The notes under the pieces are model-generated. The model saw nothing but the letters and a program-made list of their open reading frames with translations. It ran no database searches and was not told where the DNA came from. Positions 1 to 52,372 of a stretch of 52,372 bases of DNA are shown here, in pieces (the stretch's first letter is position 1; each line of letters starts with the position of its first letter). A program made the translations under genes and the position numbers. The stretch comes from Antarctobacter heliothermus (GTDB lineage Bacteria > Pseudomonadota > Alphaproteobacteria > Rhodobacterales > Rhodobacteraceae), in assembly GCF_900188425.1 (NCBI RefSeq), contig NZ_FZON01000035.1, forward strand, positions 1-52,372. The letters are read 5' to 3'.

Positions 1-11
1 CTGCTAAAGAC

Positions 12-211
12 ATGAAACGACCCAACCCACTCCCAGCGGACCAGATGACACCGGCTGAACGCCGCGCCGAACTGTGCGGGTTGCTGGCGCTCGGGTTGGT
101 TCGCCTGCGGATGCGGGATCAGGCGAAAGTATCTGACAATACAGGAGAAAGTTTCCTACACTATCCGGCCGACGAATGGCGTCATGCAACTCCAACTCAC
201 TGGAGAAACCC

Positions 212-215
<4 letters not shown>
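12..215 (+). CDS. small hypothetical protein of recombinase cassette
   Basis: This 67-aa protein is the first gene of a four-gene rightward cassette. I recognise no domain. Residues 10-35 (Thr-Pro-Ala-Glu-Arg-Arg-Ala-Glu then a Leu-rich stretch) look like one amphipathic helix, and the C-terminus is polar. Its stop codon overlaps the start of the DUF2924 gene by 4 bases (ATGA at 212-215). That points to translational coupling and supports it being real despite its size. The window begins only 11 bases upstream, so a longer N-terminus or upstream partner cannot be excluded. No function is assigned. Confidence 0.55.
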
Positions 216-660
<445 letters not shown>

Positions 661-664
<4 letters not shown>

Positions 665-1968
665 CCAAACCCATCATCAGAAAACTGCGTTGCGCCGTCT
701 ATACTCGAAAGTCATCGGAGGAAGGTCTTGAGCAAGAATTCAACAGCCTCCACGCCCAGCGGGAGTCATGTGAAGCCTACATCGCCAGCCAGCGCTCCGA
801 GGGCTGGGTGCTGGTCCGCGACCAGTATGATGACGGTGGCGTCTCCGGTGGCACGCTGGAACGCCCCGGCCTGAAACGCCTGCTGGCGGACGTCGAGGAT
901 GGCTTGGTCGACGTGGTCGTCGTGTACAAGATAGACCGCTTGTCGCGGTCGCTGATGGATTTTTCAAAATTGGTCGAGGTGTTTGACCGGAATGGTGTGA
1001 CATTCGTCTCGGTGACGCAATCGTTCAACACGACAACTTCCATGGGGCGGCTGACGCTGAACATTCTTCTGTCCTTTGCCCAATTCGAGCGCGAGGTGAC
1101 GGCCGAGCGGATCCGCGACAAGGTCCGCGCCAGCCGGATGAAGGGCATGTGGATGGGCGGCGTGCCTCCATTGGGCTACGTGGTGAAAGACCGGAAACTG
1201 ATCATCAAGGAGGTCGATGCCGCCAATGTCCGCTGGATCTTCGCCCGGTTCATCGAGATCGGATCGGGCACGGAGCTGGCGCGGGAACTGGCGGCGCGCG
1301 GCATCCGGACCAGCCGTGGCAACCGGATCGACAAGAAATACCTGTATCGCCTGCTGAACAACCGCGCCTACATCGGAGAAGCTGTCCACAAGGGCGACAG
1401 CTATCCTGGCGAGCATGACGGCATCATCGACCGCACGGTCTGGGACAAGGTCCATGCCATCCTGACCGAAAGCCCGCGCAAACGTGCTGCGCGCACCCGC
1501 GCGGACACGCCCGCATTGCTGAAAGGGTTGCTCTATGGCCCCGATGGCGCGGCGTTCTCTCCGACCCACACCCGCAAGAAGGGCAAGCTTTACCGCTACT
1601 ATGTCAGCCAGACTGTTTTGAAACACGGTGCAGGATCATGTCCGGTCGGCCGCGTTCCCGCGGGCGGAATCGAAACCGCCGTCATCGACCAGCTCCGCGC
1701 CGTGTTCCGCCAACCCGAAATCGTAGCGGGCACATGGAAAGCTGCACGCGCACAGGACGGCGATATCACTGAGGCCGACGCCCGTGACGCACTGGCCCGA
1801 CTCGATCTGCTCTGGGATGAACTCTTCCCCGCAGAGCAGGCGCGCATCGCGACACTGTTGGTCGAGCGGGTCGATATCGGCATCGATGGCCTCGATGTAC
1901 GCCTGCGCATGGACGGTCTGACCGGGCTGGCGCGGGAAATGATGGCGGATCTAGGAACGGCCGCATGA
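661..1968 (+). CDS. large serine recombinase (resolvase/invertase family)
   Basis: A 435-aa site-specific recombinase. The N-terminal resolvase domain (about 1-150) has the YTRKSS motif with nucleophile Ser18, the DDGGVSGG-x-LERPGL segment (57-71), IDRLSRSL (91-98) and an ERIRDK helix. A recombinase domain follows (about 155-260, starting MGGVPPLGY). The zinc-ribbon region near 280-330 lacks the usual CxxC pairs and keeps only SPTHTRKKGKLYRYYVSQ, so metal binding is doubtful. The length suits a full serine integrase of compact type. It lies in the ATGA-coupled cassette and probably mobilises or mobilised this island. Attachment sites are not visible in the window. Confidence 0.9.
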
Positions 1969-2357
1969 CCCGCGCGACGCCAGCACCGGAAACGGTGACA
2001 GTGCATGTCCCGTTTCGCCTCGTTAAGCGCGGCGGGCGCAAGGAGATGCAGATGCCGGATGGGGCATCCTGCCAACGCAAGATGGACAACACGTTGATCA
2101 AGGCGCTGGCGCGTGCTTTTCGCTGGAAAAGGATGCTGGAATCCGGCGAGTTCGCGACCATCGCCGAGTTAGCGGAGCACGAGGGGATCGCGCCGTCCTA
2201 CATGACCCGCGTCATGCGGCTGACGCTACTTGCGCCGGAGACTGTCGAGGCAATCGTCGAAGGGCAGCAGCCGCCTGACGCGAAGCTGGCAGACTTTCTG
2301 GAGCCGTTTCCAGTGGAATGGGTGGCGCAGCCATGGCTTCTTGCTGATCTTAGCTGA
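1965..2357 (+). CDS. hypothetical protein with HTH-like segment, recombinase partner
   Basis: A 130-aa protein starting by a 4-base ATGA overlap with the recombinase stop. Residues about 60-95 (SGEFATIAELAEHEGIAPSY followed by MTRVMRLTLLAPETVEAI) resemble a ParB/KorB-like helix-turn-helix. The N-terminus carries a basic LVKRGGRKEMQ stretch. Proteins with this outline commonly sit directly after large serine recombinases in alphaproteobacteria. A DNA-binding accessory or directionality role is plausible, but it rests on the HTH impression and gene order alone. Confidence 0.7.
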   Translation: MTRATPAPETVTVHVPFRLVKRGGRKEMQMPDGASCQRKMDNTLIKALARAFRWKRMLESGEFATIAELAEHEGIAPSYMTRVMRLTLLAPETVEAIVEGQQPPDAKLADFLEPFPVEWVAQPWLLADLS

Positions 2358-2502
2358 CTCTCGGGTTATGAGCCGCTTCTCCCGAGACCATCCCTCTTGA
2401 TTTATTTCAACCACTTTAGTGGCAACCTCCTGATTTTGAGAAAGATCTCACCGCGAAGGCTTTCAGGGCCAGGGACTGCAGGCTCTGTTTACGACCGCCC
2501 AG

Positions 2503-2516
2503 CCCGCCTCGGCGGG
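2503..2516. terminator. GC-rich hairpin between convergent operons
   Basis: CCCGCC at 2503-2508 is followed directly by its reverse complement GGCGGG at 2511-2516, between the ends of the rightward recombinase cassette (2357) and the leftward restriction operon (2534). There is no clean T-tract on either side. It is therefore a plausible but weak bidirectional terminator. The rest of 2358-2533 shows nothing recognisable. Confidence 0.35.
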
Positions 2517-2533
2517 GTGCTTCATAAAAGAAA

Positions 2534-3823
2534 TTAAAGAGTTTTTGCAAGCGCATCAGCGAAGCGCTTCAAACCACGTCGGCCTGAAATTCCACAAACA
2601 CCGAGCTCGATTGCGCGGATTTGAACGCCGTCCGCAACGGCTCCGGCAAATTCTGCGGCATACCCAACCTCATCACTTGAGGTTAAAGCCCCTTCAACTG
2701 GCCTTGGATAAACAAGAGCGACCTCAGAAATTCCCGTCGCGCGCGCAAAAGCAAGAGATTCATAGATGTCTGCATTCGAGATCGATTTGGAGGAACGATC
2801 CACATGTCCTTTATATTTGGCATCTACGATTATACGGCGGACTCCTGCCGTACCGGCTATGGACACGATAGCATCAGGAAAAACGTTCAGATCTCTGATG
2901 ACACTATCTTGTGTTCTGGTTCCCAACTTGTTTGACGATTGGAGTTGGACGTTCTTGGGTGAAAAGGCATTGCGTAAAGATAATGAAATGAGTTGCTCCC
3001 AAACTTGCCATGTTTGCATAACATAGCCGGGAGCAAGTGCGTTTTTGGGATCATAAGCACCTCCCAAACCACGCAAAATATCTAGAGAAAGATCGAATGT
3101 TGGCTGCCAAGCTTTAGAGCGGCTTGGTAACCTCCGATCCTGGAGGCGCAGCGGCCTTGGCTGATGGGGTAGATGTTGTGCAAGACGCTCAAGGCGCAAC
3201 CGGGTTTCAACATCGGGCACGACCGGCGCTAGTCCAGCTGCGGCGGCCCTGATGATAGCGTTGTAAGGGTTCTCGCGCGTGAACGATGTTACCGATTGTG
3301 GAAAACCTTCTTCAGATGGCACGGATAAATCTTCTGGATCGAAATCCCCTTCGAGGGCAAAATCTTCGTGGTGCAAACGTCGATAGGTGCGCAAAGGTCG
3401 GCGCTGGTTTTTCCAGTACATCTCTATAAGCGAGCGACCAATCAAGGACGCGAGATCAGAATTCGCCCGCGCAGATGATTTGAGACCTTCATTATCGAGT
3501 AGTCGGCCATGGTGGGAAAGCATGGCCAACAGAAAGAAATCCTCGCGCCAGCCGGGCGCGCTGCCAAGGAATTTCGGAGCAATCTCAAGCTCTATACCCG
3601 AGGCTAAAACAAGCAGACCCGCCACATTTTGAAATTGGAGGCGGTCGGCATTGAAAGAGAGTGGAATGCTTTCTAGCCCGAGCGTGCCTCGAACGCGGTC
3701 TCCGGCTCGGAGCAAAAGCTCGCGAGCTGTGGCAACAGAAACATTGCTACGACGCGCAATTTCTTCGTGCAGTGCGGATGGCTTGGCGTATTCGATTGCT
3801 GTGAAGCGCTGCCACGGGCGCAT
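2534..3823 (-). CDS. mcrC: McrC-like restriction endonuclease subunit
   Basis: A 429-aa McrC/LlaJI-type protein. The N-terminal half holds the GIELEIAPKFLG segment typical of McrC (about 76-87). The C-terminal half has a PD-(D/E)xK nuclease core: FPDAIV (Pro316-Asp317) and IIVDAKYKG with Asp334-x-Lys336. In the McrBC family McrC is the nuclease partner of the GTPase McrB and cuts DNA after translocation. The gene is last in a five-gene leftward operon and starts 5 bases after the McrB-like stop. All expected catalytic residues are visible, so it looks active. The DNA is AT-richer than the flanking backbone, which suggests transfer. Confidence 0.88.
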   Translation of the reverse strand: MRPWQRFTAIEYAKPSALHEEIARRSNVSVATARELLLRAGDRVRGTLGLESIPLSFNADRLQFQNVAGLLVLASGIELEIAPKFLGSAPGWREDFFLLAMLSHHGRLLDNEGLKSSARANSDLASLIGRSLIEMYWKNQRRPLRTYRRLHHEDFALEGDFDPEDLSVPSEEGFPQSVTSFTRENPYNAIIRAAAAGLAPVVPDVETRLRLERLAQHLPHQPRPLRLQDRRLPSRSKAWQPTFDLSLDILRGLGGAYDPKNALAPGYVMQTWQVWEQLISLSLRNAFSPKNVQLQSSNKLGTRTQDSVIRDLNVFPDAIVSIAGTAGVRRIIVDAKYKGHVDRSSKSISNADIYESLAFARATGISEVALVYPRPVEGALTSSDEVGYAAEFAGAVADGVQIRAIELGVCGISGRRGLKRFADALAKTL

Positions 3824-3828
3824 AACAC

Positions 3829-4947
3829 TCAGACAGCCTTTTGTGACAAGGAAACGAACAAATCGTAGACCTTTGACGCATCCACACTCAACGGGCCGTT
3901 TATCATGGCACGGGGGGCATCGCCAAAGGATGTTTCCTCAAGGACAAATGGGTTTCCGGCAATGCCGCGGTCTGCATTCAGGATGATCGCAGTTCCGCGA
4001 ACATCCCCGAAAAATGCTTCATCTATGTGGTTCTTGATTGATCCCCAAGCAATCGCAAAATGCGCAAGGGCGTCTGATACGCTTGAAAGCTTGGCGCTAT
4101 TGCCCATCAGAACGCCATGACCAATCCTGAATTCCGGACCACGGCCAAGCGCAATCCTGTTATTGACGGCATCAAATGCCTGGATAGCCGCCTCTATCAC
4201 TTCGCCTGCGGAGCCAGGCGTCGGCGGTAATGTGGATACGGGGCTCGAAGCGGAACCAAAATGTGCGCGCAGCACAGAGGAAGAAGGCTCTAGGTTGACC
4301 GGAGCCCACCGTCTCAGGAAAGCGACGTCAAGCGGCTCTACCGAGACGTCGGCCTGATTCATTGCTCCAAGGATATAGAGTGTAGGCGGAAACGCGTACT
4401 CGATCAGATCACCATCTACGGGATTGATAATATCAAAGAACTGCGTGGCTGGTGTTGGTTTGCCGTCAGGGGCAAGGCGCTTGTCTGCTTCGATGGCGAC
4501 GATTGCTCCGCCAAATACCTGCACGGTCGGGCCTCGGTTGATTTCATCGATGATAAGCAGTGCTGCACTGTCTTTTTGCTTGGCGTATTCACTTGCCTTG
4601 TAGAGGATACCTTCGGTGATCCTGAACGATCCGGGCGCTTTGCCGCTTCGGACATCTGGCATCATGCCAGTCAGGAAATCACGATATTTGCTGGATTGGT
4701 GCAGAACACAGCGAAAGACTTTTCGGTTGGATGCCTTACCAATATTACCCGGAAGTGTGCTCGTCGGTGTCGGCGGGATGGGGACTGGTGCGTTTGGCTG
4801 GTACGTGGGCGTGCTGACATTGCCTTTGGCTTCAAAAAGACTGGCTACCTCGCTGAGCAGCATAGACTTCCCCGTGCCTGGCGGTCCCGCAAGCAATACG
4901 TTTCGGCGGGCTTCTAGCAGCGCCAGGATGTTGTTCGCATCAGCCAT
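3829..4947 (-). CDS. mcrB: McrB-like AAA+ GTPase restriction subunit
   Basis: A 372-aa AAA+ protein made almost only of the motor domain. Walker A GPPGTGKS is at 21-28, Walker B LLIIDEINRG at 130-139, and the McrB-type signature MNQAD at 196-200 (family form MNxxD, linked to GTP use in McrB), followed by an arginine pair at 212-213. It lacks the N-terminal DNA-reading domain of E. coli McrB, so sequence recognition must come from another subunit, plausibly the 188-aa protein encoded just upstream, whose stop overlaps this start by 8 bases. A MoxR-type ATPase is the alternative, but the MNxxD motif and the adjacent McrC favour McrB. Confidence 0.88.
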   Translation of the reverse strand: MADANNILALLEARRNVLLAGPPGTGKSMLLSEVASLFEAKGNVSTPTYQPNAPVPIPPTPTSTLPGNIGKASNRKVFRCVLHQSSKYRDFLTGMMPDVRSGKAPGSFRITEGILYKASEYAKQKDSAALLIIDEINRGPTVQVFGGAIVAIEADKRLAPDGKPTPATQFFDIINPVDGDLIEYAFPPTLYILGAMNQADVSVEPLDVAFLRRWAPVNLEPSSSVLRAHFGSASSPVSTLPPTPGSAGEVIEAAIQAFDAVNNRIALGRGPEFRIGHGVLMGNSAKLSSVSDALAHFAIAWGSIKNHIDEAFFGDVRGTAIILNADRGIAGNPFVLEETSFGDAPRAMINGPLSVDASKVYDLFVSLSQKAV

Positions 4948-5506
4948 GGGGGTACTGCCCTTTGGTTATCAAATCGAGAAACGCAGATTTGCATCCATCT
5001 GCAAACCAATCTTGGGCAAATTTCTTGATTCTAGGGTCCCAATTCTGTGTGCGTAGGCTGGTCTCTGTTGTGAAGTAGAGGCGGATATCGCCGTTGGCTT
5101 GTTGAAACATCATGAATACAGAGCGTCCACCATTGGGATCTGTTTGTATCAAGCTATCAAGAGCAAACTCGGAAATCCGCGCGATTCTGCATTCGTTGGG
5201 GCGCGCATCGGTCGAGGGCCAGATTTCCATCATGGCGCTTTTGTCACCGGTCGGTTCCTGCCAAATCACTGTGCCGCTCAGCACTTCTATTTGAGACGCA
5301 ACACCTTTTGCTTTTCGCGTTTTGAATGTCTTGTTCGGGAACATGCGCCGAAAAAATGGAAAAAACTCGGTTTCAGGCCTGAAGCGTAGATCACGAGCGC
5401 CGCCACCGCTGGCAGCGTCGTTTGACTTGGCTATGAACTTGCGCCGGTCGCCATCCTCAATATTTTGGAGAAGAACTCTCTCAATGACTTGCGAACTACT
5501 ATTCAC
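4940..5506 (-). CDS. unrecognised restriction-operon protein, candidate DNA-recognition subunit
   Basis: A 188-aa protein with no domain I recognise, starting at a GTG (5506) whose bases overlap the preceding methyltransferase stop (GTGA). An N-terminal segment SNDAASGGGARDLRFRP (about 28-44) looks like a conserved core. It is followed by a short FFPFFRRMFP patch and alternating strands to the end, giving a compact alpha/beta protein without membrane segments. It lies between the methyltransferase and McrB genes. In the BsuMI system of Bacillus subtilis a third restriction gene also accompanies McrB- and McrC-like genes, so this could be the equivalent DNA-reading or adaptor subunit. That role is inferred from position. 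Confidence 0.7.
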   Translation of the reverse strand: MNSSSQVIERVLLQNIEDGDRRKFIAKSNDAASGGGARDLRFRPETEFFPFFRRMFPNKTFKTRKAKGVASQIEVLSGTVIWQEPTGDKSAMMEIWPSTDARPNECRIARISEFALDSLIQTDPNGGRSVFMMFQQANGDIRLYFTTETSLRTQNWDPRIKKFAQDWFADGCKSAFLDLITKGQYPHG

Positions 5507-7725
5507 TGGGCGGCCTCATTAAGCTTTTCTTTTATACTGTCGGAAAACTCGGAGCTGACATAAGGCATGGCTCCAAGTTGGAGCGCGGATTCTACACGCT
5601 TAGCATTATACTGGTCGTCTCCACGGGTCTTTTTGAGCCAAGTTGACAGCAAAAAATCTTCGGTAATCGTGGAGGAAAGCTCGCTTGGCAGTGCGGGCTG
5701 GCCACGATCTAATAAGGGGAAGTCGCCCAGCATGAGCCGTAGATCATCATGTGAGCAACTATAGGCCCTTGCCACCAGAACATCAGCCTCGGCGCGAAGT
5801 TCAGCAATGCGCCAGAGCGTCTCCGCGTTCGAATTCCTACCTTGATCGAGCTGCTGCAATTTACGTGCAATACCAATGAGACGCTGCGCAGGAAGAGACT
5901 TGATGTCGATCTTTGGCAGACGAAGTGAGCGAAGAACGAAATAGTTCACTGTTGTTGTGACGATCCGGCGGAGCAGCCAGTCGAAGGGGATTGAATTCAC
6001 AATGGCGAGCCACAGGAATATCCGTTCTTCAGATGGATCATTGGGGAAAGTGAGCGTCGGGACCTTGTTTCCACAAACAACGCCAGGTGGGATTAACGCT
6101 GCCATCATGGAGCGTTCGTTGGTTTGGCCAGTAATGTCACAAAAACCGGCGCGCATGCGCTGTGAGCGCCCCTTGGCTTGTGCAGATGCCACTCTCATGG
6201 GCAGCCAGAATTGGGGGGCAATCCGGCTCTCACCCAAAGCGAGATTGCGCCAAACAGCGCTGCGTCCTTCACCTGAGATGTAGGCCTTACAACCCAAACG
6301 GTGCGGCTGCACCATTCGGCCTTCTATGACGGGCAAGCATCCATCTTGTGGCTGCTTGACGAAGTGACGACGGCCATGGGTCATATCGATTTCGCGGCAA
6401 AATTCAGGATGCCATGGCGAATCTGCTAATGATAGAAGCGATCCATTCATCTGCATTTTCTTGAATAGTCGCCATTCTTCGGCTGAGCGCACCTCGGGAA
6501 CAGTAAGATCGGAGCGCAGGCGGTTGAGGTCTTTTAAGGGTAAGCGGACTGGTGTGGCAGCCGTTACGCGTTCGTTGTCGGCGAAGGCATGACCGACCCC
6601 AATAGCCGCAAGCGGTTTACTGGATACTGAACTGCGGCGGTAATTCACAACCAGGAATTTAAATCTTGTGTCAATGGCAAAATGCCGCGCGCGGTTCTCT
6701 AATACCGTGAAGGTGAGATCATCACAGCCCTGCGCGAGTGCTCGCCTGAGTGATTCTGTATTGAGGGAGCGTATCAATCCTGCCGGAACGAGGAGTGCGC
6801 CGTGCCCACCTGCAAGCGTGAGCTTGTACAAAAGCTCGGTGAAAGCGACATACAGATCAGGTTCGCCTTTTGCCAGAACGGGGTAGCGCTCAACTAGGGA
6901 ACTAGCCATAGCAGCCCTCTGGGTTTTTGCCGCATCATACCCAGCAAGAGATTGAAGACTATAACTGGTCCCGTATTCACGGGTTTGTCCGTTGGCTTTG
7001 ATGTATTCGTGCCGTGTGAGTTTGACCTTTTCCCAAGGGGGGTTCGCGATCACAACATCAAAGCCGACTGGGCTTAGATCAAGCCATGAGGCGTCTGAGG
7101 CAAGTAGGCTATCCTGTGCGCGCCAATGTGCATACATGGCAAAAATAGCGTCCAGATCGTCTGTGAGAGATGCAAGTGAAAGCCGGGTGCCGCGCAAAGC
7201 CATGGGCGATAGATCAGCGGCATAAACCGAGTGCCTCAGCCATTCGCTGGCCAGAATTCTATCCGGTCCGCAAGCAACAATGGACACGGCTGTAAGCAGT
7301 ATTCCAGCGCCGCAGGCTGGATCAATAACCTTGGCCCCTTCTTTGAGGTGTATCTCCACGCTCTGGGCAAGATGCAAAGCGAGGCGGAAATCCGTGTGGT
7401 ATGCGCCGCTTTTGCGTTGTTCAGTATGGTCTAGCGCCTCGCGTGCAAGCGCACTTAAACATAGGGACGGATGGATGCCTGTATCATCTAAAAGCTGAAC
7501 AAGGTCTCTTGCGTCATCGAGCAATTGCTCTGACGCAACCAAGGGCTTGATCCCAAATCTTGCGCAAAACCCTTCGAATGCGAAGCCACCAAGCCGAGAG
7601 GATGCTGCTTCCAGTAGTTGGAAGCGCAGCTCATCGTTATTGCCCGTGTGGCGTGCGATACATTGGGTGATGTAAGCATCAGCCTTAGCGAGGCGTTTAC
7701 CTTCAACTGTACTCGATGGTTTCAT
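5503..7725 (-). CDS. N6-adenine DNA methyltransferase, Eco57I/type IIG-like
   Basis: A 740-aa methyltransferase. A RKSGAYHT segment precedes SAM motif I (DPACGAG, about 135-141), and catalytic motif IV is NPPW (about 228-231). The long C-terminal half would hold the target-recognition region. Such enzymes methylate adenine N6. No PD-(D/E)xK nuclease motif is obvious at the N-terminus, so unlike true type IIG enzymes it probably relies on the neighbouring McrBC-like nuclease for cutting. The ATG at 7725 is preferred over one at 7737 because it overlaps the upstream stop as ATGA. The second methyltransferase just upstream suggests that each enzyme protects one strand of an asymmetric site (inference). 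Confidence 0.88.
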   Translation of the reverse strand: MKPSSTVEGKRLAKADAYITQCIARHTGNNDELRFQLLEAASSRLGGFAFEGFCARFGIKPLVASEQLLDDARDLVQLLDDTGIHPSLCLSALAREALDHTEQRKSGAYHTDFRLALHLAQSVEIHLKEGAKVIDPACGAGILLTAVSIVACGPDRILASEWLRHSVYAADLSPMALRGTRLSLASLTDDLDAIFAMYAHWRAQDSLLASDASWLDLSPVGFDVVIANPPWEKVKLTRHEYIKANGQTREYGTSYSLQSLAGYDAAKTQRAAMASSLVERYPVLAKGEPDLYVAFTELLYKLTLAGGHGALLVPAGLIRSLNTESLRRALAQGCDDLTFTVLENRARHFAIDTRFKFLVVNYRRSSVSSKPLAAIGVGHAFADNERVTAATPVRLPLKDLNRLRSDLTVPEVRSAEEWRLFKKMQMNGSLLSLADSPWHPEFCREIDMTHGRRHFVKQPQDGCLPVIEGRMVQPHRLGCKAYISGEGRSAVWRNLALGESRIAPQFWLPMRVASAQAKGRSQRMRAGFCDITGQTNERSMMAALIPPGVVCGNKVPTLTFPNDPSEERIFLWLAIVNSIPFDWLLRRIVTTTVNYFVLRSLRLPKIDIKSLPAQRLIGIARKLQQLDQGRNSNAETLWRIAELRAEADVLVARAYSCSHDDLRLMLGDFPLLDRGQPALPSELSSTITEDFLLSTWLKKTRGDDQYNAKRVESALQLGAMPYVSSEFSDSIKEKLNEAAQ

Positions 7726-8765
7726 GCGGCGACGCACTTTGCTTGTTTGGTCTTGTCGATGCAGAAAAGCAGCTCGCCAACATCCGAGGCGGCTTTGCTT
7801 GCTGCCTTGTTGGGGCGATAACGCCCAATATTTTGGAGTGAATGAAGGCTAACGTCTCCGATTCCTGCCAGGTTTTCAGAGAGTGTCTCAATCGGAACGT
7901 GGCCCTCAGTACTATAAGACAGGAATATTCGCTGTGCCGGAAGGCTAGAGACAAGGCGTTCAATTGCCTTGGCAGCTCTACCTTTATAGCAAAAATCAGA
8001 GGCTTTCTCGCGCCATGGTCGAATGCCACAAACACCCTCGACCTCGGGCTCATCTCCAAGGGCAATAGTTTCAAGGATGTGATAATAGGCTGCGTACTGG
8101 CGCTTTGTGTAAGGCGGATCGAGATAGACAGTATCTTCAGGCTTGCATCGTACCTTATTCACGTCCTGAGAGCCCAACGTTGCGCGTGGAGCGCTTTCGG
8201 GCAATTTAGCTGGCTCGATAACCAGAGGATCAAGCGATTGCCTTTGCCATTTAGATAAAAAGCATCCGTAGGTTCCAGCCGTATTTGCGATACGATTTGC
8301 GGCACGCATCAAATCAGCAATAAGAACTTGCTGCTCATGTAGTGTAATGACGCCTTGCTCACGCCATTGGCGAATCTGATGGCGCATGCCATCGATCTTT
8401 TGTGCATTGTCTTCGGTGAAATACATCCGCGACACTGCGCAGTGATTAGATGAAGCTGGGCTGTACTGACGCCAGATGAAGCCTTGAAGGGGCCGCGTTT
8501 CATTAAGGGCCGCAATGGCGTCACTGTAGCTGGAAAGACCCGCGAAAGGTATGTCCGCTTGTGAGCTCAGCCGCGCAAAAGACATGATGGCCGATGATGC
8601 CAAGTGGTCATTCACGTGCACCTTCCAACCTGCGCGCGAAGCGGCTTGCGCAACGGCACCAGTTCCGGCGAATGCATCCACGAACACGCCTCCATCAGGT
8701 TGGCCAACATGTTCAATGATGGCCTCCACGATGCGCGCCTTGGAGCCAATATACCGGAATGACAT
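7722..8765 (-). CDS. D12-class DNA adenine methyltransferase
   Basis: A 347-aa MethyltransfD12 protein. The start YIGSK (5-9) contacts SAM in this class; motif I is DAFAGTGAV (30-38), an ND acidic pair follows at 52-53, and catalytic motif DPPYTKRQYA begins at 216. It is the first gene of the leftward restriction operon and is joined to the next methyltransferase by an ATGA overlap. I chose the ATG at 8765 because it begins right before the conserved FRYIGSK core and has GGGAG upstream; an ATG at 8831 would add 22 residues unlike the family. Dam-like orphan activity is possible, but the operon argues for a restriction-modification role. Confidence 0.87.
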   Translation of the reverse strand: MSFRYIGSKARIVEAIIEHVGQPDGGVFVDAFAGTGAVAQAASRAGWKVHVNDHLASSAIMSFARLSSQADIPFAGLSSYSDAIAALNETRPLQGFIWRQYSPASSNHCAVSRMYFTEDNAQKIDGMRHQIRQWREQGVITLHEQQVLIADLMRAANRIANTAGTYGCFLSKWQRQSLDPLVIEPAKLPESAPRATLGSQDVNKVRCKPEDTVYLDPPYTKRQYAAYYHILETIALGDEPEVEGVCGIRPWREKASDFCYKGRAAKAIERLVSSLPAQRIFLSYSTEGHVPIETLSENLAGIGDVSLHSLQNIGRYRPNKAASKAASDVGELLFCIDKTKQAKCVAA

Positions 8766-9484
8766 GTGTGCCGTTCTCCCTGCCTTGTTCAATTTTTTTG
8801 TTATCATGCCGGGCGTGAGCGGAAGTGGCATGTTTGGCGTATAATCCCCGCGACCTTCTCAGGCGTTAAGGTTTGGTGGAATGATTGCCGAAAATGGTGG
8901 CGTGGTCCTCGCGGCGTGGTTTGTAAATCGCCGCCAACATGGCACGAACAGGCGGGACGTAGCAATATCTTGTAGGCACAAGAGACAGCAGTGCTGCTTC
9001 TTGTGCAGAGTATCTGCTTGGACTCGCGCGCAGATGCGCGGGCGGCATCCCAACAGTCGTCTATTGCTCAAGCGTCGAGTGGGTCAGGAACATCCCGCCA
9101 GTCGGCAGGATGTTTCCAAGGCAGTTGTAGCGGCGAAGCGCGCCCTTTCTGGTTTCCATGAAATGGTCGTGGGGGCACCCCATCTCCGCAAGCAGGCCAC
9201 ACCTTAGCAATTGCCGCAAGGAGTTCCGATTTCAGGTCCATTTGACCGAACGACACTGGCGTCGAAGTGCGATATCTCCATGAAAAAAAATCCGAAGGAT
9301 CAGTGCTTTACCGACTCTGCACCAAATCGGCGCAGTCAACAGGTCCGGAGAATATCGGCCTGGAGAGAACACATTTGGGCATGCTGCCCCAGGTGCCGGT
9401 TAACAGCCCCTCCGGCATAACCTTTGAATATAACGGAAAAATCCGGCCACAGCCGAATCGGGAGAAACGTTTCTCAAGGGCAAG
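8766..9484. other. gene-poor junction between restriction island and tRNA-Ser
   Basis: About 720 bases without a gene I can support. Short ORFs exist (for example 8881-9207 on + and 9068-9256 on -), but their translations show no family pattern or convincing start. A CATGCC...GGCATG inverted repeat near 8806-8833 and an ATTATA-like element at 8840-8845 could belong to the promoter of the restriction operon. The stretch ends at the tRNA-Ser 3' end, a usual integration point, so it may hold decayed island DNA. I found no copy of the tRNA 3' end inside it. Confidence 0.4.
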
Positions 9485-9574
9485 TGGCGGAGGCTCAGGG
9501 ATTCGAACCCTGGGGACGCTCTCACGCCCAACGGTTTTCAAGACCGCCGCATTCGACCACTCTGCCAAACCTCC
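9485..9574 (-). tRNA. tRNA-Ser (anticodon UGA)
   Basis: The 90-nt class-II tRNA folds fully. The acceptor GGAGGTT pairs with AGCCTCC, the anticodon arm reads GGTCTTGAAAACC with anticodon UGA, there is a long serine-type variable arm, a GGTTCGAATCC T-arm and an encoded CCA (9485-9487 on the complementary strand). It reads UCA/UCG-type serine codons. It marks the border between the accessory island on the left and conserved backbone on the right. Confidence 0.97.
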
Positions 9575-9786
9575 GTCGCGAAGACCGATATCCCCCCGCG
9601 TGCGATTCTAAAAGCACTTCGCTGAAAATCCCTGCCATCTCGCATTGCAGGCTTTCCATGTGGCGCCCGACAAGGTATCTTTGTCCACAATCGGGCCGTC
9701 AGAGCCCGCATGAGGCAGTGCGCGACCGGGAAAACCCGGCGCTCGTCCGGGTTCGCCCGTGACACCACAAGGGCAAGAGGCAAGAC

Positions 9787-10701
9787 ATGAGCGGTATCTT
9801 CTTCCATCCTTCCCGGACGATTCGTCTGTCCACAGCGGGCATGGCGCTTTTACTGGCTTCCGGCTGTGCCGACGGTCAGATGCCCGGATTTCTCAAACCC
9901 AAGACCGGTGGCGAAGAGGTCGTTTCGCGCGCCAGCACCGCCGACACACGCGGGACGCCGCGCGATGTCGAGGCGCCAGAGGTCTTTGAGGCGAAAGAAG
10001 CCGGTCTTTGGGATGGACGCCCCTCGCTGGGCGGTGTCTGGGTCGCGCATCCTGATGCCAAGGACCCCGAACGCGTCATTGTCCGCAACCAGCAGAACGG
10101 CAAGTTCGTGATCGGTGCGCTGTTCCGCAAGGAACGCGAGACCCCGGGGCCGCGCCTGCAAGTCTCATCCGATGCCGCTGCCGCGCTTGGCCTTCTGGCC
10201 GGTCAACCGACCAATCTGGACGTTGTGGCCCTGCGCCGCGAGGAAGCCCCCGAACCCGAGACGGCAGATCCTCTGGCAGATACTGCGGCACTGGCGCCCG
10301 GAGCCATGCCCCCTGCCCCGGACGTAAGCGCGACAGCACTTGATCCCGTTCTCGGCGGCGCTGCCGCGGTGATCGACGGAACCACGCCAACGCCGCCCAA
10401 AGTCGGCCCCGAGGCCGCCATCAAGCGCGCCGCTGCCCCGGCAAAGCCTGTCGCGGACCCGTCGAAACTGGGCAAGCCCTATATCCAGATTGGCATTTTC
10501 AGCGTCGAACAGAACGCCAAGAACACCGCAACCTCGATGCGGCAGGCTGGTATGGTGCCGACGATCAAGACCCACTCGTCGAAGGGCAAGACCTTCTGGC
10601 GTGTCGTTGTCGGCCCGGCCCAATCCAAGACAGAAATGGCGACCCTGCTGAAAACCATCAAGGGCAATGGCTTTACTGACGCCTACGCCGTGACGGATTA
10701 A
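9787..10701 (+). CDS. SPOR domain-containing lipoprotein
   Basis: A 304-aa envelope protein. A signal peptide with lipobox LLASGC places the modified Cys at 27. A long Pro/Ala/Glu-rich linker follows (about 130-230). The C-terminal SPOR domain (about 232-304) begins KPYIQIGIFSVEQNA and contains FWRVVVGP. SPOR domains bind denuded peptidoglycan at division septa, so a role in cell division or envelope remodelling is expected, possibly RlpA- or DedD-like. It is a single gene, directly beside tRNA-Ser, with an AAGAGG ribosome-binding site. The partner protein is unknown. Confidence 0.85.
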   Translation: MSGIFFHPSRTIRLSTAGMALLLASGCADGQMPGFLKPKTGGEEVVSRASTADTRGTPRDVEAPEVFEAKEAGLWDGRPSLGGVWVAHPDAKDPERVIVRNQQNGKFVIGALFRKERETPGPRLQVSSDAAAALGLLAGQPTNLDVVALRREEAPEPETADPLADTAALAPGAMPPAPDVSATALDPVLGGAAAVIDGTTPTPPKVGPEAAIKRAAAPAKPVADPSKLGKPYIQIGIFSVEQNAKNTATSMRQAGMVPTIKTHSSKGKTFWRVVVGPAQSKTEMATLLKTIKGNGFTDAYAVTD

Positions 10702-10894
10702 ATCCCCTCGCCCGCTCAGGGCACGATCCCAAGAACAGTCGCCCTTGCGGCTGCACGGCACCTCTGCCGCTGTTGTCCAGCCACTTTGGATCGGCGGGAA
10801 AATCAACTTGCCACTTCCGTCCCCGCAAGGCGCGGTATCAGGCGGCGCGCCTATCGTCTGCCCCCCCCGGATGCGCCACCACTGCGTGCCCTGT

Positions 10895-11884
10895 TCACTC
10901 TGGTCTACAGATCTCTCCGCGTACCATGCCGGTCAGCGTCCGCGCGACCAAGCCCGAGATGATCCCGATCAGCAGGACCAACAGCGCAACACCCAGCGCG
11001 CCGTGACCGTCTGACCCGGCGATGCCCGCGAACCGAAAGCAGGAAATCGTCAAAGCGGCGACTGGAAAGCTCAGCGCCCACCAGGACAATGCAAACGCCC
11101 CGCGCAAGGTTTGGGCCAGTTGCGCAGCGGCCAGGGCCCCGAAAACCAAGGCGGCATAAAACAGCACCCGCGCACCAGCGTCCAGCACGCCGCCATTCAG
11201 CAGCAGCAAAGACAGAAAACCGACCGCAGGCGGGGCAATCAGGATGGCCAGCGTCGGTTGCAGCTTGGTCGGCATCGGCGGCTCTGCGATCAGGCGCAGC
11301 AGCAGGATCGGCAAGAGTGCGAGCCAAAAGACAAGGCCAGCCGCAAGAAAGAGCCACGACACTTCGACAAATCCCAGCGGCACACCCGCAATCGGCACCA
11401 CGACATTGCCGACCGCCGGTATGAACCAAGCCGGATTGACCTGCGCCAACCCAAATCCGCGCGGCCCGATCCAGGCCGAGATCACCGCCAGCGTCAGCGC
11501 CGCCTGCCCGGCCGCACCCACCGCCCAAAGCGGCGCCGCCACCAGCGGGGCCTCAAAGCGAAGCGCGGCTGCCACCAGCAAGAAAGAGATCGGGATGGCC
11601 GGAAAGAAGTTGAGCTTGACCGGGTGCCGCCATTCTGCGGCAATGGCCTGCGGGAACCGGAGCAGCTTCCAGAGGTAGAACAGCGTCACCGCCACCAGAT
11701 CGACCACCGCCAGGGCCAGACCGAACCGGGCAAAGACCGGCCCCCATCCAAGGTATGTGCCACCGGCGTGCAGGGCCAGCGCCAGCCCTGCCAACCCCAT
11801 GACGCTGGCAAACAGGGTGATCGGGAAATGCTCCAGACGGTCCTCGGGCGGTGCCAAAGGGGCATGGGTTGTTTGGTCTGTCAT
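10895..11884 (-). CDS. SLAC1/TehA-type anion channel or exporter
   Basis: A 329-aa, ten-helix membrane protein of the tellurite-resistance/dicarboxylate transporter (TDT, SLAC1) superfamily. Membrane segments run through almost the whole length, with the family pattern FPAIPISFLL (near 94-103) and NPAWFIPAVGNVVVP (about 150-164). Relatives move anions (nitrate, chloride, sulfite, malate) or give tellurite resistance; the substrate cannot be read from sequence. The start has a GGAGG site. An FNR-like box lies about 60 bases upstream, which suggests induction when oxygen is low and perhaps a role in anaerobic anion traffic. Confidence 0.82.
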   Translation of the reverse strand: MTDQTTHAPLAPPEDRLEHFPITLFASVMGLAGLALALHAGGTYLGWGPVFARFGLALAVVDLVAVTLFYLWKLLRFPQAIAAEWRHPVKLNFFPAIPISFLLVAAALRFEAPLVAAPLWAVGAAGQAALTLAVISAWIGPRGFGLAQVNPAWFIPAVGNVVVPIAGVPLGFVEVSWLFLAAGLVFWLALLPILLLRLIAEPPMPTKLQPTLAILIAPPAVGFLSLLLLNGGVLDAGARVLFYAALVFGALAAAQLAQTLRGAFALSWWALSFPVAALTISCFRFAGIAGSDGHGALGVALLVLLIGIISGLVARTLTGMVRGEICRPE

Positions 11885-11936
11885 CAGAACCTCCGAAATT
11901 ACATCTTTCTATTGGAATGTATTCCGGCGAGTTGCG

Positions 11937-11950
11937 TTGACTTGGATCAA
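11937..11950. promoter_or_regulatory. FNR/FnrL-like binding site upstream of SLAC1 gene
   Basis: TTGACTTGGATCAA matches the FNR/FnrL consensus TTGAT-N4-ATCAA in nine of ten fixed positions. Its centre is about 59 bases before the start codon of the leftward SLAC1-type gene, a position compatible with class II activation at about -41 from a transcript start near 11900. In Rhodobacteraceae such boxes control anaerobic and microaerobic genes. Confidence 0.6.
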
Positions 11951-12093
11951 GCACCGCTGCGGGCGGTCCGCGCAGTTGGAAGCAACGTCGGCAACCAGGC
12001 TATTGCGGCGCACGCGCACGCCCTTGTTGCCGAACTGAACAGCCAGGCCGGGGGTGTGCGATATGCGGTCCAGCGCAAGCCGGACCGCATAGA

Positions 12094-13191
12094 TCAGGTG
12101 TTGAAGAGGAAATGCAGGACGTCGCCGTCCTTGACCACATAGCTCTTGCCCTCGGCGCGCATCTTGCCCGCATCCTTGGCGCCCGTCTCACCGTTGCAGG
12201 TGACGTAGTCACTAAAGGCAATCGTTTCGGCACGGATAAAGCCGCGTTCGAAATCGCCGTGGATCACCCCTGCCGCCTGCGGTGCGTTCGTGCCCTCAAG
12301 GATTGTCCAAGCGCGGGCCTCTTTGGGGCCGACGGTAAAATAGGTCTGCAGGCCCAACAGTTCGTAGCCCGCCTTGATCAGACGATCCAGACCCGCCTCT
12401 TCCAACCCCAGTTCGGAAAGGAATTCGGTCGCCTCTTCGGCGTCCAGCTGGCTGATCTCTTCCTCGATCTTGGCGCTGATCACGACGTGGGCGTTGCCCT
12501 GCGCGGCGGCCATCTCCCCCACCTTGCGCGACAGGTCGTTGCCCTCGGCGGCGTCGCCTTCATCGACGTTGCAGACATACAGCACCGGCTTGGAGGTCAG
12601 CAGTTGCAGCATCCGCCACGCCTTGAGGTCGTCCTCATCCACCTCGACGACGCGCGCGGGCTTGCCCTCTTCAAGGGCCGTCAGGGCCAGCTTCATCAGG
12701 CGCTCCTGTTGGACCGCCTCCTTGTCTCCGCCACGCACCTTGCGCACGATGTTCTGCAACCGCTTTTCCAGCGATTCCATGTCGGCGATGATCAGCTCTG
12801 TCTCGATGGTGTCCGCATCGGAAACCGGGTCCACCCGTCCGTCCACATGGGTCACGTCCTCATCCTCGAAACAGCGCACCACATGGGCGATGGCATCGAC
12901 CTCACGGATGTTGGCCAGAAACTGGTTGCCCAGCCCCTCGCCCTTGGAGGCGCCTTTGACCAGACCGGCAATGTCGACAAAGGTGATCCGTGTCGGGATG
13001 GTCTGCTTGGATTGTGCAATCCCGGCCAATTGATCCAGCCGAGGATCGGGGACGGCCACGTCGCCCACGTTCGGCTCGATTGTGCAGAACGGAAAGTTTG
13101 CCGCCTGCGCCGCAGCGGTTCTGGTCAGCGCGTTGAACAACGTCGACTTGCCCACGTTCGGCAGCCCCACGATTCCCATCCGAAAGCCCAT
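12094..13191 (-). CDS. ychF: redox-regulated ATPase YchF (Obg-like)
   Basis: A 365-aa Obg-family P-loop protein of normal length. The P-loop is GLPNVGKST (9-17), the G3 region DIAGLVKGASKGEGLGN is intact, and the usual NKxD is replaced by NVDE, which explains the ATP rather than GTP preference of YchF. A coiled-coil insertion and a C-terminal TGS domain (FTVGPKEARAW onward, VVKDGDVLHFLFN at the end) follow. It binds ribosomes and responds to oxidative stress. A GGAGGG site precedes the ATG at 13191. It is monocistronic here. Confidence 0.97.
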   Translation of the reverse strand: MGFRMGIVGLPNVGKSTLFNALTRTAAAQAANFPFCTIEPNVGDVAVPDPRLDQLAGIAQSKQTIPTRITFVDIAGLVKGASKGEGLGNQFLANIREVDAIAHVVRCFEDEDVTHVDGRVDPVSDADTIETELIIADMESLEKRLQNIVRKVRGGDKEAVQQERLMKLALTALEEGKPARVVEVDEDDLKAWRMLQLLTSKPVLYVCNVDEGDAAEGNDLSRKVGEMAAAQGNAHVVISAKIEEEISQLDAEEATEFLSELGLEEAGLDRLIKAGYELLGLQTYFTVGPKEARAWTILEGTNAPQAAGVIHGDFERGFIRAETIAFSDYVTCNGETGAKDAGKMRAEGKSYVVKDGDVLHFLFNT

Positions 13192-13277
13192 GCGACACCC
13201 TCCATATTGCGTGACGCGCCGCTTCTAGTTGGGGGATGGCAGCGGCGCAAGGCGCGACACACCCTGCAAACGCAAAA

Positions 13278-13306
13278 CCCCCCTCTTCCGGCAAGGAAGA
13301 GGGGGG
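13278..13306 (-). terminator. rho-independent terminator of DUF805 gene
   Basis: Perfect 12-bp arms, CCCCCCTCTTCC (13278-13289) and GGAAGAGGGGGG (13295-13306), enclose a 5-nt loop. On the minus strand the hairpin is followed by TTTT. It lies just past the stop of the leftward DUF805 gene at 13335. Confidence 0.8.
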
Positions 13307-13334
13307 GCTGCATCCGTCAAGACCGAAGATCAGA

Positions 13335-13709
13335 TCAGCCGAAGCGGTTCGGGCCCGGTGTCGGCTTCTGTACAAAGAAATACAGCAGGATCAGCGCGCC
13401 GATGATCGGGATCAGACCGATCAGCAGGAACCAACCTGACTTGTCGATGTCATGCAGGCGACGAATGCCGATGGCTATGCCCGGAACCAGCGTGGCTAGC
13501 GAAAAGATGCTGGCGAACAGCGGCAAACCGATCATTCCGTCAACTACCGACAAAACAACCGAGATGAGGATGATGGCAAGGAAGGCCCACCAGTATTCAC
13601 CGCGGTTGGAACGGCCCTCGAAGTTGATGTAGTTCGCGAAAAATAGCTTGAATGCCTCGACCATGCCGACTTGGCGGGTGTATCCGCCCGCGTCCGTGGT
13701 GTGTGCCAT
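13335..13709 (-). CDS. DUF805 family inner-membrane protein
   Basis: A 124-aa DUF805 protein. After a short polar N-terminus comes the family signature FEGRSNRGEYWW, then three or four hydrophobic helices and RRLHDIDKSGWFLLIGLIPI, the usual second signature. The C-terminal tail KPTPGPNRFG is typical. Function in the family is unknown. The ATG at 13709 has an AGGAG site 7 bases upstream; an in-frame ATG at 13778 would add 23 residues outside the family pattern. It is followed by a strong terminator. Confidence 0.87.
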   Translation of the reverse strand: MAHTTDAGGYTRQVGMVEAFKLFFANYINFEGRSNRGEYWWAFLAIILISVVLSVVDGMIGLPLFASIFSLATLVPGIAIGIRRLHDIDKSGWFLLIGLIPIIGALILLYFFVQKPTPGPNRFG

Positions 13710-13847
13710 ATGGGTGTCTCCTGAAAACTGTCCTGTGATCCATGAGTGGTCAGGCCGCGTTCCCAGCCCGATGGACATACTTAATCACTGGTCCTGTGCG
13801 CGCTCAATGGCGGAATACCTCCAGTCGCCGATTGCAGGTCGAAGTTG

Positions 13848-15218
13848 TCAGCCAAGTGTCATTTGCCGCGCAACGATTGTCGCGCTGCGCCGCCAGAACC
13901 TCTGCATCAAGAGAACCGCCGCTACGGCAAGACCCAGCACAAGGCCCAGCCAGACCCCCTCGCCGCCCCAGCCAAGATGGATGCCGAACAGCCAGGCGCA
14001 GGGCATCCCGACGCCCCAATAGGCAACGCCCGCCACGATCATCGGCACGCGGGTGTCCTGCAATCCGCGCAGCAGACCCAGATGGATGACCTGCGCGGCG
14101 TCGACAACCTGGAACAATGCCGCCATCGCCAACAGGCCGCGTCCCGTCTCGATGATCGCATCGCGGTCCGGATCCGTCGGATCAATAAAGAACCCCATCA
14201 ACGCCACGGGAAAGATCAGGAAAATCGCCACCGTTGCAACAACAGCAATCGCCCCCAGCAAGATGACCACCTCTGCCCCGCGCAGCAGGTTGGGCGTATC
14301 GCCACGGCCCAGTGCCGCGCCGGCCCGCACGGTCGCCGCATTGGACAGTCCGATCTGCACCATAAAGGCCCCCGTGGCGATCTGGATCGCCACCCCGTGC
14401 GCGGCCAGCGGGATCGTGCCCAGCCAGCCCATCAGAACCGCCGAGGCGGCAAACAGCGCCACCTCCGCCAGCGTGGTCAGGCCGATGGGCCAGCCCAGCT
14501 GGAACACCCGCCCGAACATGTCCCAGTCCGGTTTCCAGAACCGCACGAACAGCTCATGTTCCGGCAGGATGCGCAGGGCGTAGACAACGATCAGCGCCAT
14601 GGAGACCAGTTGCACCGTGACAGAGGCCACCGCCGCCCCTGCAATCCCCATTTCGGGGGCGCCCCAGTTGCCAAAGATCAGCATGTAGTTGACCAGCGCG
14701 TTGGCCCCTGCCGCGACAATGGTGATCCACAACACGACGCGGGTATGCTCCAGCCCGGCAAGATAGCTTTTCATCACCATGACGCCCAGCGCGGGCAACA
14801 TGCCAAAGGCGAGTATTCGCAGATAGTCCTGCGCCATCTGAGCAATCGTCTCTGTCTGACCGATGGCCGTCAGTATCGCACCAGAGAACCACATCAGCGG
14901 CAGGACCAGCACGGCGTAGATGATCGACAGCCATAGCGCCATGCGCGTGGCCCGGCGCACCAGAACCTCATCGTTCAGCGCGGCATAGCGCGCAACCATG
15001 GGCATGATCGCCCAGGCAAACCCCGAGCCAAACAGGAACAGCGTGAAAAAGAACGACCCCGCCAGTGTCAGTGCGGCCAGTTCCGGCACTCCGTACCATC
15101 CCATCATGATGGTGTCGGTCAGGCCGATGGCAAACTGCGCCAGATGCCCGCCGATCAACGGCAGGCCCAGGCGCAGAATGGACCGCGTATGGGTTGAATG
15201 GCTGTCTGGGCGGGTCAT
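13848..15218 (-). CDS. MATE family multidrug exporter (NorM-like)
   Basis: A 456-aa transporter with twelve hydrophobic helices in two repeats. Each repeat has the MATE pattern: GLPLIGGHLAQFAIGLTDTI near 17-36 and an equivalent GWPIGLTTLAEVALFAAS in the second half. NorM-type proteins export cationic drugs in exchange for Na+ or H+. It stands alone between DUF805 and the divergent DUF2461 gene. A second MATE gene (27890-29233) belongs to the DinF branch, so the two are not a recent duplication. Confidence 0.9.
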   Translation of the reverse strand: MTRPDSHSTHTRSILRLGLPLIGGHLAQFAIGLTDTIMMGWYGVPELAALTLAGSFFFTLFLFGSGFAWAIMPMVARYAALNDEVLVRRATRMALWLSIIYAVLVLPLMWFSGAILTAIGQTETIAQMAQDYLRILAFGMLPALGVMVMKSYLAGLEHTRVVLWITIVAAGANALVNYMLIFGNWGAPEMGIAGAAVASVTVQLVSMALIVVYALRILPEHELFVRFWKPDWDMFGRVFQLGWPIGLTTLAEVALFAASAVLMGWLGTIPLAAHGVAIQIATGAFMVQIGLSNAATVRAGAALGRGDTPNLLRGAEVVILLGAIAVVATVAIFLIFPVALMGFFIDPTDPDRDAIIETGRGLLAMAALFQVVDAAQVIHLGLLRGLQDTRVPMIVAGVAYWGVGMPCAWLFGIHLGWGGEGVWLGLVLGLAVAAVLLMQRFWRRSATIVARQMTLG

Positions 15219-15318
15219 GGCCAGCCCTTACGCATCGGACCTGTTCGTGGCAAGGGCCAGGTGCACCATGCGCAATCCTGTGCTACGTTGGGTCTACCCT
15301 CCAGCATGGAGCCGTTTC

Positions 15319-15963
15319 ATGGCCGAACCTGTCGATCTCAACCGGCTCTTGCCGGACGCTCGTGCATTCCTGACCGAACTGGCCGAAAACAATGAGCGCG
15401 ACTGGTTCAAGACCAACAAGTCGCGCTACGACAGTGAACTGAAGCGGCCATCGGAAAAGCTTTTGACGCAAATCGCCAACTGGATGCAGGAGGCGCAGGG
15501 CATGACCCCGCGCACCAAACTGTTCCGCCCGCACCGCGATGTGCGCTTTGCCGAGGACAAGACCCCCTATCACATCCATCTGCACATGATGTGGTCGCTG
15601 CCCGACGGGCGGGCGTGGATGCTGGGCCTGTCCCCCGACTACGCAACTCTGGGCGCGGGCGTCATGGGGTTCGAGTCCGCGCAACTGGACCGCTGGCGCG
15701 TGGCCGTGGACTCGGACCAGGGCCGCACACTTGCGGATATGATCGCCGCCACAGGATGGCGGGTGGACCCGCCTGCCCTGCAACGGGTGCCGCCCCCCTA
15801 CCCGGCGGACCACCCGCGTGAGGCGCTTTTGCGGTACAAGGGGTTTGTCGCATGGCGGGATGGTCTGGACGATGGGCTGACCCAGAACCCTGAGGAAACC
15901 CTTCGGCAGGCCATCACCGATTTCGCGCCGCTCACGGACTGGTTGGGCGACGAGGTCGCCTGA
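15319..15963 (+). CDS. DUF2461 (TIGR02453) family protein
   Basis: A 214-aa protein with the DUF2461 layout: an N-terminal FLTELAENNERDWFKTNKSR segment, then RTKLFRPHRDVRFAEDKTPY (about 63-82) and a C-terminal YKGFVAWRD motif. Family function is unknown. The ATG at 15319 follows GGAG by 7 bases; upstream in-frame sequence overlaps the divergent MATE gene and is not part of it. The stop lies 3 bases from the end of convergent ppk2. Confidence 0.87.
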   Translation: MAEPVDLNRLLPDARAFLTELAENNERDWFKTNKSRYDSELKRPSEKLLTQIANWMQEAQGMTPRTKLFRPHRDVRFAEDKTPYHIHLHMMWSLPDGRAWMLGLSPDYATLGAGVMGFESAQLDRWRVAVDSDQGRTLADMIAATGWRVDPPALQRVPPPYPADHPREALLRYKGFVAWRDGLDDGLTQNPEETLRQAITDFAPLTDWLGDEVA

Positions 15964-15966
15964 CAC

Positions 15967-16962
15967 TCAGACCCGCCGCGTGTCGGGATGCAGCGCCTTG
16001 CCCAGGATGTGATCCGACCGATGGATCACATGCCCCGCCCCGCCGACGATCAGTGGATCGGGCGCGCGCGCGATCTTGGGGTCCTTGTCCGGGTAATCCA
16101 GCGTCGACAGAAAGTGCCGCATACAGTTCAGGCGGGCGCGTTTCTTGTCGTCGGATTTGATCACTGTCCAGGGCGCATCGGCGGTATCGGTGTAAAAGAA
16201 CATCGCCTCCTTGGCCTCTGTGTAGTCTTCCCACTTGTTCAGGCTGGCAAGGTCGATGGGCGACAGTTTCCACTGTTTCAGCGGGTCAGTCTCACGGCTG
16301 GCAAAGCGCGCGCGCTGCTCGTCCTGTGTGACCGAGAACCAATATTTGTACAGATGGATACCAGACCGCGCGAGCATCCGTTCGAAATCGGGGGTCTGGC
16401 GCATGAACTCAAGGTAATCGGTGGGCTCACAGAACCCCATCACCCGTTCGACCCCCGCGCGGTTGTACCACGACCGGTCATACAGCACGATTTCACCGCT
16501 GGTCGGCAGATGCTGGATGTAGCGCTGGAAATACCATTGGCCGCGCTCTTCATCGGTGGGTTTGTTCAAGGCCACCACGCGGGCCGTCCGGGGGTTGAGG
16601 TGTTCGGTAAAGCGTTTGATCGTGCCGCCCTTGCCGGCGGCGTCGCGCCCCTCGAACAGCAGAACGAATTTCTGCCCTGTCTCCTGCGCCCAGTGCTGGA
16701 CCTTCAGCAATTCGGCCTGCAGCCGCGCCTTTTCGCGTTCATACGCGCGGCGCGACACTTTGGTGTCATAGGGGTATTCGCCGGTCTCAAACGCGCGGCG
16801 GATCTCATCCGGTGACGGGTGGCGCCGATCAACCGGGGCACGAGCGGCCACTGGCGGATTGGCAGGCGCGCTTTCGGGTGTCGGCACCGCTGCCGCATGG
16901 GCGACCGGGTCGGCAGAACTTACTGGATCAAAGGCGACGGGGGCGGAATTTTCTGACGGCAT
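15967..16962 (-). CDS. ppk2: polyphosphate kinase 2 (class I)
   Basis: A 331-aa PPK2. After a 60-residue Ala/Pro-rich extension comes the P-loop GRDAAGKGG (105-113), the lid region (near RTARVVALNKPTDEERGQWY) and Walker B LYDRSWYNRAGVE. PPK2 class I enzymes use polyphosphate to phosphorylate nucleoside diphosphates, or the reverse. An AAGGA site precedes the ATG. The long low-complexity N-terminus is unusual but is seen in some roseobacter homologues. Confidence 0.95.
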   Translation of the reverse strand: MPSENSAPVAFDPVSSADPVAHAAAVPTPESAPANPPVAARAPVDRRHPSPDEIRRAFETGEYPYDTKVSRRAYEREKARLQAELLKVQHWAQETGQKFVLLFEGRDAAGKGGTIKRFTEHLNPRTARVVALNKPTDEERGQWYFQRYIQHLPTSGEIVLYDRSWYNRAGVERVMGFCEPTDYLEFMRQTPDFERMLARSGIHLYKYWFSVTQDEQRARFASRETDPLKQWKLSPIDLASLNKWEDYTEAKEAMFFYTDTADAPWTVIKSDDKKRARLNCMRHFLSTLDYPDKDPKIARAPDPLIVGGAGHVIHRSDHILGKALHPDTRRV

Positions 16963-17130
16963 TGGGCTTCCTTTTGTCTCTCCCGTTCATTTTCGCAGAT
17001 CCGCGCCACCCCCGCCTTGCGGTACGTCAAGAAACCGTCACAAACCCCACATCTTTTGTGCCGGTCGCGCCCGCCATTGCTTTTCCCGCGCGCATCCGGC
17101 AAGACGCGAAAGCCTTGCAGGGAGTGAGCC

Positions 17131-17922
17131 ATGACACGCATCGAATCCACCTTCGCCCGGTTGCAAGCCGAGGGACGGAAAGCCTTTGTCTCCTACATCA
17201 TGGCCGGGGATCCCGATGTGGACACCTCTCTGGCGGTAATGAAGGGTCTTCCCGGCGCGGGCGTGGACGTGATCGAACTGGGCCTGCCCTTTACCGATCC
17301 CATGGCCGACGGCGAGACTATCCAGCTGGCCGGACAGCGCGCGCTTGAGGGCGGCATGACGCTGGACCGCACCCTGCAAATGGTCCGCGATTTCCGCAAG
17401 GACGACAACGACACGCCGATCGTTTTGATGGGCTACTACAACCCGATCTATTCGCGCGGCGTGGACACCTTTCTGGCGCAGGCGAACGAGGCCGGCATCG
17501 ACGGGCTGATCATTGTCGATCTGCCGCCCGAAGAGGATGAGGAACTGTGCATCCCCGCGCAGGCCGCCGGGCTGAATTTTATCCGCCTCGCCACGCCGAC
17601 CACGGATGACAAGCGGCTGCCCAAGGTGCTGCAAAACACGTCCGGGTTTGTCTATTACGTCTCGATCACCGGGATCACGGGAGCTGCGGCAGCACAGGCC
17701 GCCGATGTCGCCCCCGAAGTGGCCCGGATCAAGGCCAAGACCGATCTGCCGGTGATCGTAGGCTTTGGCATCCGCACGCCGGACACCAGCCGCGCCATTG
17801 CCTCTGTTGCCGATGGCTGTGTTGTAGGGTCGGCCATCGTGTCCGAAATTGCGGCGGGCAAGCCGGTCGAGGACATCCTGTCGTTTGTCGCCAGTCTGGC
17901 GGAAGGCGCGCATTCTGCCTGA
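17131..17922 (+). CDS. trpA: tryptophan synthase alpha subunit
   Basis: A 263-aa TIM-barrel enzyme with catalytic Glu49 (in VIELGLPF) and Asp60 (in DPMADG) at the same numbers as the Salmonella enzyme, plus the phosphate-binding VGFGIRTP and GSAIV segments. It cleaves indole-3-glycerol phosphate to indole and glyceraldehyde-3-phosphate. GGAG precedes the start. Its partner trpB is not adjacent: it lies at 26422-27666 on the other strand. That separation means the two subunits depend on separate promoters. Confidence 0.97.
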
Positions 17923-17965
17923 TCACCCGAAGGTCGGCGTGGTTTCGCGCTGACACGACTTGCGG

Positions 17966-17990
17966 GGTGCCGGTCCGCAGGACCGGCGCC
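17966..17990 (+). terminator. strong GC hairpin downstream of trpA
   Basis: GGTGCCGGTCC (17966-17976) pairs with GGACCGGCGCC (17980-17990) over 11 pairs with one G-T wobble and a GCA loop. There is no T-tract, so it is a terminator-like or 3'-end-stabilising hairpin. Confidence 0.5.
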
Positions 17991-18144
17991 AAGTGTCGGG
18001 CGGCAGCAGCCGCCTGGTCCGGCAACTTTGGCTGATTTTCCCAAAACACGGGCCGTCACGGCCTCCGCGCCTTGACCTTGGCGGCGTTGCAGTAGCGCAT
18101 TGGGGACACCTGTCCCAAGAGTCGCATTGCCAGAAAACCGTTAC

Positions 18145-18167
18145 ATTGGTAATCGCACCTTACCAAT
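18145..18167. promoter_or_regulatory. GntR-type operator upstream of lldD
   Basis: A perfect inverted repeat, ATTGGTAA - 7 nt - TTACCAAT, ends 20 bases before the lldD start. The TTGGT/ACCAA half-sites are the pattern bound by FadR-type GntR regulators such as LldR and PdhR. No such regulator gene is in the window, so it would act in trans. Repression relieved by lactate is the natural guess. Confidence 0.6.
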
Positions 18168-18187
18168 TTCAATGAAAGCGCCGTGTC

Positions 18188-19351
18188 ATGCCCGTGATTA
18201 CCGAAATCGAGGACCTCAAACGCCTCTACCGCCGCCGCGTCCCCAAGATGTTCTTTGACTACTGCGAATCCGGCAGCTGGACGGAACAGACCTTTCGGGA
18301 AAACTCTTCCGACTTCGACGACATCTATCTTCGGCAACGGGTGGCCATCGACATGGCGGGCCGGTCGACGAAGTCTCAGATCATCGGACAGGACGCGGCG
18401 ATGCCCGTCGCGCTTGCGCCGGTGGGCCTGACCGGGATGCAGCACGCCGACGGCGAAATTCTGGCCGCCCGCGCCGCCGAGAAATTCGGCGTGCCCTTCT
18501 GCCTGTCCACCATGTCGATCTGCTCGATCGAGGATGTGGCCGAAAACACCAGCAATCCGTTCTGGCTGCAGGTCTACACGCTCAAGGACGATGCGTTCAT
18601 GCAGAACCTCTTTGACCGGGCCAAGGCGGCAAACTGTTCGGCTGCGGTGATCACCGTCGACCTGCAATTGCTGGGGCAACGGCACAAGGATCTCAAGAAC
18701 GGCCTGTCCGCCCCGCCCAAGCTGACGCCGAAATCGGTCGCCAACATGATGACCAAGGTTGGTTGGGGTCTGGGGATGCTGCAGACCAAGCGGCGGTTCT
18801 TTGGCAATATCGTCGGTCACGCAAGCGGCGTCACCGATCCGTCCTCGTTGGCGACATGGACCGCCGAGAGCTTTGACCAGTCGCTGAACTGGGACCGCAT
18901 CCGGCAGTTCCGCAAGATGTGGGACGGGCCGCTGATCATCAAGGGGATCATGGACCCGCGCGATGCGCTGGAGGCCTGCAATGTCGGTGCGGATGCCATT
19001 GTCGTGTCCAACCACGGCGGGCGGCAATTGGACGGGGCGCTGTCCTCGATCCGCGCGCTGGAGCCGATTGTGGACGCCGTGGGCGACAAGATCGAGGTCC
19101 ACATGGACAGCGGCGTGCGGTCCGGGCAGGACGTGCTCAAGGCGCGGGCGCTTGGCGCCAAGGCGGCCTGGATCGGGCGGGCCTTTGTCTACGGATTGGG
19201 CGCGCGCGGCGAACAGGGTGTGACTGAGGCGTTGCAGGTGATCCACAAAGAGCTGGACCACTCCATGGCGCTGTGCGGGCATACGGATATCAACACCGTA
19301 GACCGTGACATCCTGATGGTGCCCAAAGGCTTTGCCGGCGACTGGAGCTAA
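18188..19351 (+). CDS. lldD: FMN-dependent L-lactate (alpha-hydroxy acid) dehydrogenase
   Basis: A 387-aa enzyme of the flavin-dependent alpha-hydroxy acid oxidase family. The FMN region PVALAPVGLTGM (73-84) and IITVDLQ-type strand are present, the lysine is in LIIKGI (252), and the catalytic base His276 sits in SNHGGRQLD with Arg279. It would oxidise L-lactate to pyruvate at the inner membrane and feed electrons to the respiratory chain; other 2-hydroxy acids are possible. It is monocistronic behind a GntR-like operator and ends at a GC hairpin. Confidence 0.88.
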   Translation: MPVITEIEDLKRLYRRRVPKMFFDYCESGSWTEQTFRENSSDFDDIYLRQRVAIDMAGRSTKSQIIGQDAAMPVALAPVGLTGMQHADGEILAARAAEKFGVPFCLSTMSICSIEDVAENTSNPFWLQVYTLKDDAFMQNLFDRAKAANCSAAVITVDLQLLGQRHKDLKNGLSAPPKLTPKSVANMMTKVGWGLGMLQTKRRFFGNIVGHASGVTDPSSLATWTAESFDQSLNWDRIRQFRKMWDGPLIIKGIMDPRDALEACNVGADAIVVSNHGGRQLDGALSSIRALEPIVDAVGDKIEVHMDSGVRSGQDVLKARALGAKAAWIGRAFVYGLGARGEQGVTEALQVIHKELDHSMALCGHTDINTVDRDILMVPKGFAGDWS

Positions 19352-19360
19352 GGCAGAACC

Positions 19361-19381
19361 GGCCCGGCTCAACGCCGGGCC
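19361..19381 (+). terminator. GC hairpin downstream of lldD
   Basis: GGCCCGGC (19361-19368) and GCCGGGCC (19374-19381) form an 8-bp stem with a 5-nt loop, 10 bases past the lldD stop. No T-tract follows, so termination efficiency is uncertain. Confidence 0.45.
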
Positions 19382-19414
19382 AGAAACATGTTAACCTGTT
19401 GTTAACAAAACGAA

Positions 19415-19432
19415 TGTTTCGCGCGCGAAACA
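19415..19432. promoter_or_regulatory. 18-bp perfect palindrome, parS-like or terminator
   Basis: TGTTTCGCG followed by CGCGAAACA is a perfect 18-bp palindrome between the convergent lldD and MFS genes. The outer TGTTTC/GAAACA arms equal those of the ParB site parS (TGTTTCACGTGAAACA), but the centre is GCGCGC instead of ACGT and two bases longer. On the minus strand TTCGTTTTG follows, so it could also end MFS transcription. Two GTTAAC palindromes lie just upstream (19390-19406). Confidence 0.4.
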
Positions 19433-19447
19433 CTCTGGGCGCGCGCA

Positions 19448-20611
19448 TCACTCTGCTGGGCGCGCCTCACGTCCCTCAAACCGCATCGCCAGCGGCACCA
19501 GAACCAGCGGGATCACCAGCATCAGACCGCCCACCATGCTGAAAGAGGCGGCCAGGCCAAAGGCTTCGGACAGGCCGCCCATCAGCGGCGGTCCGATGAA
19601 AAAGCCGGCATAGCCCAGGACCGCCACCCGGCTGATGGCCAGCGCCTTGTACTCGGATGCGACCAACCGACCGCACCAGGAAAAGGCCATCGGTGCGACC
19701 ACGGAGACGCCGAACCCCAGAATGGCAAAGCCCAGATAGGCCACCGGCAGGTTGGGCGCCCAGGCGGCACAGACAGCGCCCACCGCCGTCAGCAGCGCCG
19801 CCAGCCGGATCACAGACGCCTCTGACACCCGCTGCGCCACCACCTGACCACCAAACCGCCCGACCGCCATGGTCAGCCCCAGGATCGCAGGCCCCAGCGC
19901 GCCCATGGCCGCCCCTGCGCCCAACCCCCGTTCGAGATGCAGCGCTGACCAGCCCTCTGTCCCCTGCTCTGCCATAAAGCCCAGCAGCACGATCACCCCC
20001 AGCGGCCCCAGCAAGGCCCAGGACAATGGCGCCGACTCGGGCGCATTGGCGGCACGCGGGGTTTCGCGCACCGGGGCGCGGGCCATCTGGACACAAAGCG
20101 CCAGAACCGGCAGCGCCAGCGCCGAAAACACCGCCAAGGGCGACCAGCCCGCCTCTCGGGCCAGCCCGGTCGAAAGGGCGGCGACCGCGTAAGACAACGA
20201 ATACAGCCCGTGGTTGAGGTTCATCAGCGACCGCCGCGACTGGCCCTCAAGCAGGGAAAGCCGCGCGTTCATCGACACGTCCAGCGTGCCAGAGGCCATC
20301 GCCCCCGCCATCATCGCCAGGGCAAACCCCGCACCTGTTCCCGACAGGCCCGGCAAGAGAAAGGCCGCCGCCATGACGACACCCAGCACTGGCAGATCCA
20401 CGGTCCCCAACCGCCGCTGCACCCAGGGCGCCAGCCACATTGCCATGACCGCCCCGGTGGCTGACACCAGCATGGCCAGCCCGAACCCGCCATCCGACAA
20501 GCCCACCTGCGGCTTCAGGTCCGGCACCAAAGCCGCAAATGCGCCCCAATACAGGCCCACGGCAACAAAGGCTGCCGCCGGGCCACGGCTGATGTACAAG
20601 TCTCTCAACAT
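19448..20611 (-). CDS. MFS transporter
   Basis: A 387-aa major facilitator protein with about twelve hydrophobic helices. The N-terminus PAAAFVAVGLYWGAFAAL opens helix 1, and the loop between helices 2 and 3 and the AMASGTLDVSMNARLSLLEG segment resemble the YbjJ/FucP-related branch. The substrate is unknown. I prefer the ATG at 20611 because homologues start close to helix 1; an ATG at 20671 would add 20 polar residues. It diverges from rplY and converges with lldD. Confidence 0.83.
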   Translation of the reverse strand: MLRDLYISRGPAAAFVAVGLYWGAFAALVPDLKPQVGLSDGGFGLAMLVSATGAVMAMWLAPWVQRRLGTVDLPVLGVVMAAAFLLPGLSGTGAGFALAMMAGAMASGTLDVSMNARLSLLEGQSRRSLMNLNHGLYSLSYAVAALSTGLAREAGWSPLAVFSALALPVLALCVQMARAPVRETPRAANAPESAPLSWALLGPLGVIVLLGFMAEQGTEGWSALHLERGLGAGAAMGALGPAILGLTMAVGRFGGQVVAQRVSEASVIRLAALLTAVGAVCAAWAPNLPVAYLGFAILGFGVSVVAPMAFSWCGRLVASEYKALAISRVAVLGYAGFFIGPPLMGGLSEAFGLAASFSMVGGLMLVIPLVLVPLAMRFEGREARPAE

Positions 20612-20769
20612 GCCTTGCGGGTGCCATGCCGCGCCCGCCTCGTCCAGCGCGAAACCGACCCCGCGTGGCATGAAACCGCTTGCCTTGCGGGGCGATCCGG
20701 TTTACCGGCACGGCTTCACGCGGGGTGACAGCCTTGGAGGCACCCTGCACTTATAGATGGAGAATTAAT

Positions 20770-21408
20770 ATGGCTGGTGAGATTCCTGATCTCGAAGCTC
20801 TGGAACGGACGGGGACAGGCAAGGGCGCCGCTCGTCAGGCACGTCGCGACGGCATGGTTCCGGGGATCGTTTTTGGTGGCGAGAAAGACCCGCTGCCGAT
20901 CAACCTTCCGTTCAACAAGCTGTTCCACCGGCTGAAGGCCGGACGGTTCAAGTCGACCCTGTTCAACCTGAAGGTCGATGGACATGAGGACGTGCGCGTC
21001 ATCTGCCGCGACGTGCAGCGTGACGTGGTCAAGGACCTGCCGACGCATGTCGATTTCATGCGCCTGCGCCGCACCTCGAAGATCAACCTCTTCATCCCGG
21101 TCGAGTTCATCGGCGAAGAAGAGACCCCCGGCCTGAAGCGCGGCGGCATGCTGACTGTTGTGCGCCCCGAGATCGAACTGATCGTGACCGCCGGCGACAT
21201 CCCCGAGAAGGTCACCATTGACCTGACCGGCATGGAAATCGGCGACATCGTCCACATCTCGGACGTGACCCTGCCCGAGGGTTCCAAGCCGACGATCGAC
21301 CGCGACTTTGTCATTTGCAACATCTCTGCTCCGTCGGGTCTGACGGCGGCAGGCGATGAAGATGACGCCGACGCCGAAGAAGTCGAGACCGAGGCCGCAG
21401 AGGACTGA
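20770..21408 (+). CDS. rplY: 50S ribosomal protein L25/Ctc
   Basis: A 212-aa long-form L25 (TL5/CTC type). The 5S-rRNA-binding domain (about 1-95) begins with [16 protein letters not shown] and VPGIVFGG. The C-terminal beta domain (about 96-190) is followed by an acidic tail rich in Asp and Glu. It binds 5S rRNA on the large subunit. GGAG lies 10 bases before the ATG at 20770. A T-rich terminator follows, so it is monocistronic, although pth downstream is the usual neighbour. Confidence 0.96.
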
Positions 21409-21431
21409 GATCCTTTGCAGCGTGAATTCGG

Positions 21432-21462
21432 AAAACCCCCGCCACTGCGCGGGGTTTTTTTT
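21432..21462 (+). terminator. rho-independent terminator of rplY
   Basis: CCCCGC (21437-21442) and GCGGGG (21449-21454) form a stem flanked by AAAA and an 8-T run (21455-21462), 28 bases past the rplY stop. Confidence 0.88.
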
Positions 21463-21472
21463 GTTGCGTACA

Positions 21473-21535
21473 AGGGGGCGCTGCCCCCTCGGCCTGCGGC
21501 CTCACCCCCGGGATATTTTGGGCCAGAAGAAGCCG
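21473..21535. repeat. dispersed Rhodobacterales-type extragenic repeat, copy 1
   Basis: AGGGGGC-GCT-GCCCCCT (21473-21489) is followed by GGCCTGCGGCC, CACCCCCGGGATATTTTGG and CCAGAAGAAG. This hairpin-plus-GATATTTTGG arrangement is common between genes in Rhodobacteraceae. A diverged copy in the opposite orientation lies at 34884-34944. It overlaps no gene and sits between the rplY terminator and the leftward monooxygenase. Confidence 0.6.
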
Positions 21536-21550
21536 CGACGTGCGCAAGAC

Positions 21551-21865
21551 TCAGGCGGTGAGAACCTGGACCGCCTGAAAGATTTCGAGCTCTGGCGGAT
21601 CCAGATACATGTGGTTAGAGCTTTTGGCCCCGGAATGCGCGGCCCGAAATGACGCCGACTTTGTCCAGTTGGCAAAGCTTTGCTCGTCTTTCCAGACCGT
21701 ATGCGAGGCATACAAAACGTGGTCGGCACGCTCTGGCCCCTTCATCAGCGCAAAGCTGACAAAGCCCGGGACGGTTTTCAGATGGCTGTCGCGGCGCGTC
21801 CAGATGTCCTCGAACGCCTGCGTCTGTGACGTGACGACCTTGAAGCGGTTCATGGTCAGGTACAT
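21551..21865 (-). CDS. ABM-fold monooxygenase, possible IsdG-like heme degrader
   Basis: A 104-aa dimeric alpha/beta-barrel protein of the antibiotic biosynthesis monooxygenase fold. Asn6, Trp67 and His77 fall at the positions of the Asn-Trp-His triad of IsdG-type heme monooxygenases, in NRFKVV, FANW and FRAAH. The pattern WTRRDSHLKTVPGFVSF (about 22-38) also fits the HmoA/IsdG branch. If correct, it would open heme to release iron. No heme-uptake genes are nearby, so a stress or general ABM role is the alternative. It is a single gene between rplY and divergent pth. Confidence 0.75.
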   Translation of the reverse strand: MYLTMNRFKVVTSQTQAFEDIWTRRDSHLKTVPGFVSFALMKGPERADHVLYASHTVWKDEQSFANWTKSASFRAAHSGAKSSNHMYLDPPELEIFQAVQVLTA

Positions 21866-21935
21866 CCTGCTCTCCCGTTGTGATCTCTACCCGCTCTGGC
21901 CTACATAGGGCGCAGTTACGGTCTTGGAGGGCAGA

Positions 21936-22628
21936 GTGCAGATATTCGTAGGTCTCGGCAATCCCGGCGCGAAATACGCCGGCAACCGGCACAACATCGG
22001 CTTTATGGCGCTGGACCGGATCGCGGCGGATCATGGGTTTGGCCCGTGGAAAGCCAAGTTCCAGGGCCAGTTGGCAGAGGGGATGCTGGGCCGAGAAAAG
22101 GTGCTGCTGCTGAAACCGGAAACCTTCATGAACCTGTCTGGGCAATCCGTGGGCGAGGCGATGCGCTTTTACAAACTCGCGCCCGGAGACGTCACCGTGT
22201 TCCACGACGAACTGGATCTGGCGCCGGGCAAATGCAAGGTAAAGACCGGCGGTGGTCACGCGGGTCACAACGGGTTGCGTTCGATCCACGCCCATGTCGG
22301 CGAGGCGTATCGGCGGGTGCGGCTGGGCATCGGCCACCCGGGACGCAAGGAGCTGGTGGCAGCCTACGTGCTGCATGATTTCCACAAGGCCGACCAGGAC
22401 TGGCTGGATGACCTGCTGCGTGGCATGTCCGACGGTGCCGCGTATCTGGCCGAGGGGGATCCGGGCAAGTTCATGAATGCGGTCGGGCTGCGCATGTCGC
22501 CGCCCCGGCCCTCAAGAACGCCCGCGAAACCAAAGACCGATGCGGTCCCCAAGGTGGCACCTGACGACAGCGCGGGCGGGAACGACACCCGCAATCCGCT
22601 GCAACGTCTGGCGGACAAGTTCCGATGA
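21936..22628 (+). CDS. pth: peptidyl-tRNA hydrolase
   Basis: A 230-aa Pth. The motif [19 protein letters not shown] gives Asn9 and catalytic His19; FHDELDL and the [13 protein letters not shown] segment follow. It frees tRNA from prematurely released peptidyl-tRNA. A 40-residue Pro/Lys/Asp-rich tail extends past the normal family end. The GTG at 21936 is chosen over a TTG at 21924 because GGAGG (21926-21930) lies 5 bases before it. Its stop overlaps the next gene as ATGA. Confidence 0.96.
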
Positions 22629-23776
22629 TCGGGCGACGCGCGGCCCGACTGGGACTGATCCTGCTGATCGGGGTCGCCGCCCTGGGCTATGGCTATCGCG
22701 AAGAAGTGCAACGTCTGCGCGCAACCATGACGCTCTTTGACGAGAGCGAAATCGTGGAGAACTTCAGCCACATGGACCGTCTGTTCGAGACGGTTCCGAT
22801 CCCTGTCCAGGTCCGCGCCGCGCCCCTCGTGGACGGACCCCGGATGGCCATGCCTGCAGAGTGGCAGGATTGGCTGACACGTCGCTCTGTCACCGGGGTG
22901 ATTGTCCTGAAGAACGGCGTTCTGGCACACGAGAGCTATTATCTGGGTACTGGCCCGGACGATCTGCGCATCTCATGGTCGATCGCAAAATCGTATTTGT
23001 CCTCTCTTTTCGGCATCTTGCTGGCGCAAGGTCATGTAATGTCCCTGGACGACCCGGTGACCAAATACGCCCCCGACCTTGCGGGCAGCGCCTACGAGGG
23101 CGCGACCATCCGCAACGTCCTGCAGATGTCCACCGGTGTCGTTTTTGACGAAGACTATCTGGATTTCTGGAGTGACATCAACAAGATGGGGCGCGTCCTT
23201 GCGCTTGGCGGATCGATGGACGGGTTTGCTGCGGGACTTGACATGCGCGATCAGCAGCCAGGAGAGGCCTGGCGCTATGTGTCCATTGACACACATGTTC
23301 TGTCGATGGTGGCGCGGGGCGCGACCGGGCGCAGCCTGCCCGATCTACTGGCAGAAAACGTGCTGGAACCGATGGGCGTCGAAAAAGAACCTTATTACCT
23401 GTCAGACGGTTACGGCGTGGCCTTTGCACTTGGCGGTCTCAACATGACGCTCCGCGACTATGCACGTCTGGGTGAGATGTTTCGCGATGGCGGTCGCTTG
23501 ATCGGCAAGCAGATTCTCCCCGAGGCATGGGTGATGGAAAGCACCACTCCATCGGCCAAGACCGCGCCGGGCGCGTTGAAATATGGCTACCAATGGTGGA
23601 TGCCCGCGGATGCCCGCGAGGGTGAGTTCATGGCGCGTGGTATTTACGGCCAATACGTCTATATTGACCGCCAGAGCGGTACGGTGGTCGCGGTCACCTC
23701 GGCGGACCGCAGTTTTCGCGAAGCCGGAGCCTTTGACGACGCGTTGCAGATGCTGCGCCGTCTTGCGGGCCAATGA
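22625..23776 (+). CDS. serine hydrolase, class C beta-lactamase fold (NylB-like)
   Basis: A 383-aa penicillin-recognising-fold hydrolase. A single N-terminal hydrophobic helix (about 7-23) anchors or exports it. The SxxK motif is SIAK (in ISWSIAKSY, near 118). The second motif reads YVSIDTHVL, a form found in 6-aminohexanoate-dimer hydrolase (NylB) and esterase relatives rather than the YxN of true beta-lactamases. GYQWWMP and [10 protein letters not shown] lie near the end. It is translationally coupled to pth by ATGA. The substrate is unknown; resistance to beta-lactams should not be assumed. Confidence 0.85.
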
Positions 23777-23789
23777 AGGAAAGTCAGAC

Positions 23790-24173
23790 ATGTTGAAAAA
23801 AGAACCATCCTTCAACGTATTGGGCAGTGCTCTTGAGTCGTGTTCTCATGAGCCGCTGACCGGGTTCTTTCGGGACGGTCACTGTAACACCTGCGCCGAG
23901 GATCAGGGCAGCCACACGGTCTGTGCGGTCATGACGGCCGAGTTTCTCGCTTATTCGAAATACGTCGGCAACGACTTGTCGACACCGCGGCCAGAGTTCG
24001 GTTTTGCGGGCCTTAAACCGGGGGATCAATGGTGCCTTTGTGCGGCGCGTTTCTTGCAGGCACATGATGAAGGGTGCGCGCCCAAGGTCAATCTGGCGGC
24101 GACGCATCGTTCTGCGCTGGACATCGTGCGCCTGCCTGTCCTGGAACAGAATGCCTTTGACGCAAAGACCTGA
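23790..24173 (+). CDS. DUF2237 family protein
   Basis: A 127-aa protein with the full DUF2237 pattern: NVLGSALESC, TGFFRDGHC, VCAVMTAEFLAYSKYVGNDL, GLKPGDQWCLCA and LAATHRSAL. Five cysteines and two histidines in conserved places suggest metal or redox chemistry, but family function is unknown. AAGGA lies 9 bases before the ATG at 23790. It is 13 bases from the hydrolase stop and probably in one transcript with pth. Confidence 0.88.
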   Translation: MLKKEPSFNVLGSALESCSHEPLTGFFRDGHCNTCAEDQGSHTVCAVMTAEFLAYSKYVGNDLSTPRPEFGFAGLKPGDQWCLCAARFLQAHDEGCAPKVNLAATHRSALDIVRLPVLEQNAFDAKT

Positions 24174-24299
24174 CGGTTGGCGAGAATATTTCAAAATGCC
24201 GACCAAAGTAACCAGTATTTCTGCCTGAATTCACCGCATTATCTCAGTCATGCAACATGCACAAAGCCCACCCAGCCCGCCGGATAGACCTGCGCAAAT

Positions 24300-24330
24300 G
24301 GCCGCCCCGGTCTCCTGGAGCGGCCTTTTT
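24300..24330 (+). terminator. rho-independent terminator
   Basis: GGCCGC (24300-24305) and GCGGCC (24320-24325) enclose a 14-nt loop and are followed by TTTTT. It lies 127 bases past the DUF2237 stop, on the plus strand, and so ends the pth transcript or a short RNA made in 24180-24325. Confidence 0.72.
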
Positions 24331-24338
24331 CGTGCCGG

Positions 24339-25487
24339 TCAGTCGCGCAGGCGCGTGATGTCCTGCATAAGGCCCTGCGTCCCGTTGTGGACGGTGAGGT
24401 GATCAACCTTTCCGGCGATCGCCTCCAATGCCTCAAGCTCTTTCAGCCGCAGCATCACGGGGTTGTCCTCCATGACCTTTGCGGTGTTCAGAAGCGAGCG
24501 CATCGCGTTCGTTTCTTCGCGCCGCTGGATCACGTTGGCCTCGGCCCTTTTCTCGGCCTCGACCACACGGTTGAGGATCTCACGGATCTCACCGGGCAGG
24601 ATCACGTCCTTGAGGGCGATCTCCTGCAGGTCGATCCCGATCTTTGCCATCTCGGCCCGCAGGGTCTCCCCTGCTTCGACGTCGATGGCCCCCTTTTCGG
24701 CCAGAAGCTGGTCCAGCGTCAGCGCCCCAAGGCGGCGGCGAAAGACCAGTTGCACCGCGCGGTGCAGTGCCTCCAGGAAGTCGGTCACCACGGTCACGGC
24801 CCGCTCAGGATCCGTCACCCGGAACACAGCCGTCAGGTTGACCCGGATCGTCACGCGGTCCTTGGTCAGGATCTCCTGCCCCGAAACCTCATGCGCGCGC
24901 TGGCGGGTATCCACCAACTTGACCGTGGCGCGCGGGCCCGCCGCCCAAAAGGTATGGACCCCCGGCTCCAGCCGACCGGCCAGAACCCCGTCGAGAAAGA
25001 GCATCCCGACCAGCCCCTCTGCCACGTGCAGAGAGGTCAGCGCCCGGCTGAGGCCCGCCCGGTCCATACGCCGCGCAAACGCTGCGTCGACCCGAGGTTC
25101 GGTCGCAAGATCGAACCGTTCCACCGTGAAGGGCCCCGCATCGGTCCACCAGACCGCACGGTCTTCAGGAAAGAGCACTTCAATCGGCCGCCCGTCGCGC
25201 GAGACCACGGCGATCTCACCGGCGTCCGTGCGCACCTCTGTCAGGTGGCCTTCGGTCAGGTCGGGACGGCTGCGGAACAGCGCCCGGTCAAAACCCGAGG
25301 AAAACCGGAGACGGTCGATGGTGTGAGTCTCACGCGCGCTGTGATTGCGTCGGATCTTATGCTCACCAGGGCCAAGCAGCGCGTCGAAACGGCCCCGCAC
25401 AAGCACCAGCATCCGCTCTTTCTCGGTGAGCGTGACACGTTCACGTCCGGTGAACATGTCGATGAAAAAAGTCAACACGTTGGTCAT
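24339..25487 (-). CDS. slipin family protein (SPFH/stomatin-like)
   Basis: A 382-aa SPFH protein. The N-terminal region carries LTEKERMLVLVRGRF and a GPGEHKIRR segment. The band-7 core (about 190-310) includes DGVLAGRLEPGVHTFW and TKDRVTIRVNLTAVFRV, and a helical region rich in Glu/Arg (VVEAEKRAEANVIQRREET) follows. Slipins form oligomers at membranes and organise lipid domains or proteases; a usual NfeD partner gene is absent here. The ATG at 25487 has AAGGAG upstream; an ATG 62 codons earlier is not supported. Confidence 0.86.
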   Translation of the reverse strand: MTNVLTFFIDMFTGRERVTLTEKERMLVLVRGRFDALLGPGEHKIRRNHSARETHTIDRLRFSSGFDRALFRSRPDLTEGHLTEVRTDAGEIAVVSRDGRPIEVLFPEDRAVWWTDAGPFTVERFDLATEPRVDAAFARRMDRAGLSRALTSLHVAEGLVGMLFLDGVLAGRLEPGVHTFWAAGPRATVKLVDTRQRAHEVSGQEILTKDRVTIRVNLTAVFRVTDPERAVTVVTDFLEALHRAVQLVFRRRLGALTLDQLLAEKGAIDVEAGETLRAEMAKIGIDLQEIALKDVILPGEIREILNRVVEAEKRAEANVIQRREETNAMRSLLNTAKVMEDNPVMLRLKELEALEAIAGKVDHLTVHNGTQGLMQDITRLRD

Positions 25488-25821
25488 CTGTTGTCTCCTT
25501 ATCCGCGTGCCTATCGTCGTCGCAAAGCGATGTTCCTTTGTTTTGATCGGGTTGGAGGCAAGCTTGCCCCACAGGTGTGAAAGTGGCGGGCCCGGAATGC
25601 CCCCATGCCGCGACGGCGGACGAGAGGCCGACGAGAGGGGCGCGGAGCCCCGGCGTGCCCTCGATGCAGGCATCGAGCGGCAGACCGGAACCCGGCGGAA
25701 CCGTCATTCGACGCTCCGGCCAGCAGCCGGAGCAGGCAAAACCGGTGCCGCCCCCTTTGCGTTGCCGCGCAGAGGTTGGCGTGGGTGATCCCTGCAAAGA
25801 ACACCCCGGACCCTATGATTT
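25488..25821. other. non-coding stretch between slipin gene and tRNA-like elements
   Basis: The stretch holds no gene I can support. It contains a hairpin CTCGATGC-AG-GCATCGAG near 25661-25678 and other GC-rich inverted repeats. It is the downstream side (minus strand) of the tRNA-like tandem, and the promoter of the slipin gene must lie close to 25500. Confidence 0.4.
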
Positions 25822-25872
25822 GGACCGCTTGCGCGGACCGGCGTTTGAGGCCGGTGCCCTCCATCAAGGGCT
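25822..25872 (-). pseudogene. tRNA-Leu-like fragment (CAA), truncated
   Basis: On the minus strand ACCGGC-CTCAAAC-GCCGGT (25855-25837) is a perfect anticodon arm with anticodon CAA. It is followed by CCGC-GCAA-GCGG (25836-25825), a variable arm of tRNA-Leu type. The 5' side keeps GATGG, as in tRNA-Leu. No T-arm with TTCNA is found afterwards, and the D-arm is not recognisable. It therefore looks like a decayed third member of the tandem. Confidence 0.5.
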
Positions 25873-25873
25873 T

Positions 25874-25947
25874 TGGTTAAATGGCAGGAGTCGAACCTGC
25901 GACACTTCGATTAGCAGTCGAATGCTCTACCAATGAGCTACATTTGG
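25874..25947 (-). tRNA. unusual class-I tRNA with anticodon GCU
   Basis: D-arm GCTC-ATTGGTA-GAGC, anticodon arm TTCGA-CTGCTAA-TCGAA, a 5-nt variable loop and T-arm GCAGG-TTCGACT-CCTGC are all intact. The anticodon GCU reads AGC/AGU (Ser), yet the variable loop is short, whereas bacterial tRNA-Ser has a long arm. The body looks more like tRNA-Asn. The acceptor has only five sure pairs (AAATG/CATTT) and ends at an encoded CCA (25876-25874). Its 5' end shares bases with the CCA of the tRNA before it. It may be a tRNA pseudogene, or a tRNA with a special role. Confidence 0.6.
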
Positions 25948-26019
25948 AGACACAGGAGGGAATTGAACCCCCGGCTCTCAGACAATGAGTCTGACGCTCT
26001 ACCACTGAGCTACAATGTC
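25945..26019 (-). tRNA. unusual tRNA with anticodon CAU
   Basis: The 75-nt element has D-arm GCTC-AGTGGTA-GAGC, anticodon arm TCAGA-CTCATTG-TCTGA and T-arm GGGGG-TTCAATT-CCCTC. The acceptor GACATTG/CTGTGTC has one T-T mismatch, and CCA is encoded. Anticodon CAU would read AUG, or AUA after lysidine modification. Position 37 is U and 38 is G, instead of the purine almost always found next to the anticodon. It is the first of a tandem of tRNA-like elements on this strand. A tRNAscan-type program would probably call tRNA-Met with a low score. Confidence 0.6.
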
Positions 26020-26421
26020 ATCCCGCCCCCCGAACAGGCCCCGGCATACAGGAACGGCAGCGCCGTCTGCACCGGGGGAGTGATCACCTCCACCCGCTGG
26101 GGTCCGGTCCATCGGGGCCGGGAGTGCTGGATAGCCGCGTATTGCCGAGTCGCTCCAGTATGGAATACCGGGCCGTAGTGTGCCGTGACGCAAGCGCAAC
26201 AATATTTCGCCATTGCGCAACGAATGGAAAGCGCAGACCGACAGACCCGCCCTTTCCTGTCGGTCAAAGCGATTGCGAAATTGTGAAAGTTGCGGGTTTT
26301 GCGACACTGAAAAAGGTGAAAGCGCCAGACAGGTCCGTGGCCCTGCGCTGTCGGTCCTGTCGGGTCCCGGACAACCTGCGGGTGCCCGGGACTGTGCAGT
26401 TGTCTGGCGTTCTTTGGCGGG
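26020..26421. other. leader region between trpB and tRNA-like tandem
   Basis: No gene is supported. It holds a perfect inverted repeat GACCGACAG - 12 nt - CTGTCGGTC (26236-26265), a GCGCAA...TTGCGC repeat around 26194-26219, and GTCCCGG...CCGGGAC near 26371-26399 just past the trpB stop, which could end trpB transcription. The promoter of the tRNA-like tandem should lie here. A minus ORF at 26010-26507 overlaps these and looks spurious. Confidence 0.4.
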
Positions 26422-27666
26422 TCAGCCCGCGTTGCGGCCTTCGGTGGCGGACATGTCGACGCCCAGATGTTTTGCCACGGTAAAGATGTCCTTGTCGCCC
26501 CGTCCACACATGTTCATGCAGATGATGTGATCCTTGGGCAGGTCAGGCGCGATCTTGGCGACATGGGCCAACGCGTGGCTGGGCTCCAGCGCGGGGATGA
26601 TGCCTTCGGTCTCACAACACAGCTGGAAAGCGGCCAGCGCCTCCTTGTCGGTGATCGAGACGTATTGTGCGCGGCCCACGTCGTGCAGCCAGCTGTGCTC
26701 TGGCCCGATGCCGGGATAATCGAGGCCCGCCGAGATCGAAAAGCCTTCGAGGATCTGGCCATCGTCGTCCTGCAACAGATAGGTGCGGTTGCCATGCAGA
26801 ACGCCGGGACGCCCGCCGGTCAAAGAGGCGCAATGTTCCATCTTTGCGTTCACGCCTTTGCCGCCCGCCTCGACCCCGATGATGGCGACGTCCTTGTCAT
26901 CAAGGAAGGGAAAGAACAGCCCCATGGCATTTGACCCGCCGCCGATGGCAGCAACCAGCGTGTCCGGCAGGCGACCCTCGGCCTCTTGCATCTGTTCGCG
27001 CGTTTCCTTGCCGATGATCGACTGGAAATCACGAACCATCGCGGGATAGGGGTGCGGCCCCGCCACGGTGCCAATGCAGTAGAACGTGTCACGCACGTTG
27101 GTCACCCAGTCGCGCAGCGCGTCGTTCATCGCATCCTTGAGCGTGCCACGGCCAGACGTCACCGGGATGACCTCTGCGCCCAGAAGCTTCATCCGGAAAA
27201 CGTTCGGGGCCTGCCGTTCGACATCGTGCGCGCCCATGTAGACCACGCATTTCAGGCCGAACTTGGCGCAGACGGTCGCGGTGGCGACGCCGTGCTGTCC
27301 AGCACCTGTTTCCGCGATGATCCGGGTCTTGCCCATGCGGCGGGCCAGGATGATCTGGCCAAGGACGTTGTTGATCTTGTGGGCGCCGGTGTGGTTCAGC
27401 TCATCGCGCTTCATGTAGACCTTGGCGCCGCCAAGGCGTTCGGTCAGACGTTCGGCAAAATACAGCGGCGACGGGCGGCCAACATAGTGTTTCCACAGGA
27501 AATCCATTTCCGCCCAAAAGCTGTCGTCAGTCTTGGCCTTTTCGTATTCCTCTTCCAGCGAGAGGATCAGCGGCATCAGTGTCTCAGACACAAAGCGGCC
27601 CCCGAAGATGCCAAAGCGGCCTTTCTCATCCGGGCCGGTCATGAAGCTGTTTATGAGATCGTCCAT
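26422..27666 (-). CDS. trpB: tryptophan synthase beta subunit
   Basis: A 414-aa PLP enzyme of TrpB1 type. The PLP lysine is Lys97 in NHTGAHKIN, and the phosphate-binding loop is [18 protein letters not shown] and the monovalent-cation region are intact. It condenses indole with serine to tryptophan. AGGAG lies before the ATG. Its partner trpA is about 9 kb away on the opposite strand, and no trpF is adjacent in this window. Confidence 0.97.
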
Positions 27667-27889
27667 TGCGCCACTCCTCTGTCTGGGCGTCTGAATAGGG
27701 CATTTGGGGCACTGGTGACCAGAGGCAAATGGCGCAGACCCGCCCGGTTCGGTAAGGGTGGCGCCCCCCGCGCTGCTTCAACAAGGCAGACCTGTTGGAA
27801 GAGCGGGCAAAGGTGCTGAGACGCGCCTCGGACAAGCGGTTTTTGCCGCCGCTTCCTAGCGGATCAGGGTATGGTCCATCAAGGGCGGC

Positions 27890-29233
27890 TCAACCAGCCA
27901 ACACCGCGCGTTCCAGCGACGGATAGCGCAGGCCCAGCGTGACTCCGCGCGCCACAAAGGCAATCATCAGCGCCGCCCACATGCCATGCGGCCCCCAAAG
28001 CGGGATCAGCAGCGTGGCCGCGATAAAATAGATCCCGACCGAAATCGCCATCATGTTGCGCATGTCGCGGGTGCGGGTCGCACCGATGAAAATGCCGTCC
28101 AGCATCCAGGCGGGCAGTCCAAGTACCGGCGCCAGCACGATCCACGGCAGGAACCGGCGCGCCGCCTGCTGCACCTCGGGATCCTTGGTCATTCCGTCGA
28201 TGATCAGCCCCCCCAACAGTGCGAAGGCCAGCGCAAAGGCAAAGTTCGACAGAAACCCCCAAAGACTGGTGAGCCAGACCGCGCGCCTGAGCCGATCCAA
28301 GGCGCGTGCGCCAAAAGCCTGACCCACCATCGCCTCGGCGGCAAAGGCGAATCCGTCCAGCGCGTAGGCCATGATCTGGATGAAGTGCAGCAGTACATGG
28401 CTGGCTGCCAACACCGCGACGCCAAACCCCGCGCTGTAGTAAAAGATGAACGACAACAGCACCGCCTCCAGCATCAAGGATCGCAGCAGGATGTCGCTGT
28501 TGACCATCGCCATGACCCGCAGGCGGGCGCGGTCAAAGACGCGGGGCCAGTCGCGCCACGCCGGGTTGGCAAAGGCCCGGCGGCACAGCCACAGCCCAAG
28601 GGCAAAGCCGGTCCAGTCGGCGCAGACCGTAGCCCATGCCAGCCCCGGAACCCCGAGATCCCAGCCCACCACGAACAGAAGGTTCAGCGCGATGTTCAGG
28701 CTGACGATCCAGATTTGCAGCACCAGCATCGCGCGTGTGTGTTCCTGCGCGCCCAGCCAGCCATTGATCCCGAAGATCGCCACCGCTGCGGGCGCCGACA
28801 GGATGCGGATGTCCATGTACTCGCGAGCCAGGGTTTTGACCTCCTCAGTGGCGGGCGAATAGGCAAATCCCAGATCGGCAATCGGTCCCATAAGTGGGAT
28901 CAGCAACAGACCCCCTGCCCCACCGATCATCAGCGCGCGGGTCAACAACGCCGCAACTTCGGCCCGATTGCCGGCGCCATGCGCCTGCGCGGTCATGCCC
29001 GCCGTCCCCATCCGCAAAAAGCCGAAGACCCACAGCAGTGTCGATAGCAGCGCCGCGCCGACGGCGACGGCGGCAATCGGTGTGGCATCGGGGATCTGGC
29101 CGATCACGGCCGTATCGGCCACGCCTTGCAGCGGCACGGTCATGTTCGCCAGCACGATGGGCACGGCAATCCGCAGGACACGGGCGTGGGTGATAGGCAC
29201 TGGTGTGGTCATGGCACTTCGACTGTCGGACAT
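27890..29233 (-). CDS. MATE family exporter (DinF branch)
   Basis: A 447-aa, twelve-helix MATE transporter. RIAVPIVLANMTVPLQGVAD (about 21-40) with TAVIGQI is the DinF-type first repeat, and AYALDGFAFAAEAMVGQAFG lies in the second repeat; these regions distinguish it from NorM-type proteins. The substrate is unknown; DinF relatives export toxic organic compounds or bile salts. Two starts are possible, 29233 and 29212, neither with a clear ribosome-binding site. It is monocistronic. Confidence 0.88.
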   Translation of the reverse strand: MSDSRSAMTTPVPITHARVLRIAVPIVLANMTVPLQGVADTAVIGQIPDATPIAAVAVGAALLSTLLWVFGFLRMGTAGMTAQAHGAGNRAEVAALLTRALMIGGAGGLLLIPLMGPIADLGFAYSPATEEVKTLAREYMDIRILSAPAAVAIFGINGWLGAQEHTRAMLVLQIWIVSLNIALNLLFVVGWDLGVPGLAWATVCADWTGFALGLWLCRRAFANPAWRDWPRVFDRARLRVMAMVNSDILLRSLMLEAVLLSFIFYYSAGFGVAVLAASHVLLHFIQIMAYALDGFAFAAEAMVGQAFGARALDRLRRAVWLTSLWGFLSNFAFALAFALLGGLIIDGMTKDPEVQQAARRFLPWIVLAPVLGLPAWMLDGIFIGATRTRDMRNMMAISVGIYFIAATLLIPLWGPHGMWAALMIAFVARGVTLGLRYPSLERAVLAG

Positions 29234-29323
29234 CGTGACAGGGTCAAGATCCCGTCACCTGAAATGTGGCTTTCGGAGTATGGCAGGCATTGCGCGACGG
29301 CAAGGGCCGCACCTGGAGATGGA

Positions 29324-29836
29324 TCAGCCGTCTTGACGCGGCATCAGGAAATGGGCTGCGGCCTCTGCGATGGGGCGATCACGGTTGTCCTGCCACGCCT
29401 CGGCCTGCACGCTGGCATAGCGTCGGCCTGAACGGGTCACGCGGGCGCGGGCGTAGGCGTCGCGCGGCAATCCCGTGCGTAGGTAGTCGACGGTAAAGTC
29501 GATGGTCTTGGGCAGGCGCGGCAGCGCGCCCCGCGCCATGTCGTCGGGATCAAGCGCGCCGGATTCGATGTCCTGCCAAAGATAGGTCCAGCTTAGCGTG
29601 ACCATGGCGGTGATCTCCAGGAAGGCGGCAGTTACACCGCCGTGGATCGCGGGCAGGAACGGGTTGCCGATCAGCTTGTCGTCAAACGACAGAACGGCGG
29701 TCAGTTCATCGCCACGCCGGTCAAAGTTGACGCCGAGGTACTGCATGTACGGCACGCCCGACACCAGCGCCGAAAGGGCCGCGTCCCGGCGCTGCTTGAT
29801 GATCTGAACGGGTTCGGGGGGGGTGCGCGCCATCAT
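29324..29836 (-). CDS. PaaI family hotdog-fold thioesterase
   Basis: A 170-aa hotdog protein with the [17 protein letters not shown] motif (around residues 60-76) that forms the long central helix and catalytic region of PaaI thioesterases. It would hydrolyse aryl- or acyl-CoA esters. It starts by overlapping the stop of the upstream paralogue (29833-29836), so the two are co-translated and may form a hetero-oligomer. The two share only the fold pattern, not close identity. Confidence 0.87.
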
Positions 29837-30255
29837 TTGCCCTCTACTGTAAAGGTGCCCGCCGCCGTGGCCACCGGCCTCTCCGGGTCGTCATCTGTCG
29901 CGGTGGCGCGAACAAAGGCGACAGAGCGGGTGATGTGATAGCATTCGGCGCGCGCAGTGATGGTCTGGCCGGGCGTGGCCGGGCGCATGTAGTCGATGCG
30001 CAGGTCAATGGTGGCGGTGCCTGCGGGGGACCGTGGATGGCTCATGACCGCCGCGCCGCTACAGGTGTCCATCAGGGCAGAGACAGCGCCGCCATGAATC
30101 ACGCCGGTTTCGGGGTCGCCGATAAAGCGCGCGTCATAGGGTAATTTGATCTCTGCCAAGCCATCACCGATTTCGGTGATGGCCATGCCCAAGGCCCGGC
30201 AATGCGGTATGGAATCAATGAACTGACGGGCAATCCGGGATTTGTCTGCACTCAT
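29833..30255 (-). CDS. PaaI family hotdog-fold thioesterase
   Basis: A 140-aa hotdog thioesterase with [20 protein letters not shown] (about 52-71), the PaaI helix with the HGG turn, and [16 protein letters not shown] in the next strands. It probably hydrolyses acyl-CoA thioesters. AGGAG lies before the ATG at 30255. It is first in a two-gene operon that diverges from the MerR gene and the acyl-CoA oxidation cluster, which fits a role in releasing CoA from blocked intermediates. Confidence 0.88.
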
Positions 30256-30391
30256 GGAGGATCTCCTTGGAGGTCTTTATGGGCGCGCGGGCCGAGCGCT
30301 GCAAGCGGCCCGAAGCCGGTCTGGCCGTGACAGCGGGTTGTCTCGGGGTCGACGGGGCCTTAGATTCCGTCTGGACGAGGGGAGACAGGTC

Positions 30392-30769
30392 ATGGGCGAC
30401 ACGCGACTGACGTTCAAGGAGATGTGCGCAAAGTTCGACGTCACACCGCGAACCCTGCGTTACTATGAATACATCGAACTTCTGACGCCCGACCGGGATG
30501 GCCGAGCGCGTCACTATGGCCCGCGTGAGATCGCCCGGATGATCCTGATTCTGCGCGGGCGCAAATTCGGGTTTCAGCTTGAAGACATCCGCCAATGGCT
30601 GCTGATCTATGAACATGAAGGCACAGAGGCGCAAATGCGGGCCTGGGTCGCCATGGCGGACCGGCAACTGGCGCAGCTTGAAGATGAGCGCCGACAGCTG
30701 GACGAGGCGATGGGTGAACTGAAATCGCTGCGCGACGAGACAGCCGAAACTCTGAACAGCGCTGGTTGA
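30392..30769 (+). CDS. MerR family transcriptional regulator
   Basis: A 125-aa MerR protein. The N-terminal winged HTH reads FKEMCAKFDVTPRTLRYYEY (about 7-26), with the recognition helix ending in the RYYE signature. A second helix-wing motif (YGPREIARMILILRGRKFGF) and a C-terminal dimerisation coiled coil rich in Glu/Arg/Gln follow. No metal-binding cysteines are present. The ATG at 30392 has GGGGAG upstream. It closely resembles the second MerR gene at 31010; the two probably arose by duplication. Confidence 0.9.
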   Translation: MGDTRLTFKEMCAKFDVTPRTLRYYEYIELLTPDRDGRARHYGPREIARMILILRGRKFGFQLEDIRQWLLIYEHEGTEAQMRAWVAMADRQLAQLEDERRQLDEAMGELKSLRDETAETLNSAG

Positions 30770-30827
30770 GCATCTGGCCCCGCCGCCTGCCCTGCAGACA
30801 TCATCCCGAACGAAGCCATTCCACAGG

Positions 30828-30857
30828 CAACAATTTTACCCTTTGGTAAAATTGTTG
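30828..30857. promoter_or_regulatory. 13-bp perfect inverted repeat between the MerR genes
   Basis: CAACAATTTTACC (30828-30840) and GGTAAAATTGTTG (30845-30857) are perfect arms with a CTTT spacer. It is AT-rich in a GC-rich background and lacks a T-tract, so it reads more like an operator than a terminator. It sits 13 bases upstream of the putative -35 box of the second merR. Confidence 0.55.
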
Positions 30858-30870
30858 CGCATTGGGCGGC

Positions 30871-30929
30871 TTGACCTTGCCTTATCTTACGTCAAGATAA
30901 AAGTGACGTAGCGTATGAGTTACGTCAAC
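30871..30929 (+). promoter_or_regulatory. MerR-type promoter with three ACGT-core sites
   Basis: A TTGACC -35-like box (30871-30876) is followed after about 19 bases by a GATAAA -10-like box, the long spacing typical of MerR-activated promoters. The spacer contains the palindrome TTATCTT-ACGTC-AAGATAA (30882-30900). The heptamer TACGTCA or its complement TGACGTA occurs three times, with ACGT cores at 30889, 30906 and 30922, spaced 16-17 bases. Autoregulation by the MerR protein encoded just downstream is inferred. Confidence 0.5.
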
Positions 30930-31009
30930 GAGAATTCCCATTGTATGAAAGCGGCACAACTTGCACCTCCTCATTGTGACACGACTGTGACGAAAACGGA
31001 GAGCCGGGG

Positions 31010-31420
31010 ATGCGAGATATGACAGACGAGCAACTGATGACGATTCGGGAAATGTGCTCAGCGTTTGAGGTAACCCCTCGGACCCTGCGCTTTTATGAGC
31101 AGAAGGAGCTGCTCTTCCCGATCCGCGAAGGCCAGAAGAGGCTGTTTACCCGGCGTGACCGGGCACGGCTAAAACTGATCCTGCGCGGCAAGCGGTTTGG
31201 GTTCAGCCTGGAGGAAATCCGGCAACTGTTGGACCTGTACCATGTGGGGGACCAGCAGCATACGCAACTGGAAGCCGCCTATGGTGTGGCCAAGGACCGA
31301 CTGGCGGACCTGATCCGGCAGCGCGAAGACCTGAACACCGCGATCGAAGAGTTGCAGGACCAGATGAAATGGGGCGAGCGGATGCTGGCCTCGATGGAGC
31401 AAAAGCGCGCGGCCCAGTAG
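31010..31420 (+). CDS. MerR family regulator of acyl-CoA oxidation cluster
   Basis: A 136-aa MerR protein with [23 protein letters not shown] (about 12-31), wing region [20 protein letters not shown] and a C-terminal coiled coil (about 85-130). LiuR-type MerR proteins control branched-chain amino acid and fatty-acid breakdown in proteobacteria, and this gene leads such a cluster, 34 bases before the first acyl-CoA dehydrogenase. An ATG three codons in (31019) is an alternative start. Confidence 0.88.
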
Positions 31421-31454
31421 ACCGGGACGCGGGCAGGACTTTAGGGAGAGAGAC

Positions 31455-33236
31455 ATGCCCAGCTACACAGCGCCAACCCAAGACCAGGTGTTTATCCTCG
31501 ACGACGTGCTGAAGATCAGCACGCAAAACATCCCCGGATACGAGGATCTGGACCGTGACACACTGGAGGCGATCCTTGGCGAAGCGGCCAAGCTGGCCGA
31601 AAACGTGCTGGCGCCGCTGAACCAGGTTGGCGACACAGAGGGCTGTGTGCTGGAAAACGGCGTGGTGCGCACGCCGAAGGGCTTCCTTGAGGCCTTTGAC
31701 CAGATGCGCGAGGGCGGCTGGACCGCTCTGGACTGCGACCCGGACTATGGCGGTCAGGGCCTTCCCTACGTTCTGGCCACCGCTGTGGGCGAACAGTTTT
31801 CTGCCGCGAACATGGCCTTCAACATGTATCCGGGCCTGACCCACGGTGCCTATTCGGCGATCCACGCGCACGGCTCTGACGACCAAAAGGCCATGTATCT
31901 CCCCAAGATGGTGAGCTGTGAGTGGACCGGCACCATGAACCTGACCGAGCCGCATTGCGGCACGGATCTGGGCCTGATGCGCACCAAGGCAGTGCCGCAG
32001 GATGACGGCAGCTATCACATCACCGGGCAAAAGATCTTTATTTCCGCTGGCGACCACGACATGAGCCAGAACGTGATCCATTTGGTGCTCGCCAAGATCC
32101 CCGGCGGACCTGAGGGCATCAAAGGCGTGTCGCTGTTCATCGTCCCCAAGTTCATTGTCGACGCCGAGGGAAACCCCGGCGCGCGCAATGGCGTCTCGGT
32201 CGGCAAGATCGAGGAAAAGATGGGGATTCACGGCAACTCGACCTGTGTCATGGACTACGACGACGCCACCGGCTATTTGCTGGGAGATGAACACAAGGGC
32301 ATGCGCGCCATGTTCACCATGATGAACGAAGCGCGCATCGGTGTTGGGCTGCAAGGCTATGCCCAAGCCCAAGTCGCCTACCAGAACGCCGTGGACTACG
32401 CCAAGGACCGCCTTCAGGGCCGCGACGTGACGGGTGTCAAGAACCCCGATGGCCCTGCCGATCCGCTGATCGTGCATCCCGACATCCGCCGCAACCTGAT
32501 GGACCAGAAAAGCTTTGTCGAAGCGGCGCGGGCCTTTGTCTTTTGGGGCGCGTCGATGATCGACCGCGCGCACAAGACAGATGATGCCGCCGCCGACGGT
32601 CTGATTTCCCTACTGACGCCGGTGGTCAAGGGCTTCCTGACCGACAAGGGTTTTGACATGGCGACCGCCGCACAGCAGGTCTACGGCGGCCACGGCTATA
32701 TCGAAGAATGGGGCATGTCGCAGTTTGCTCGCGACGCGCGCATTGCCATGATCTACGAAGGTGCAAACGGCGTTCAGGCGCTGGATCTGGTGGGGCGTAA
32801 ACTGGCGCAGGACGGTGGCAAGCACGTCATGGCCTTCTTCGAGATGGTCAAGAGCTTTGCCGATGAGCACAAAGGCCAGGACGAAGAGTTTGACACGCAG
32901 TTCCTTGAACCGCTCAAGGCGGCATCGAAGGATCTGCAAGCGGCGGGCATGTATTTCATGCAGAACGGCATGAAGAACCCGAACAACGCGCTGTCCGGAT
33001 CTTATGACTTCATGCACCTCTTCGGGCATGTCTGCCTGGGACTGATGTGGTCGAAAATGGCCTGGACTGCCAAGGCCAAGCTGGCCGCTGGCGACGGAAA
33101 TTCCGATTTCTACGCAACCAAGGTCGCCACAGGGCGCTACTACATGGCGCGCCAGTTGCCGATGACTGCCACGCATCTCAAACGGATCGAGAGCGGCGCG
33201 GAAACGGTCATGGCGCTTGAGGCCGACGCGTTCTGA
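31455..33236 (+). CDS. acyl-CoA dehydrogenase, long form (FadE/DmdC-like)
   Basis: A 593-aa flavoprotein of the long acyl-CoA dehydrogenase class with an extra C-terminal domain. FAD/substrate motifs are [19 protein letters not shown] (about 161-179) and [13 protein letters not shown]. Catalytic Glu435 is in [14 protein letters not shown]. The final 120 residues form the C-terminal domain found in DmdC (methylmercaptopropionyl-CoA dehydrogenase, DMSP breakdown) and some fatty-acid enzymes. Which substrate it uses cannot be read here; the thiolase and FadB downstream favour fatty acyl-CoA. AGGGAG precedes the ATG. Confidence 0.9.
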
Positions 33237-33291
33237 GGCAAAGGTAGACGCGGCGGGATAGCCCGCCGCGCGCACAGCCCCGGAGGATGCC

Positions 33292-33504
33292 ATGCCGAAA
33301 CGATTCCGTCTGACTCGCCGGTTCCCGGTCGCCATGACCGAGGATGGCTATCGCAAGCTGCGGAAATTCGCCCATGAGGCGGGACTCGACGAAGGGGAAG
33401 CCCTGTCTTTCCTTTTCGAGCATTTCGACAGCGTGACGGACACCGACGCACTGGCCCACCGGCTGCGGCTGTTCAACGCCGAACTGGACGAGCGCAAGAG
33501 ATAA
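33292..33504 (+). CDS. small conserved-looking basic protein
   Basis: A 70-aa basic protein between two acyl-CoA dehydrogenase genes, with GGAGG 5 bases before its ATG and only 10 bases to the next start. It reads as a short strand ([11 protein letters not shown]) followed by two helices ([19 protein letters not shown] and [11 protein letters not shown]), an outline similar to ribbon-helix-helix proteins, but I cannot assign a family. Ribosome-binding site and spacing support it being translated. The role is unknown. Confidence 0.65.
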
Positions 33505-33514
33505 TGGGGGAACG

Positions 33515-34654
33515 ATGCCGCAAGACTGGATGACTGAAGAGCACGCGATGCTGGCCGAGATGACGGCCAAGTTCATCGAAACCGAGTGGCAACCGCTCTA
33601 CGACAAATGGCGCAAACAGGGCCAGATGGACCGCGAAACATGGGCGCAGGCGGGCGAATTGGGTCTGCTGTGCCCGTCGATCCCCGAGGAATTTGGCGGT
33701 GCCGGAGGTGATTTCGGCCACGAGGCCGTGATCCTGATCGAAGCCTCACGCGCCAACCTGGCCAGCTGGGGCCACGGCATCCATTCCGGCATCGTCGCGC
33801 ATTACATCCTGTCCTATGGCACCGAAGAGCAAAAAAAGCGCTGGCTGCCCAAAATGGTGACGGGCGAATTGGTCGGCGCGCTGGCAATGACCGAACCATC
33901 CGGCGGATCGGACGTTCAGCGGCTGAAAACCAAAGCTGTGAAAGACGGCAACGCCTACCGCCTGAGCGGGCAAAAGACCTTCATCACCAATGGGCAGCAC
34001 GCAAACCTGATTGTCGTGGCCGCCAAGACCGACCCCAAGGAGGGTTCAAAAGGCATGTCCCTTATGGTGGTCGAAACCGATAGTGCCACAGGGTTCAGCC
34101 GCGGTCGCAACCTCGACAAGATCGGCTGCCACGCCGCCGATACGTCTGAGCTGTTTTTCGACAATGTCGAGGTCGCGCCGGAGAACCTGCTCGGTGGGAC
34201 CGAGGGACAGGGCTTTTACCAGATGATGCAGCAACTCCCGCAAGAGCGGCTGATCATCGCCTGCGGCGCAGTGGGCGCGATGGAGGGTGCCGTGGCGCGC
34301 ACGGTTCGCTACTGCAAGGAACGCGAGGCCTTTGGCGGCCCGCTGACCCAGTTCCAGAACACACGATTCAAGCTGGCCGAATGCCAGACCAAGACAACCG
34401 TCGCCCGCGCCTTCCTTGACGCCTGCATGGCAGAGCACCTGGACGGCAAATTGAGCGTCGAAAAGGCCGCCATGGCGAAATACTGGCTGAGCGATACGCA
34501 AGGAGAGGTCCTGGACGAATGCGTACAACTGCACGGAGGCTACGGCTTTATGCAGGAATACGCGGTGGCCGAGATGTGGACCGATGCGCGGGTTCAGCGC
34601 ATCTACGGCGGAACCAACGAGATCATGAAAGAGCTGATTGCACGGGCCCTCTAG
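33515..34654 (+). CDS. acyl-CoA dehydrogenase (long-chain type)
   Basis: A 379-aa acyl-CoA dehydrogenase of normal length. FAD motif [19 protein letters not shown] and FITNG are present. The end reads [18 protein letters not shown], with Gly where medium-chain enzymes have the catalytic Glu. Glu257 in AVGAMEGAV is therefore the likely base, as in long-chain acyl-CoA dehydrogenases. It catalyses alpha-beta oxidation of acyl-CoA with transfer of electrons to ETF. It follows the 70-aa gene closely and is probably in the same transcript. Confidence 0.92.
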
Positions 34655-34976
34655 GGCGGTGCCGCGCGGTGAGAAAGGATTGGGTATTTGCGACAGAGAA
34701 GAAAACAGGAAGGTCGCACATCGGACCCACACGCTGGGGCTGCAGTCAACCTTCCCGCTCTGCCCGCGCCCTTGGCCAGGCACGGGGCTTCTCCTCTGGC
34801 GGTCATCGGCTCCCCAGCCTGTACCGCAAGGACAATCATGGCGCGTCAACCTTAACGCGCGGTTACCCGGAGAGGAAACATGCGGTTTCTTCTCTGTAAA
34901 AATACCCCACGGGGGTGCGGGGGTGTGAAACCCCCGCTCCGGCGGAAACAACAGGCGCAAAGGGAGGCGCAGTGCG
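34655..34976. other. intergenic gap inside acyl-CoA cluster
   Basis: No gene is supported in this 322-base gap. Its right half holds the dispersed repeat at 34884-34944. Short ORFs here have no ribosome-binding site or family pattern. The GST gene may have its own promoter in this gap. Confidence 0.45.
34884..34944. repeat. dispersed Rhodobacterales-type extragenic repeat, copy 2
   Basis: Read on the minus strand it runs GCGGGGGTTTCACACCCCCG, CACCCCCG, GGGGTATTTTTAC and AGAGAAGAAAC, which matches copy 1 (21473-21535) in order: GGGGGC hairpin, CACCCCCG, GATATTTT core and AGAAGAAG end. The copies have diverged by substitutions. Confidence 0.5.
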
Positions 34977-35615
34977 ATGACCATGAAACTTTACTGCTTT
35001 GGCGAGTCAGGACATTCCTACAAGGCGGCACTGGCGCTGGAGCTGGCGGGGCTTGATTGGCAGCCCGTCAAGGTTGATTTCTTCAACGGCGAGACGCGGG
35101 GAGATGCATACCGGCAGGACGTCAATGAGATGGGCGAATGCCCAGTGCTGGAAGATGGCGATATCCGGCTCAGCCAGTCCGGCGTGATCCAGCAATACCT
35201 GTCAGAAACTTACGGCCATTTCGGGGGTGCGACAAAAGCCGAAGAACGTGAGGTGCTACGCTGGATCTTGTGGGACAACCACAAGCTTTCGTCCGTAGCA
35301 GGCATGACGCGGTTCCTGATCAATTTCCTGCCCAAGGACAAACAGCCCGCCGAAGTGATCGGCTTCATGCAGGGCCGCCTCAAGAGTGCATACGGAATAT
35401 TGGACGCGCATCTGGCAGATCGTGACTGGATCGTGGGCGATGCGCCCACCAACGCCGACCTGACCTGCTGCGGCTATCTCTTTTACCCGGAACCCTTCGG
35501 CTTTGAGCGCGGCGGATGGCCCGCCATTGACCGTTGGATGGCGAACATCGAGGCAATGCCCCGATGGAAGAGCCCCTATGACCTGATGCCCGGCTCCCCT
35601 GCGGACCGGACCTGA
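34977..35615 (+). CDS. glutathione S-transferase family protein
   Basis: A 212-aa GST. The N-terminal thioredoxin-like domain begins KLYCFGESGHSYKAALALEL, with the Ser/Cys region near residue 10 and ECPVLEDGDIRLSQSGVI, the cis-Pro and SQS glutathione-binding loop. The helical C-terminal domain contains WIVGDAPTNADLTCCGYLF. It may conjugate or reduce electrophilic acyl intermediates, or be a maleylacetoacetate-isomerase relative. GGGAGG precedes the ATG; the thiolase follows after 16 bases. Confidence 0.88.
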   Translation: MTMKLYCFGESGHSYKAALALELAGLDWQPVKVDFFNGETRGDAYRQDVNEMGECPVLEDGDIRLSQSGVIQQYLSETYGHFGGATKAEEREVLRWILWDNHKLSSVAGMTRFLINFLPKDKQPAEVIGFMQGRLKSAYGILDAHLADRDWIVGDAPTNADLTCCGYLFYPEPFGFERGGWPAIDRWMANIEAMPRWKSPYDLMPGSPADRT

Positions 35616-35631
35616 TGAAGAAGGATCTCAC

Positions 35632-36843
35632 ATGACCGAAGCATATATCTACGACGCTGTCCGCACGCCGCGCGGCAAGGGGCGCAAGGATGGCGCGCTG
35701 CACGAAGTCACTTCGTTGCGTCTTTCGGCGCAGGTTCTGAATGCCGTGAAAGAACGCAACGGACTGGACGGTCACGCCGTCGAGGACGTGATCTGGGGCA
35801 ATGTCACACAAGTGGGCGAACAAGGTGGCTGCCTTGCGCGTTCTGCCGTTCTGGCAAGCGACCTTGACGAGTCGATCCCTGGCCTGGCGATCAACCGGTT
35901 TTGCGCCTCCGGCCTTGAGGCGGTGAATCTGGCGGCCAACCAGGTCAAGGGCGGCGCCGGTCAGGCCTATATTGCTGGCGGGGTCGAGATGATGGGCCGC
36001 GTGGCCATGGGCAGCGACGGCGCCGCGATCGCCGTGGATCCGACCATTGCCATGGACAGCTATTTTGTACCGCAGGGCATCTCTGCCGATATCATCGCCA
36101 CCGAATATGGATTTTCGCGCGATGATGCGGATGGACTGGCTGTCGAAAGCCAAAAGCGCGCCGCCGCCGCCTGGGCGGACAAGCGGTTCGAGAAATCCAT
36201 CGTCACGGTTCGCGACGTGAACGGCCTGCCGATCCTGGATCACGATGAATACATGCGTCCGGGAACCGACATGCAGACGCTGGGCGCGCTGAAGCCGTCG
36301 TTCAAGGACATGGGCGAGGTCATGCCCGGCTTCGATGCCATCGCGCTGATGAAGTATCCGCATCTTGAGCGGATCAACCACATCCACCATGCGGGCAACA
36401 GCTCTGGCATCGTGGACGGATCTGCCGCAATGCTGATCGGCAACAAGGAGTTCGGTGAGAAATACGGGCTGAAGCCGCGTGCGCGTATCCGGGCGACCTG
36501 CAAGATCGGCACCGATCCGACCATCATGCTGACCGGCCCGGTCCCCGCGACCCAGAAAATCCTGAAGGACAGCGGCATGTCGATCAGCGACATCGACCTG
36601 TTCGAGGTCAATGAGGCCTTTGCGTCCGTCGTGCTGCGTTTCATGCAGGCCTTTGACGTGGATGACAGCAAAGTGAACGTGAACGGCGGGTCCATCGCCA
36701 TGGGTCACCCGCTGGGCGCGACCGGGGCGATTATCCTTGGCACCATGCTGGATGAGTTGGAGCGGACCGGCAAGGGCACCGGTCTTGCCACGCTGTGTAT
36801 CGCTTCGGGTATGGGTGCCGCGACCATCATCGAGCGCGTGTAA
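35632..36843 (+). CDS. fadA: acetyl-CoA acyltransferase (3-ketoacyl-CoA thiolase)
   Basis: A 403-aa thiolase. Nucleophile Cys91 is in NRFCASGLEAV; His359 (GHPLGATGA) and Cys389 (LCIASGMGA) complete the active site. It cleaves 3-ketoacyl-CoA to acetyl-CoA and a shortened acyl-CoA. With FadB encoded 1.5 kb downstream it forms the usual beta-oxidation pair, but here three small genes separate them. AAGGA precedes the ATG, and a very strong hairpin lies 38 bases past the stop. Confidence 0.93.
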   Translation: MTEAYIYDAVRTPRGKGRKDGALHEVTSLRLSAQVLNAVKERNGLDGHAVEDVIWGNVTQVGEQGGCLARSAVLASDLDESIPGLAINRFCASGLEAVNLAANQVKGGAGQAYIAGGVEMMGRVAMGSDGAAIAVDPTIAMDSYFVPQGISADIIATEYGFSRDDADGLAVESQKRAAAAWADKRFEKSIVTVRDVNGLPILDHDEYMRPGTDMQTLGALKPSFKDMGEVMPGFDAIALMKYPHLERINHIHHAGNSSGIVDGSAAMLIGNKEFGEKYGLKPRARIRATCKIGTDPTIMLTGPVPATQKILKDSGMSISDIDLFEVNEAFASVVLRFMQAFDVDDSKVNVNGGSIAMGHPLGATGAIILGTMLDELERTGKGTGLATLCIASGMGAATIIERV

Positions 36844-36880
36844 GCCGCGCGGATGACAATGTCGTCGGATATCACGCAAA

Positions 36881-36910
36881 CAGAGACGTCCAGCCTGCTG
36901 GACGTCTCTG
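36881..36910 (+). terminator. 13-bp perfect hairpin after thiolase gene
   Basis: CAGAGACGTCCAG and CTGGACGTCTCTG pair perfectly around a CCTG loop. No T-tract follows. It could end or stabilise the thiolase transcript, or separate expression of the small genes beyond. Confidence 0.55.
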
Positions 36911-37025
36911 CACACGCGCGATTGTCCAGCATGACCGGCGTTGTCAAAACCCTTTTCGGACAGCCCCTTGTTTCCACTCTTTCGAGAGTGTCGGACCAAC
37001 CTGCCGGGAAACCTCGAGGCCGCGG

Positions 37026-37487
37026 ATGACAGCGATCAGCCCGACAGACATCTATCAGGCCAATCTCGACGCGGTGGCGCAAATGGTTTTTTCCGGCGAC
37101 ATGTCCCGGCTTCAGGACCTGATCTCGGTACCGTTGGTGATCCAGATGGCAGATGGGTCTATGCAGATTGATCGGCTGGAGGATGTGGTTTTCATGCTGG
37201 CTGAACAACGGGACAATCTGTTGAATCTGGGCACGACGGAATACCACCGCATCTGCGTCGATGCACGTTTCCTGGATCCGGCAGCCACGCAGATCAGCGG
37301 ACGCCACAAGACCTATGTGATGCGGGGCGCGACCTATCTTCTGGAACCCTTCATCTGTGAAATGAACCTGACCAAGGATGCCGCCTTGTGGCGGGTCTGC
37401 CTCATGCGCTGTCATATGAAAAACAGCGACTACACAGTGATCGGGACAGGAACCCGTGAACGTCTGCGCCCAGAACGGAGGAACTGA
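37026..37487 (+). CDS. NTF2/SnoaL-like protein, paralogue A
   Basis: A 153-aa protein with an NTF2-like outline: an N-terminal helix (TDIYQANLDAVAQMVFSGDM), a strand PLVIQMADGSMQI, then helices and strands. The segment FSGDMSRLQDLISVPLVI parallels FTGDIGKWRARMVLPFSM in the protein encoded at 37951-38385, so the two look like diverged paralogues. Its stop overlaps the cupin start (TGATG at 37485-37489). Function is unknown. The ATG lacks a clear ribosome-binding site, so the start is uncertain. Confidence 0.68.
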   Translation: MTAISPTDIYQANLDAVAQMVFSGDMSRLQDLISVPLVIQMADGSMQIDRLEDVVFMLAEQRDNLLNLGTTEYHRICVDARFLDPAATQISGRHKTYVMRGATYLLEPFICEMNLTKDAALWRVCLMRCHMKNSDYTVIGTGTRERLRPERRN

Positions 37488-37954
37488 TGCCAAAGATCGA
37501 TCTGAACACAGTGCCTGTCCGCACGGGATCCAGCTACCCGGCCCCGCATGATACGGCCATGAAGGGGCGCAGTCAGCAGCGGTTGGGAGATGCCGCAGGG
37601 TTGACCCAGTTCGGCGCAAACCTCGTTCGGCTTGCGCCCGGCGCAATGTCGTCGCTGCGGCACTGGCACGAACGCCAGGACGAGTTTCTGGTCGTGACCG
37701 AAGGCGCGCTTACTCTGGTCGACAATGCTGGAGAGACGCTGCTGGTGCCCGGCGATTGCTGCGGGTTTCCAGCAGGCGATCCGAACGGTCACCATATCGT
37801 CAATCGATCTGCGATCGTGGGCGCCTTTGTGGTCGTGGGGTCACGAACCGATCGCGAGACGGGTTGGTACTCGGATGTCGATCTTCGGGTCGAGGTCGAG
37901 GATGGCAGGATGCGCTTTTTGCGCCGGAATGGCGCAGAAGTGGCAGGCCCATGA
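37487..37954 (+). CDS. cupin domain protein
   Basis: A 155-aa single-domain cupin. The first motif reads RHWHERQDEFLVVTEGALTL (about 58-77), with His, His and Glu for metal binding; the second is PGDCCGFPAGDPNGHHIVN. It binds a metal and probably a small metabolite. It is tightly overlapped by NTF2-like genes on both sides (TGATG and ATGA junctions), which suggests the three products act together. AGGAG precedes the start. Confidence 0.87.
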   Translation: MPKIDLNTVPVRTGSSYPAPHDTAMKGRSQQRLGDAAGLTQFGANLVRLAPGAMSSLRHWHERQDEFLVVTEGALTLVDNAGETLLVPGDCCGFPAGDPNGHHIVNRSAIVGAFVVVGSRTDRETGWYSDVDLRVEVEDGRMRFLRRNGAEVAGP

Positions 37955-38385
37955 CCCTGACCTTTACCGACATCGAACTCGAGCGGTTTCTAGATGACAT
38001 ATCCGAACCGTTCTTCACAGGCGACATCGGAAAATGGCGCGCCCGCATGGTGCTGCCGTTCAGCATGGAGACCGGGTCCGGCCCCGTCACCCTGACCAGC
38101 GACGCGGACGTCAGGCGGAACTTTGATCTCTACCTGGAGGCATGCGAGGCCATGGGATTGGACGTTGTCGACCGTGAACCTCTGGGTTTCGAGCACTGCG
38201 AAGACGGGACGGTTCTGGCCACTTACCGCACAAACCTGATGCGAAAAGGTCAGCGCATCACCGCACCCTATACCTCTACCGCGCTTCTGCATCCCACGTC
38301 AGAGGGATGGAAGATGTCGGCAATCCTCAACGCCCGCGGCCACCACGCGTGGACCGGGCGCCCCCCGAAAAACACTGGAGAGTGA
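37951..38385 (+). CDS. NTF2/SnoaL-like protein, paralogue B
   Basis: A 144-aa protein starting at an ATGA overlap with the cupin stop. A conical NTF2-like barrel is suggested by TDIELERFLDDISEPFFTGD, PFSMETGSGPVTL and a C-terminal strand WKMSAILNARGHHAW. It shares its N-terminal layout with the protein encoded at 37026-37487. The gene ends 2 bases before the fadB start. Family members bind or isomerise small ligands, but no function is known for this one. Confidence 0.75.
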   Translation: MTLTFTDIELERFLDDISEPFFTGDIGKWRARMVLPFSMETGSGPVTLTSDADVRRNFDLYLEACEAMGLDVVDREPLGFEHCEDGTVLATYRTNLMRKGQRITAPYTSTALLHPTSEGWKMSAILNARGHHAWTGRPPKNTGE

Positions 38386-38387
38386 GT

Positions 38388-40589
38388 ATGACTGATTTCA
38401 CGATGCAAACCGACGCGGACGGCGTCGCGGTGATCACTTGGGACGTGCCCGGCAAATCCATGAACGTGATGACGCTGGAGGCCTGGGATGAACTTGATGC
38501 ACTGATTGATCAGGCGCTGGCGGACGACGTGGTCAAGGGGGTGGTGATCACCTCTGGCAAGGACAGCTTTGCCGGTGGCATGGACCTGAAGGTCATCGCC
38601 AAGATGAAGGAAATGGCAGGAGACGACCCGGCCAAGGGCCTGTTTGACGGGATCATGAACGCCCACCGCATCATGCGCAAGATCGAGCGCGCGGGCATGG
38701 ACCCCAAGACCAACAAGGGCGGCAAGCCGATTGCCACCGCCCTGCCCGGCACAGCACTTGGCATTGGTCTGGAAATCCCGCTGTCGACTCACCGTATCTT
38801 TGCCGCCGACAACCCCAAGGCCAAGATTGGCTTGCCTGAGATCATGGTCGGCATCTTTCCGGGCGCCGGAGGCACCACGCGTCTTGTGCGCAAGATGGGC
38901 GCGATGGCCGCCTCTCCGCTGCTGCTGGAGGGTAAGCTGAACGACCCGAAAAAGGCCAAGGCCGCCGGAGTGATCGACGAAGTCGTCGAAGATCCACTGG
39001 CCGCCGCGAAAGAGTGGGTTCTTAACGCCAAAGATGCTGATATTCTGAAGCCTTGGGATGCCAAGGGGTACAAGATGCCAGGCGGCGCACCCTATCACCC
39101 GGCCGGTTTCATGACCTTTGTCGGGGCCAGCGCCATGGTGCATGGCAAGACCAAGGGCGTTTACCCTGCGGCCAAGGCCCTGTTGTCGGCGGTCTATGAA
39201 GGCGCACTGGTGCCGTTTGACACCGCGCTCAAGATCGAGGCGCGCTGGTTCACCAATGTCCTGATGAACCCGTCCTCCGCGAACATGATCCGCTCGCTTT
39301 TCATCAACAAGGAAGCGTTGGAAAAGGGGGCAGTGCGTCCTGCCGACGTTGCCGACCAGAAAGTGACCAAGGTCGGGGTTCTGGGCGCGGGTATGATGGG
39401 CGCGGGTATCGCGCTGGTGTCGGCGCAGGCGGGCATCGAGGTGGTTCTGCTGGACCGCGATCAGGATGCCGCAGACAAGGGCAAGGCCTATAGCGCCGAC
39501 TATGCCGCCAAGGGCGTGAGCCGCAAAAAGATCACGCAGGACAAGGCCGACGCGATGCTGGCCCGCATCACGGCGACCACATCTTACGATGATCTGAAAG
39601 GCTGTGACCTGATCGTCGAGGCCGTCTTTGAAGATCCCAAGATCAAGGCCGAGGTGACCAAGGCCGTGGATGCCGTGACGGGTGACGACTGCATCTTTGC
39701 GACCAACACGTCGACCCTCCCGATTTCCGAACTGGCGAAGGCATCGAAGAATCCCGAGCAATATATCGGCATCCACTTCTTCTCTCCGGTCGAGAAGATG
39801 ATGCTGGTCGAGATCATCAAGGGCAAGCAGACAGGCGACCGAGCGGTGGCCAAGGCGCTGGATTTCGTGCGCCAGATCCGCAAGACGCCGATTGTGGTCA
39901 ACGACGCGCGGTTCTTCTACGCCAATCGCTGCATCATCCCCTACATCAACGAAGGCATCCGCATGGTGAAAGAGGGGGTGTCCCCTGCCCTGATCGAAAA
40001 TTCCGCCAAGATGATCGGGATGCCGCTGGGCCCGCTGCAACTGGTCGATGAAACCTCGATCGATCTGGGGGCCAAGATTGCGCGCGCGACGCGCGCAGCA
40101 ATGGGCGACGCCTATCCCGACGGAGAAGTCGATGAGGTCATCTTCTGGATGGAAGGCGAAGGCCGGTTGGGTCGCAAGACCAAGGCGGGCTTTTACGACT
40201 ACGACGAAAAAGGCAAGCGTCAGGGCCTGAGCCAATTGGTACAGGACAAGTATCCGCAGTCCGAGGACCAGCCCACGGTCACAGAGGTGCAGCATCGCCT
40301 GCTGTTTGTGCAATCGCTGGAGGCCGTTCGCGCTCTGGAAGAAGGGGTGCTGATGGACATCCGCGAAGGCGATGTCGGCGCAATCCTCGGCTGGGGTTTT
40401 GCGCCGTGGTCCGGTGGTCCGCTGTCCTGGCTGGACATGATCGGAGCGCCCTATGCGGCGGAACGCTGTGACCAGTTGACCGAGGCCTATGGCCCGCGCT
40501 TTGCCTGCCCGCCGTTGCTGCGGGAAATGGCCGACAAATCGCAGAGCTTTTACGGCCGGTTCGGGCCGGAAAGCGCAGAGGCGGCCTGA
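38388..40589 (+). CDS. fadB: multifunctional FadB-type enoyl-CoA hydratase/3-hydroxyacyl-CoA dehydrogenase
   Basis: A 733-aa fusion. The N-terminal crotonase domain (about 1-200) has SFAGGMDLKVI and a GIFPGAGGTTRL segment. The NAD-binding domain starts at GVLGAGMMGAGIAL (about 330-345) and carries IHFFSPVEKMMLVEI, and the C-terminal 3-hydroxyacyl domain has FYANRC and GPLQLVDE. It hydrates enoyl-CoA and oxidises 3-hydroxyacyl-CoA. The ATG at 38388 is chosen because the family start follows it directly. It closes the cluster and is followed by a strong hairpin. Confidence 0.94.
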   Translation: MTDFTMQTDADGVAVITWDVPGKSMNVMTLEAWDELDALIDQALADDVVKGVVITSGKDSFAGGMDLKVIAKMKEMAGDDPAKGLFDGIMNAHRIMRKIERAGMDPKTNKGGKPIATALPGTALGIGLEIPLSTHRIFAADNPKAKIGLPEIMVGIFPGAGGTTRLVRKMGAMAASPLLLEGKLNDPKKAKAAGVIDEVVEDPLAAAKEWVLNAKDADILKPWDAKGYKMPGGAPYHPAGFMTFVGASAMVHGKTKGVYPAAKALLSAVYEGALVPFDTALKIEARWFTNVLMNPSSANMIRSLFINKEALEKGAVRPADVADQKVTKVGVLGAGMMGAGIALVSAQAGIEVVLLDRDQDAADKGKAYSADYAAKGVSRKKITQDKADAMLARITATTSYDDLKGCDLIVEAVFEDPKIKAEVTKAVDAVTGDDCIFATNTSTLPISELAKASKNPEQYIGIHFFSPVEKMMLVEIIKGKQTGDRAVAKALDFVRQIRKTPIVVNDARFFYANRCIIPYINEGIRMVKEGVSPALIENSAKMIGMPLGPLQLVDETSIDLGAKIARATRAAMGDAYPDGEVDEVIFWMEGEGRLGRKTKAGFYDYDEKGKRQGLSQLVQDKYPQSEDQPTVTEVQHRLLFVQSLEAVRALEEGVLMDIREGDVGAILGWGFAPWSGGPLSWLDMIGAPYAAERCDQLTEAYGPRFACPPLLREMADKSQSFYGRFGPESAEAA

Positions 40590-41069
40590 ATTCGGCGGTA
40601 TTCTGTGTTGCGCCGCGCGCTGCGCGTCGCCTGTTCCCGGGGCTGGTCCAGACGGACCGGCCCCGGCTTGCGTAAGGACTTCGGCGGGCGCCGCACTGTG
40701 ATCACATCAGAAAGCGCCCCCTTCCGCACTCGCCCGCTGTCGCCCGGGGCGCCTCCGACTCGTCGCGGAGGTGCAACTGGCTCTGAGGAGAGCGTCGCCA
40801 GCGACACCGATGTTTCGAATTTTCGGCGTTCGGCGAGTGTGAGTGAAACAGCGGTCCTGCCCGGTTATCTGGCGGTTTTTATCTCTTGATTTCAATCACT
40901 TTCGACAACACTCCCCAAAACACCCTCCAGAAAAGCTCCGGTCCGGCAGTCTGAAATTTGGCGGACGTGCCCGTCGGAACCCTTTGTTAAGATCGCATCC
41001 CTATCTCTTCGGTTCGTCAGATGTGTCATGCCAAGACGCGCTCAGTGCCACGAAGGATGCAGTACCGCG
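40590..41069. other. intergenic region between fadB and chemotaxis operon
   Basis: 480 bases without a gene. They contain the fadB hairpin (40637-40666), a CCTCCG/CGGAGG inverted repeat near 40752-40769, and an AT-rich part (40865-40910). The promoter of the chemotaxis operon should lie in its right half; I see no sigma-28 type box. Confidence 0.45.
40637..40666 (+). terminator. GC hairpin downstream of fadB
   Basis: CCGGGGCTGGTCC and GGACCGGCCCCGG pair over 13 bp with one G-T wobble and an AGAC loop, 47 bases past the fadB stop. No T-tract follows. Confidence 0.55.
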
Positions 41070-41354
41070 ATGTCAGACATCAGTTTCCACGCTCTGGGCC
41101 CCGCACGGGCCCGCTCCGGCGAAGATCCGCTGGTCGCCTTCCTTTTGAACGCCCGGCGCATGCCGGTCACCGTTTCTGCACGCGATGTTGCGCGGCTGGA
41201 CTCGCACAGGCTGCAATTATTGCTCGTGGCGCAAAGGCAATGGACTGTGGACGGCGTCGATTTCAACGTCACCGACATGGCGCCTGGATTTCGTGAGGGG
41301 CTTGAACGGCTGGGTCTCTCTTCCGAACATTTCGACAAGGAACCGCTGCAATGA
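41070..41354 (+). CDS. STAS domain protein of chemotaxis operon
   Basis: A 94-aa protein with a STAS/SpoIIAA-like outline: VTVSARDVARLDSHRLQLLL is the strand-helix core with the Asp-Ser pair usual at the regulatory site, and WTVDGVDFNVTDMAPGFREG resembles the second core. It is first in the che operon and joined by ATGA to cheY. Small STAS proteins occur at this place in alphaproteobacterial che operons, but their role is unknown; binding a partner or lipid-like ligand is possible. Confidence 0.75.
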   Translation: MSDISFHALGPARARSGEDPLVAFLLNARRMPVTVSARDVARLDSHRLQLLLVAQRQWTVDGVDFNVTDMAPGFREGLERLGLSSEHFDKEPLQ

Positions 41355-41725
41355 CGACAAAAGTTCTGGCAATCGACGACTCGCGCACGATCCGCAACCT
41401 TTTGCGGGTCTCTCTTGAAGGTGCGGGGTTCGAATTTCATTCCGCCTGCGATGGTCAGGAAGGCGTGGACATTTTCCCCGACGTCGATCCGGATGTGGTG
41501 ATCACCGATATCAATATGCCCAAGATGGACGGGTTCGGGGTGATCGACACGTTGCGCAGCGGCCCCAACCGCACCAATGTGCCTATCCTCGTGCTGACCA
41601 CGGAGAGCTCGGATGACTTGAAATCACGGGCGCGCAACGCCGGTGCCACGGGATGGATCGTGAAACCCTTCGACGATGGCTCTCTGGTGTCCGTCCTGCG
41701 TCGTCTGACAGGGCATGTGAGCTGA
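41351..41725 (+). CDS. cheY: chemotaxis response regulator CheY
   Basis: A 124-aa single receiver domain with the acidic pair Asp9-Asp10, phospho-acceptor Asp53 in ITDINMPKMDG, Thr in VLTTESS and Lys in WIVKPFDD. It starts by an ATGA overlap with the STAS gene and is followed one base later by cheA. It would carry the CheA signal to the flagellar motor or act as a phosphate sink; a second CheY is encoded at 45246. Confidence 0.93.
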   Translation: MTTKVLAIDDSRTIRNLLRVSLEGAGFEFHSACDGQEGVDIFPDVDPDVVITDINMPKMDGFGVIDTLRSGPNRTNVPILVLTTESSDDLKSRARNAGATGWIVKPFDDGSLVSVLRRLTGHVS

Positions 41726-41726
41726 G

Positions 41727-43898
41727 ATGTCAGTAAATTCGATAAGAGATACCTTCTTCGAAGAATGCGAAGAACTGTTGGAGGCGCTGGTCGAAGGACT
41801 GGCCCAGATGGAAGACACCTCCGACGATATGGAGGTCGTGAATGCCGTCTTCCGCTCCGTGCATTCGATCAAGGGCGGCGCAGGTGCTTTCGCCCTCGAC
41901 CGACTGGTGTCGTTTGCGCACAGCTTTGAAACTGTCATGGACAAGGTGCGGGACCGCGCACTGGCCGTGGACGAAAAACTGATGGGCCTGTTCCATCGCG
42001 CCGGGGACCACTTGGCCGACCTGGTCGCCGCAGCGCGCGATGAAACGGAACTTGATGACGAGATCGAGACAGGGCTTGTAAACGAACTTGAAAGCTATCT
42101 GGACGGCGATACCGCTGTCGAGGATTTCTGCTTTGACGCGGTCACGTTGGATTTTGACGGACCGCAGATCGACCTTGGCGGCGAAGATCCCGTAAGCAGT
42201 GCCCGCGTTTTCCATATTCGTTTTGCCCCGTCGCGCGCGCTGTATGAAAACGGGCATGAACCGTTGCTGATCTTCGACGCTCTTGCCGAGTTTGGCAGCC
42301 TGTCGGTCGAGGCAGATCTCAGCCTGTTGCCGGAGTTTGACTCCTTCGACCCGGCAGATGCAGTTTTGTCTTGGCAATTGTCGCTGACAACCAGCGAGCC
42401 GGAAACCACCCTGCACGAGGTTTTCGAATTTGTGGAAGGGCTCTGTGCGCTGGAAATCGAGATGGACCAGACGGCAGGTCCGCAGGCGATCGAGCTTCCC
42501 GAACCATCTGCCCTGCCGGACGAGGCCGTTTCGCCAACACCTCAAGACACCGCGCTTCCGCAGATCTCGACGGACGTGCCCGTCGGCGTCACATCGGCGG
42601 AGACTCTAACCGGAAAAAAGCCTGACCCCGGTCAGGGAAAGTCGACGACTGCACCGGCAACCAAGGAGTTGCGCGGGCCCAAACCGACCTTGCGGGTCGA
42701 TCTGGACCGGGTTGACCGGCTGATCAACACGGTTGGCGAGTTGATCATCAACCAGGCGATGATCTCGCAGCGGATTGAGGAACTGGATCTGCCCACCGTC
42801 GCCCATTTGACCAATGAGTTGGAGGCCTACAAGCTGCTTGCGCGTGACATCCAGGAAGGCGTCATGGCGATCCGCGCGCAACCAGTCAAACCATTGTTCC
42901 AGCGCATGTCACGGATCGTGCGCGAGGCTTCGGACGCGACGGGCAAGAAGGCTAAGATGGTCACGGTCGGCGACTCCACCGAAGTGGACAAGACCGTCAT
43001 CGAGCGGCTGGCCGATCCGCTGACCCACATGGTGCGCAATGCCGTCGACCATGGGCTGGAATTGCCCGCAGAGCGCACAGAGGCGGGAAAGGACCAGACA
43101 GGGACAATCCGGCTGTCCGCCGCCCACCGTTCCGGCAGCGTCTTCATCGAGATTTCAGACGACGGCGCCGGGCTGAACCGCGAACGTATCCTTGCCAAGG
43201 CCATGGAAAAAGGTCTGGTGCCGCCGGACGTCGAGTTCTCTGATCCCGAAATTGACAACCTTCTGTTCCTTCCCGGTTTTTCAACTGCAGGTCAGGTCTC
43301 GGCCCTGTCGGGACGAGGTGTTGGCATGGACGTGGTCAAGAACGCGGTCCATGCGTTGGGCGGCCGGGTATCGATCACCTCGACCCCTGGCAAAGGCACG
43401 ACCTTTGCCATCGTGCTGCCACTGACCTTGGCGGTGATGGATGGGTTCGTGATCTCCGTGGCCGACCAGACCATGGTCATTCCGATCTCGTCGATCCTTG
43501 AAACCATTCGCCCCAACCCGCGCGACATCCATGTGGTTGGCACCGACAGTGAAGTGGTCAGTGTACGCGGGTCCTATGTTCCGATAGTCGATGTGGCCGA
43601 CAGTCTTGGCCTTGGCCAGTGTGACGACAAGAACAGCAACGGCATTCTGCTTCTGGTCAGTACGGAAATGCAAGGTTTGACCGCGCTGCGCGTCACCGCG
43701 ATCCACGATCAGCGGCAAGTCGTGATCAAAAGCCTGGAAAGCAACTACGCCGCTATTCCCGGGGTCTCGGCAGCGACCATTCTGGGCGACGGCAAGATTG
43801 CCCTGATCCTTGATCCCGAAGAACTGATCAGACTGGCCCACGCCCCGGGCCACGATCCCTTTGCACAGCACAGCAGAATGGAGCTTCGTCATGGCTGA
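41727..43898 (+). CDS. cheA: chemotaxis histidine kinase CheA
   Basis: A 723-aa CheA. The HPt domain has phospho-acceptor His46 in FRSVHSIKGGAGAF. An acidic, low-complexity P2-like linker spans about 135-310. P3 dimerisation begins at LDRVDRLINTVGELII, and the kinase domain has HMVRNAVDHGLE, DDGAGLN and GRGVGMDVV boxes. A C-terminal CheW-like domain (about 570-700) follows. It phosphorylates CheY and CheB in response to receptors. No mcp gene is in the window. Confidence 0.96.
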   Translation: MSVNSIRDTFFEECEELLEALVEGLAQMEDTSDDMEVVNAVFRSVHSIKGGAGAFALDRLVSFAHSFETVMDKVRDRALAVDEKLMGLFHRAGDHLADLVAAARDETELDDEIETGLVNELESYLDGDTAVEDFCFDAVTLDFDGPQIDLGGEDPVSSARVFHIRFAPSRALYENGHEPLLIFDALAEFGSLSVEADLSLLPEFDSFDPADAVLSWQLSLTTSEPETTLHEVFEFVEGLCALEIEMDQTAGPQAIELPEPSALPDEAVSPTPQDTALPQISTDVPVGVTSAETLTGKKPDPGQGKSTTAPATKELRGPKPTLRVDLDRVDRLINTVGELIINQAMISQRIEELDLPTVAHLTNELEAYKLLARDIQEGVMAIRAQPVKPLFQRMSRIVREASDATGKKAKMVTVGDSTEVDKTVIERLADPLTHMVRNAVDHGLELPAERTEAGKDQTGTIRLSAAHRSGSVFIEISDDGAGLNRERILAKAMEKGLVPPDVEFSDPEIDNLLFLPGFSTAGQVSALSGRGVGMDVVKNAVHALGGRVSITSTPGKGTTFAIVLPLTLAVMDGFVISVADQTMVIPISSILETIRPNPRDIHVVGTDSEVVSVRGSYVPIVDVADSLGLGQCDDKNSNGILLLVSTEMQGLTALRVTAIHDQRQVVIKSLESNYAAIPGVSAATILGDGKIALILDPEELIRLAHAPGHDPFAQHSRMELRHG

Positions 43899-44358
43899 AA
43901 CCGCTGAAGCACTTGCAGACACACAGTTCGAATTCATCACCTTCTCGGCGGGCGGCCAGAGCTATTGCCTCGAGATCACGCAAATCCGCGAAATCAGGCG
44001 ATGGACCCCGGTAACCGCCCTGCCCCATACACCCCAGGATGTGCTGGGCGTGATGAATCTCCGCGGTGCAGTGATCCCGATTTTCGATCTGTCGGCGCGG
44101 TTCGGTCTGGGGGCGACACCTGCAAACGAACGGAACGTGGTCATCGTGGCGGCCGTCGATGGTGCAACTATCGGCCTGCTGGTCGAGTCTGTATCCGAAA
44201 TCCTGTCCGTCGACAAAAGCGCGATCCAGGAGACGCCGGACATCAAGTCCGAAGCGACCCGGAACAGCATTCTCGGGATGATCTCGGTCGATGAGTCCAT
44301 GGTTCGGGTGGTCAATCTTGACGCCGTTGTCGACAGCGAAAAGGGACTGTCTGCATGA
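43891..44358 (+). CDS. cheW: chemotaxis coupling protein CheW
   Basis: A 155-aa CheW. FEFITFSAGGQSYCLEITQI and VLGVMNLRGAVIPIFDLSAR are the two SH3-like subdomain signatures, and GLLVESVSEIL follows. It links CheA to chemoreceptors. I chose the ATG at 43891, which overlaps the cheA end by 8 bases, since the upstream in-frame ATG lies deep inside cheA. It ends with an ATGA overlap to cheR. Confidence 0.95.
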   Translation: MAETAEALADTQFEFITFSAGGQSYCLEITQIREIRRWTPVTALPHTPQDVLGVMNLRGAVIPIFDLSARFGLGATPANERNVVIVAAVDGATIGLLVESVSEILSVDKSAIQETPDIKSEATRNSILGMISVDESMVRVVNLDAVVDSEKGLSA

Positions 44359-45236
44359 ACACTTCGGTGCCCAACGCCTTTACGCGCGACATTCCCTTCA
44401 GCGACGACGACTTTCGTTCGATCGCCGATCTCGCGCGGGATCGTTTCGGGCTCAGCCTTGCGGAAAGCAAGAAGCCATTGGTCTATTCGCGGTTGGCGCG
44501 ACGGCTCAAGTCGCGTCAGGTCAGCAGCTTTTCCGACTACCTCGCATTGCTCAACCGCACGGAGGAAGAAGACGAGAGGCTGGAACTGATCTCGGCGTTG
44601 ACAACAAATGTCACCAGTTTCTTTCGGGAAAACCATCACTTCGAGATAGTACAGCAGGTGTTGTCGCAGGACCTTGCTGGGAAAGCACGGGCCGGTGGGC
44701 GGCTGCGCATCTGGTCAGCCGGATGTTCGTCAGGTCAGGAACCCTTTTCCGTAGCAATGACGCTGTTGGAGGCAATCCCGGATGCACCCGCAAGGGACGT
44801 GCGCATCCTGGCCACAGATATAGACCCCAAGATCGTGGCAAAAGCCCGGGCCGGAAACTATTCTGCCGAAGACGTCTCCGGTATCCCGGCCCCGTTGCGA
44901 AAGAAATGGATAACGGCCAATGACGCGGCCGGCAAAACCTACGCCGTTGCGGACGCCTTGAAATCTCTTATCACCTTCAACGAACTGAACCTGATGGACG
45001 ATTGGCCCTTCGCGGGGCCGTTTGATGCCATTTTCTGCCGGAACGTTGCGATCTATTTCGCTCCCGACACACAACGTCGCCTCTGGCAGCGCATGAGCGC
45101 CAAACTGTCGCCGGGTGGCCTGTTGTTCATCGGACATTCAGAACGCGTCACGGGCCCGGCACTTGAGGATCTCACTGGCGTCGGCATCACCAGTTACTGC
45201 AAGTCGCGCACCAACGCGCAGCCCACGCTGCAATAG
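44355..45236 (+). CDS. cheR: chemotaxis protein methyltransferase CheR
   Basis: A 293-aa CheR. The N-terminal helical domain (about 10-80) includes the RLARRLKSRQ basic stretch, and VTSFFREN is the family motif. The SAM-binding site is WSAGCSSGQEPFSVAM (about 118-133), then ILATDIDPKIVAKA and FDAIFCRNVAIYF. It methylates receptor glutamates for adaptation. It is translationally coupled to cheW. Confidence 0.96.
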   Translation: MNTSVPNAFTRDIPFSDDDFRSIADLARDRFGLSLAESKKPLVYSRLARRLKSRQVSSFSDYLALLNRTEEEDERLELISALTTNVTSFFRENHHFEIVQQVLSQDLAGKARAGGRLRIWSAGCSSGQEPFSVAMTLLEAIPDAPARDVRILATDIDPKIVAKARAGNYSAEDVSGIPAPLRKKWITANDAAGKTYAVADALKSLITFNELNLMDDWPFAGPFDAIFCRNVAIYFAPDTQRRLWQRMSAKLSPGGLLFIGHSERVTGPALEDLTGVGITSYCKSRTNAQPTLQ

Positions 45237-45245
45237 GAGAGCATT

Positions 45246-45632
45246 ATGGGACTGAAGGACTCTCTGAGGATCATGGTCGTCGATGACATGGCAACAAGCC
45301 GCGGTCTGATCACTCAGGCCCTCGATGACATCGGGATCAAAAACTACGTCACGGAAAACGATGGCCGTTCGGCATTGAGCCGCATCTCCGCAAGTCCGGT
45401 GCACCTGGTTCTGTCGGACTACAACATGCCCGGGCTGGATGGTCTTGGTCTGTTGAAGGCTGTTCGCGGAAATCAGGCGCTCAAGAAAATGGGGTTTATC
45501 CTGGTCACCGGCAGGCCAACGCCAGAGATCGTGGCCGAAGCCAAACAGTTGGGGCTGAACAACATGATCAAGAAACCGTTTACCTCGGCGGCGATGAAAC
45601 AATGCATCGAAAGCGTGGTCGGTCGTCTATGA
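45246..45632 (+). CDS. cheY: response regulator CheY, second copy
   Basis: A 128-aa receiver with Asp13-Asp14, phospho-acceptor Asp58 in LVLSDYNMPGLDG, and IKKPFTSAA at the end. It differs clearly from the first CheY and is closer in outline to E. coli CheY (AEAKQLGLNNMIKKPF). AGGAG precedes the ATG at 45246, and the stop overlaps the next gene as ATGA. One of the two CheYs may be the motor-binding form. Confidence 0.94.
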   Translation: MGLKDSLRIMVVDDMATSRGLITQALDDIGIKNYVTENDGRSALSRISASPVHLVLSDYNMPGLDGLGLLKAVRGNQALKKMGFILVTGRPTPEIVAEAKQLGLNNMIKKPFTSAAMKQCIESVVGRL

Positions 45633-45988
45633 CAGCGCAGACGGAGACCATGCTGCCGTTGAAGGTTGCCACCCGGCGCGCGTCGGCGGAACTTGAGGGG
45701 CTCTATGTTCGGCTTGAGCGGTTGGAACACGGCCTCGACACTGTCATCGTCCACGCAACACATGCCTTTGATACCCAGTCGATCGGGATGTTGCAGGAGT
45801 TGGACATGCTACGGCAGTCGATTGGCGCGCTGGCGGACTACCTCGAACAGATTTCGGTCGGGACGGACGACGCGGGCATGGTGGACGTGGTTCAGGCCCT
45901 GTCTGACGTGCCGCTTCGCGACATGGCAACCAGGCTGAGCGGAACCGTCAATTCCGCGACCGATGTCGGACACGCAGAGTTGTTCTGA
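45629..45988 (+). CDS. hypothetical helical protein of chemotaxis operon
   Basis: A 119-aa protein between cheY and cheB, with an ATGA overlap at its start. It appears mostly helical, with heptad-like Leu/Met spacing over about 20-80 (ELEGLYVRLERLEHG and MLQELDMLRQSIGALADYLE), which suggests a coiled coil or four-helix bundle. It has no receiver or HPt signature. A CheZ-like or CheA-binding role is conceivable from shape and place, but no CheZ active-site motif is visible. Function is unassigned. Confidence 0.7.
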   Translation: MTAQTETMLPLKVATRRASAELEGLYVRLERLEHGLDTVIVHATHAFDTQSIGMLQELDMLRQSIGALADYLEQISVGTDDAGMVDVVQALSDVPLRDMATRLSGTVNSATDVGHAELF

Positions 45989-46044
45989 TGTGTCGCCTGC
46001 TTGCCCCTGTTCGGGTTTGAACGTGCCTCTGCGGGAGAAAAATC

Positions 46045-47298
46045 GTGCTCAGGAAGACCCTCGTCATCGCCACACCGGACACCGCGCAACGAGCCCGTCT
46101 TGGGCGGATGGTCGACCAAATGTCCGAGTTCGAGGTCATCGCACAAACCGGGGACTTGATGAACACCTACAACGTCGTGGAGGAGCGCCAGCCGAAAGCC
46201 GTCTTGATCGCGGACGTTCTGGCCAACCTGCCCGAATTCGAAGTGATGCGCGCCCTGTTCTCGACGCTCGATATCCGCTGGCTGGTTGTCACGATGCCAG
46301 ATCGGTCAACTCGGCTGCCTCAGGCCCCTGTGGGCGACGACAGCCCCGGATCGGATCTGTTCTCGATCCCGGCCAACGCGCCCGAAGAGATCTATGTCCG
46401 GCAACTCTGCGCCTTGACCCGGACCGCTCAAAACCTCAACCCTGCCAAGAAACCCCGATCAGGACCAAGTGCACAGATAGGCGATCGCAGGCCGACAACG
46501 AAGGCCATTGCGGCGAATTCCACAGCCGAGCGGCCAAAGCTCAGACCGGCACCGCAATCGCACCGACTGCATCAACCCATCCTGTCCCGGAATAGTGCCA
46601 GTGTGACACCTGGTCCCGCGACGCCGCCAATGGCAGGTCGGCGGCGCCCCGAACCGGGTGTTGTTGTCCCGGCCGGACAGGTGGCCATTCCAGAAACCAG
46701 CAATGATCGCGTGATCCTGATCGGGGCAAGCACCGGGGGCGTGGATGCCTTACTTGCCATTCTATCGCGTTTCCCGGAAAACTGCCCCCCCACGCTGGTC
46801 GTGCAGCATACCGGAACCGGGTTCGGCGAGAGCCTTGCAGGACTACTGGATCGGCAATGCCTGCCCACGGTGCATCTGGCGACAGGACCGCAACCCATCC
46901 GCCGGGGTCAGATCCTGATCGGGGCGGGAACACGGACCCATCTGGTCATGGATGGCCGCGCCGGGACACGCGCGGTCTGCCAGGCGGATGCGCCTGTCTC
47001 TGGGCATATTCCCTCAGTCGACATGCTTTTTTCATCTGCGGTTCCGCTTGCGTCTCGGGTATCCGCAGCGCTCTTGACCGGAATGGGCCGCGATGGGGCC
47101 AACGGGATGAAGGCCCTGTATGACGGCGGCGCCTTCACCATTGCCCAGAATGAGGCAAGCTGCGTCGTCTACGGGATGCCGCGCGCAGCCGTCCAGAGCG
47201 GCTGTGTCCACAAGATCCTGCCGCTAGACCGGATCGCAGAGGCGCTGCTTGCCGGCAGGGGCGACGCCCCACGCACATCGAGGGAGTTGCAGAGATGA
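46045..47298 (+). CDS. cheB: chemotaxis methylesterase CheB with degenerate receiver
   Basis: A 417-aa CheB starting at GTG with GGGAG upstream. The N-terminal receiver is degenerate: the acidic pair is reduced to one Asp (PD at 11-12), a possible acceptor is Asp57 (LIAD), and the conserved Lys-Pro is not seen. A Pro-rich linker runs about 130-220. The methylesterase domain is complete: Ser229 in IGASTGG, His255 in VVQHTGTGF and Asp350 in GMGRDGANG. It removes methyl groups from receptors; phospho-control may be altered. Confidence 0.93.
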   Translation: MLRKTLVIATPDTAQRARLGRMVDQMSEFEVIAQTGDLMNTYNVVEERQPKAVLIADVLANLPEFEVMRALFSTLDIRWLVVTMPDRSTRLPQAPVGDDSPGSDLFSIPANAPEEIYVRQLCALTRTAQNLNPAKKPRSGPSAQIGDRRPTTKAIAANSTAERPKLRPAPQSHRLHQPILSRNSASVTPGPATPPMAGRRRPEPGVVVPAGQVAIPETSNDRVILIGASTGGVDALLAILSRFPENCPPTLVVQHTGTGFGESLAGLLDRQCLPTVHLATGPQPIRRGQILIGAGTRTHLVMDGRAGTRAVCQADAPVSGHIPSVDMLFSSAVPLASRVSAALLTGMGRDGANGMKALYDGGAFTIAQNEASCVVYGMPRAAVQSGCVHKILPLDRIAEALLAGRGDAPRTSRELQR

Positions 47299-47828
47299 CA
47301 GGATCAGTCGAGAAAGTTGTCAACGTCATCCAGGGCGAATACGAGATTTCCGAGGATCCGTCGGTGGTGATGACCACCGTTCTGGGATCCTGCATAGCTG
47401 TCTGCATGTTCGACACCACGCGTCGGATTGGCGGCCTGAACCACTTTCTCTTGCCCAACCGCGAGGGCGGCGGCGGGGCAAGTGTACGATATGGCGCGTA
47501 TGCAATGGAACTGCTGATCAACGGTCTGCTGCGAAAGGGGGCCGAACGTGCGCGACTGCAGGCCAAGGTCTTTGGCGGCGCCAGCATGATCGGCAACCTG
47601 CGTGACATCGGCGCGTCAAACGCCGCATTTGCCCGGCAATTCCTGGCGGATGAGGGAATTCCCTGCGTTGCTGAAAGCGTCGCGGGCACCGCTGCCCGGC
47701 GAATCCGTTTTTGGCCGACGAATGGACGCGTGCGGCAGTTGATGGTTTCTGCCGAGGCGATCTCTTTGCCACCGGAGAAACCTGCCCCGATCCCAAGGCC
47801 CGTGGCGGACGAGATCACGCTTTTCTGA
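47295..47828 (+). CDS. cheD: chemoreceptor glutamine deamidase CheD
   Basis: A 177-aa CheD. The catalytic Cys is in TVLGSCIAVCMFD, the His in GGLNHFLLP, and the Thr/Ser position in KVFGGASMI. It deamidates receptor glutamines and interacts with CheY-type regulators. It overlaps cheB by ATGA and closes the operon. The C-terminal tail (about 160-177) is Pro-rich. Confidence 0.95.
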   Translation: MTGSVEKVVNVIQGEYEISEDPSVVMTTVLGSCIAVCMFDTTRRIGGLNHFLLPNREGGGGASVRYGAYAMELLINGLLRKGAERARLQAKVFGGASMIGNLRDIGASNAAFARQFLADEGIPCVAESVAGTAARRIRFWPTNGRVRQLMVSAEAISLPPEKPAPIPRPVADEITLF

Positions 47829-47893
47829 CGCCAGCTTCGGCGCTATGCGGGGTCTGTCGCAGCAAGCGGCCCGGCGTGCCGAAGGAGGCAAGG

Positions 47894-50020
47894 ATGCTAT
47901 CACCCCCCCATCCTTTCACCCGCGATCTAGTGCTGATCGGCGGAGGTCATACTCATGCGCTGCTGCTCCGATCCTGGGGGATGAAGCCTCTGCCCGGAGC
48001 GCGGCTGACGTTGATCAGCCCCAATCCGACAGCCGCATACTCTGGAATGCTACCGGGTCATATTGCCGGACACTATGAGCGCAAGTCTCTGGAAATCGAC
48101 CTCGTACAGCTGGCGCGTTTTGCCAATGCCCGGCTGGTGCTTGGCGCCGCCACAGCCATCGACCTGCACCGCAAGGAAATTTGCGTTCCTGGCCGTCCGC
48201 CCATTGAATACGACGTGGCCAGCATCGACATCGGGATCACAACCAACATGGCGGACCTGCCCGGCTTTGCCGAGTATGCGGTTCCCGCCAAACCGCTGGA
48301 AACCTTCGCAGACGCATGGCAGGCCTTTTTGTCCACCACCGGCCCCGCCGCTGTCGCCGTCATCGGGGGGGGCGTCGCGGGTGCCGAACTTGTGTTGGCG
48401 ATGAGCCACGCCTTGGGCGGGATTGCCCGCCCTGCCCGGTTGCATCTGATCGAACGGGACACTGCACTGGCTGCCCTCCCGGCGCGCGCGTCCCGGCGGA
48501 TGCGGCGCGCGTTGATCGAAGCAGGCATTGAAATCCACGAAGCGGCAGAGGTCATCGCGGTCACCGCCGAAGGTGTCAGGCTGGCTGACAGGACAATCGA
48601 GGCCGGTTTCATTTGCGGTGCCGCCGGCGCACGCCCGCACCCATGGCTTGCTCAGACCGGCTTGTCTCATCGCGACGGCTTTGTCACTGTGGACCCCAGA
48701 TTGCAAAGCTCGGACAGGCATGTCTTTGCCGTCGGCGATTGCGCCGACATGGCCTTTGCGCCGCGCCCAAAGGCGGGCGTCTATGCGGTGCGGCAGGCCC
48801 CGATCCTGGCGCACAATCTGCGCGCCGCATTGCGTGAAACCGGCCAGACCCAAAAATACCATCCTCAGGCCGACTATCTGAAGCTACTCTCTCTGGGGGG
48901 CAAATCAGCGCTTGGCGACCGGTTTGGGCTGACCTTCTCAGGCCCCTGGGTCTGGCGTTGGAAAAATCGGATCGACCAGAAATTCATGTCGAAATTCAGG
49001 GATCTGCCACAAATGCAGCTCCCGCCGCTGCCCGCCGTTCGCGCCGCCGGGGCAGAGGCGCTTGGCGACAAGGTGCTGTGTGGCGGGTGCGGTGCCAAAC
49101 TGGGTCAGTCGGCGTTGCTGCAAGCGCTGGAACCGGGGGGACTGCCCGGGGACGACGCGGCAGTTATCGACATCGGCGGCGCCCGGACCGTGATCAGCAC
49201 CGACCATCTGCGAGAGTTTGTCAGCGACCCCGTGACCATGACCCGGATCGCAGCACAGCATGCCTTGGGGGATGTCTGGGCAATGGGCGCGCGACCCGGC
49301 GCGGTTCTGACCAATCTCATCCTTCCGCGCATGTCACCCGCGCTGGCCACGCGCACCTTGCGCGAGATCATGACCGCTGCCCGCGAGGTGATGGCAAACG
49401 CTGGCGCGGAAATTGTGGGCGGACACAGTTCCCAAGGGTCGGAACTGACAATCGGATTTACCGTGACCGGACTATGCGATCACACGCCCGTCGGACTGGC
49501 CGGCGCGCGCCCCGGCGATGCGTTGATCCTGACCAAACCCCTCGGCTCGGGCGTTTTGATGGCTGCCGAAATGGCCGGTCGCGCGCATGGCGCGGATGTG
49601 TCCGCGGCACTGGATCTGATGATGCAGTCGCAGGCACAGGCATCGGAAATTCTCCTAGATGCCCACGCCATGACAGACGTCACAGGTTTTGGTTTGCTGG
49701 GCCACCTGCGCAACATCTGTCTGAATTCCGCCGTGGGTGCAGAGGTGACTCTGGGCGCAGTGCCACTGATGGCGGGCGCGCTGGACCTGTCTGCCAATGG
49801 CATCCGGTCAAGCCTGTATCCCGACAACCGCGCCCCTTTCCCTGATCTCGACGCCACGCCGCGACACGATCTGCTGATCGATCCTCAGACTGCTGGCGGT
49901 TTGTTGGCGGCGGTTACAGGGGACGTGGGCAAGCGGCTGACCGCCTTGCGCGCTGCGGGATATCAGGCGTGCGACATCGGCCGAATCACAGATGAGACTG
50001 GTCAGATCCGGATCGTCTGA
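47894..50020 (+). CDS. selD: FAD-dependent oxidoreductase fused to selenide, water dikinase
   Basis: A 708-aa fusion. Residues 1-385 form a pyridine-nucleotide-disulfide-type flavoprotein: FAD motif VLIGGGHTHALLL (13-25), NAD motif AVIGGGVAGAEL (155-166) and FAVGDCADM (278-286). Residues about 386-708 are SelD: CGGCGAKLG with Cys399 and Lys402 equivalent to Cys17 and Lys20 of E. coli SelD, followed by GDDAAV and GGHSSQG. SelD makes selenophosphate from selenide and ATP. The flavoprotein half may reduce selenium species to feed it. AAGGAGG lies 5 bases before the ATG. Confidence 0.93.
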   Translation: MLSPPHPFTRDLVLIGGGHTHALLLRSWGMKPLPGARLTLISPNPTAAYSGMLPGHIAGHYERKSLEIDLVQLARFANARLVLGAATAIDLHRKEICVPGRPPIEYDVASIDIGITTNMADLPGFAEYAVPAKPLETFADAWQAFLSTTGPAAVAVIGGGVAGAELVLAMSHALGGIARPARLHLIERDTALAALPARASRRMRRALIEAGIEIHEAAEVIAVTAEGVRLADRTIEAGFICGAAGARPHPWLAQTGLSHRDGFVTVDPRLQSSDRHVFAVGDCADMAFAPRPKAGVYAVRQAPILAHNLRAALRETGQTQKYHPQADYLKLLSLGGKSALGDRFGLTFSGPWVWRWKNRIDQKFMSKFRDLPQMQLPPLPAVRAAGAEALGDKVLCGGCGAKLGQSALLQALEPGGLPGDDAAVIDIGGARTVISTDHLREFVSDPVTMTRIAAQHALGDVWAMGARPGAVLTNLILPRMSPALATRTLREIMTAAREVMANAGAEIVGGHSSQGSELTIGFTVTGLCDHTPVGLAGARPGDALILTKPLGSGVLMAAEMAGRAHGADVSAALDLMMQSQAQASEILLDAHAMTDVTGFGLLGHLRNICLNSAVGAEVTLGAVPLMAGALDLSANGIRSSLYPDNRAPFPDLDATPRHDLLIDPQTAGGLLAAVTGDVGKRLTALRAAGYQACDIGRITDETGQIRIV

Positions 50021-51060
50021 AGGTGTAGCGCCAGCCGATCTGCAAGCGCATCCAGAGCCTGAGGCGTCAAAGCGGTTGTCTCTTCGCGGTGAATGAACTG
50101 CGGCGACTGCGCGCGCATGGACGTTCGGTACGCCGGGTCGTAGTGATCCTCTGCCAGGGACCGGCAGAGCGCCAGCCGCTCCCCCCCTGCAATCATTGCG
50201 TCCCAACGATCCACCAGTTCATGCCCCCGGTAAAACCGCAGCGGCGCGAGCATTTCGCTCAGGCGCGGACCGTCGGCAAGAATATCGGCGTAGGCTTCGG
50301 CCAGATACCGTGCCCGGGCCTCGATCGGGGCGGTGAGTTCGATCCAGGGCGCGGTTTTCATCGCCTCCCACAGCGCGGGCGGCAGGTTGATCTGGCCGAT
50401 CTTGCTGCTTTCCGCCTCGACCACCACCGGTGACGCTGGATCAAGCACTTGCAGCGCCCGGATCAGATCGGATTCGAACCCTTTCTGTGCGGGCTGCCCA
50501 CCAGGCATCTCCCCCAGCAGCGAACCGCGATGTCGCGCCAAACCTTCCAGGTCCAGCACCTGGACCCCCCGCTCTGCCAGTCGCGGCAAAAGGGCCGTCT
50601 TGGCCGTCCCGGTATACCCCCCGAGCTGGACAAAGCGATGCGGCAACGCGGAATCGTAAAGGGCATGGGTCACGAGACGGCGATAGGTCTTGTACCCGCC
50701 CTGCACCACCTCCGCGCGCCATCCGATTTCCCGCAGCATCCAGGTGAAGGTGCCGGACCGCTGCCCGCCCCGCCAACAATAGACCAGCGGACGCCACCCC
50801 CCATGATGGTGTGCCAACGGCCCCGCGACATGTGCTGCGGCATTGCGAAACACCATAGCGGCCCCGATCTTGCGCGCTTTGAACGGGCTGTCCTGCTTGT
50901 AGATCGTTCCGACCTGCGCACGCTCTTCATTGTCGAGCACTGGCAGATTGATGGCCCCTGGAACGCAATCTTCGGCGAATTCCGCCGGGCTCCGAACGTC
51001 GATCACGCAGTCGAAACCATGTGTGAAAAAGGTTTCGAGGCTGTCCACAATGTAAGTCAT
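50002..51060 (-). CDS. mnmH: tRNA 2-selenouridine synthase
   Basis: A 352-aa SelU/MnmH. The rhodanese domain has catalytic Cys95 in YCWRGGQRS (usual form CWRGGMRS), and the P-loop domain reads GYTGTAKT (148-155) instead of the more common GxTGSGKT. It swaps sulfur for selenium at wobble uridine 34 of tRNAs, using selenophosphate from SelD. Its end overlaps the end of convergent selD by 19 bases. The ATG at 51060 starts directly before the family N-terminus; an ATG at 51129 would add 23 residues. Confidence 0.94.
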   Translation of the reverse strand: MTYIVDSLETFFTHGFDCVIDVRSPAEFAEDCVPGAINLPVLDNEERAQVGTIYKQDSPFKARKIGAAMVFRNAAAHVAGPLAHHHGGWRPLVYCWRGGQRSGTFTWMLREIGWRAEVVQGGYKTYRRLVTHALYDSALPHRFVQLGGYTGTAKTALLPRLAERGVQVLDLEGLARHRGSLLGEMPGGQPAQKGFESDLIRALQVLDPASPVVVEAESSKIGQINLPPALWEAMKTAPWIELTAPIEARARYLAEAYADILADGPRLSEMLAPLRFYRGHELVDRWDAMIAGGERLALCRSLAEDHYDPAYRTSMRAQSPQFIHREETTALTPQALDALADRLALHLQTIRI

Positions 51061-51195
51061 TCGGTGGATGTAGCCTGCGCCGTCAGGCTTTGAAAGAGGT
51101 GGTTTCCCTGGATGAAAAAACAGTTGCAATACCCGCTGGACACCGGCTCAGACCTCGGCTAAACCGCGTCCACCCGAAGGTTGTCCTTCACCCGT

Positions 51196-51270
51196 GCCCG
51201 GGTAGCTCAGGGGTAGAGCAGTGGATTGAAAATCCTCGTGTCGGTGGTTCGATTCCGCCCCCGGGCACCA
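51196..51270 (+). tRNA. tRNA-Phe (anticodon GAA)
   Basis: A 75-nt tRNA: acceptor GCCCGGG/CCCGGGC, D-arm GCTC-AGGGGTA-GAGC, anticodon loop TTGAAAA (GAA), T-arm GGTGG-TTCGATT-CCGCC, encoded CCA. The anticodon stem has one T-T mismatch. Mobile-element remnants begin within 170 bases of its 3' end, as expected for an integration site. Confidence 0.97.
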
Positions 51271-51436
51271 CTTTTACTAAATAAAAGCAATGGCTTGGCG
51301 CGATTTTGTTGCCGCCTAATAAGCGCGTATTACGCTGTGGGTATCATTTGGGTAGCATGTCAGAACCCGAATATCAGGCACTCGTTGCCGATCAGCGTGG
51401 CAGGCCAACGCTAGTATGGCGGTGTGATGGAAACAG

Positions 51437-52090
51437 CTAACTTCCGTCCAAACCGATCCATCGGGAAACGGCGGCGTCTGCGAACCGCTCGCCTCGTTCT
51501 CGTATTTCATCTTCGGTCCACTGCGTTTTCCCGGTGAACCACTTGTTCAAGAACAAGCCCGTGTGCTCGGCGAATTTCGCCTTCTTCTCATCAAAACCCT
51601 TGTTCCCCGATGAGATGTTCAGACCGCCAGTGAGCAGCGTAAGGTTGCCCAAGGTGTGCAGGATGGCATTTCGTGCGATGGCCTTGCAGTCGTCATCCGA
51701 GGGGTGTCCACTCGATCCGTCCTCATAGGGCCAGTCATCGCCCCATGACTGCGGCATGACATGCTCGACCCACAGGTTAGGGGGCTGGTCGGACTGCTCG
51801 GCGAGTTTCGACCTGCTTGCGAGTTCCAGTTCCCACAGGATGTCCGTCAGTCGTGGGCGCGTCGAAATCGCATAAGCGTTCTCGTTCAAGATGCCGTGCC
51901 GAACGTCGCGGTTGGTGGGAAACCGGCTGCTGACCCCTGCCTTCTTCGAGAAGTAGCCCTTGAAGCTTGCAACCGATACCCCGTTTTCAAGGAACTCGGC
52001 GGCGATGGACGGGCGTTGTTGCGGAACTCGCACCTGAGGCGTAACGTAACCGCGCCATTGGCACCGCCTGCCTGACGCTGGTGCGATCAT
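51437..52090 (-). pseudogene. truncated GmrSD-like (DUF262/DUF1524) restriction enzyme, C-terminal part
   Basis: 217 codons whose translation matches the C-terminal HNH part of DUF262-DUF1524 proteins: LWVEHVMPQSWGDDW (His-containing beta-alpha-metal core), HTLGNLTLLTGGLNISSGNK with the conserved Asn residues, FDEKKAKF and WTEDEIRERGERFADAAV. Intact GmrSD-type enzymes, which cut glucosylated or other modified DNA, are about three times longer and begin with a DUF262 domain. That domain is missing, and the N-terminal 40 codons look unrelated. The break lies next to the palindrome and the IS66 gene, so insertion of that element probably removed it. Confidence 0.78.
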
Positions 52091-52094
52091 CTAG

Positions 52095-52128
52095 GACACG
52101 TGTTTAACGACGTCGTTAACGACGTGTC
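52095..52128. repeat. 34-bp near-perfect palindrome before IS66 tnpA
   Basis: GACACGT (52095-52101) mirrors ACGTGTC (52122-52128), and the 16-bp core TTAACGAC-GTCGTTAA (52104-52119) is a perfect palindrome with the same centre. Only two of 17 base pairs fail. It lies 16 bases before the tnpA start and just past the break of the restriction gene, so it may be an operator for tnpA, an element end or a recombination site. Confidence 0.6.
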
Positions 52129-52144
52129 TTATGCGGGGTCATCG

Positions 52145-52372
52145 ATGCGTGGTGAAATTCTTGGGGTGGAGCGGCGGCGTTTCTGGCGCGATGAGGACAA
52201 GCTCGAAATTGTCATGTCGGCTGGTGTTGGTGGGGAAACGGTGACGCAAGTGGCGCAGCGCCACGAGATTACGCGGCAACAGATTTACGCCTGGCGGCAT
52301 GAGTTGAAGAAGAAAGGTTTGTGGTCGCCCGATGCCGGGGCACTTTTCTACCCGTTGGATATTCCGGTCGCG
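52145..52372 (+). mobile_element. tnpA: IS66 family tnpA, 5' part, cut by window end
   Basis: The open frame runs 76 codons to the window end. Its protein has the IS66 TnpA pattern: VERRRFWRDEDKLEIVMSAG, then a helix-turn-helix VTQVAQRHEITRQQIYAWRH. In IS66 elements TnpA is a small DNA-binding protein that precedes tnpB and tnpC. The typical IS66 terminal GTAAGCG is not seen upstream, so the left end of the element is undefined here. Confidence 0.82.

Follow-up and report, generated by a model that had tools for sequence, protein, structure and literature searches.

A probable McrBC-like Type II restriction-modification operon with a presumed free-standing recognition subunit in Antarctobacter heliothermus

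RESULTS

Five genes in one operon

Five genes on the minus strand of the window (the whole 52,372-nucleotide stretch of Antarctobacter heliothermus DNA analyzed here) probably form a complete, mobile, antiviral McrBC-like Type II restriction-modification system, in which a free recognition domain of the LlaJI.R1 type is combined with two adenine methyltransferases of different classes. An ORF scan placed all five genes between positions 2534 and 8765, in the order D12 methyltransferase (D12), second methyltransferase (MTase2), 188-aa protein, McrB, and McrC (Table 1). It thereby reproduced the coordinates, order, and motifs of the initial annotation, which had described a one-strand operon with overlapping genes or a 5-base gap. 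With conserved starts, the successive junctions measure -4, -4, -8, and +5 bases; the mechanical ORF bounds are 8831..7722, 7737..5503, 5506..4940, 4947..3829, and 3823..2534, and the alternative GTG start of MTase2 at 7737 would yield a protein of 744 aa. The start that had been assigned to D12 at 8765 (MSFRYIGSK) recurred in 10 of the 11 loci scanned, the remaining one (L009) giving no pattern match.

Table 1. Features of the operon and its surroundings (window positions)
Feature	Position	Strand	Evidence
DUF2924 protein, travels with recombinase	176..664	+	Pfam DUF2924, E 3.9e-52
Large serine recombinase of carrying element	661..1968	+	Pfam Resolvase, E 1.6e-38; Recombinase, E 4.4e-15
130-aa protein, travels with recombinase	1965..2357	+	Weak MarR/Rrf2 matches only
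McrC-type PD-(D/E)xK nuclease subunit, 429 aa	2534..3823	-	Pfam McrBC, E 8.7e-22
McrB-type AAA+ GTPase without N-terminal recognition domain, 372 aa	3829..4947	-	Pfam AAA_5, E 2.9e-13; McrB structure 6hz4, E 6e-17
188-aa protein with modeled B3 fold, presumed free-standing DNA recognizer	4940..5506	-	AlphaFold model and Foldseek
Residues 19 to 41 of 188-aa protein, glycine-rich near-invariant loop, presumed base-reading arm	5384..5452	-	Alignment
MTase2, Eco57I/Alw26I-Eco31I-Esp3I-like, NPPW, 740 aa	5503..7725	-	Pfam Eco57I, E 1.6e-9
D12-class N6-adenine DNA methyltransferase, 347 aa	7722..8765	-	Pfam MethyltransfD12, E 1.5e-29; PADLOC MTase_II, E 2.6e-66
Conserved promoter- or operator-like pair, ACAAGATATTGCT and GTGCCATGTT	8936..8973	-	Patterns 22 bases apart, upstream of operon
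tRNA-Ser (UGA), island integration site	9485..9574	-	ARAGORN

Recurrence of the operon

The five genes were found complete and in unchanged order in 17 of 19 loci, one Citrobacter plasmid and one Pimelobacter plasmid among them, and the other two loci were cut by contig ends; chance can thus be excluded as the origin of the arrangement. Strains of Rhodobacter aestuarii and Salipiger abyssi are among the carriers. In none of the 17 uncut loci did the methyltransferase genes and the McrBC-type genes occur apart. In this count, L023, L028, L047, and L050 represent a single contig, as do L025, L030, L049, and L052 and also L024, L029, L048, and L051, the operon of which is identical at the DNA level to that of L004 and was counted together with it. 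L027 and L053 were counted as one, and L022 and L031 come from a single genome. A circular plasmid is represented at its two ends by L012 and L015; its operon is nearly identical to that of L020, and both operons were counted among the 19; a second Pimelobacter record was left out. Allele and identity comparisons refer to the named subsets of loci only.

In a plasmid collection of 72,556 records, the 188-aa protein and full-length MTase2 each matched the same 6 records, and McrC matched these 6 plus 1 distant Streptomyces record. In the viral collection, the 188-aa protein found 5 contigs, which included all those found with McrC (3 contigs), MTase2 (3 contigs), and D12 (4 contigs). These comparisons support the view that the five genes represent one co-inherited unit. 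We excluded from the family a Streptomyces plasmid on which McrC, McrB, and MTase have distant matches within 14 kb, its best D12 and 188-aa matches having E values of 0.26 and 0.49, respectively.

In 2 of the 17 loci, an IS66 element interrupts the five-gene run, either inside the McrC gene (L005) or between MTase2 and the 188-aa gene (S. baderi). Both insertions spare the methyltransferase genes and lie in the restriction half, for which a rough estimate by length gives a chance of about 1 in 4. Methyltransferase HSPs were free of internal stops in all 18 loci holding methyltransferases; in the gene calls for L020 and L027, one end of McrC is shorter.

The carrying island

On the basis of genome comparison, the operon belongs to an island that abuts the 3' terminus of a tRNA-Ser gene: matches to congener genomes stop at window positions 9481 to 9485, i.e., at the 3' end of the tRNA, in all five genomes compared. 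A serine recombinase adjoins the operon in five loci, the window included, and is accompanied in each of these by a DUF2924 protein and a 130-aa protein. No exact repeat of at least 12 bases of the tRNA 3' end was found in the window, L008, L030, or L031; since the window starts at a contig end, it may lack the distal part of the island. Patterns of the ACAAGATATTGCT and GTGCCATGTT types were both present upstream of the operon in 7 of 10 loci, at a constant offset of 22 bases. The first box has one copy in the window with up to 2 mismatches allowed, and a consensus promoter scan of the window did not list the pair.

Two methyltransferases of different classes

According to Pfam, the two methyltransferases belong to the D12 and Eco57I/N6_Mtase families and are not two C5-cytosine methyltransferases. 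DPPY (D12) and NPPW (MTase2) were each kept in 16 of 16 sequences checked. MTase2 matched NCBIfam TIGR02987 with an E value of 5e-25, yet below the cutoff (88 versus 353 bits). Its match to the MADS mad2 model of PADLOC (E 2.5e-15; PADLOC was used here for profile matches of single proteins) would fit an origin as part, or as a relative, of a larger defense system linked to methylation, such as MADS or BREX. This origin seems extremely unlikely, given that the NCBIfam MAD2 score is 24 bits against a cutoff of 720, that no BREX name appeared among the PADLOC matches listed (for D12, the best 25), and that the unit extends no further than its five genes in the annotated plasmids examined, apart from a possible sixth one in Pimelobacter. 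Besides mad2, the only MADS feature was a weak match to the mad8 ATPase (E 0.0067).

Motor and nuclease

The initial annotation had described McrB as motor only, and the alignments agree: Walker A (GPPGTGKS) starts at residue 21, the P-loop lies some 20 to 30 residues after the start in 11 aligned sequences, and an N-terminal recognition domain is lacking. DEINRG and MNQAD are also present; NxxD was kept in 17 of 17 McrB sequences and exact MNQAD in 14. The best PADLOC match of McrB was REase_II PDLC03547 (E 2.6e-7), a model that matches LlaJI.R1 over its full length. The PD-(D/E)xK site read earlier in McrC (P316 D317, D334 A335 K336) likewise held up, PD...DAK being kept in all 16 sequences (that of L005 taken from the interrupted gene) and invariant in the 11 aligned ones. 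No PADLOC model, that for LlaJI.R2 included, matched McrC.

Both subunits are homologous to the motor and nuclease of McrBC from Escherichia coli, a Type IV system, and Bell et al. (2024), in the passages cited, discuss McrBC as Type IV and note McrB GTPase branches associated with methyltransferases (PMC11090510). A modification-dependent McrBC might therefore share its operon with methyltransferases of another function, e.g., gene regulation. We consider this very unlikely. Searches of Pfam, NCBIfam, and PADLOC gave no match to methyl-reading domains (DUF3578, YTH, EVE, or SRA-like) in McrB or the 188-aa protein, methyltransferase genes accompany the nuclease genes in every uncut locus, and a nuclease cutting the marks of its own operon would harm the host.

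A free-standing protein with a predicted B3 fold

The 188-aa protein had no family match in Pfam, NCBIfam, PADLOC, or PHROGs, and neither had its family members. AlphaFold models of this protein and one relative reached pLDDT values of 88.0 and 85.3 on shallow alignments (8 and 11 rows). Among the top Foldseek matches in the PDB, 11 of 13 were B3 domains for the first member and 15 of 15 for the relative, counting 1yel, which we take to be a B3 domain; many of these matches, for both members, are chains of the same plant proteins. The recognition domain of BfiI, matched by the relative, was the sole match under an E value of 0.001 (E 9.4e-4); for the relative, LlaJI.R1-N (6c5d) stood at rank 4 (E 0.11) and the UbaLAI B3 domain at rank 6 (E 0.12). 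TM-scores of the B3 matches, by query length, were about 0.2 to 0.5, and the two-domain plant matches superposed poorly (rmsd mostly 14 to 20 Å). By model, then, the 188-aa protein has the fold of a B3 DNA-recognition domain, in line with the separate recognizer proposed in the initial annotation. A search of the viral structure library gave nothing informative and no match under an E value of 0.001.

Across 13 aligned 188-aa proteins, 12 of the 15 invariant columns fall in residues 19 to 41 (hypergeometric P 1.8e-10, for a segment picked after the alignment was viewed), within which residues 31 to 35 have low model confidence. By eye, SND..SGG in this family resembles SANDT..SGSHQAG of EcoRII-N, and the hhalign register was compatible in part. 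Since the profile comparison gave P values of 0.039 with 2 sequences and 0.12 with 10, and nothing in global mode, we do not claim a sequence link to EcoRII-N. No profile link was found between the 188-aa family and LlaJI-type R1 N termini, and a PDB search with the 188-aa profile returned no matches.

Exchange of the 188-aa gene between lineages

Among nine close loci, the pairwise identities of D12, MTase2, McrB, and McrC correlate with each other at 0.90 to 0.99, and the identity pattern of the 188-aa protein correlates with those of the other four genes at just 0.64 to 0.71. Between L005 and L025, the 188-aa proteins are 49% identical versus 90 to 93% for the methyltransferases. Judging from these alignments, lineages have exchanged the 188-aa gene without the methyltransferase genes, an unexpected finding. 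Since MTase2 varies at its C-terminal end in most of the pairs compared, it is uncertain where the exchanged tract begins on the left. The N terminus of McrB was co-exchanged with the 188-aa gene in L005 versus L025, but not in L002 versus L003, and for that reason we make no claim of docking between the two. Residues 1 to 20 and approximately 41 to 120 vary between alleles; residues 21 to 40 are better kept.

Such exchange, together with the low correlation, would suit a protein that is only an accessory (a loading clamp, a regulator, or a decoy for phage inhibitors) with an incidental B3-like barrel, recognition being left to the methyltransferases or to McrB/McrC. We regard this as unlikely. 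Characterized McrBC relatives carry their recognition domain at the N terminus of McrB, as stated in the passage cited (PMC12707154), whereas the present McrB has none. Moreover, the 188-aa gene lies directly upstream of the McrB gene and overlaps it, the recognition domains of LlaJI.R1 and BfiI are among its structural neighbors by model, and loop 19 to 41 is near-invariant across the family, with variation between alleles falling elsewhere.

If the 188-aa protein sets specificity, its exchange alone should be deleterious to the cell, unless the two alleles share one target site. A swap of specificity was expected to show in the recognition regions of the methyltransferases alongside the 188-aa alleles, and these regions do not change with the alleles. 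The exchange of 188-aa alleles alone, with the presumed reading loop near-invariant, suggests that the target site is identical or almost so for every member; the family may thus have retained a single one. We therefore put forward, tentatively and with more doubt than belief, that these are Type II systems with a fixed target and a free B3 specificity subunit that is swapped between lineages, the two methyltransferases locking its base-reading loop while the rest diversifies, perhaps in escape from phage inhibitors.

DISCUSSION

The composition described here seems to represent a variant within a known, though rare, class. A Type II family related to McrBC and bearing a Type IIS methyltransferase pair was defined by Fukuda et al. 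in 2008 (PMC2614495, in the part cited), with further precedent for the class in passages of PMC1459862 and PMC12707154. The initial annotation's statement that no named system could be matched thus has to be narrowed to the exact composition, the broad class being known from that work and from Bell et al. That composition was not named in Pfam, NCBIfam, or PADLOC (all five proteins) or PHROGs (three of five), nor was it found named in a literature search partly limited to top-ranked open-license papers.

With LlaI, LlaJI, and BsuMI, the operon shares an McrB-type AAA+ GTPase with Walker A/B and NxxD, an McrC-type PD-(D/E)xK nuclease, and a methyltransferase pair. LlaJI, copies of which were read in L033 and L034, is alike in having two methyltransferase genes followed by genes for an McrB-type GTPase and an McrC-type nuclease; LlaJI.R1-N from Helicobacter pylori is, by model, a weak structural neighbor of the 188-aa family. 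LlaJI differs in that both its methyltransferases are cytosine specific and in that its 585-aa R1 fuses the recognition domain to the motor, whereas here the B3 protein and the motor are separate genes. For LlaI (Lactococcus plasmid pTR2030), O'Sullivan in 1995 reportedly described an operon that combines a methylase gene with three genes for restriction. Like the present pair, the FokI-like methylase of LlaI acts on adenine; unlike it, the LlaI parts are fused and both D12-like. LlaI was not recognized among the D12 and McrB plasmid matches listed (60 of 100, 60 of 277, and 60 of 164 records); two Lactococcus loci from D12 matches proved to be AlwI-type systems, and two from McrB matches were LlaJI. 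UbaLAI and EcoRII-type enzymes carry their B3 domain on the same chain as the catalytic part. The same holds for BfiI, the B3-like recognition domain of which is C-terminal in the passage cited (PMC4081073), unlike the free-standing 188-aa protein; the BfiI and UbaLAI domains are both Foldseek matches of its modeled family.

In the mechanism that we favor, a McrBC-like Type II system, D12 and the Eco57I/Alw26I-like enzyme would each methylate adenine, at N6, in one strand of the same asymmetric site. The 188-aa protein, with its modeled B3 fold, would bind the unmethylated site and load the McrB GTPase ring, which, by homology, would translocate along DNA together with McrC until McrC cuts. 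In effect, this would be LlaJI with the R1 recognition domain split off as a gene upstream of the motor gene and the cytosine pair replaced by an unlike adenine pair. We infer that unmethylated DNA would be cut, which fits the published LlaI/BsuMI/LlaJI class. Recognition is by a B3 domain in LlaJI (PMC12707154), and LlaI recognizes unmodified sequence and needs two methyltransferases (PMC3874153), in the parts of those articles cited.

Since PADLOC has no model for the 188-aa protein or McrC and its match to McrB is weak, such systems may be missed in surveys. To our knowledge, few worked examples of McrBC-like Type II systems exist, and the handover of DNA from recognition domain to GTPase ring has not been settled. 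With recognizer, motor, and nuclease as three proteins, each step could be reconstituted apart. The allele exchange, in turn, offers a natural test of how free a B3 recognizer is when two methyltransferases fix its target, and if the fixed-target reading is true, one methylation motif would be common to members from Rhodobacteraceae to Pimelobacter.

Layout and gene content of the operon

On the minus strand of the window, from 8765 to 2534, five closely packed genes follow each other with junctions of -4, -4, -8, and +5 bases (conserved starts used), confirming the run of two methyltransferases, an unknown 188-aa protein, a motor-only McrB, and McrC that the initial annotation had described. 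The catalytic motifs of the four recognizable enzymes are intact and kept among the 16 or 17 sequences compared, and G+C content is 51 to 54% in the operon region versus mostly 58 to 66% in its surroundings.

Features of the operon and the adjoining cassette in the window
Feature	Position	Strand	Description
Gene 1	within 8765-2534	minus	D12 adenine methyltransferase
Gene 2 (MTase2)	within 8765-2534	minus	Eco57I/Alw26I-like methyltransferase with NPPW
Gene 3	within 8765-2534	minus	188-aa protein, no family
Gene 4	within 8765-2534	minus	McrB-type GTPase without N-terminal domain
Gene 5	within 8765-2534	minus	McrC-type nuclease
Three-gene cassette	176-2357		DUF2924 protein, large serine recombinase, 130-aa protein

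Recurrence as one unit

With McrB as the query, eight related loci were retrieved from genome contigs, while the 188-aa protein matched six plasmid records and five contigs of the viral collection; the latter protein was present in 2 of 394 genomes of the family sample (its own included, hence one further genome) and in 1 of 385 of the class sample, solely the window's own. In the viral collection, McrC and MTase2 each matched three contigs and D12 matched four, every one of them already found with the 188-aa protein. Duplicate removal left 19 loci, window included, in which L012/L015 (two ends of one plasmid) and L020 are near-identical plasmid copies. All five genes occur in the same order in 17 of these, the recurrence that the initial annotation had proposed to look for, with an IS66 element breaking the run in two of the 17; the other two loci, L007 and L008, are truncated at contig ends. 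The operon occurs in, among others, Rhodobacteraceae, Bosea, sphingomonads, an actinobacterial Pimelobacter plasmid, and a Citrobacter plasmid, where it lies amid transfer genes of an integrating-conjugative-element type.

In the plasmid collection, the 188-aa protein, MTase2, and McrC served as independent queries. MTase2 matched 37 records, and the six with at least 80% query coverage were the six of the 188-aa protein; McrC matched seven, namely, the same six and one distant Streptomyces record. D12 relatives are numerous (100 plasmid records); among the 60 matches listed, identity is 48% within the family and drops to 35% beyond it. In the collections searched, the methyltransferases and McrBC genes of this clade were not found apart, a separation that the initial annotation had named as a refutation of its reading. 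The five genes are one unit.

Several loci showed further features. In Meridianimarinicoccus roseus (L005:8392-10885), an IS66 element (transposase E value, 1.8e-97) splits the McrC gene, both methyltransferase genes being open. In Sphingobium baderi plasmid pDE3 (L015:4993-7413 and L012:91), MTase2 is separated from the 188-aa gene by an IS66 element; L020, whose operon is near-identical, is uninterrupted at this point. In Pimelobacter, the end of McrC overlaps a gene with an endonuclease VII domain (L013:10928-11689), a possible sixth gene in that locus. On a Roseobacter litoralis plasmid (L018:2263-6108), an N-6 methylase and a D12 methylase (35% identical to that of the window) adjoin an unknown 372-aa protein on the opposite strand and may form another kind of Type IIS system. 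A 15-kb stretch of a Streptomyces plasmid (L054:3215-18203) contains reading frames of distant McrB, McrC, and large methyltransferase type and may encode a further methyltransferase-linked McrBC.

Mobility and upstream boxes

In the window and four other loci (L005, L028, L030, and L031), the operon adjoins the same three-gene recombinase cassette, with the orientation reversed in L031. Of the window and 17 other loci scanned, four (the window, L008, L030, and L031) have tRNA-Ser genes close to the operon, with three anticodons represented, and L027 has a tRNA-Lys gene; in the window, L030, and L031, the cassette itself lies near tRNA-Ser genes of differing anticodon. As integration sites, tRNA genes are more commonly used by tyrosine integrases than by serine recombinases. 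Matches to five of five other genomes of the genus stop at 9481-9485, the 3' end of tRNA-Ser. No attachment repeat was found. The serine recombinase had no match in the stretches fetched from five loci (L002, L003, L004, L006, and L009), so the operon apparently moves on several carriers.

Upstream of the operon, a pair of boxes (window 8936-8973) with a constant spacing of 22 bases was detected by pattern in 7 of 10 loci compared. The boxes are kept within otherwise diverged sequence and may represent a promoter, an operator, or a site of methylation-sensitive regulation like that reported for LlaJI; a consensus promoter scan did not list them.

A predicted B3 fold for the 188-aa protein

Sequence searches of Pfam, NCBIfam, PADLOC, PHROGs, and PDB gave no convincing match to the 188-aa protein. 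AlphaFold modeled a confident barrel both for this protein (pLDDT, 88.0; pTM, 0.85; 8 rows) and for a distant 171-aa relative (85.3 and 0.85; 11 rows). When the models were compared with PDB by Foldseek, B3 DNA-binding domains accounted for 11 of the top 13 hits of the window protein (best E value, 0.03) and all of the top 15 of the relative, many of the latter being chains of the same plant proteins and one being 1yel, which we take to be a B3 domain. The relative's top match was the recognition domain of BfiI, a restriction enzyme, in its DNA-bound form (E value, 9.4e-4), with the N-terminal domain of Helicobacter pylori LlaJI.R1 in fourth place (0.11) and the B3 domain of UbaLAI in sixth (0.12). 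These models give good support to a predicted B3 fold; superpositions were loose (TM of about 0.2 to 0.5 by query length), and sequence comparison of the family with EcoRII-N and with LlaJI-type R1 N termini was not significant. Twelve of the 15 residues invariant among 13 aligned relatives fall in residues 19 to 41 (P = 1.8e-10, for a segment picked after the fact), a glycine-rich loop modeled with low confidence. By analogy with B3 enzymes in general, this loop is the putative base-reading arm.

Divergent alleles of the 188-aa protein

Between L005 and L025, D12, MTase2, and McrC are 90 to 93% identical and McrB is 84% identical, whereas the 188-aa protein is only 49% identical; L002 and L003 likewise share 57% in this protein versus 82 to 90% elsewhere in the operon. 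L002 and L005 have in common the other allele type (63% identical). The low-identity tract spans the 188-aa gene and runs about 80 residues into McrB in L005, its left edge being uncertain since the end of MTase2 is variable in most pairs compared. Among nine close loci, identities of the 188-aa gene correlate with those of the other four at 0.64 to 0.71, versus 0.90 to 0.99 among these four. Across the pairs compared, the rest of both methyltransferases showed no change matching the alleles. Exchange of the specificity subunit by itself would be expected to damage the cell, except where the two alleles recognize one and the same site; the near-invariant loop agrees with such a shared site. 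The main rival explanation is that specificity is determined by something other than the 188-aa protein.

Relation to LlaJI and proposed mechanism

Fukuda et al. (2008; PMC2614495) named a McrBC-related class, comprising LlaI, BsuMI, LlaJI, and homologs, and described it as cutting unmethylated DNA and having a pair of Type IIS methyltransferases, while Bell et al. (2024; PMC11090510) tied McrB branches to methyltransferases, promising a full account elsewhere. This places the operon within a known kind, the McrBC-like Type II systems. A separate B3 subunit and a D12/Eco57I-like methyltransferase pair, the arrangement that the initial annotation could not match to a named system, were not seen among the papers listed by searches of an open-licence library. 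The split may have a precedent in LlaI, since the title of a 1995 paper reportedly gives that system three restriction genes as well.

In characterized McrBC relatives, the recognition domain sits at the N terminus of McrB; in LlaJI, it is a B3 domain specific for the unmodified form of an asymmetric site, which two methyltransferases protect (PMC12707154; PMC1459862). Here, McrB begins about 20 residues ahead of its P-loop, and the predicted B3 protein is encoded by its own gene, immediately preceding that of the motor with an eight-base overlap. In PADLOC, this McrB best matches the model of LlaJI.R1, which was identified via the LlaJI copy in a Lactococcus locus (L034). In the simplest reading, the 188-aa protein and McrB are LlaJI.R1 in two pieces. 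The families of both methyltransferases (the Alw26I name of MTase2 comes from an NCBIfam model) include Type IIS enzymes, which is what an asymmetric site containing an adenine in both strands would call for. The D12 enzyme and MTase2 would methylate one adenine per strand of such a site, and the 188-aa B3 protein would act as recognizer for the McrB motor, as the R1 N terminus does in LlaJI; by homology, the motor would use GTP and translocate, and the complex would cut unmethylated DNA.
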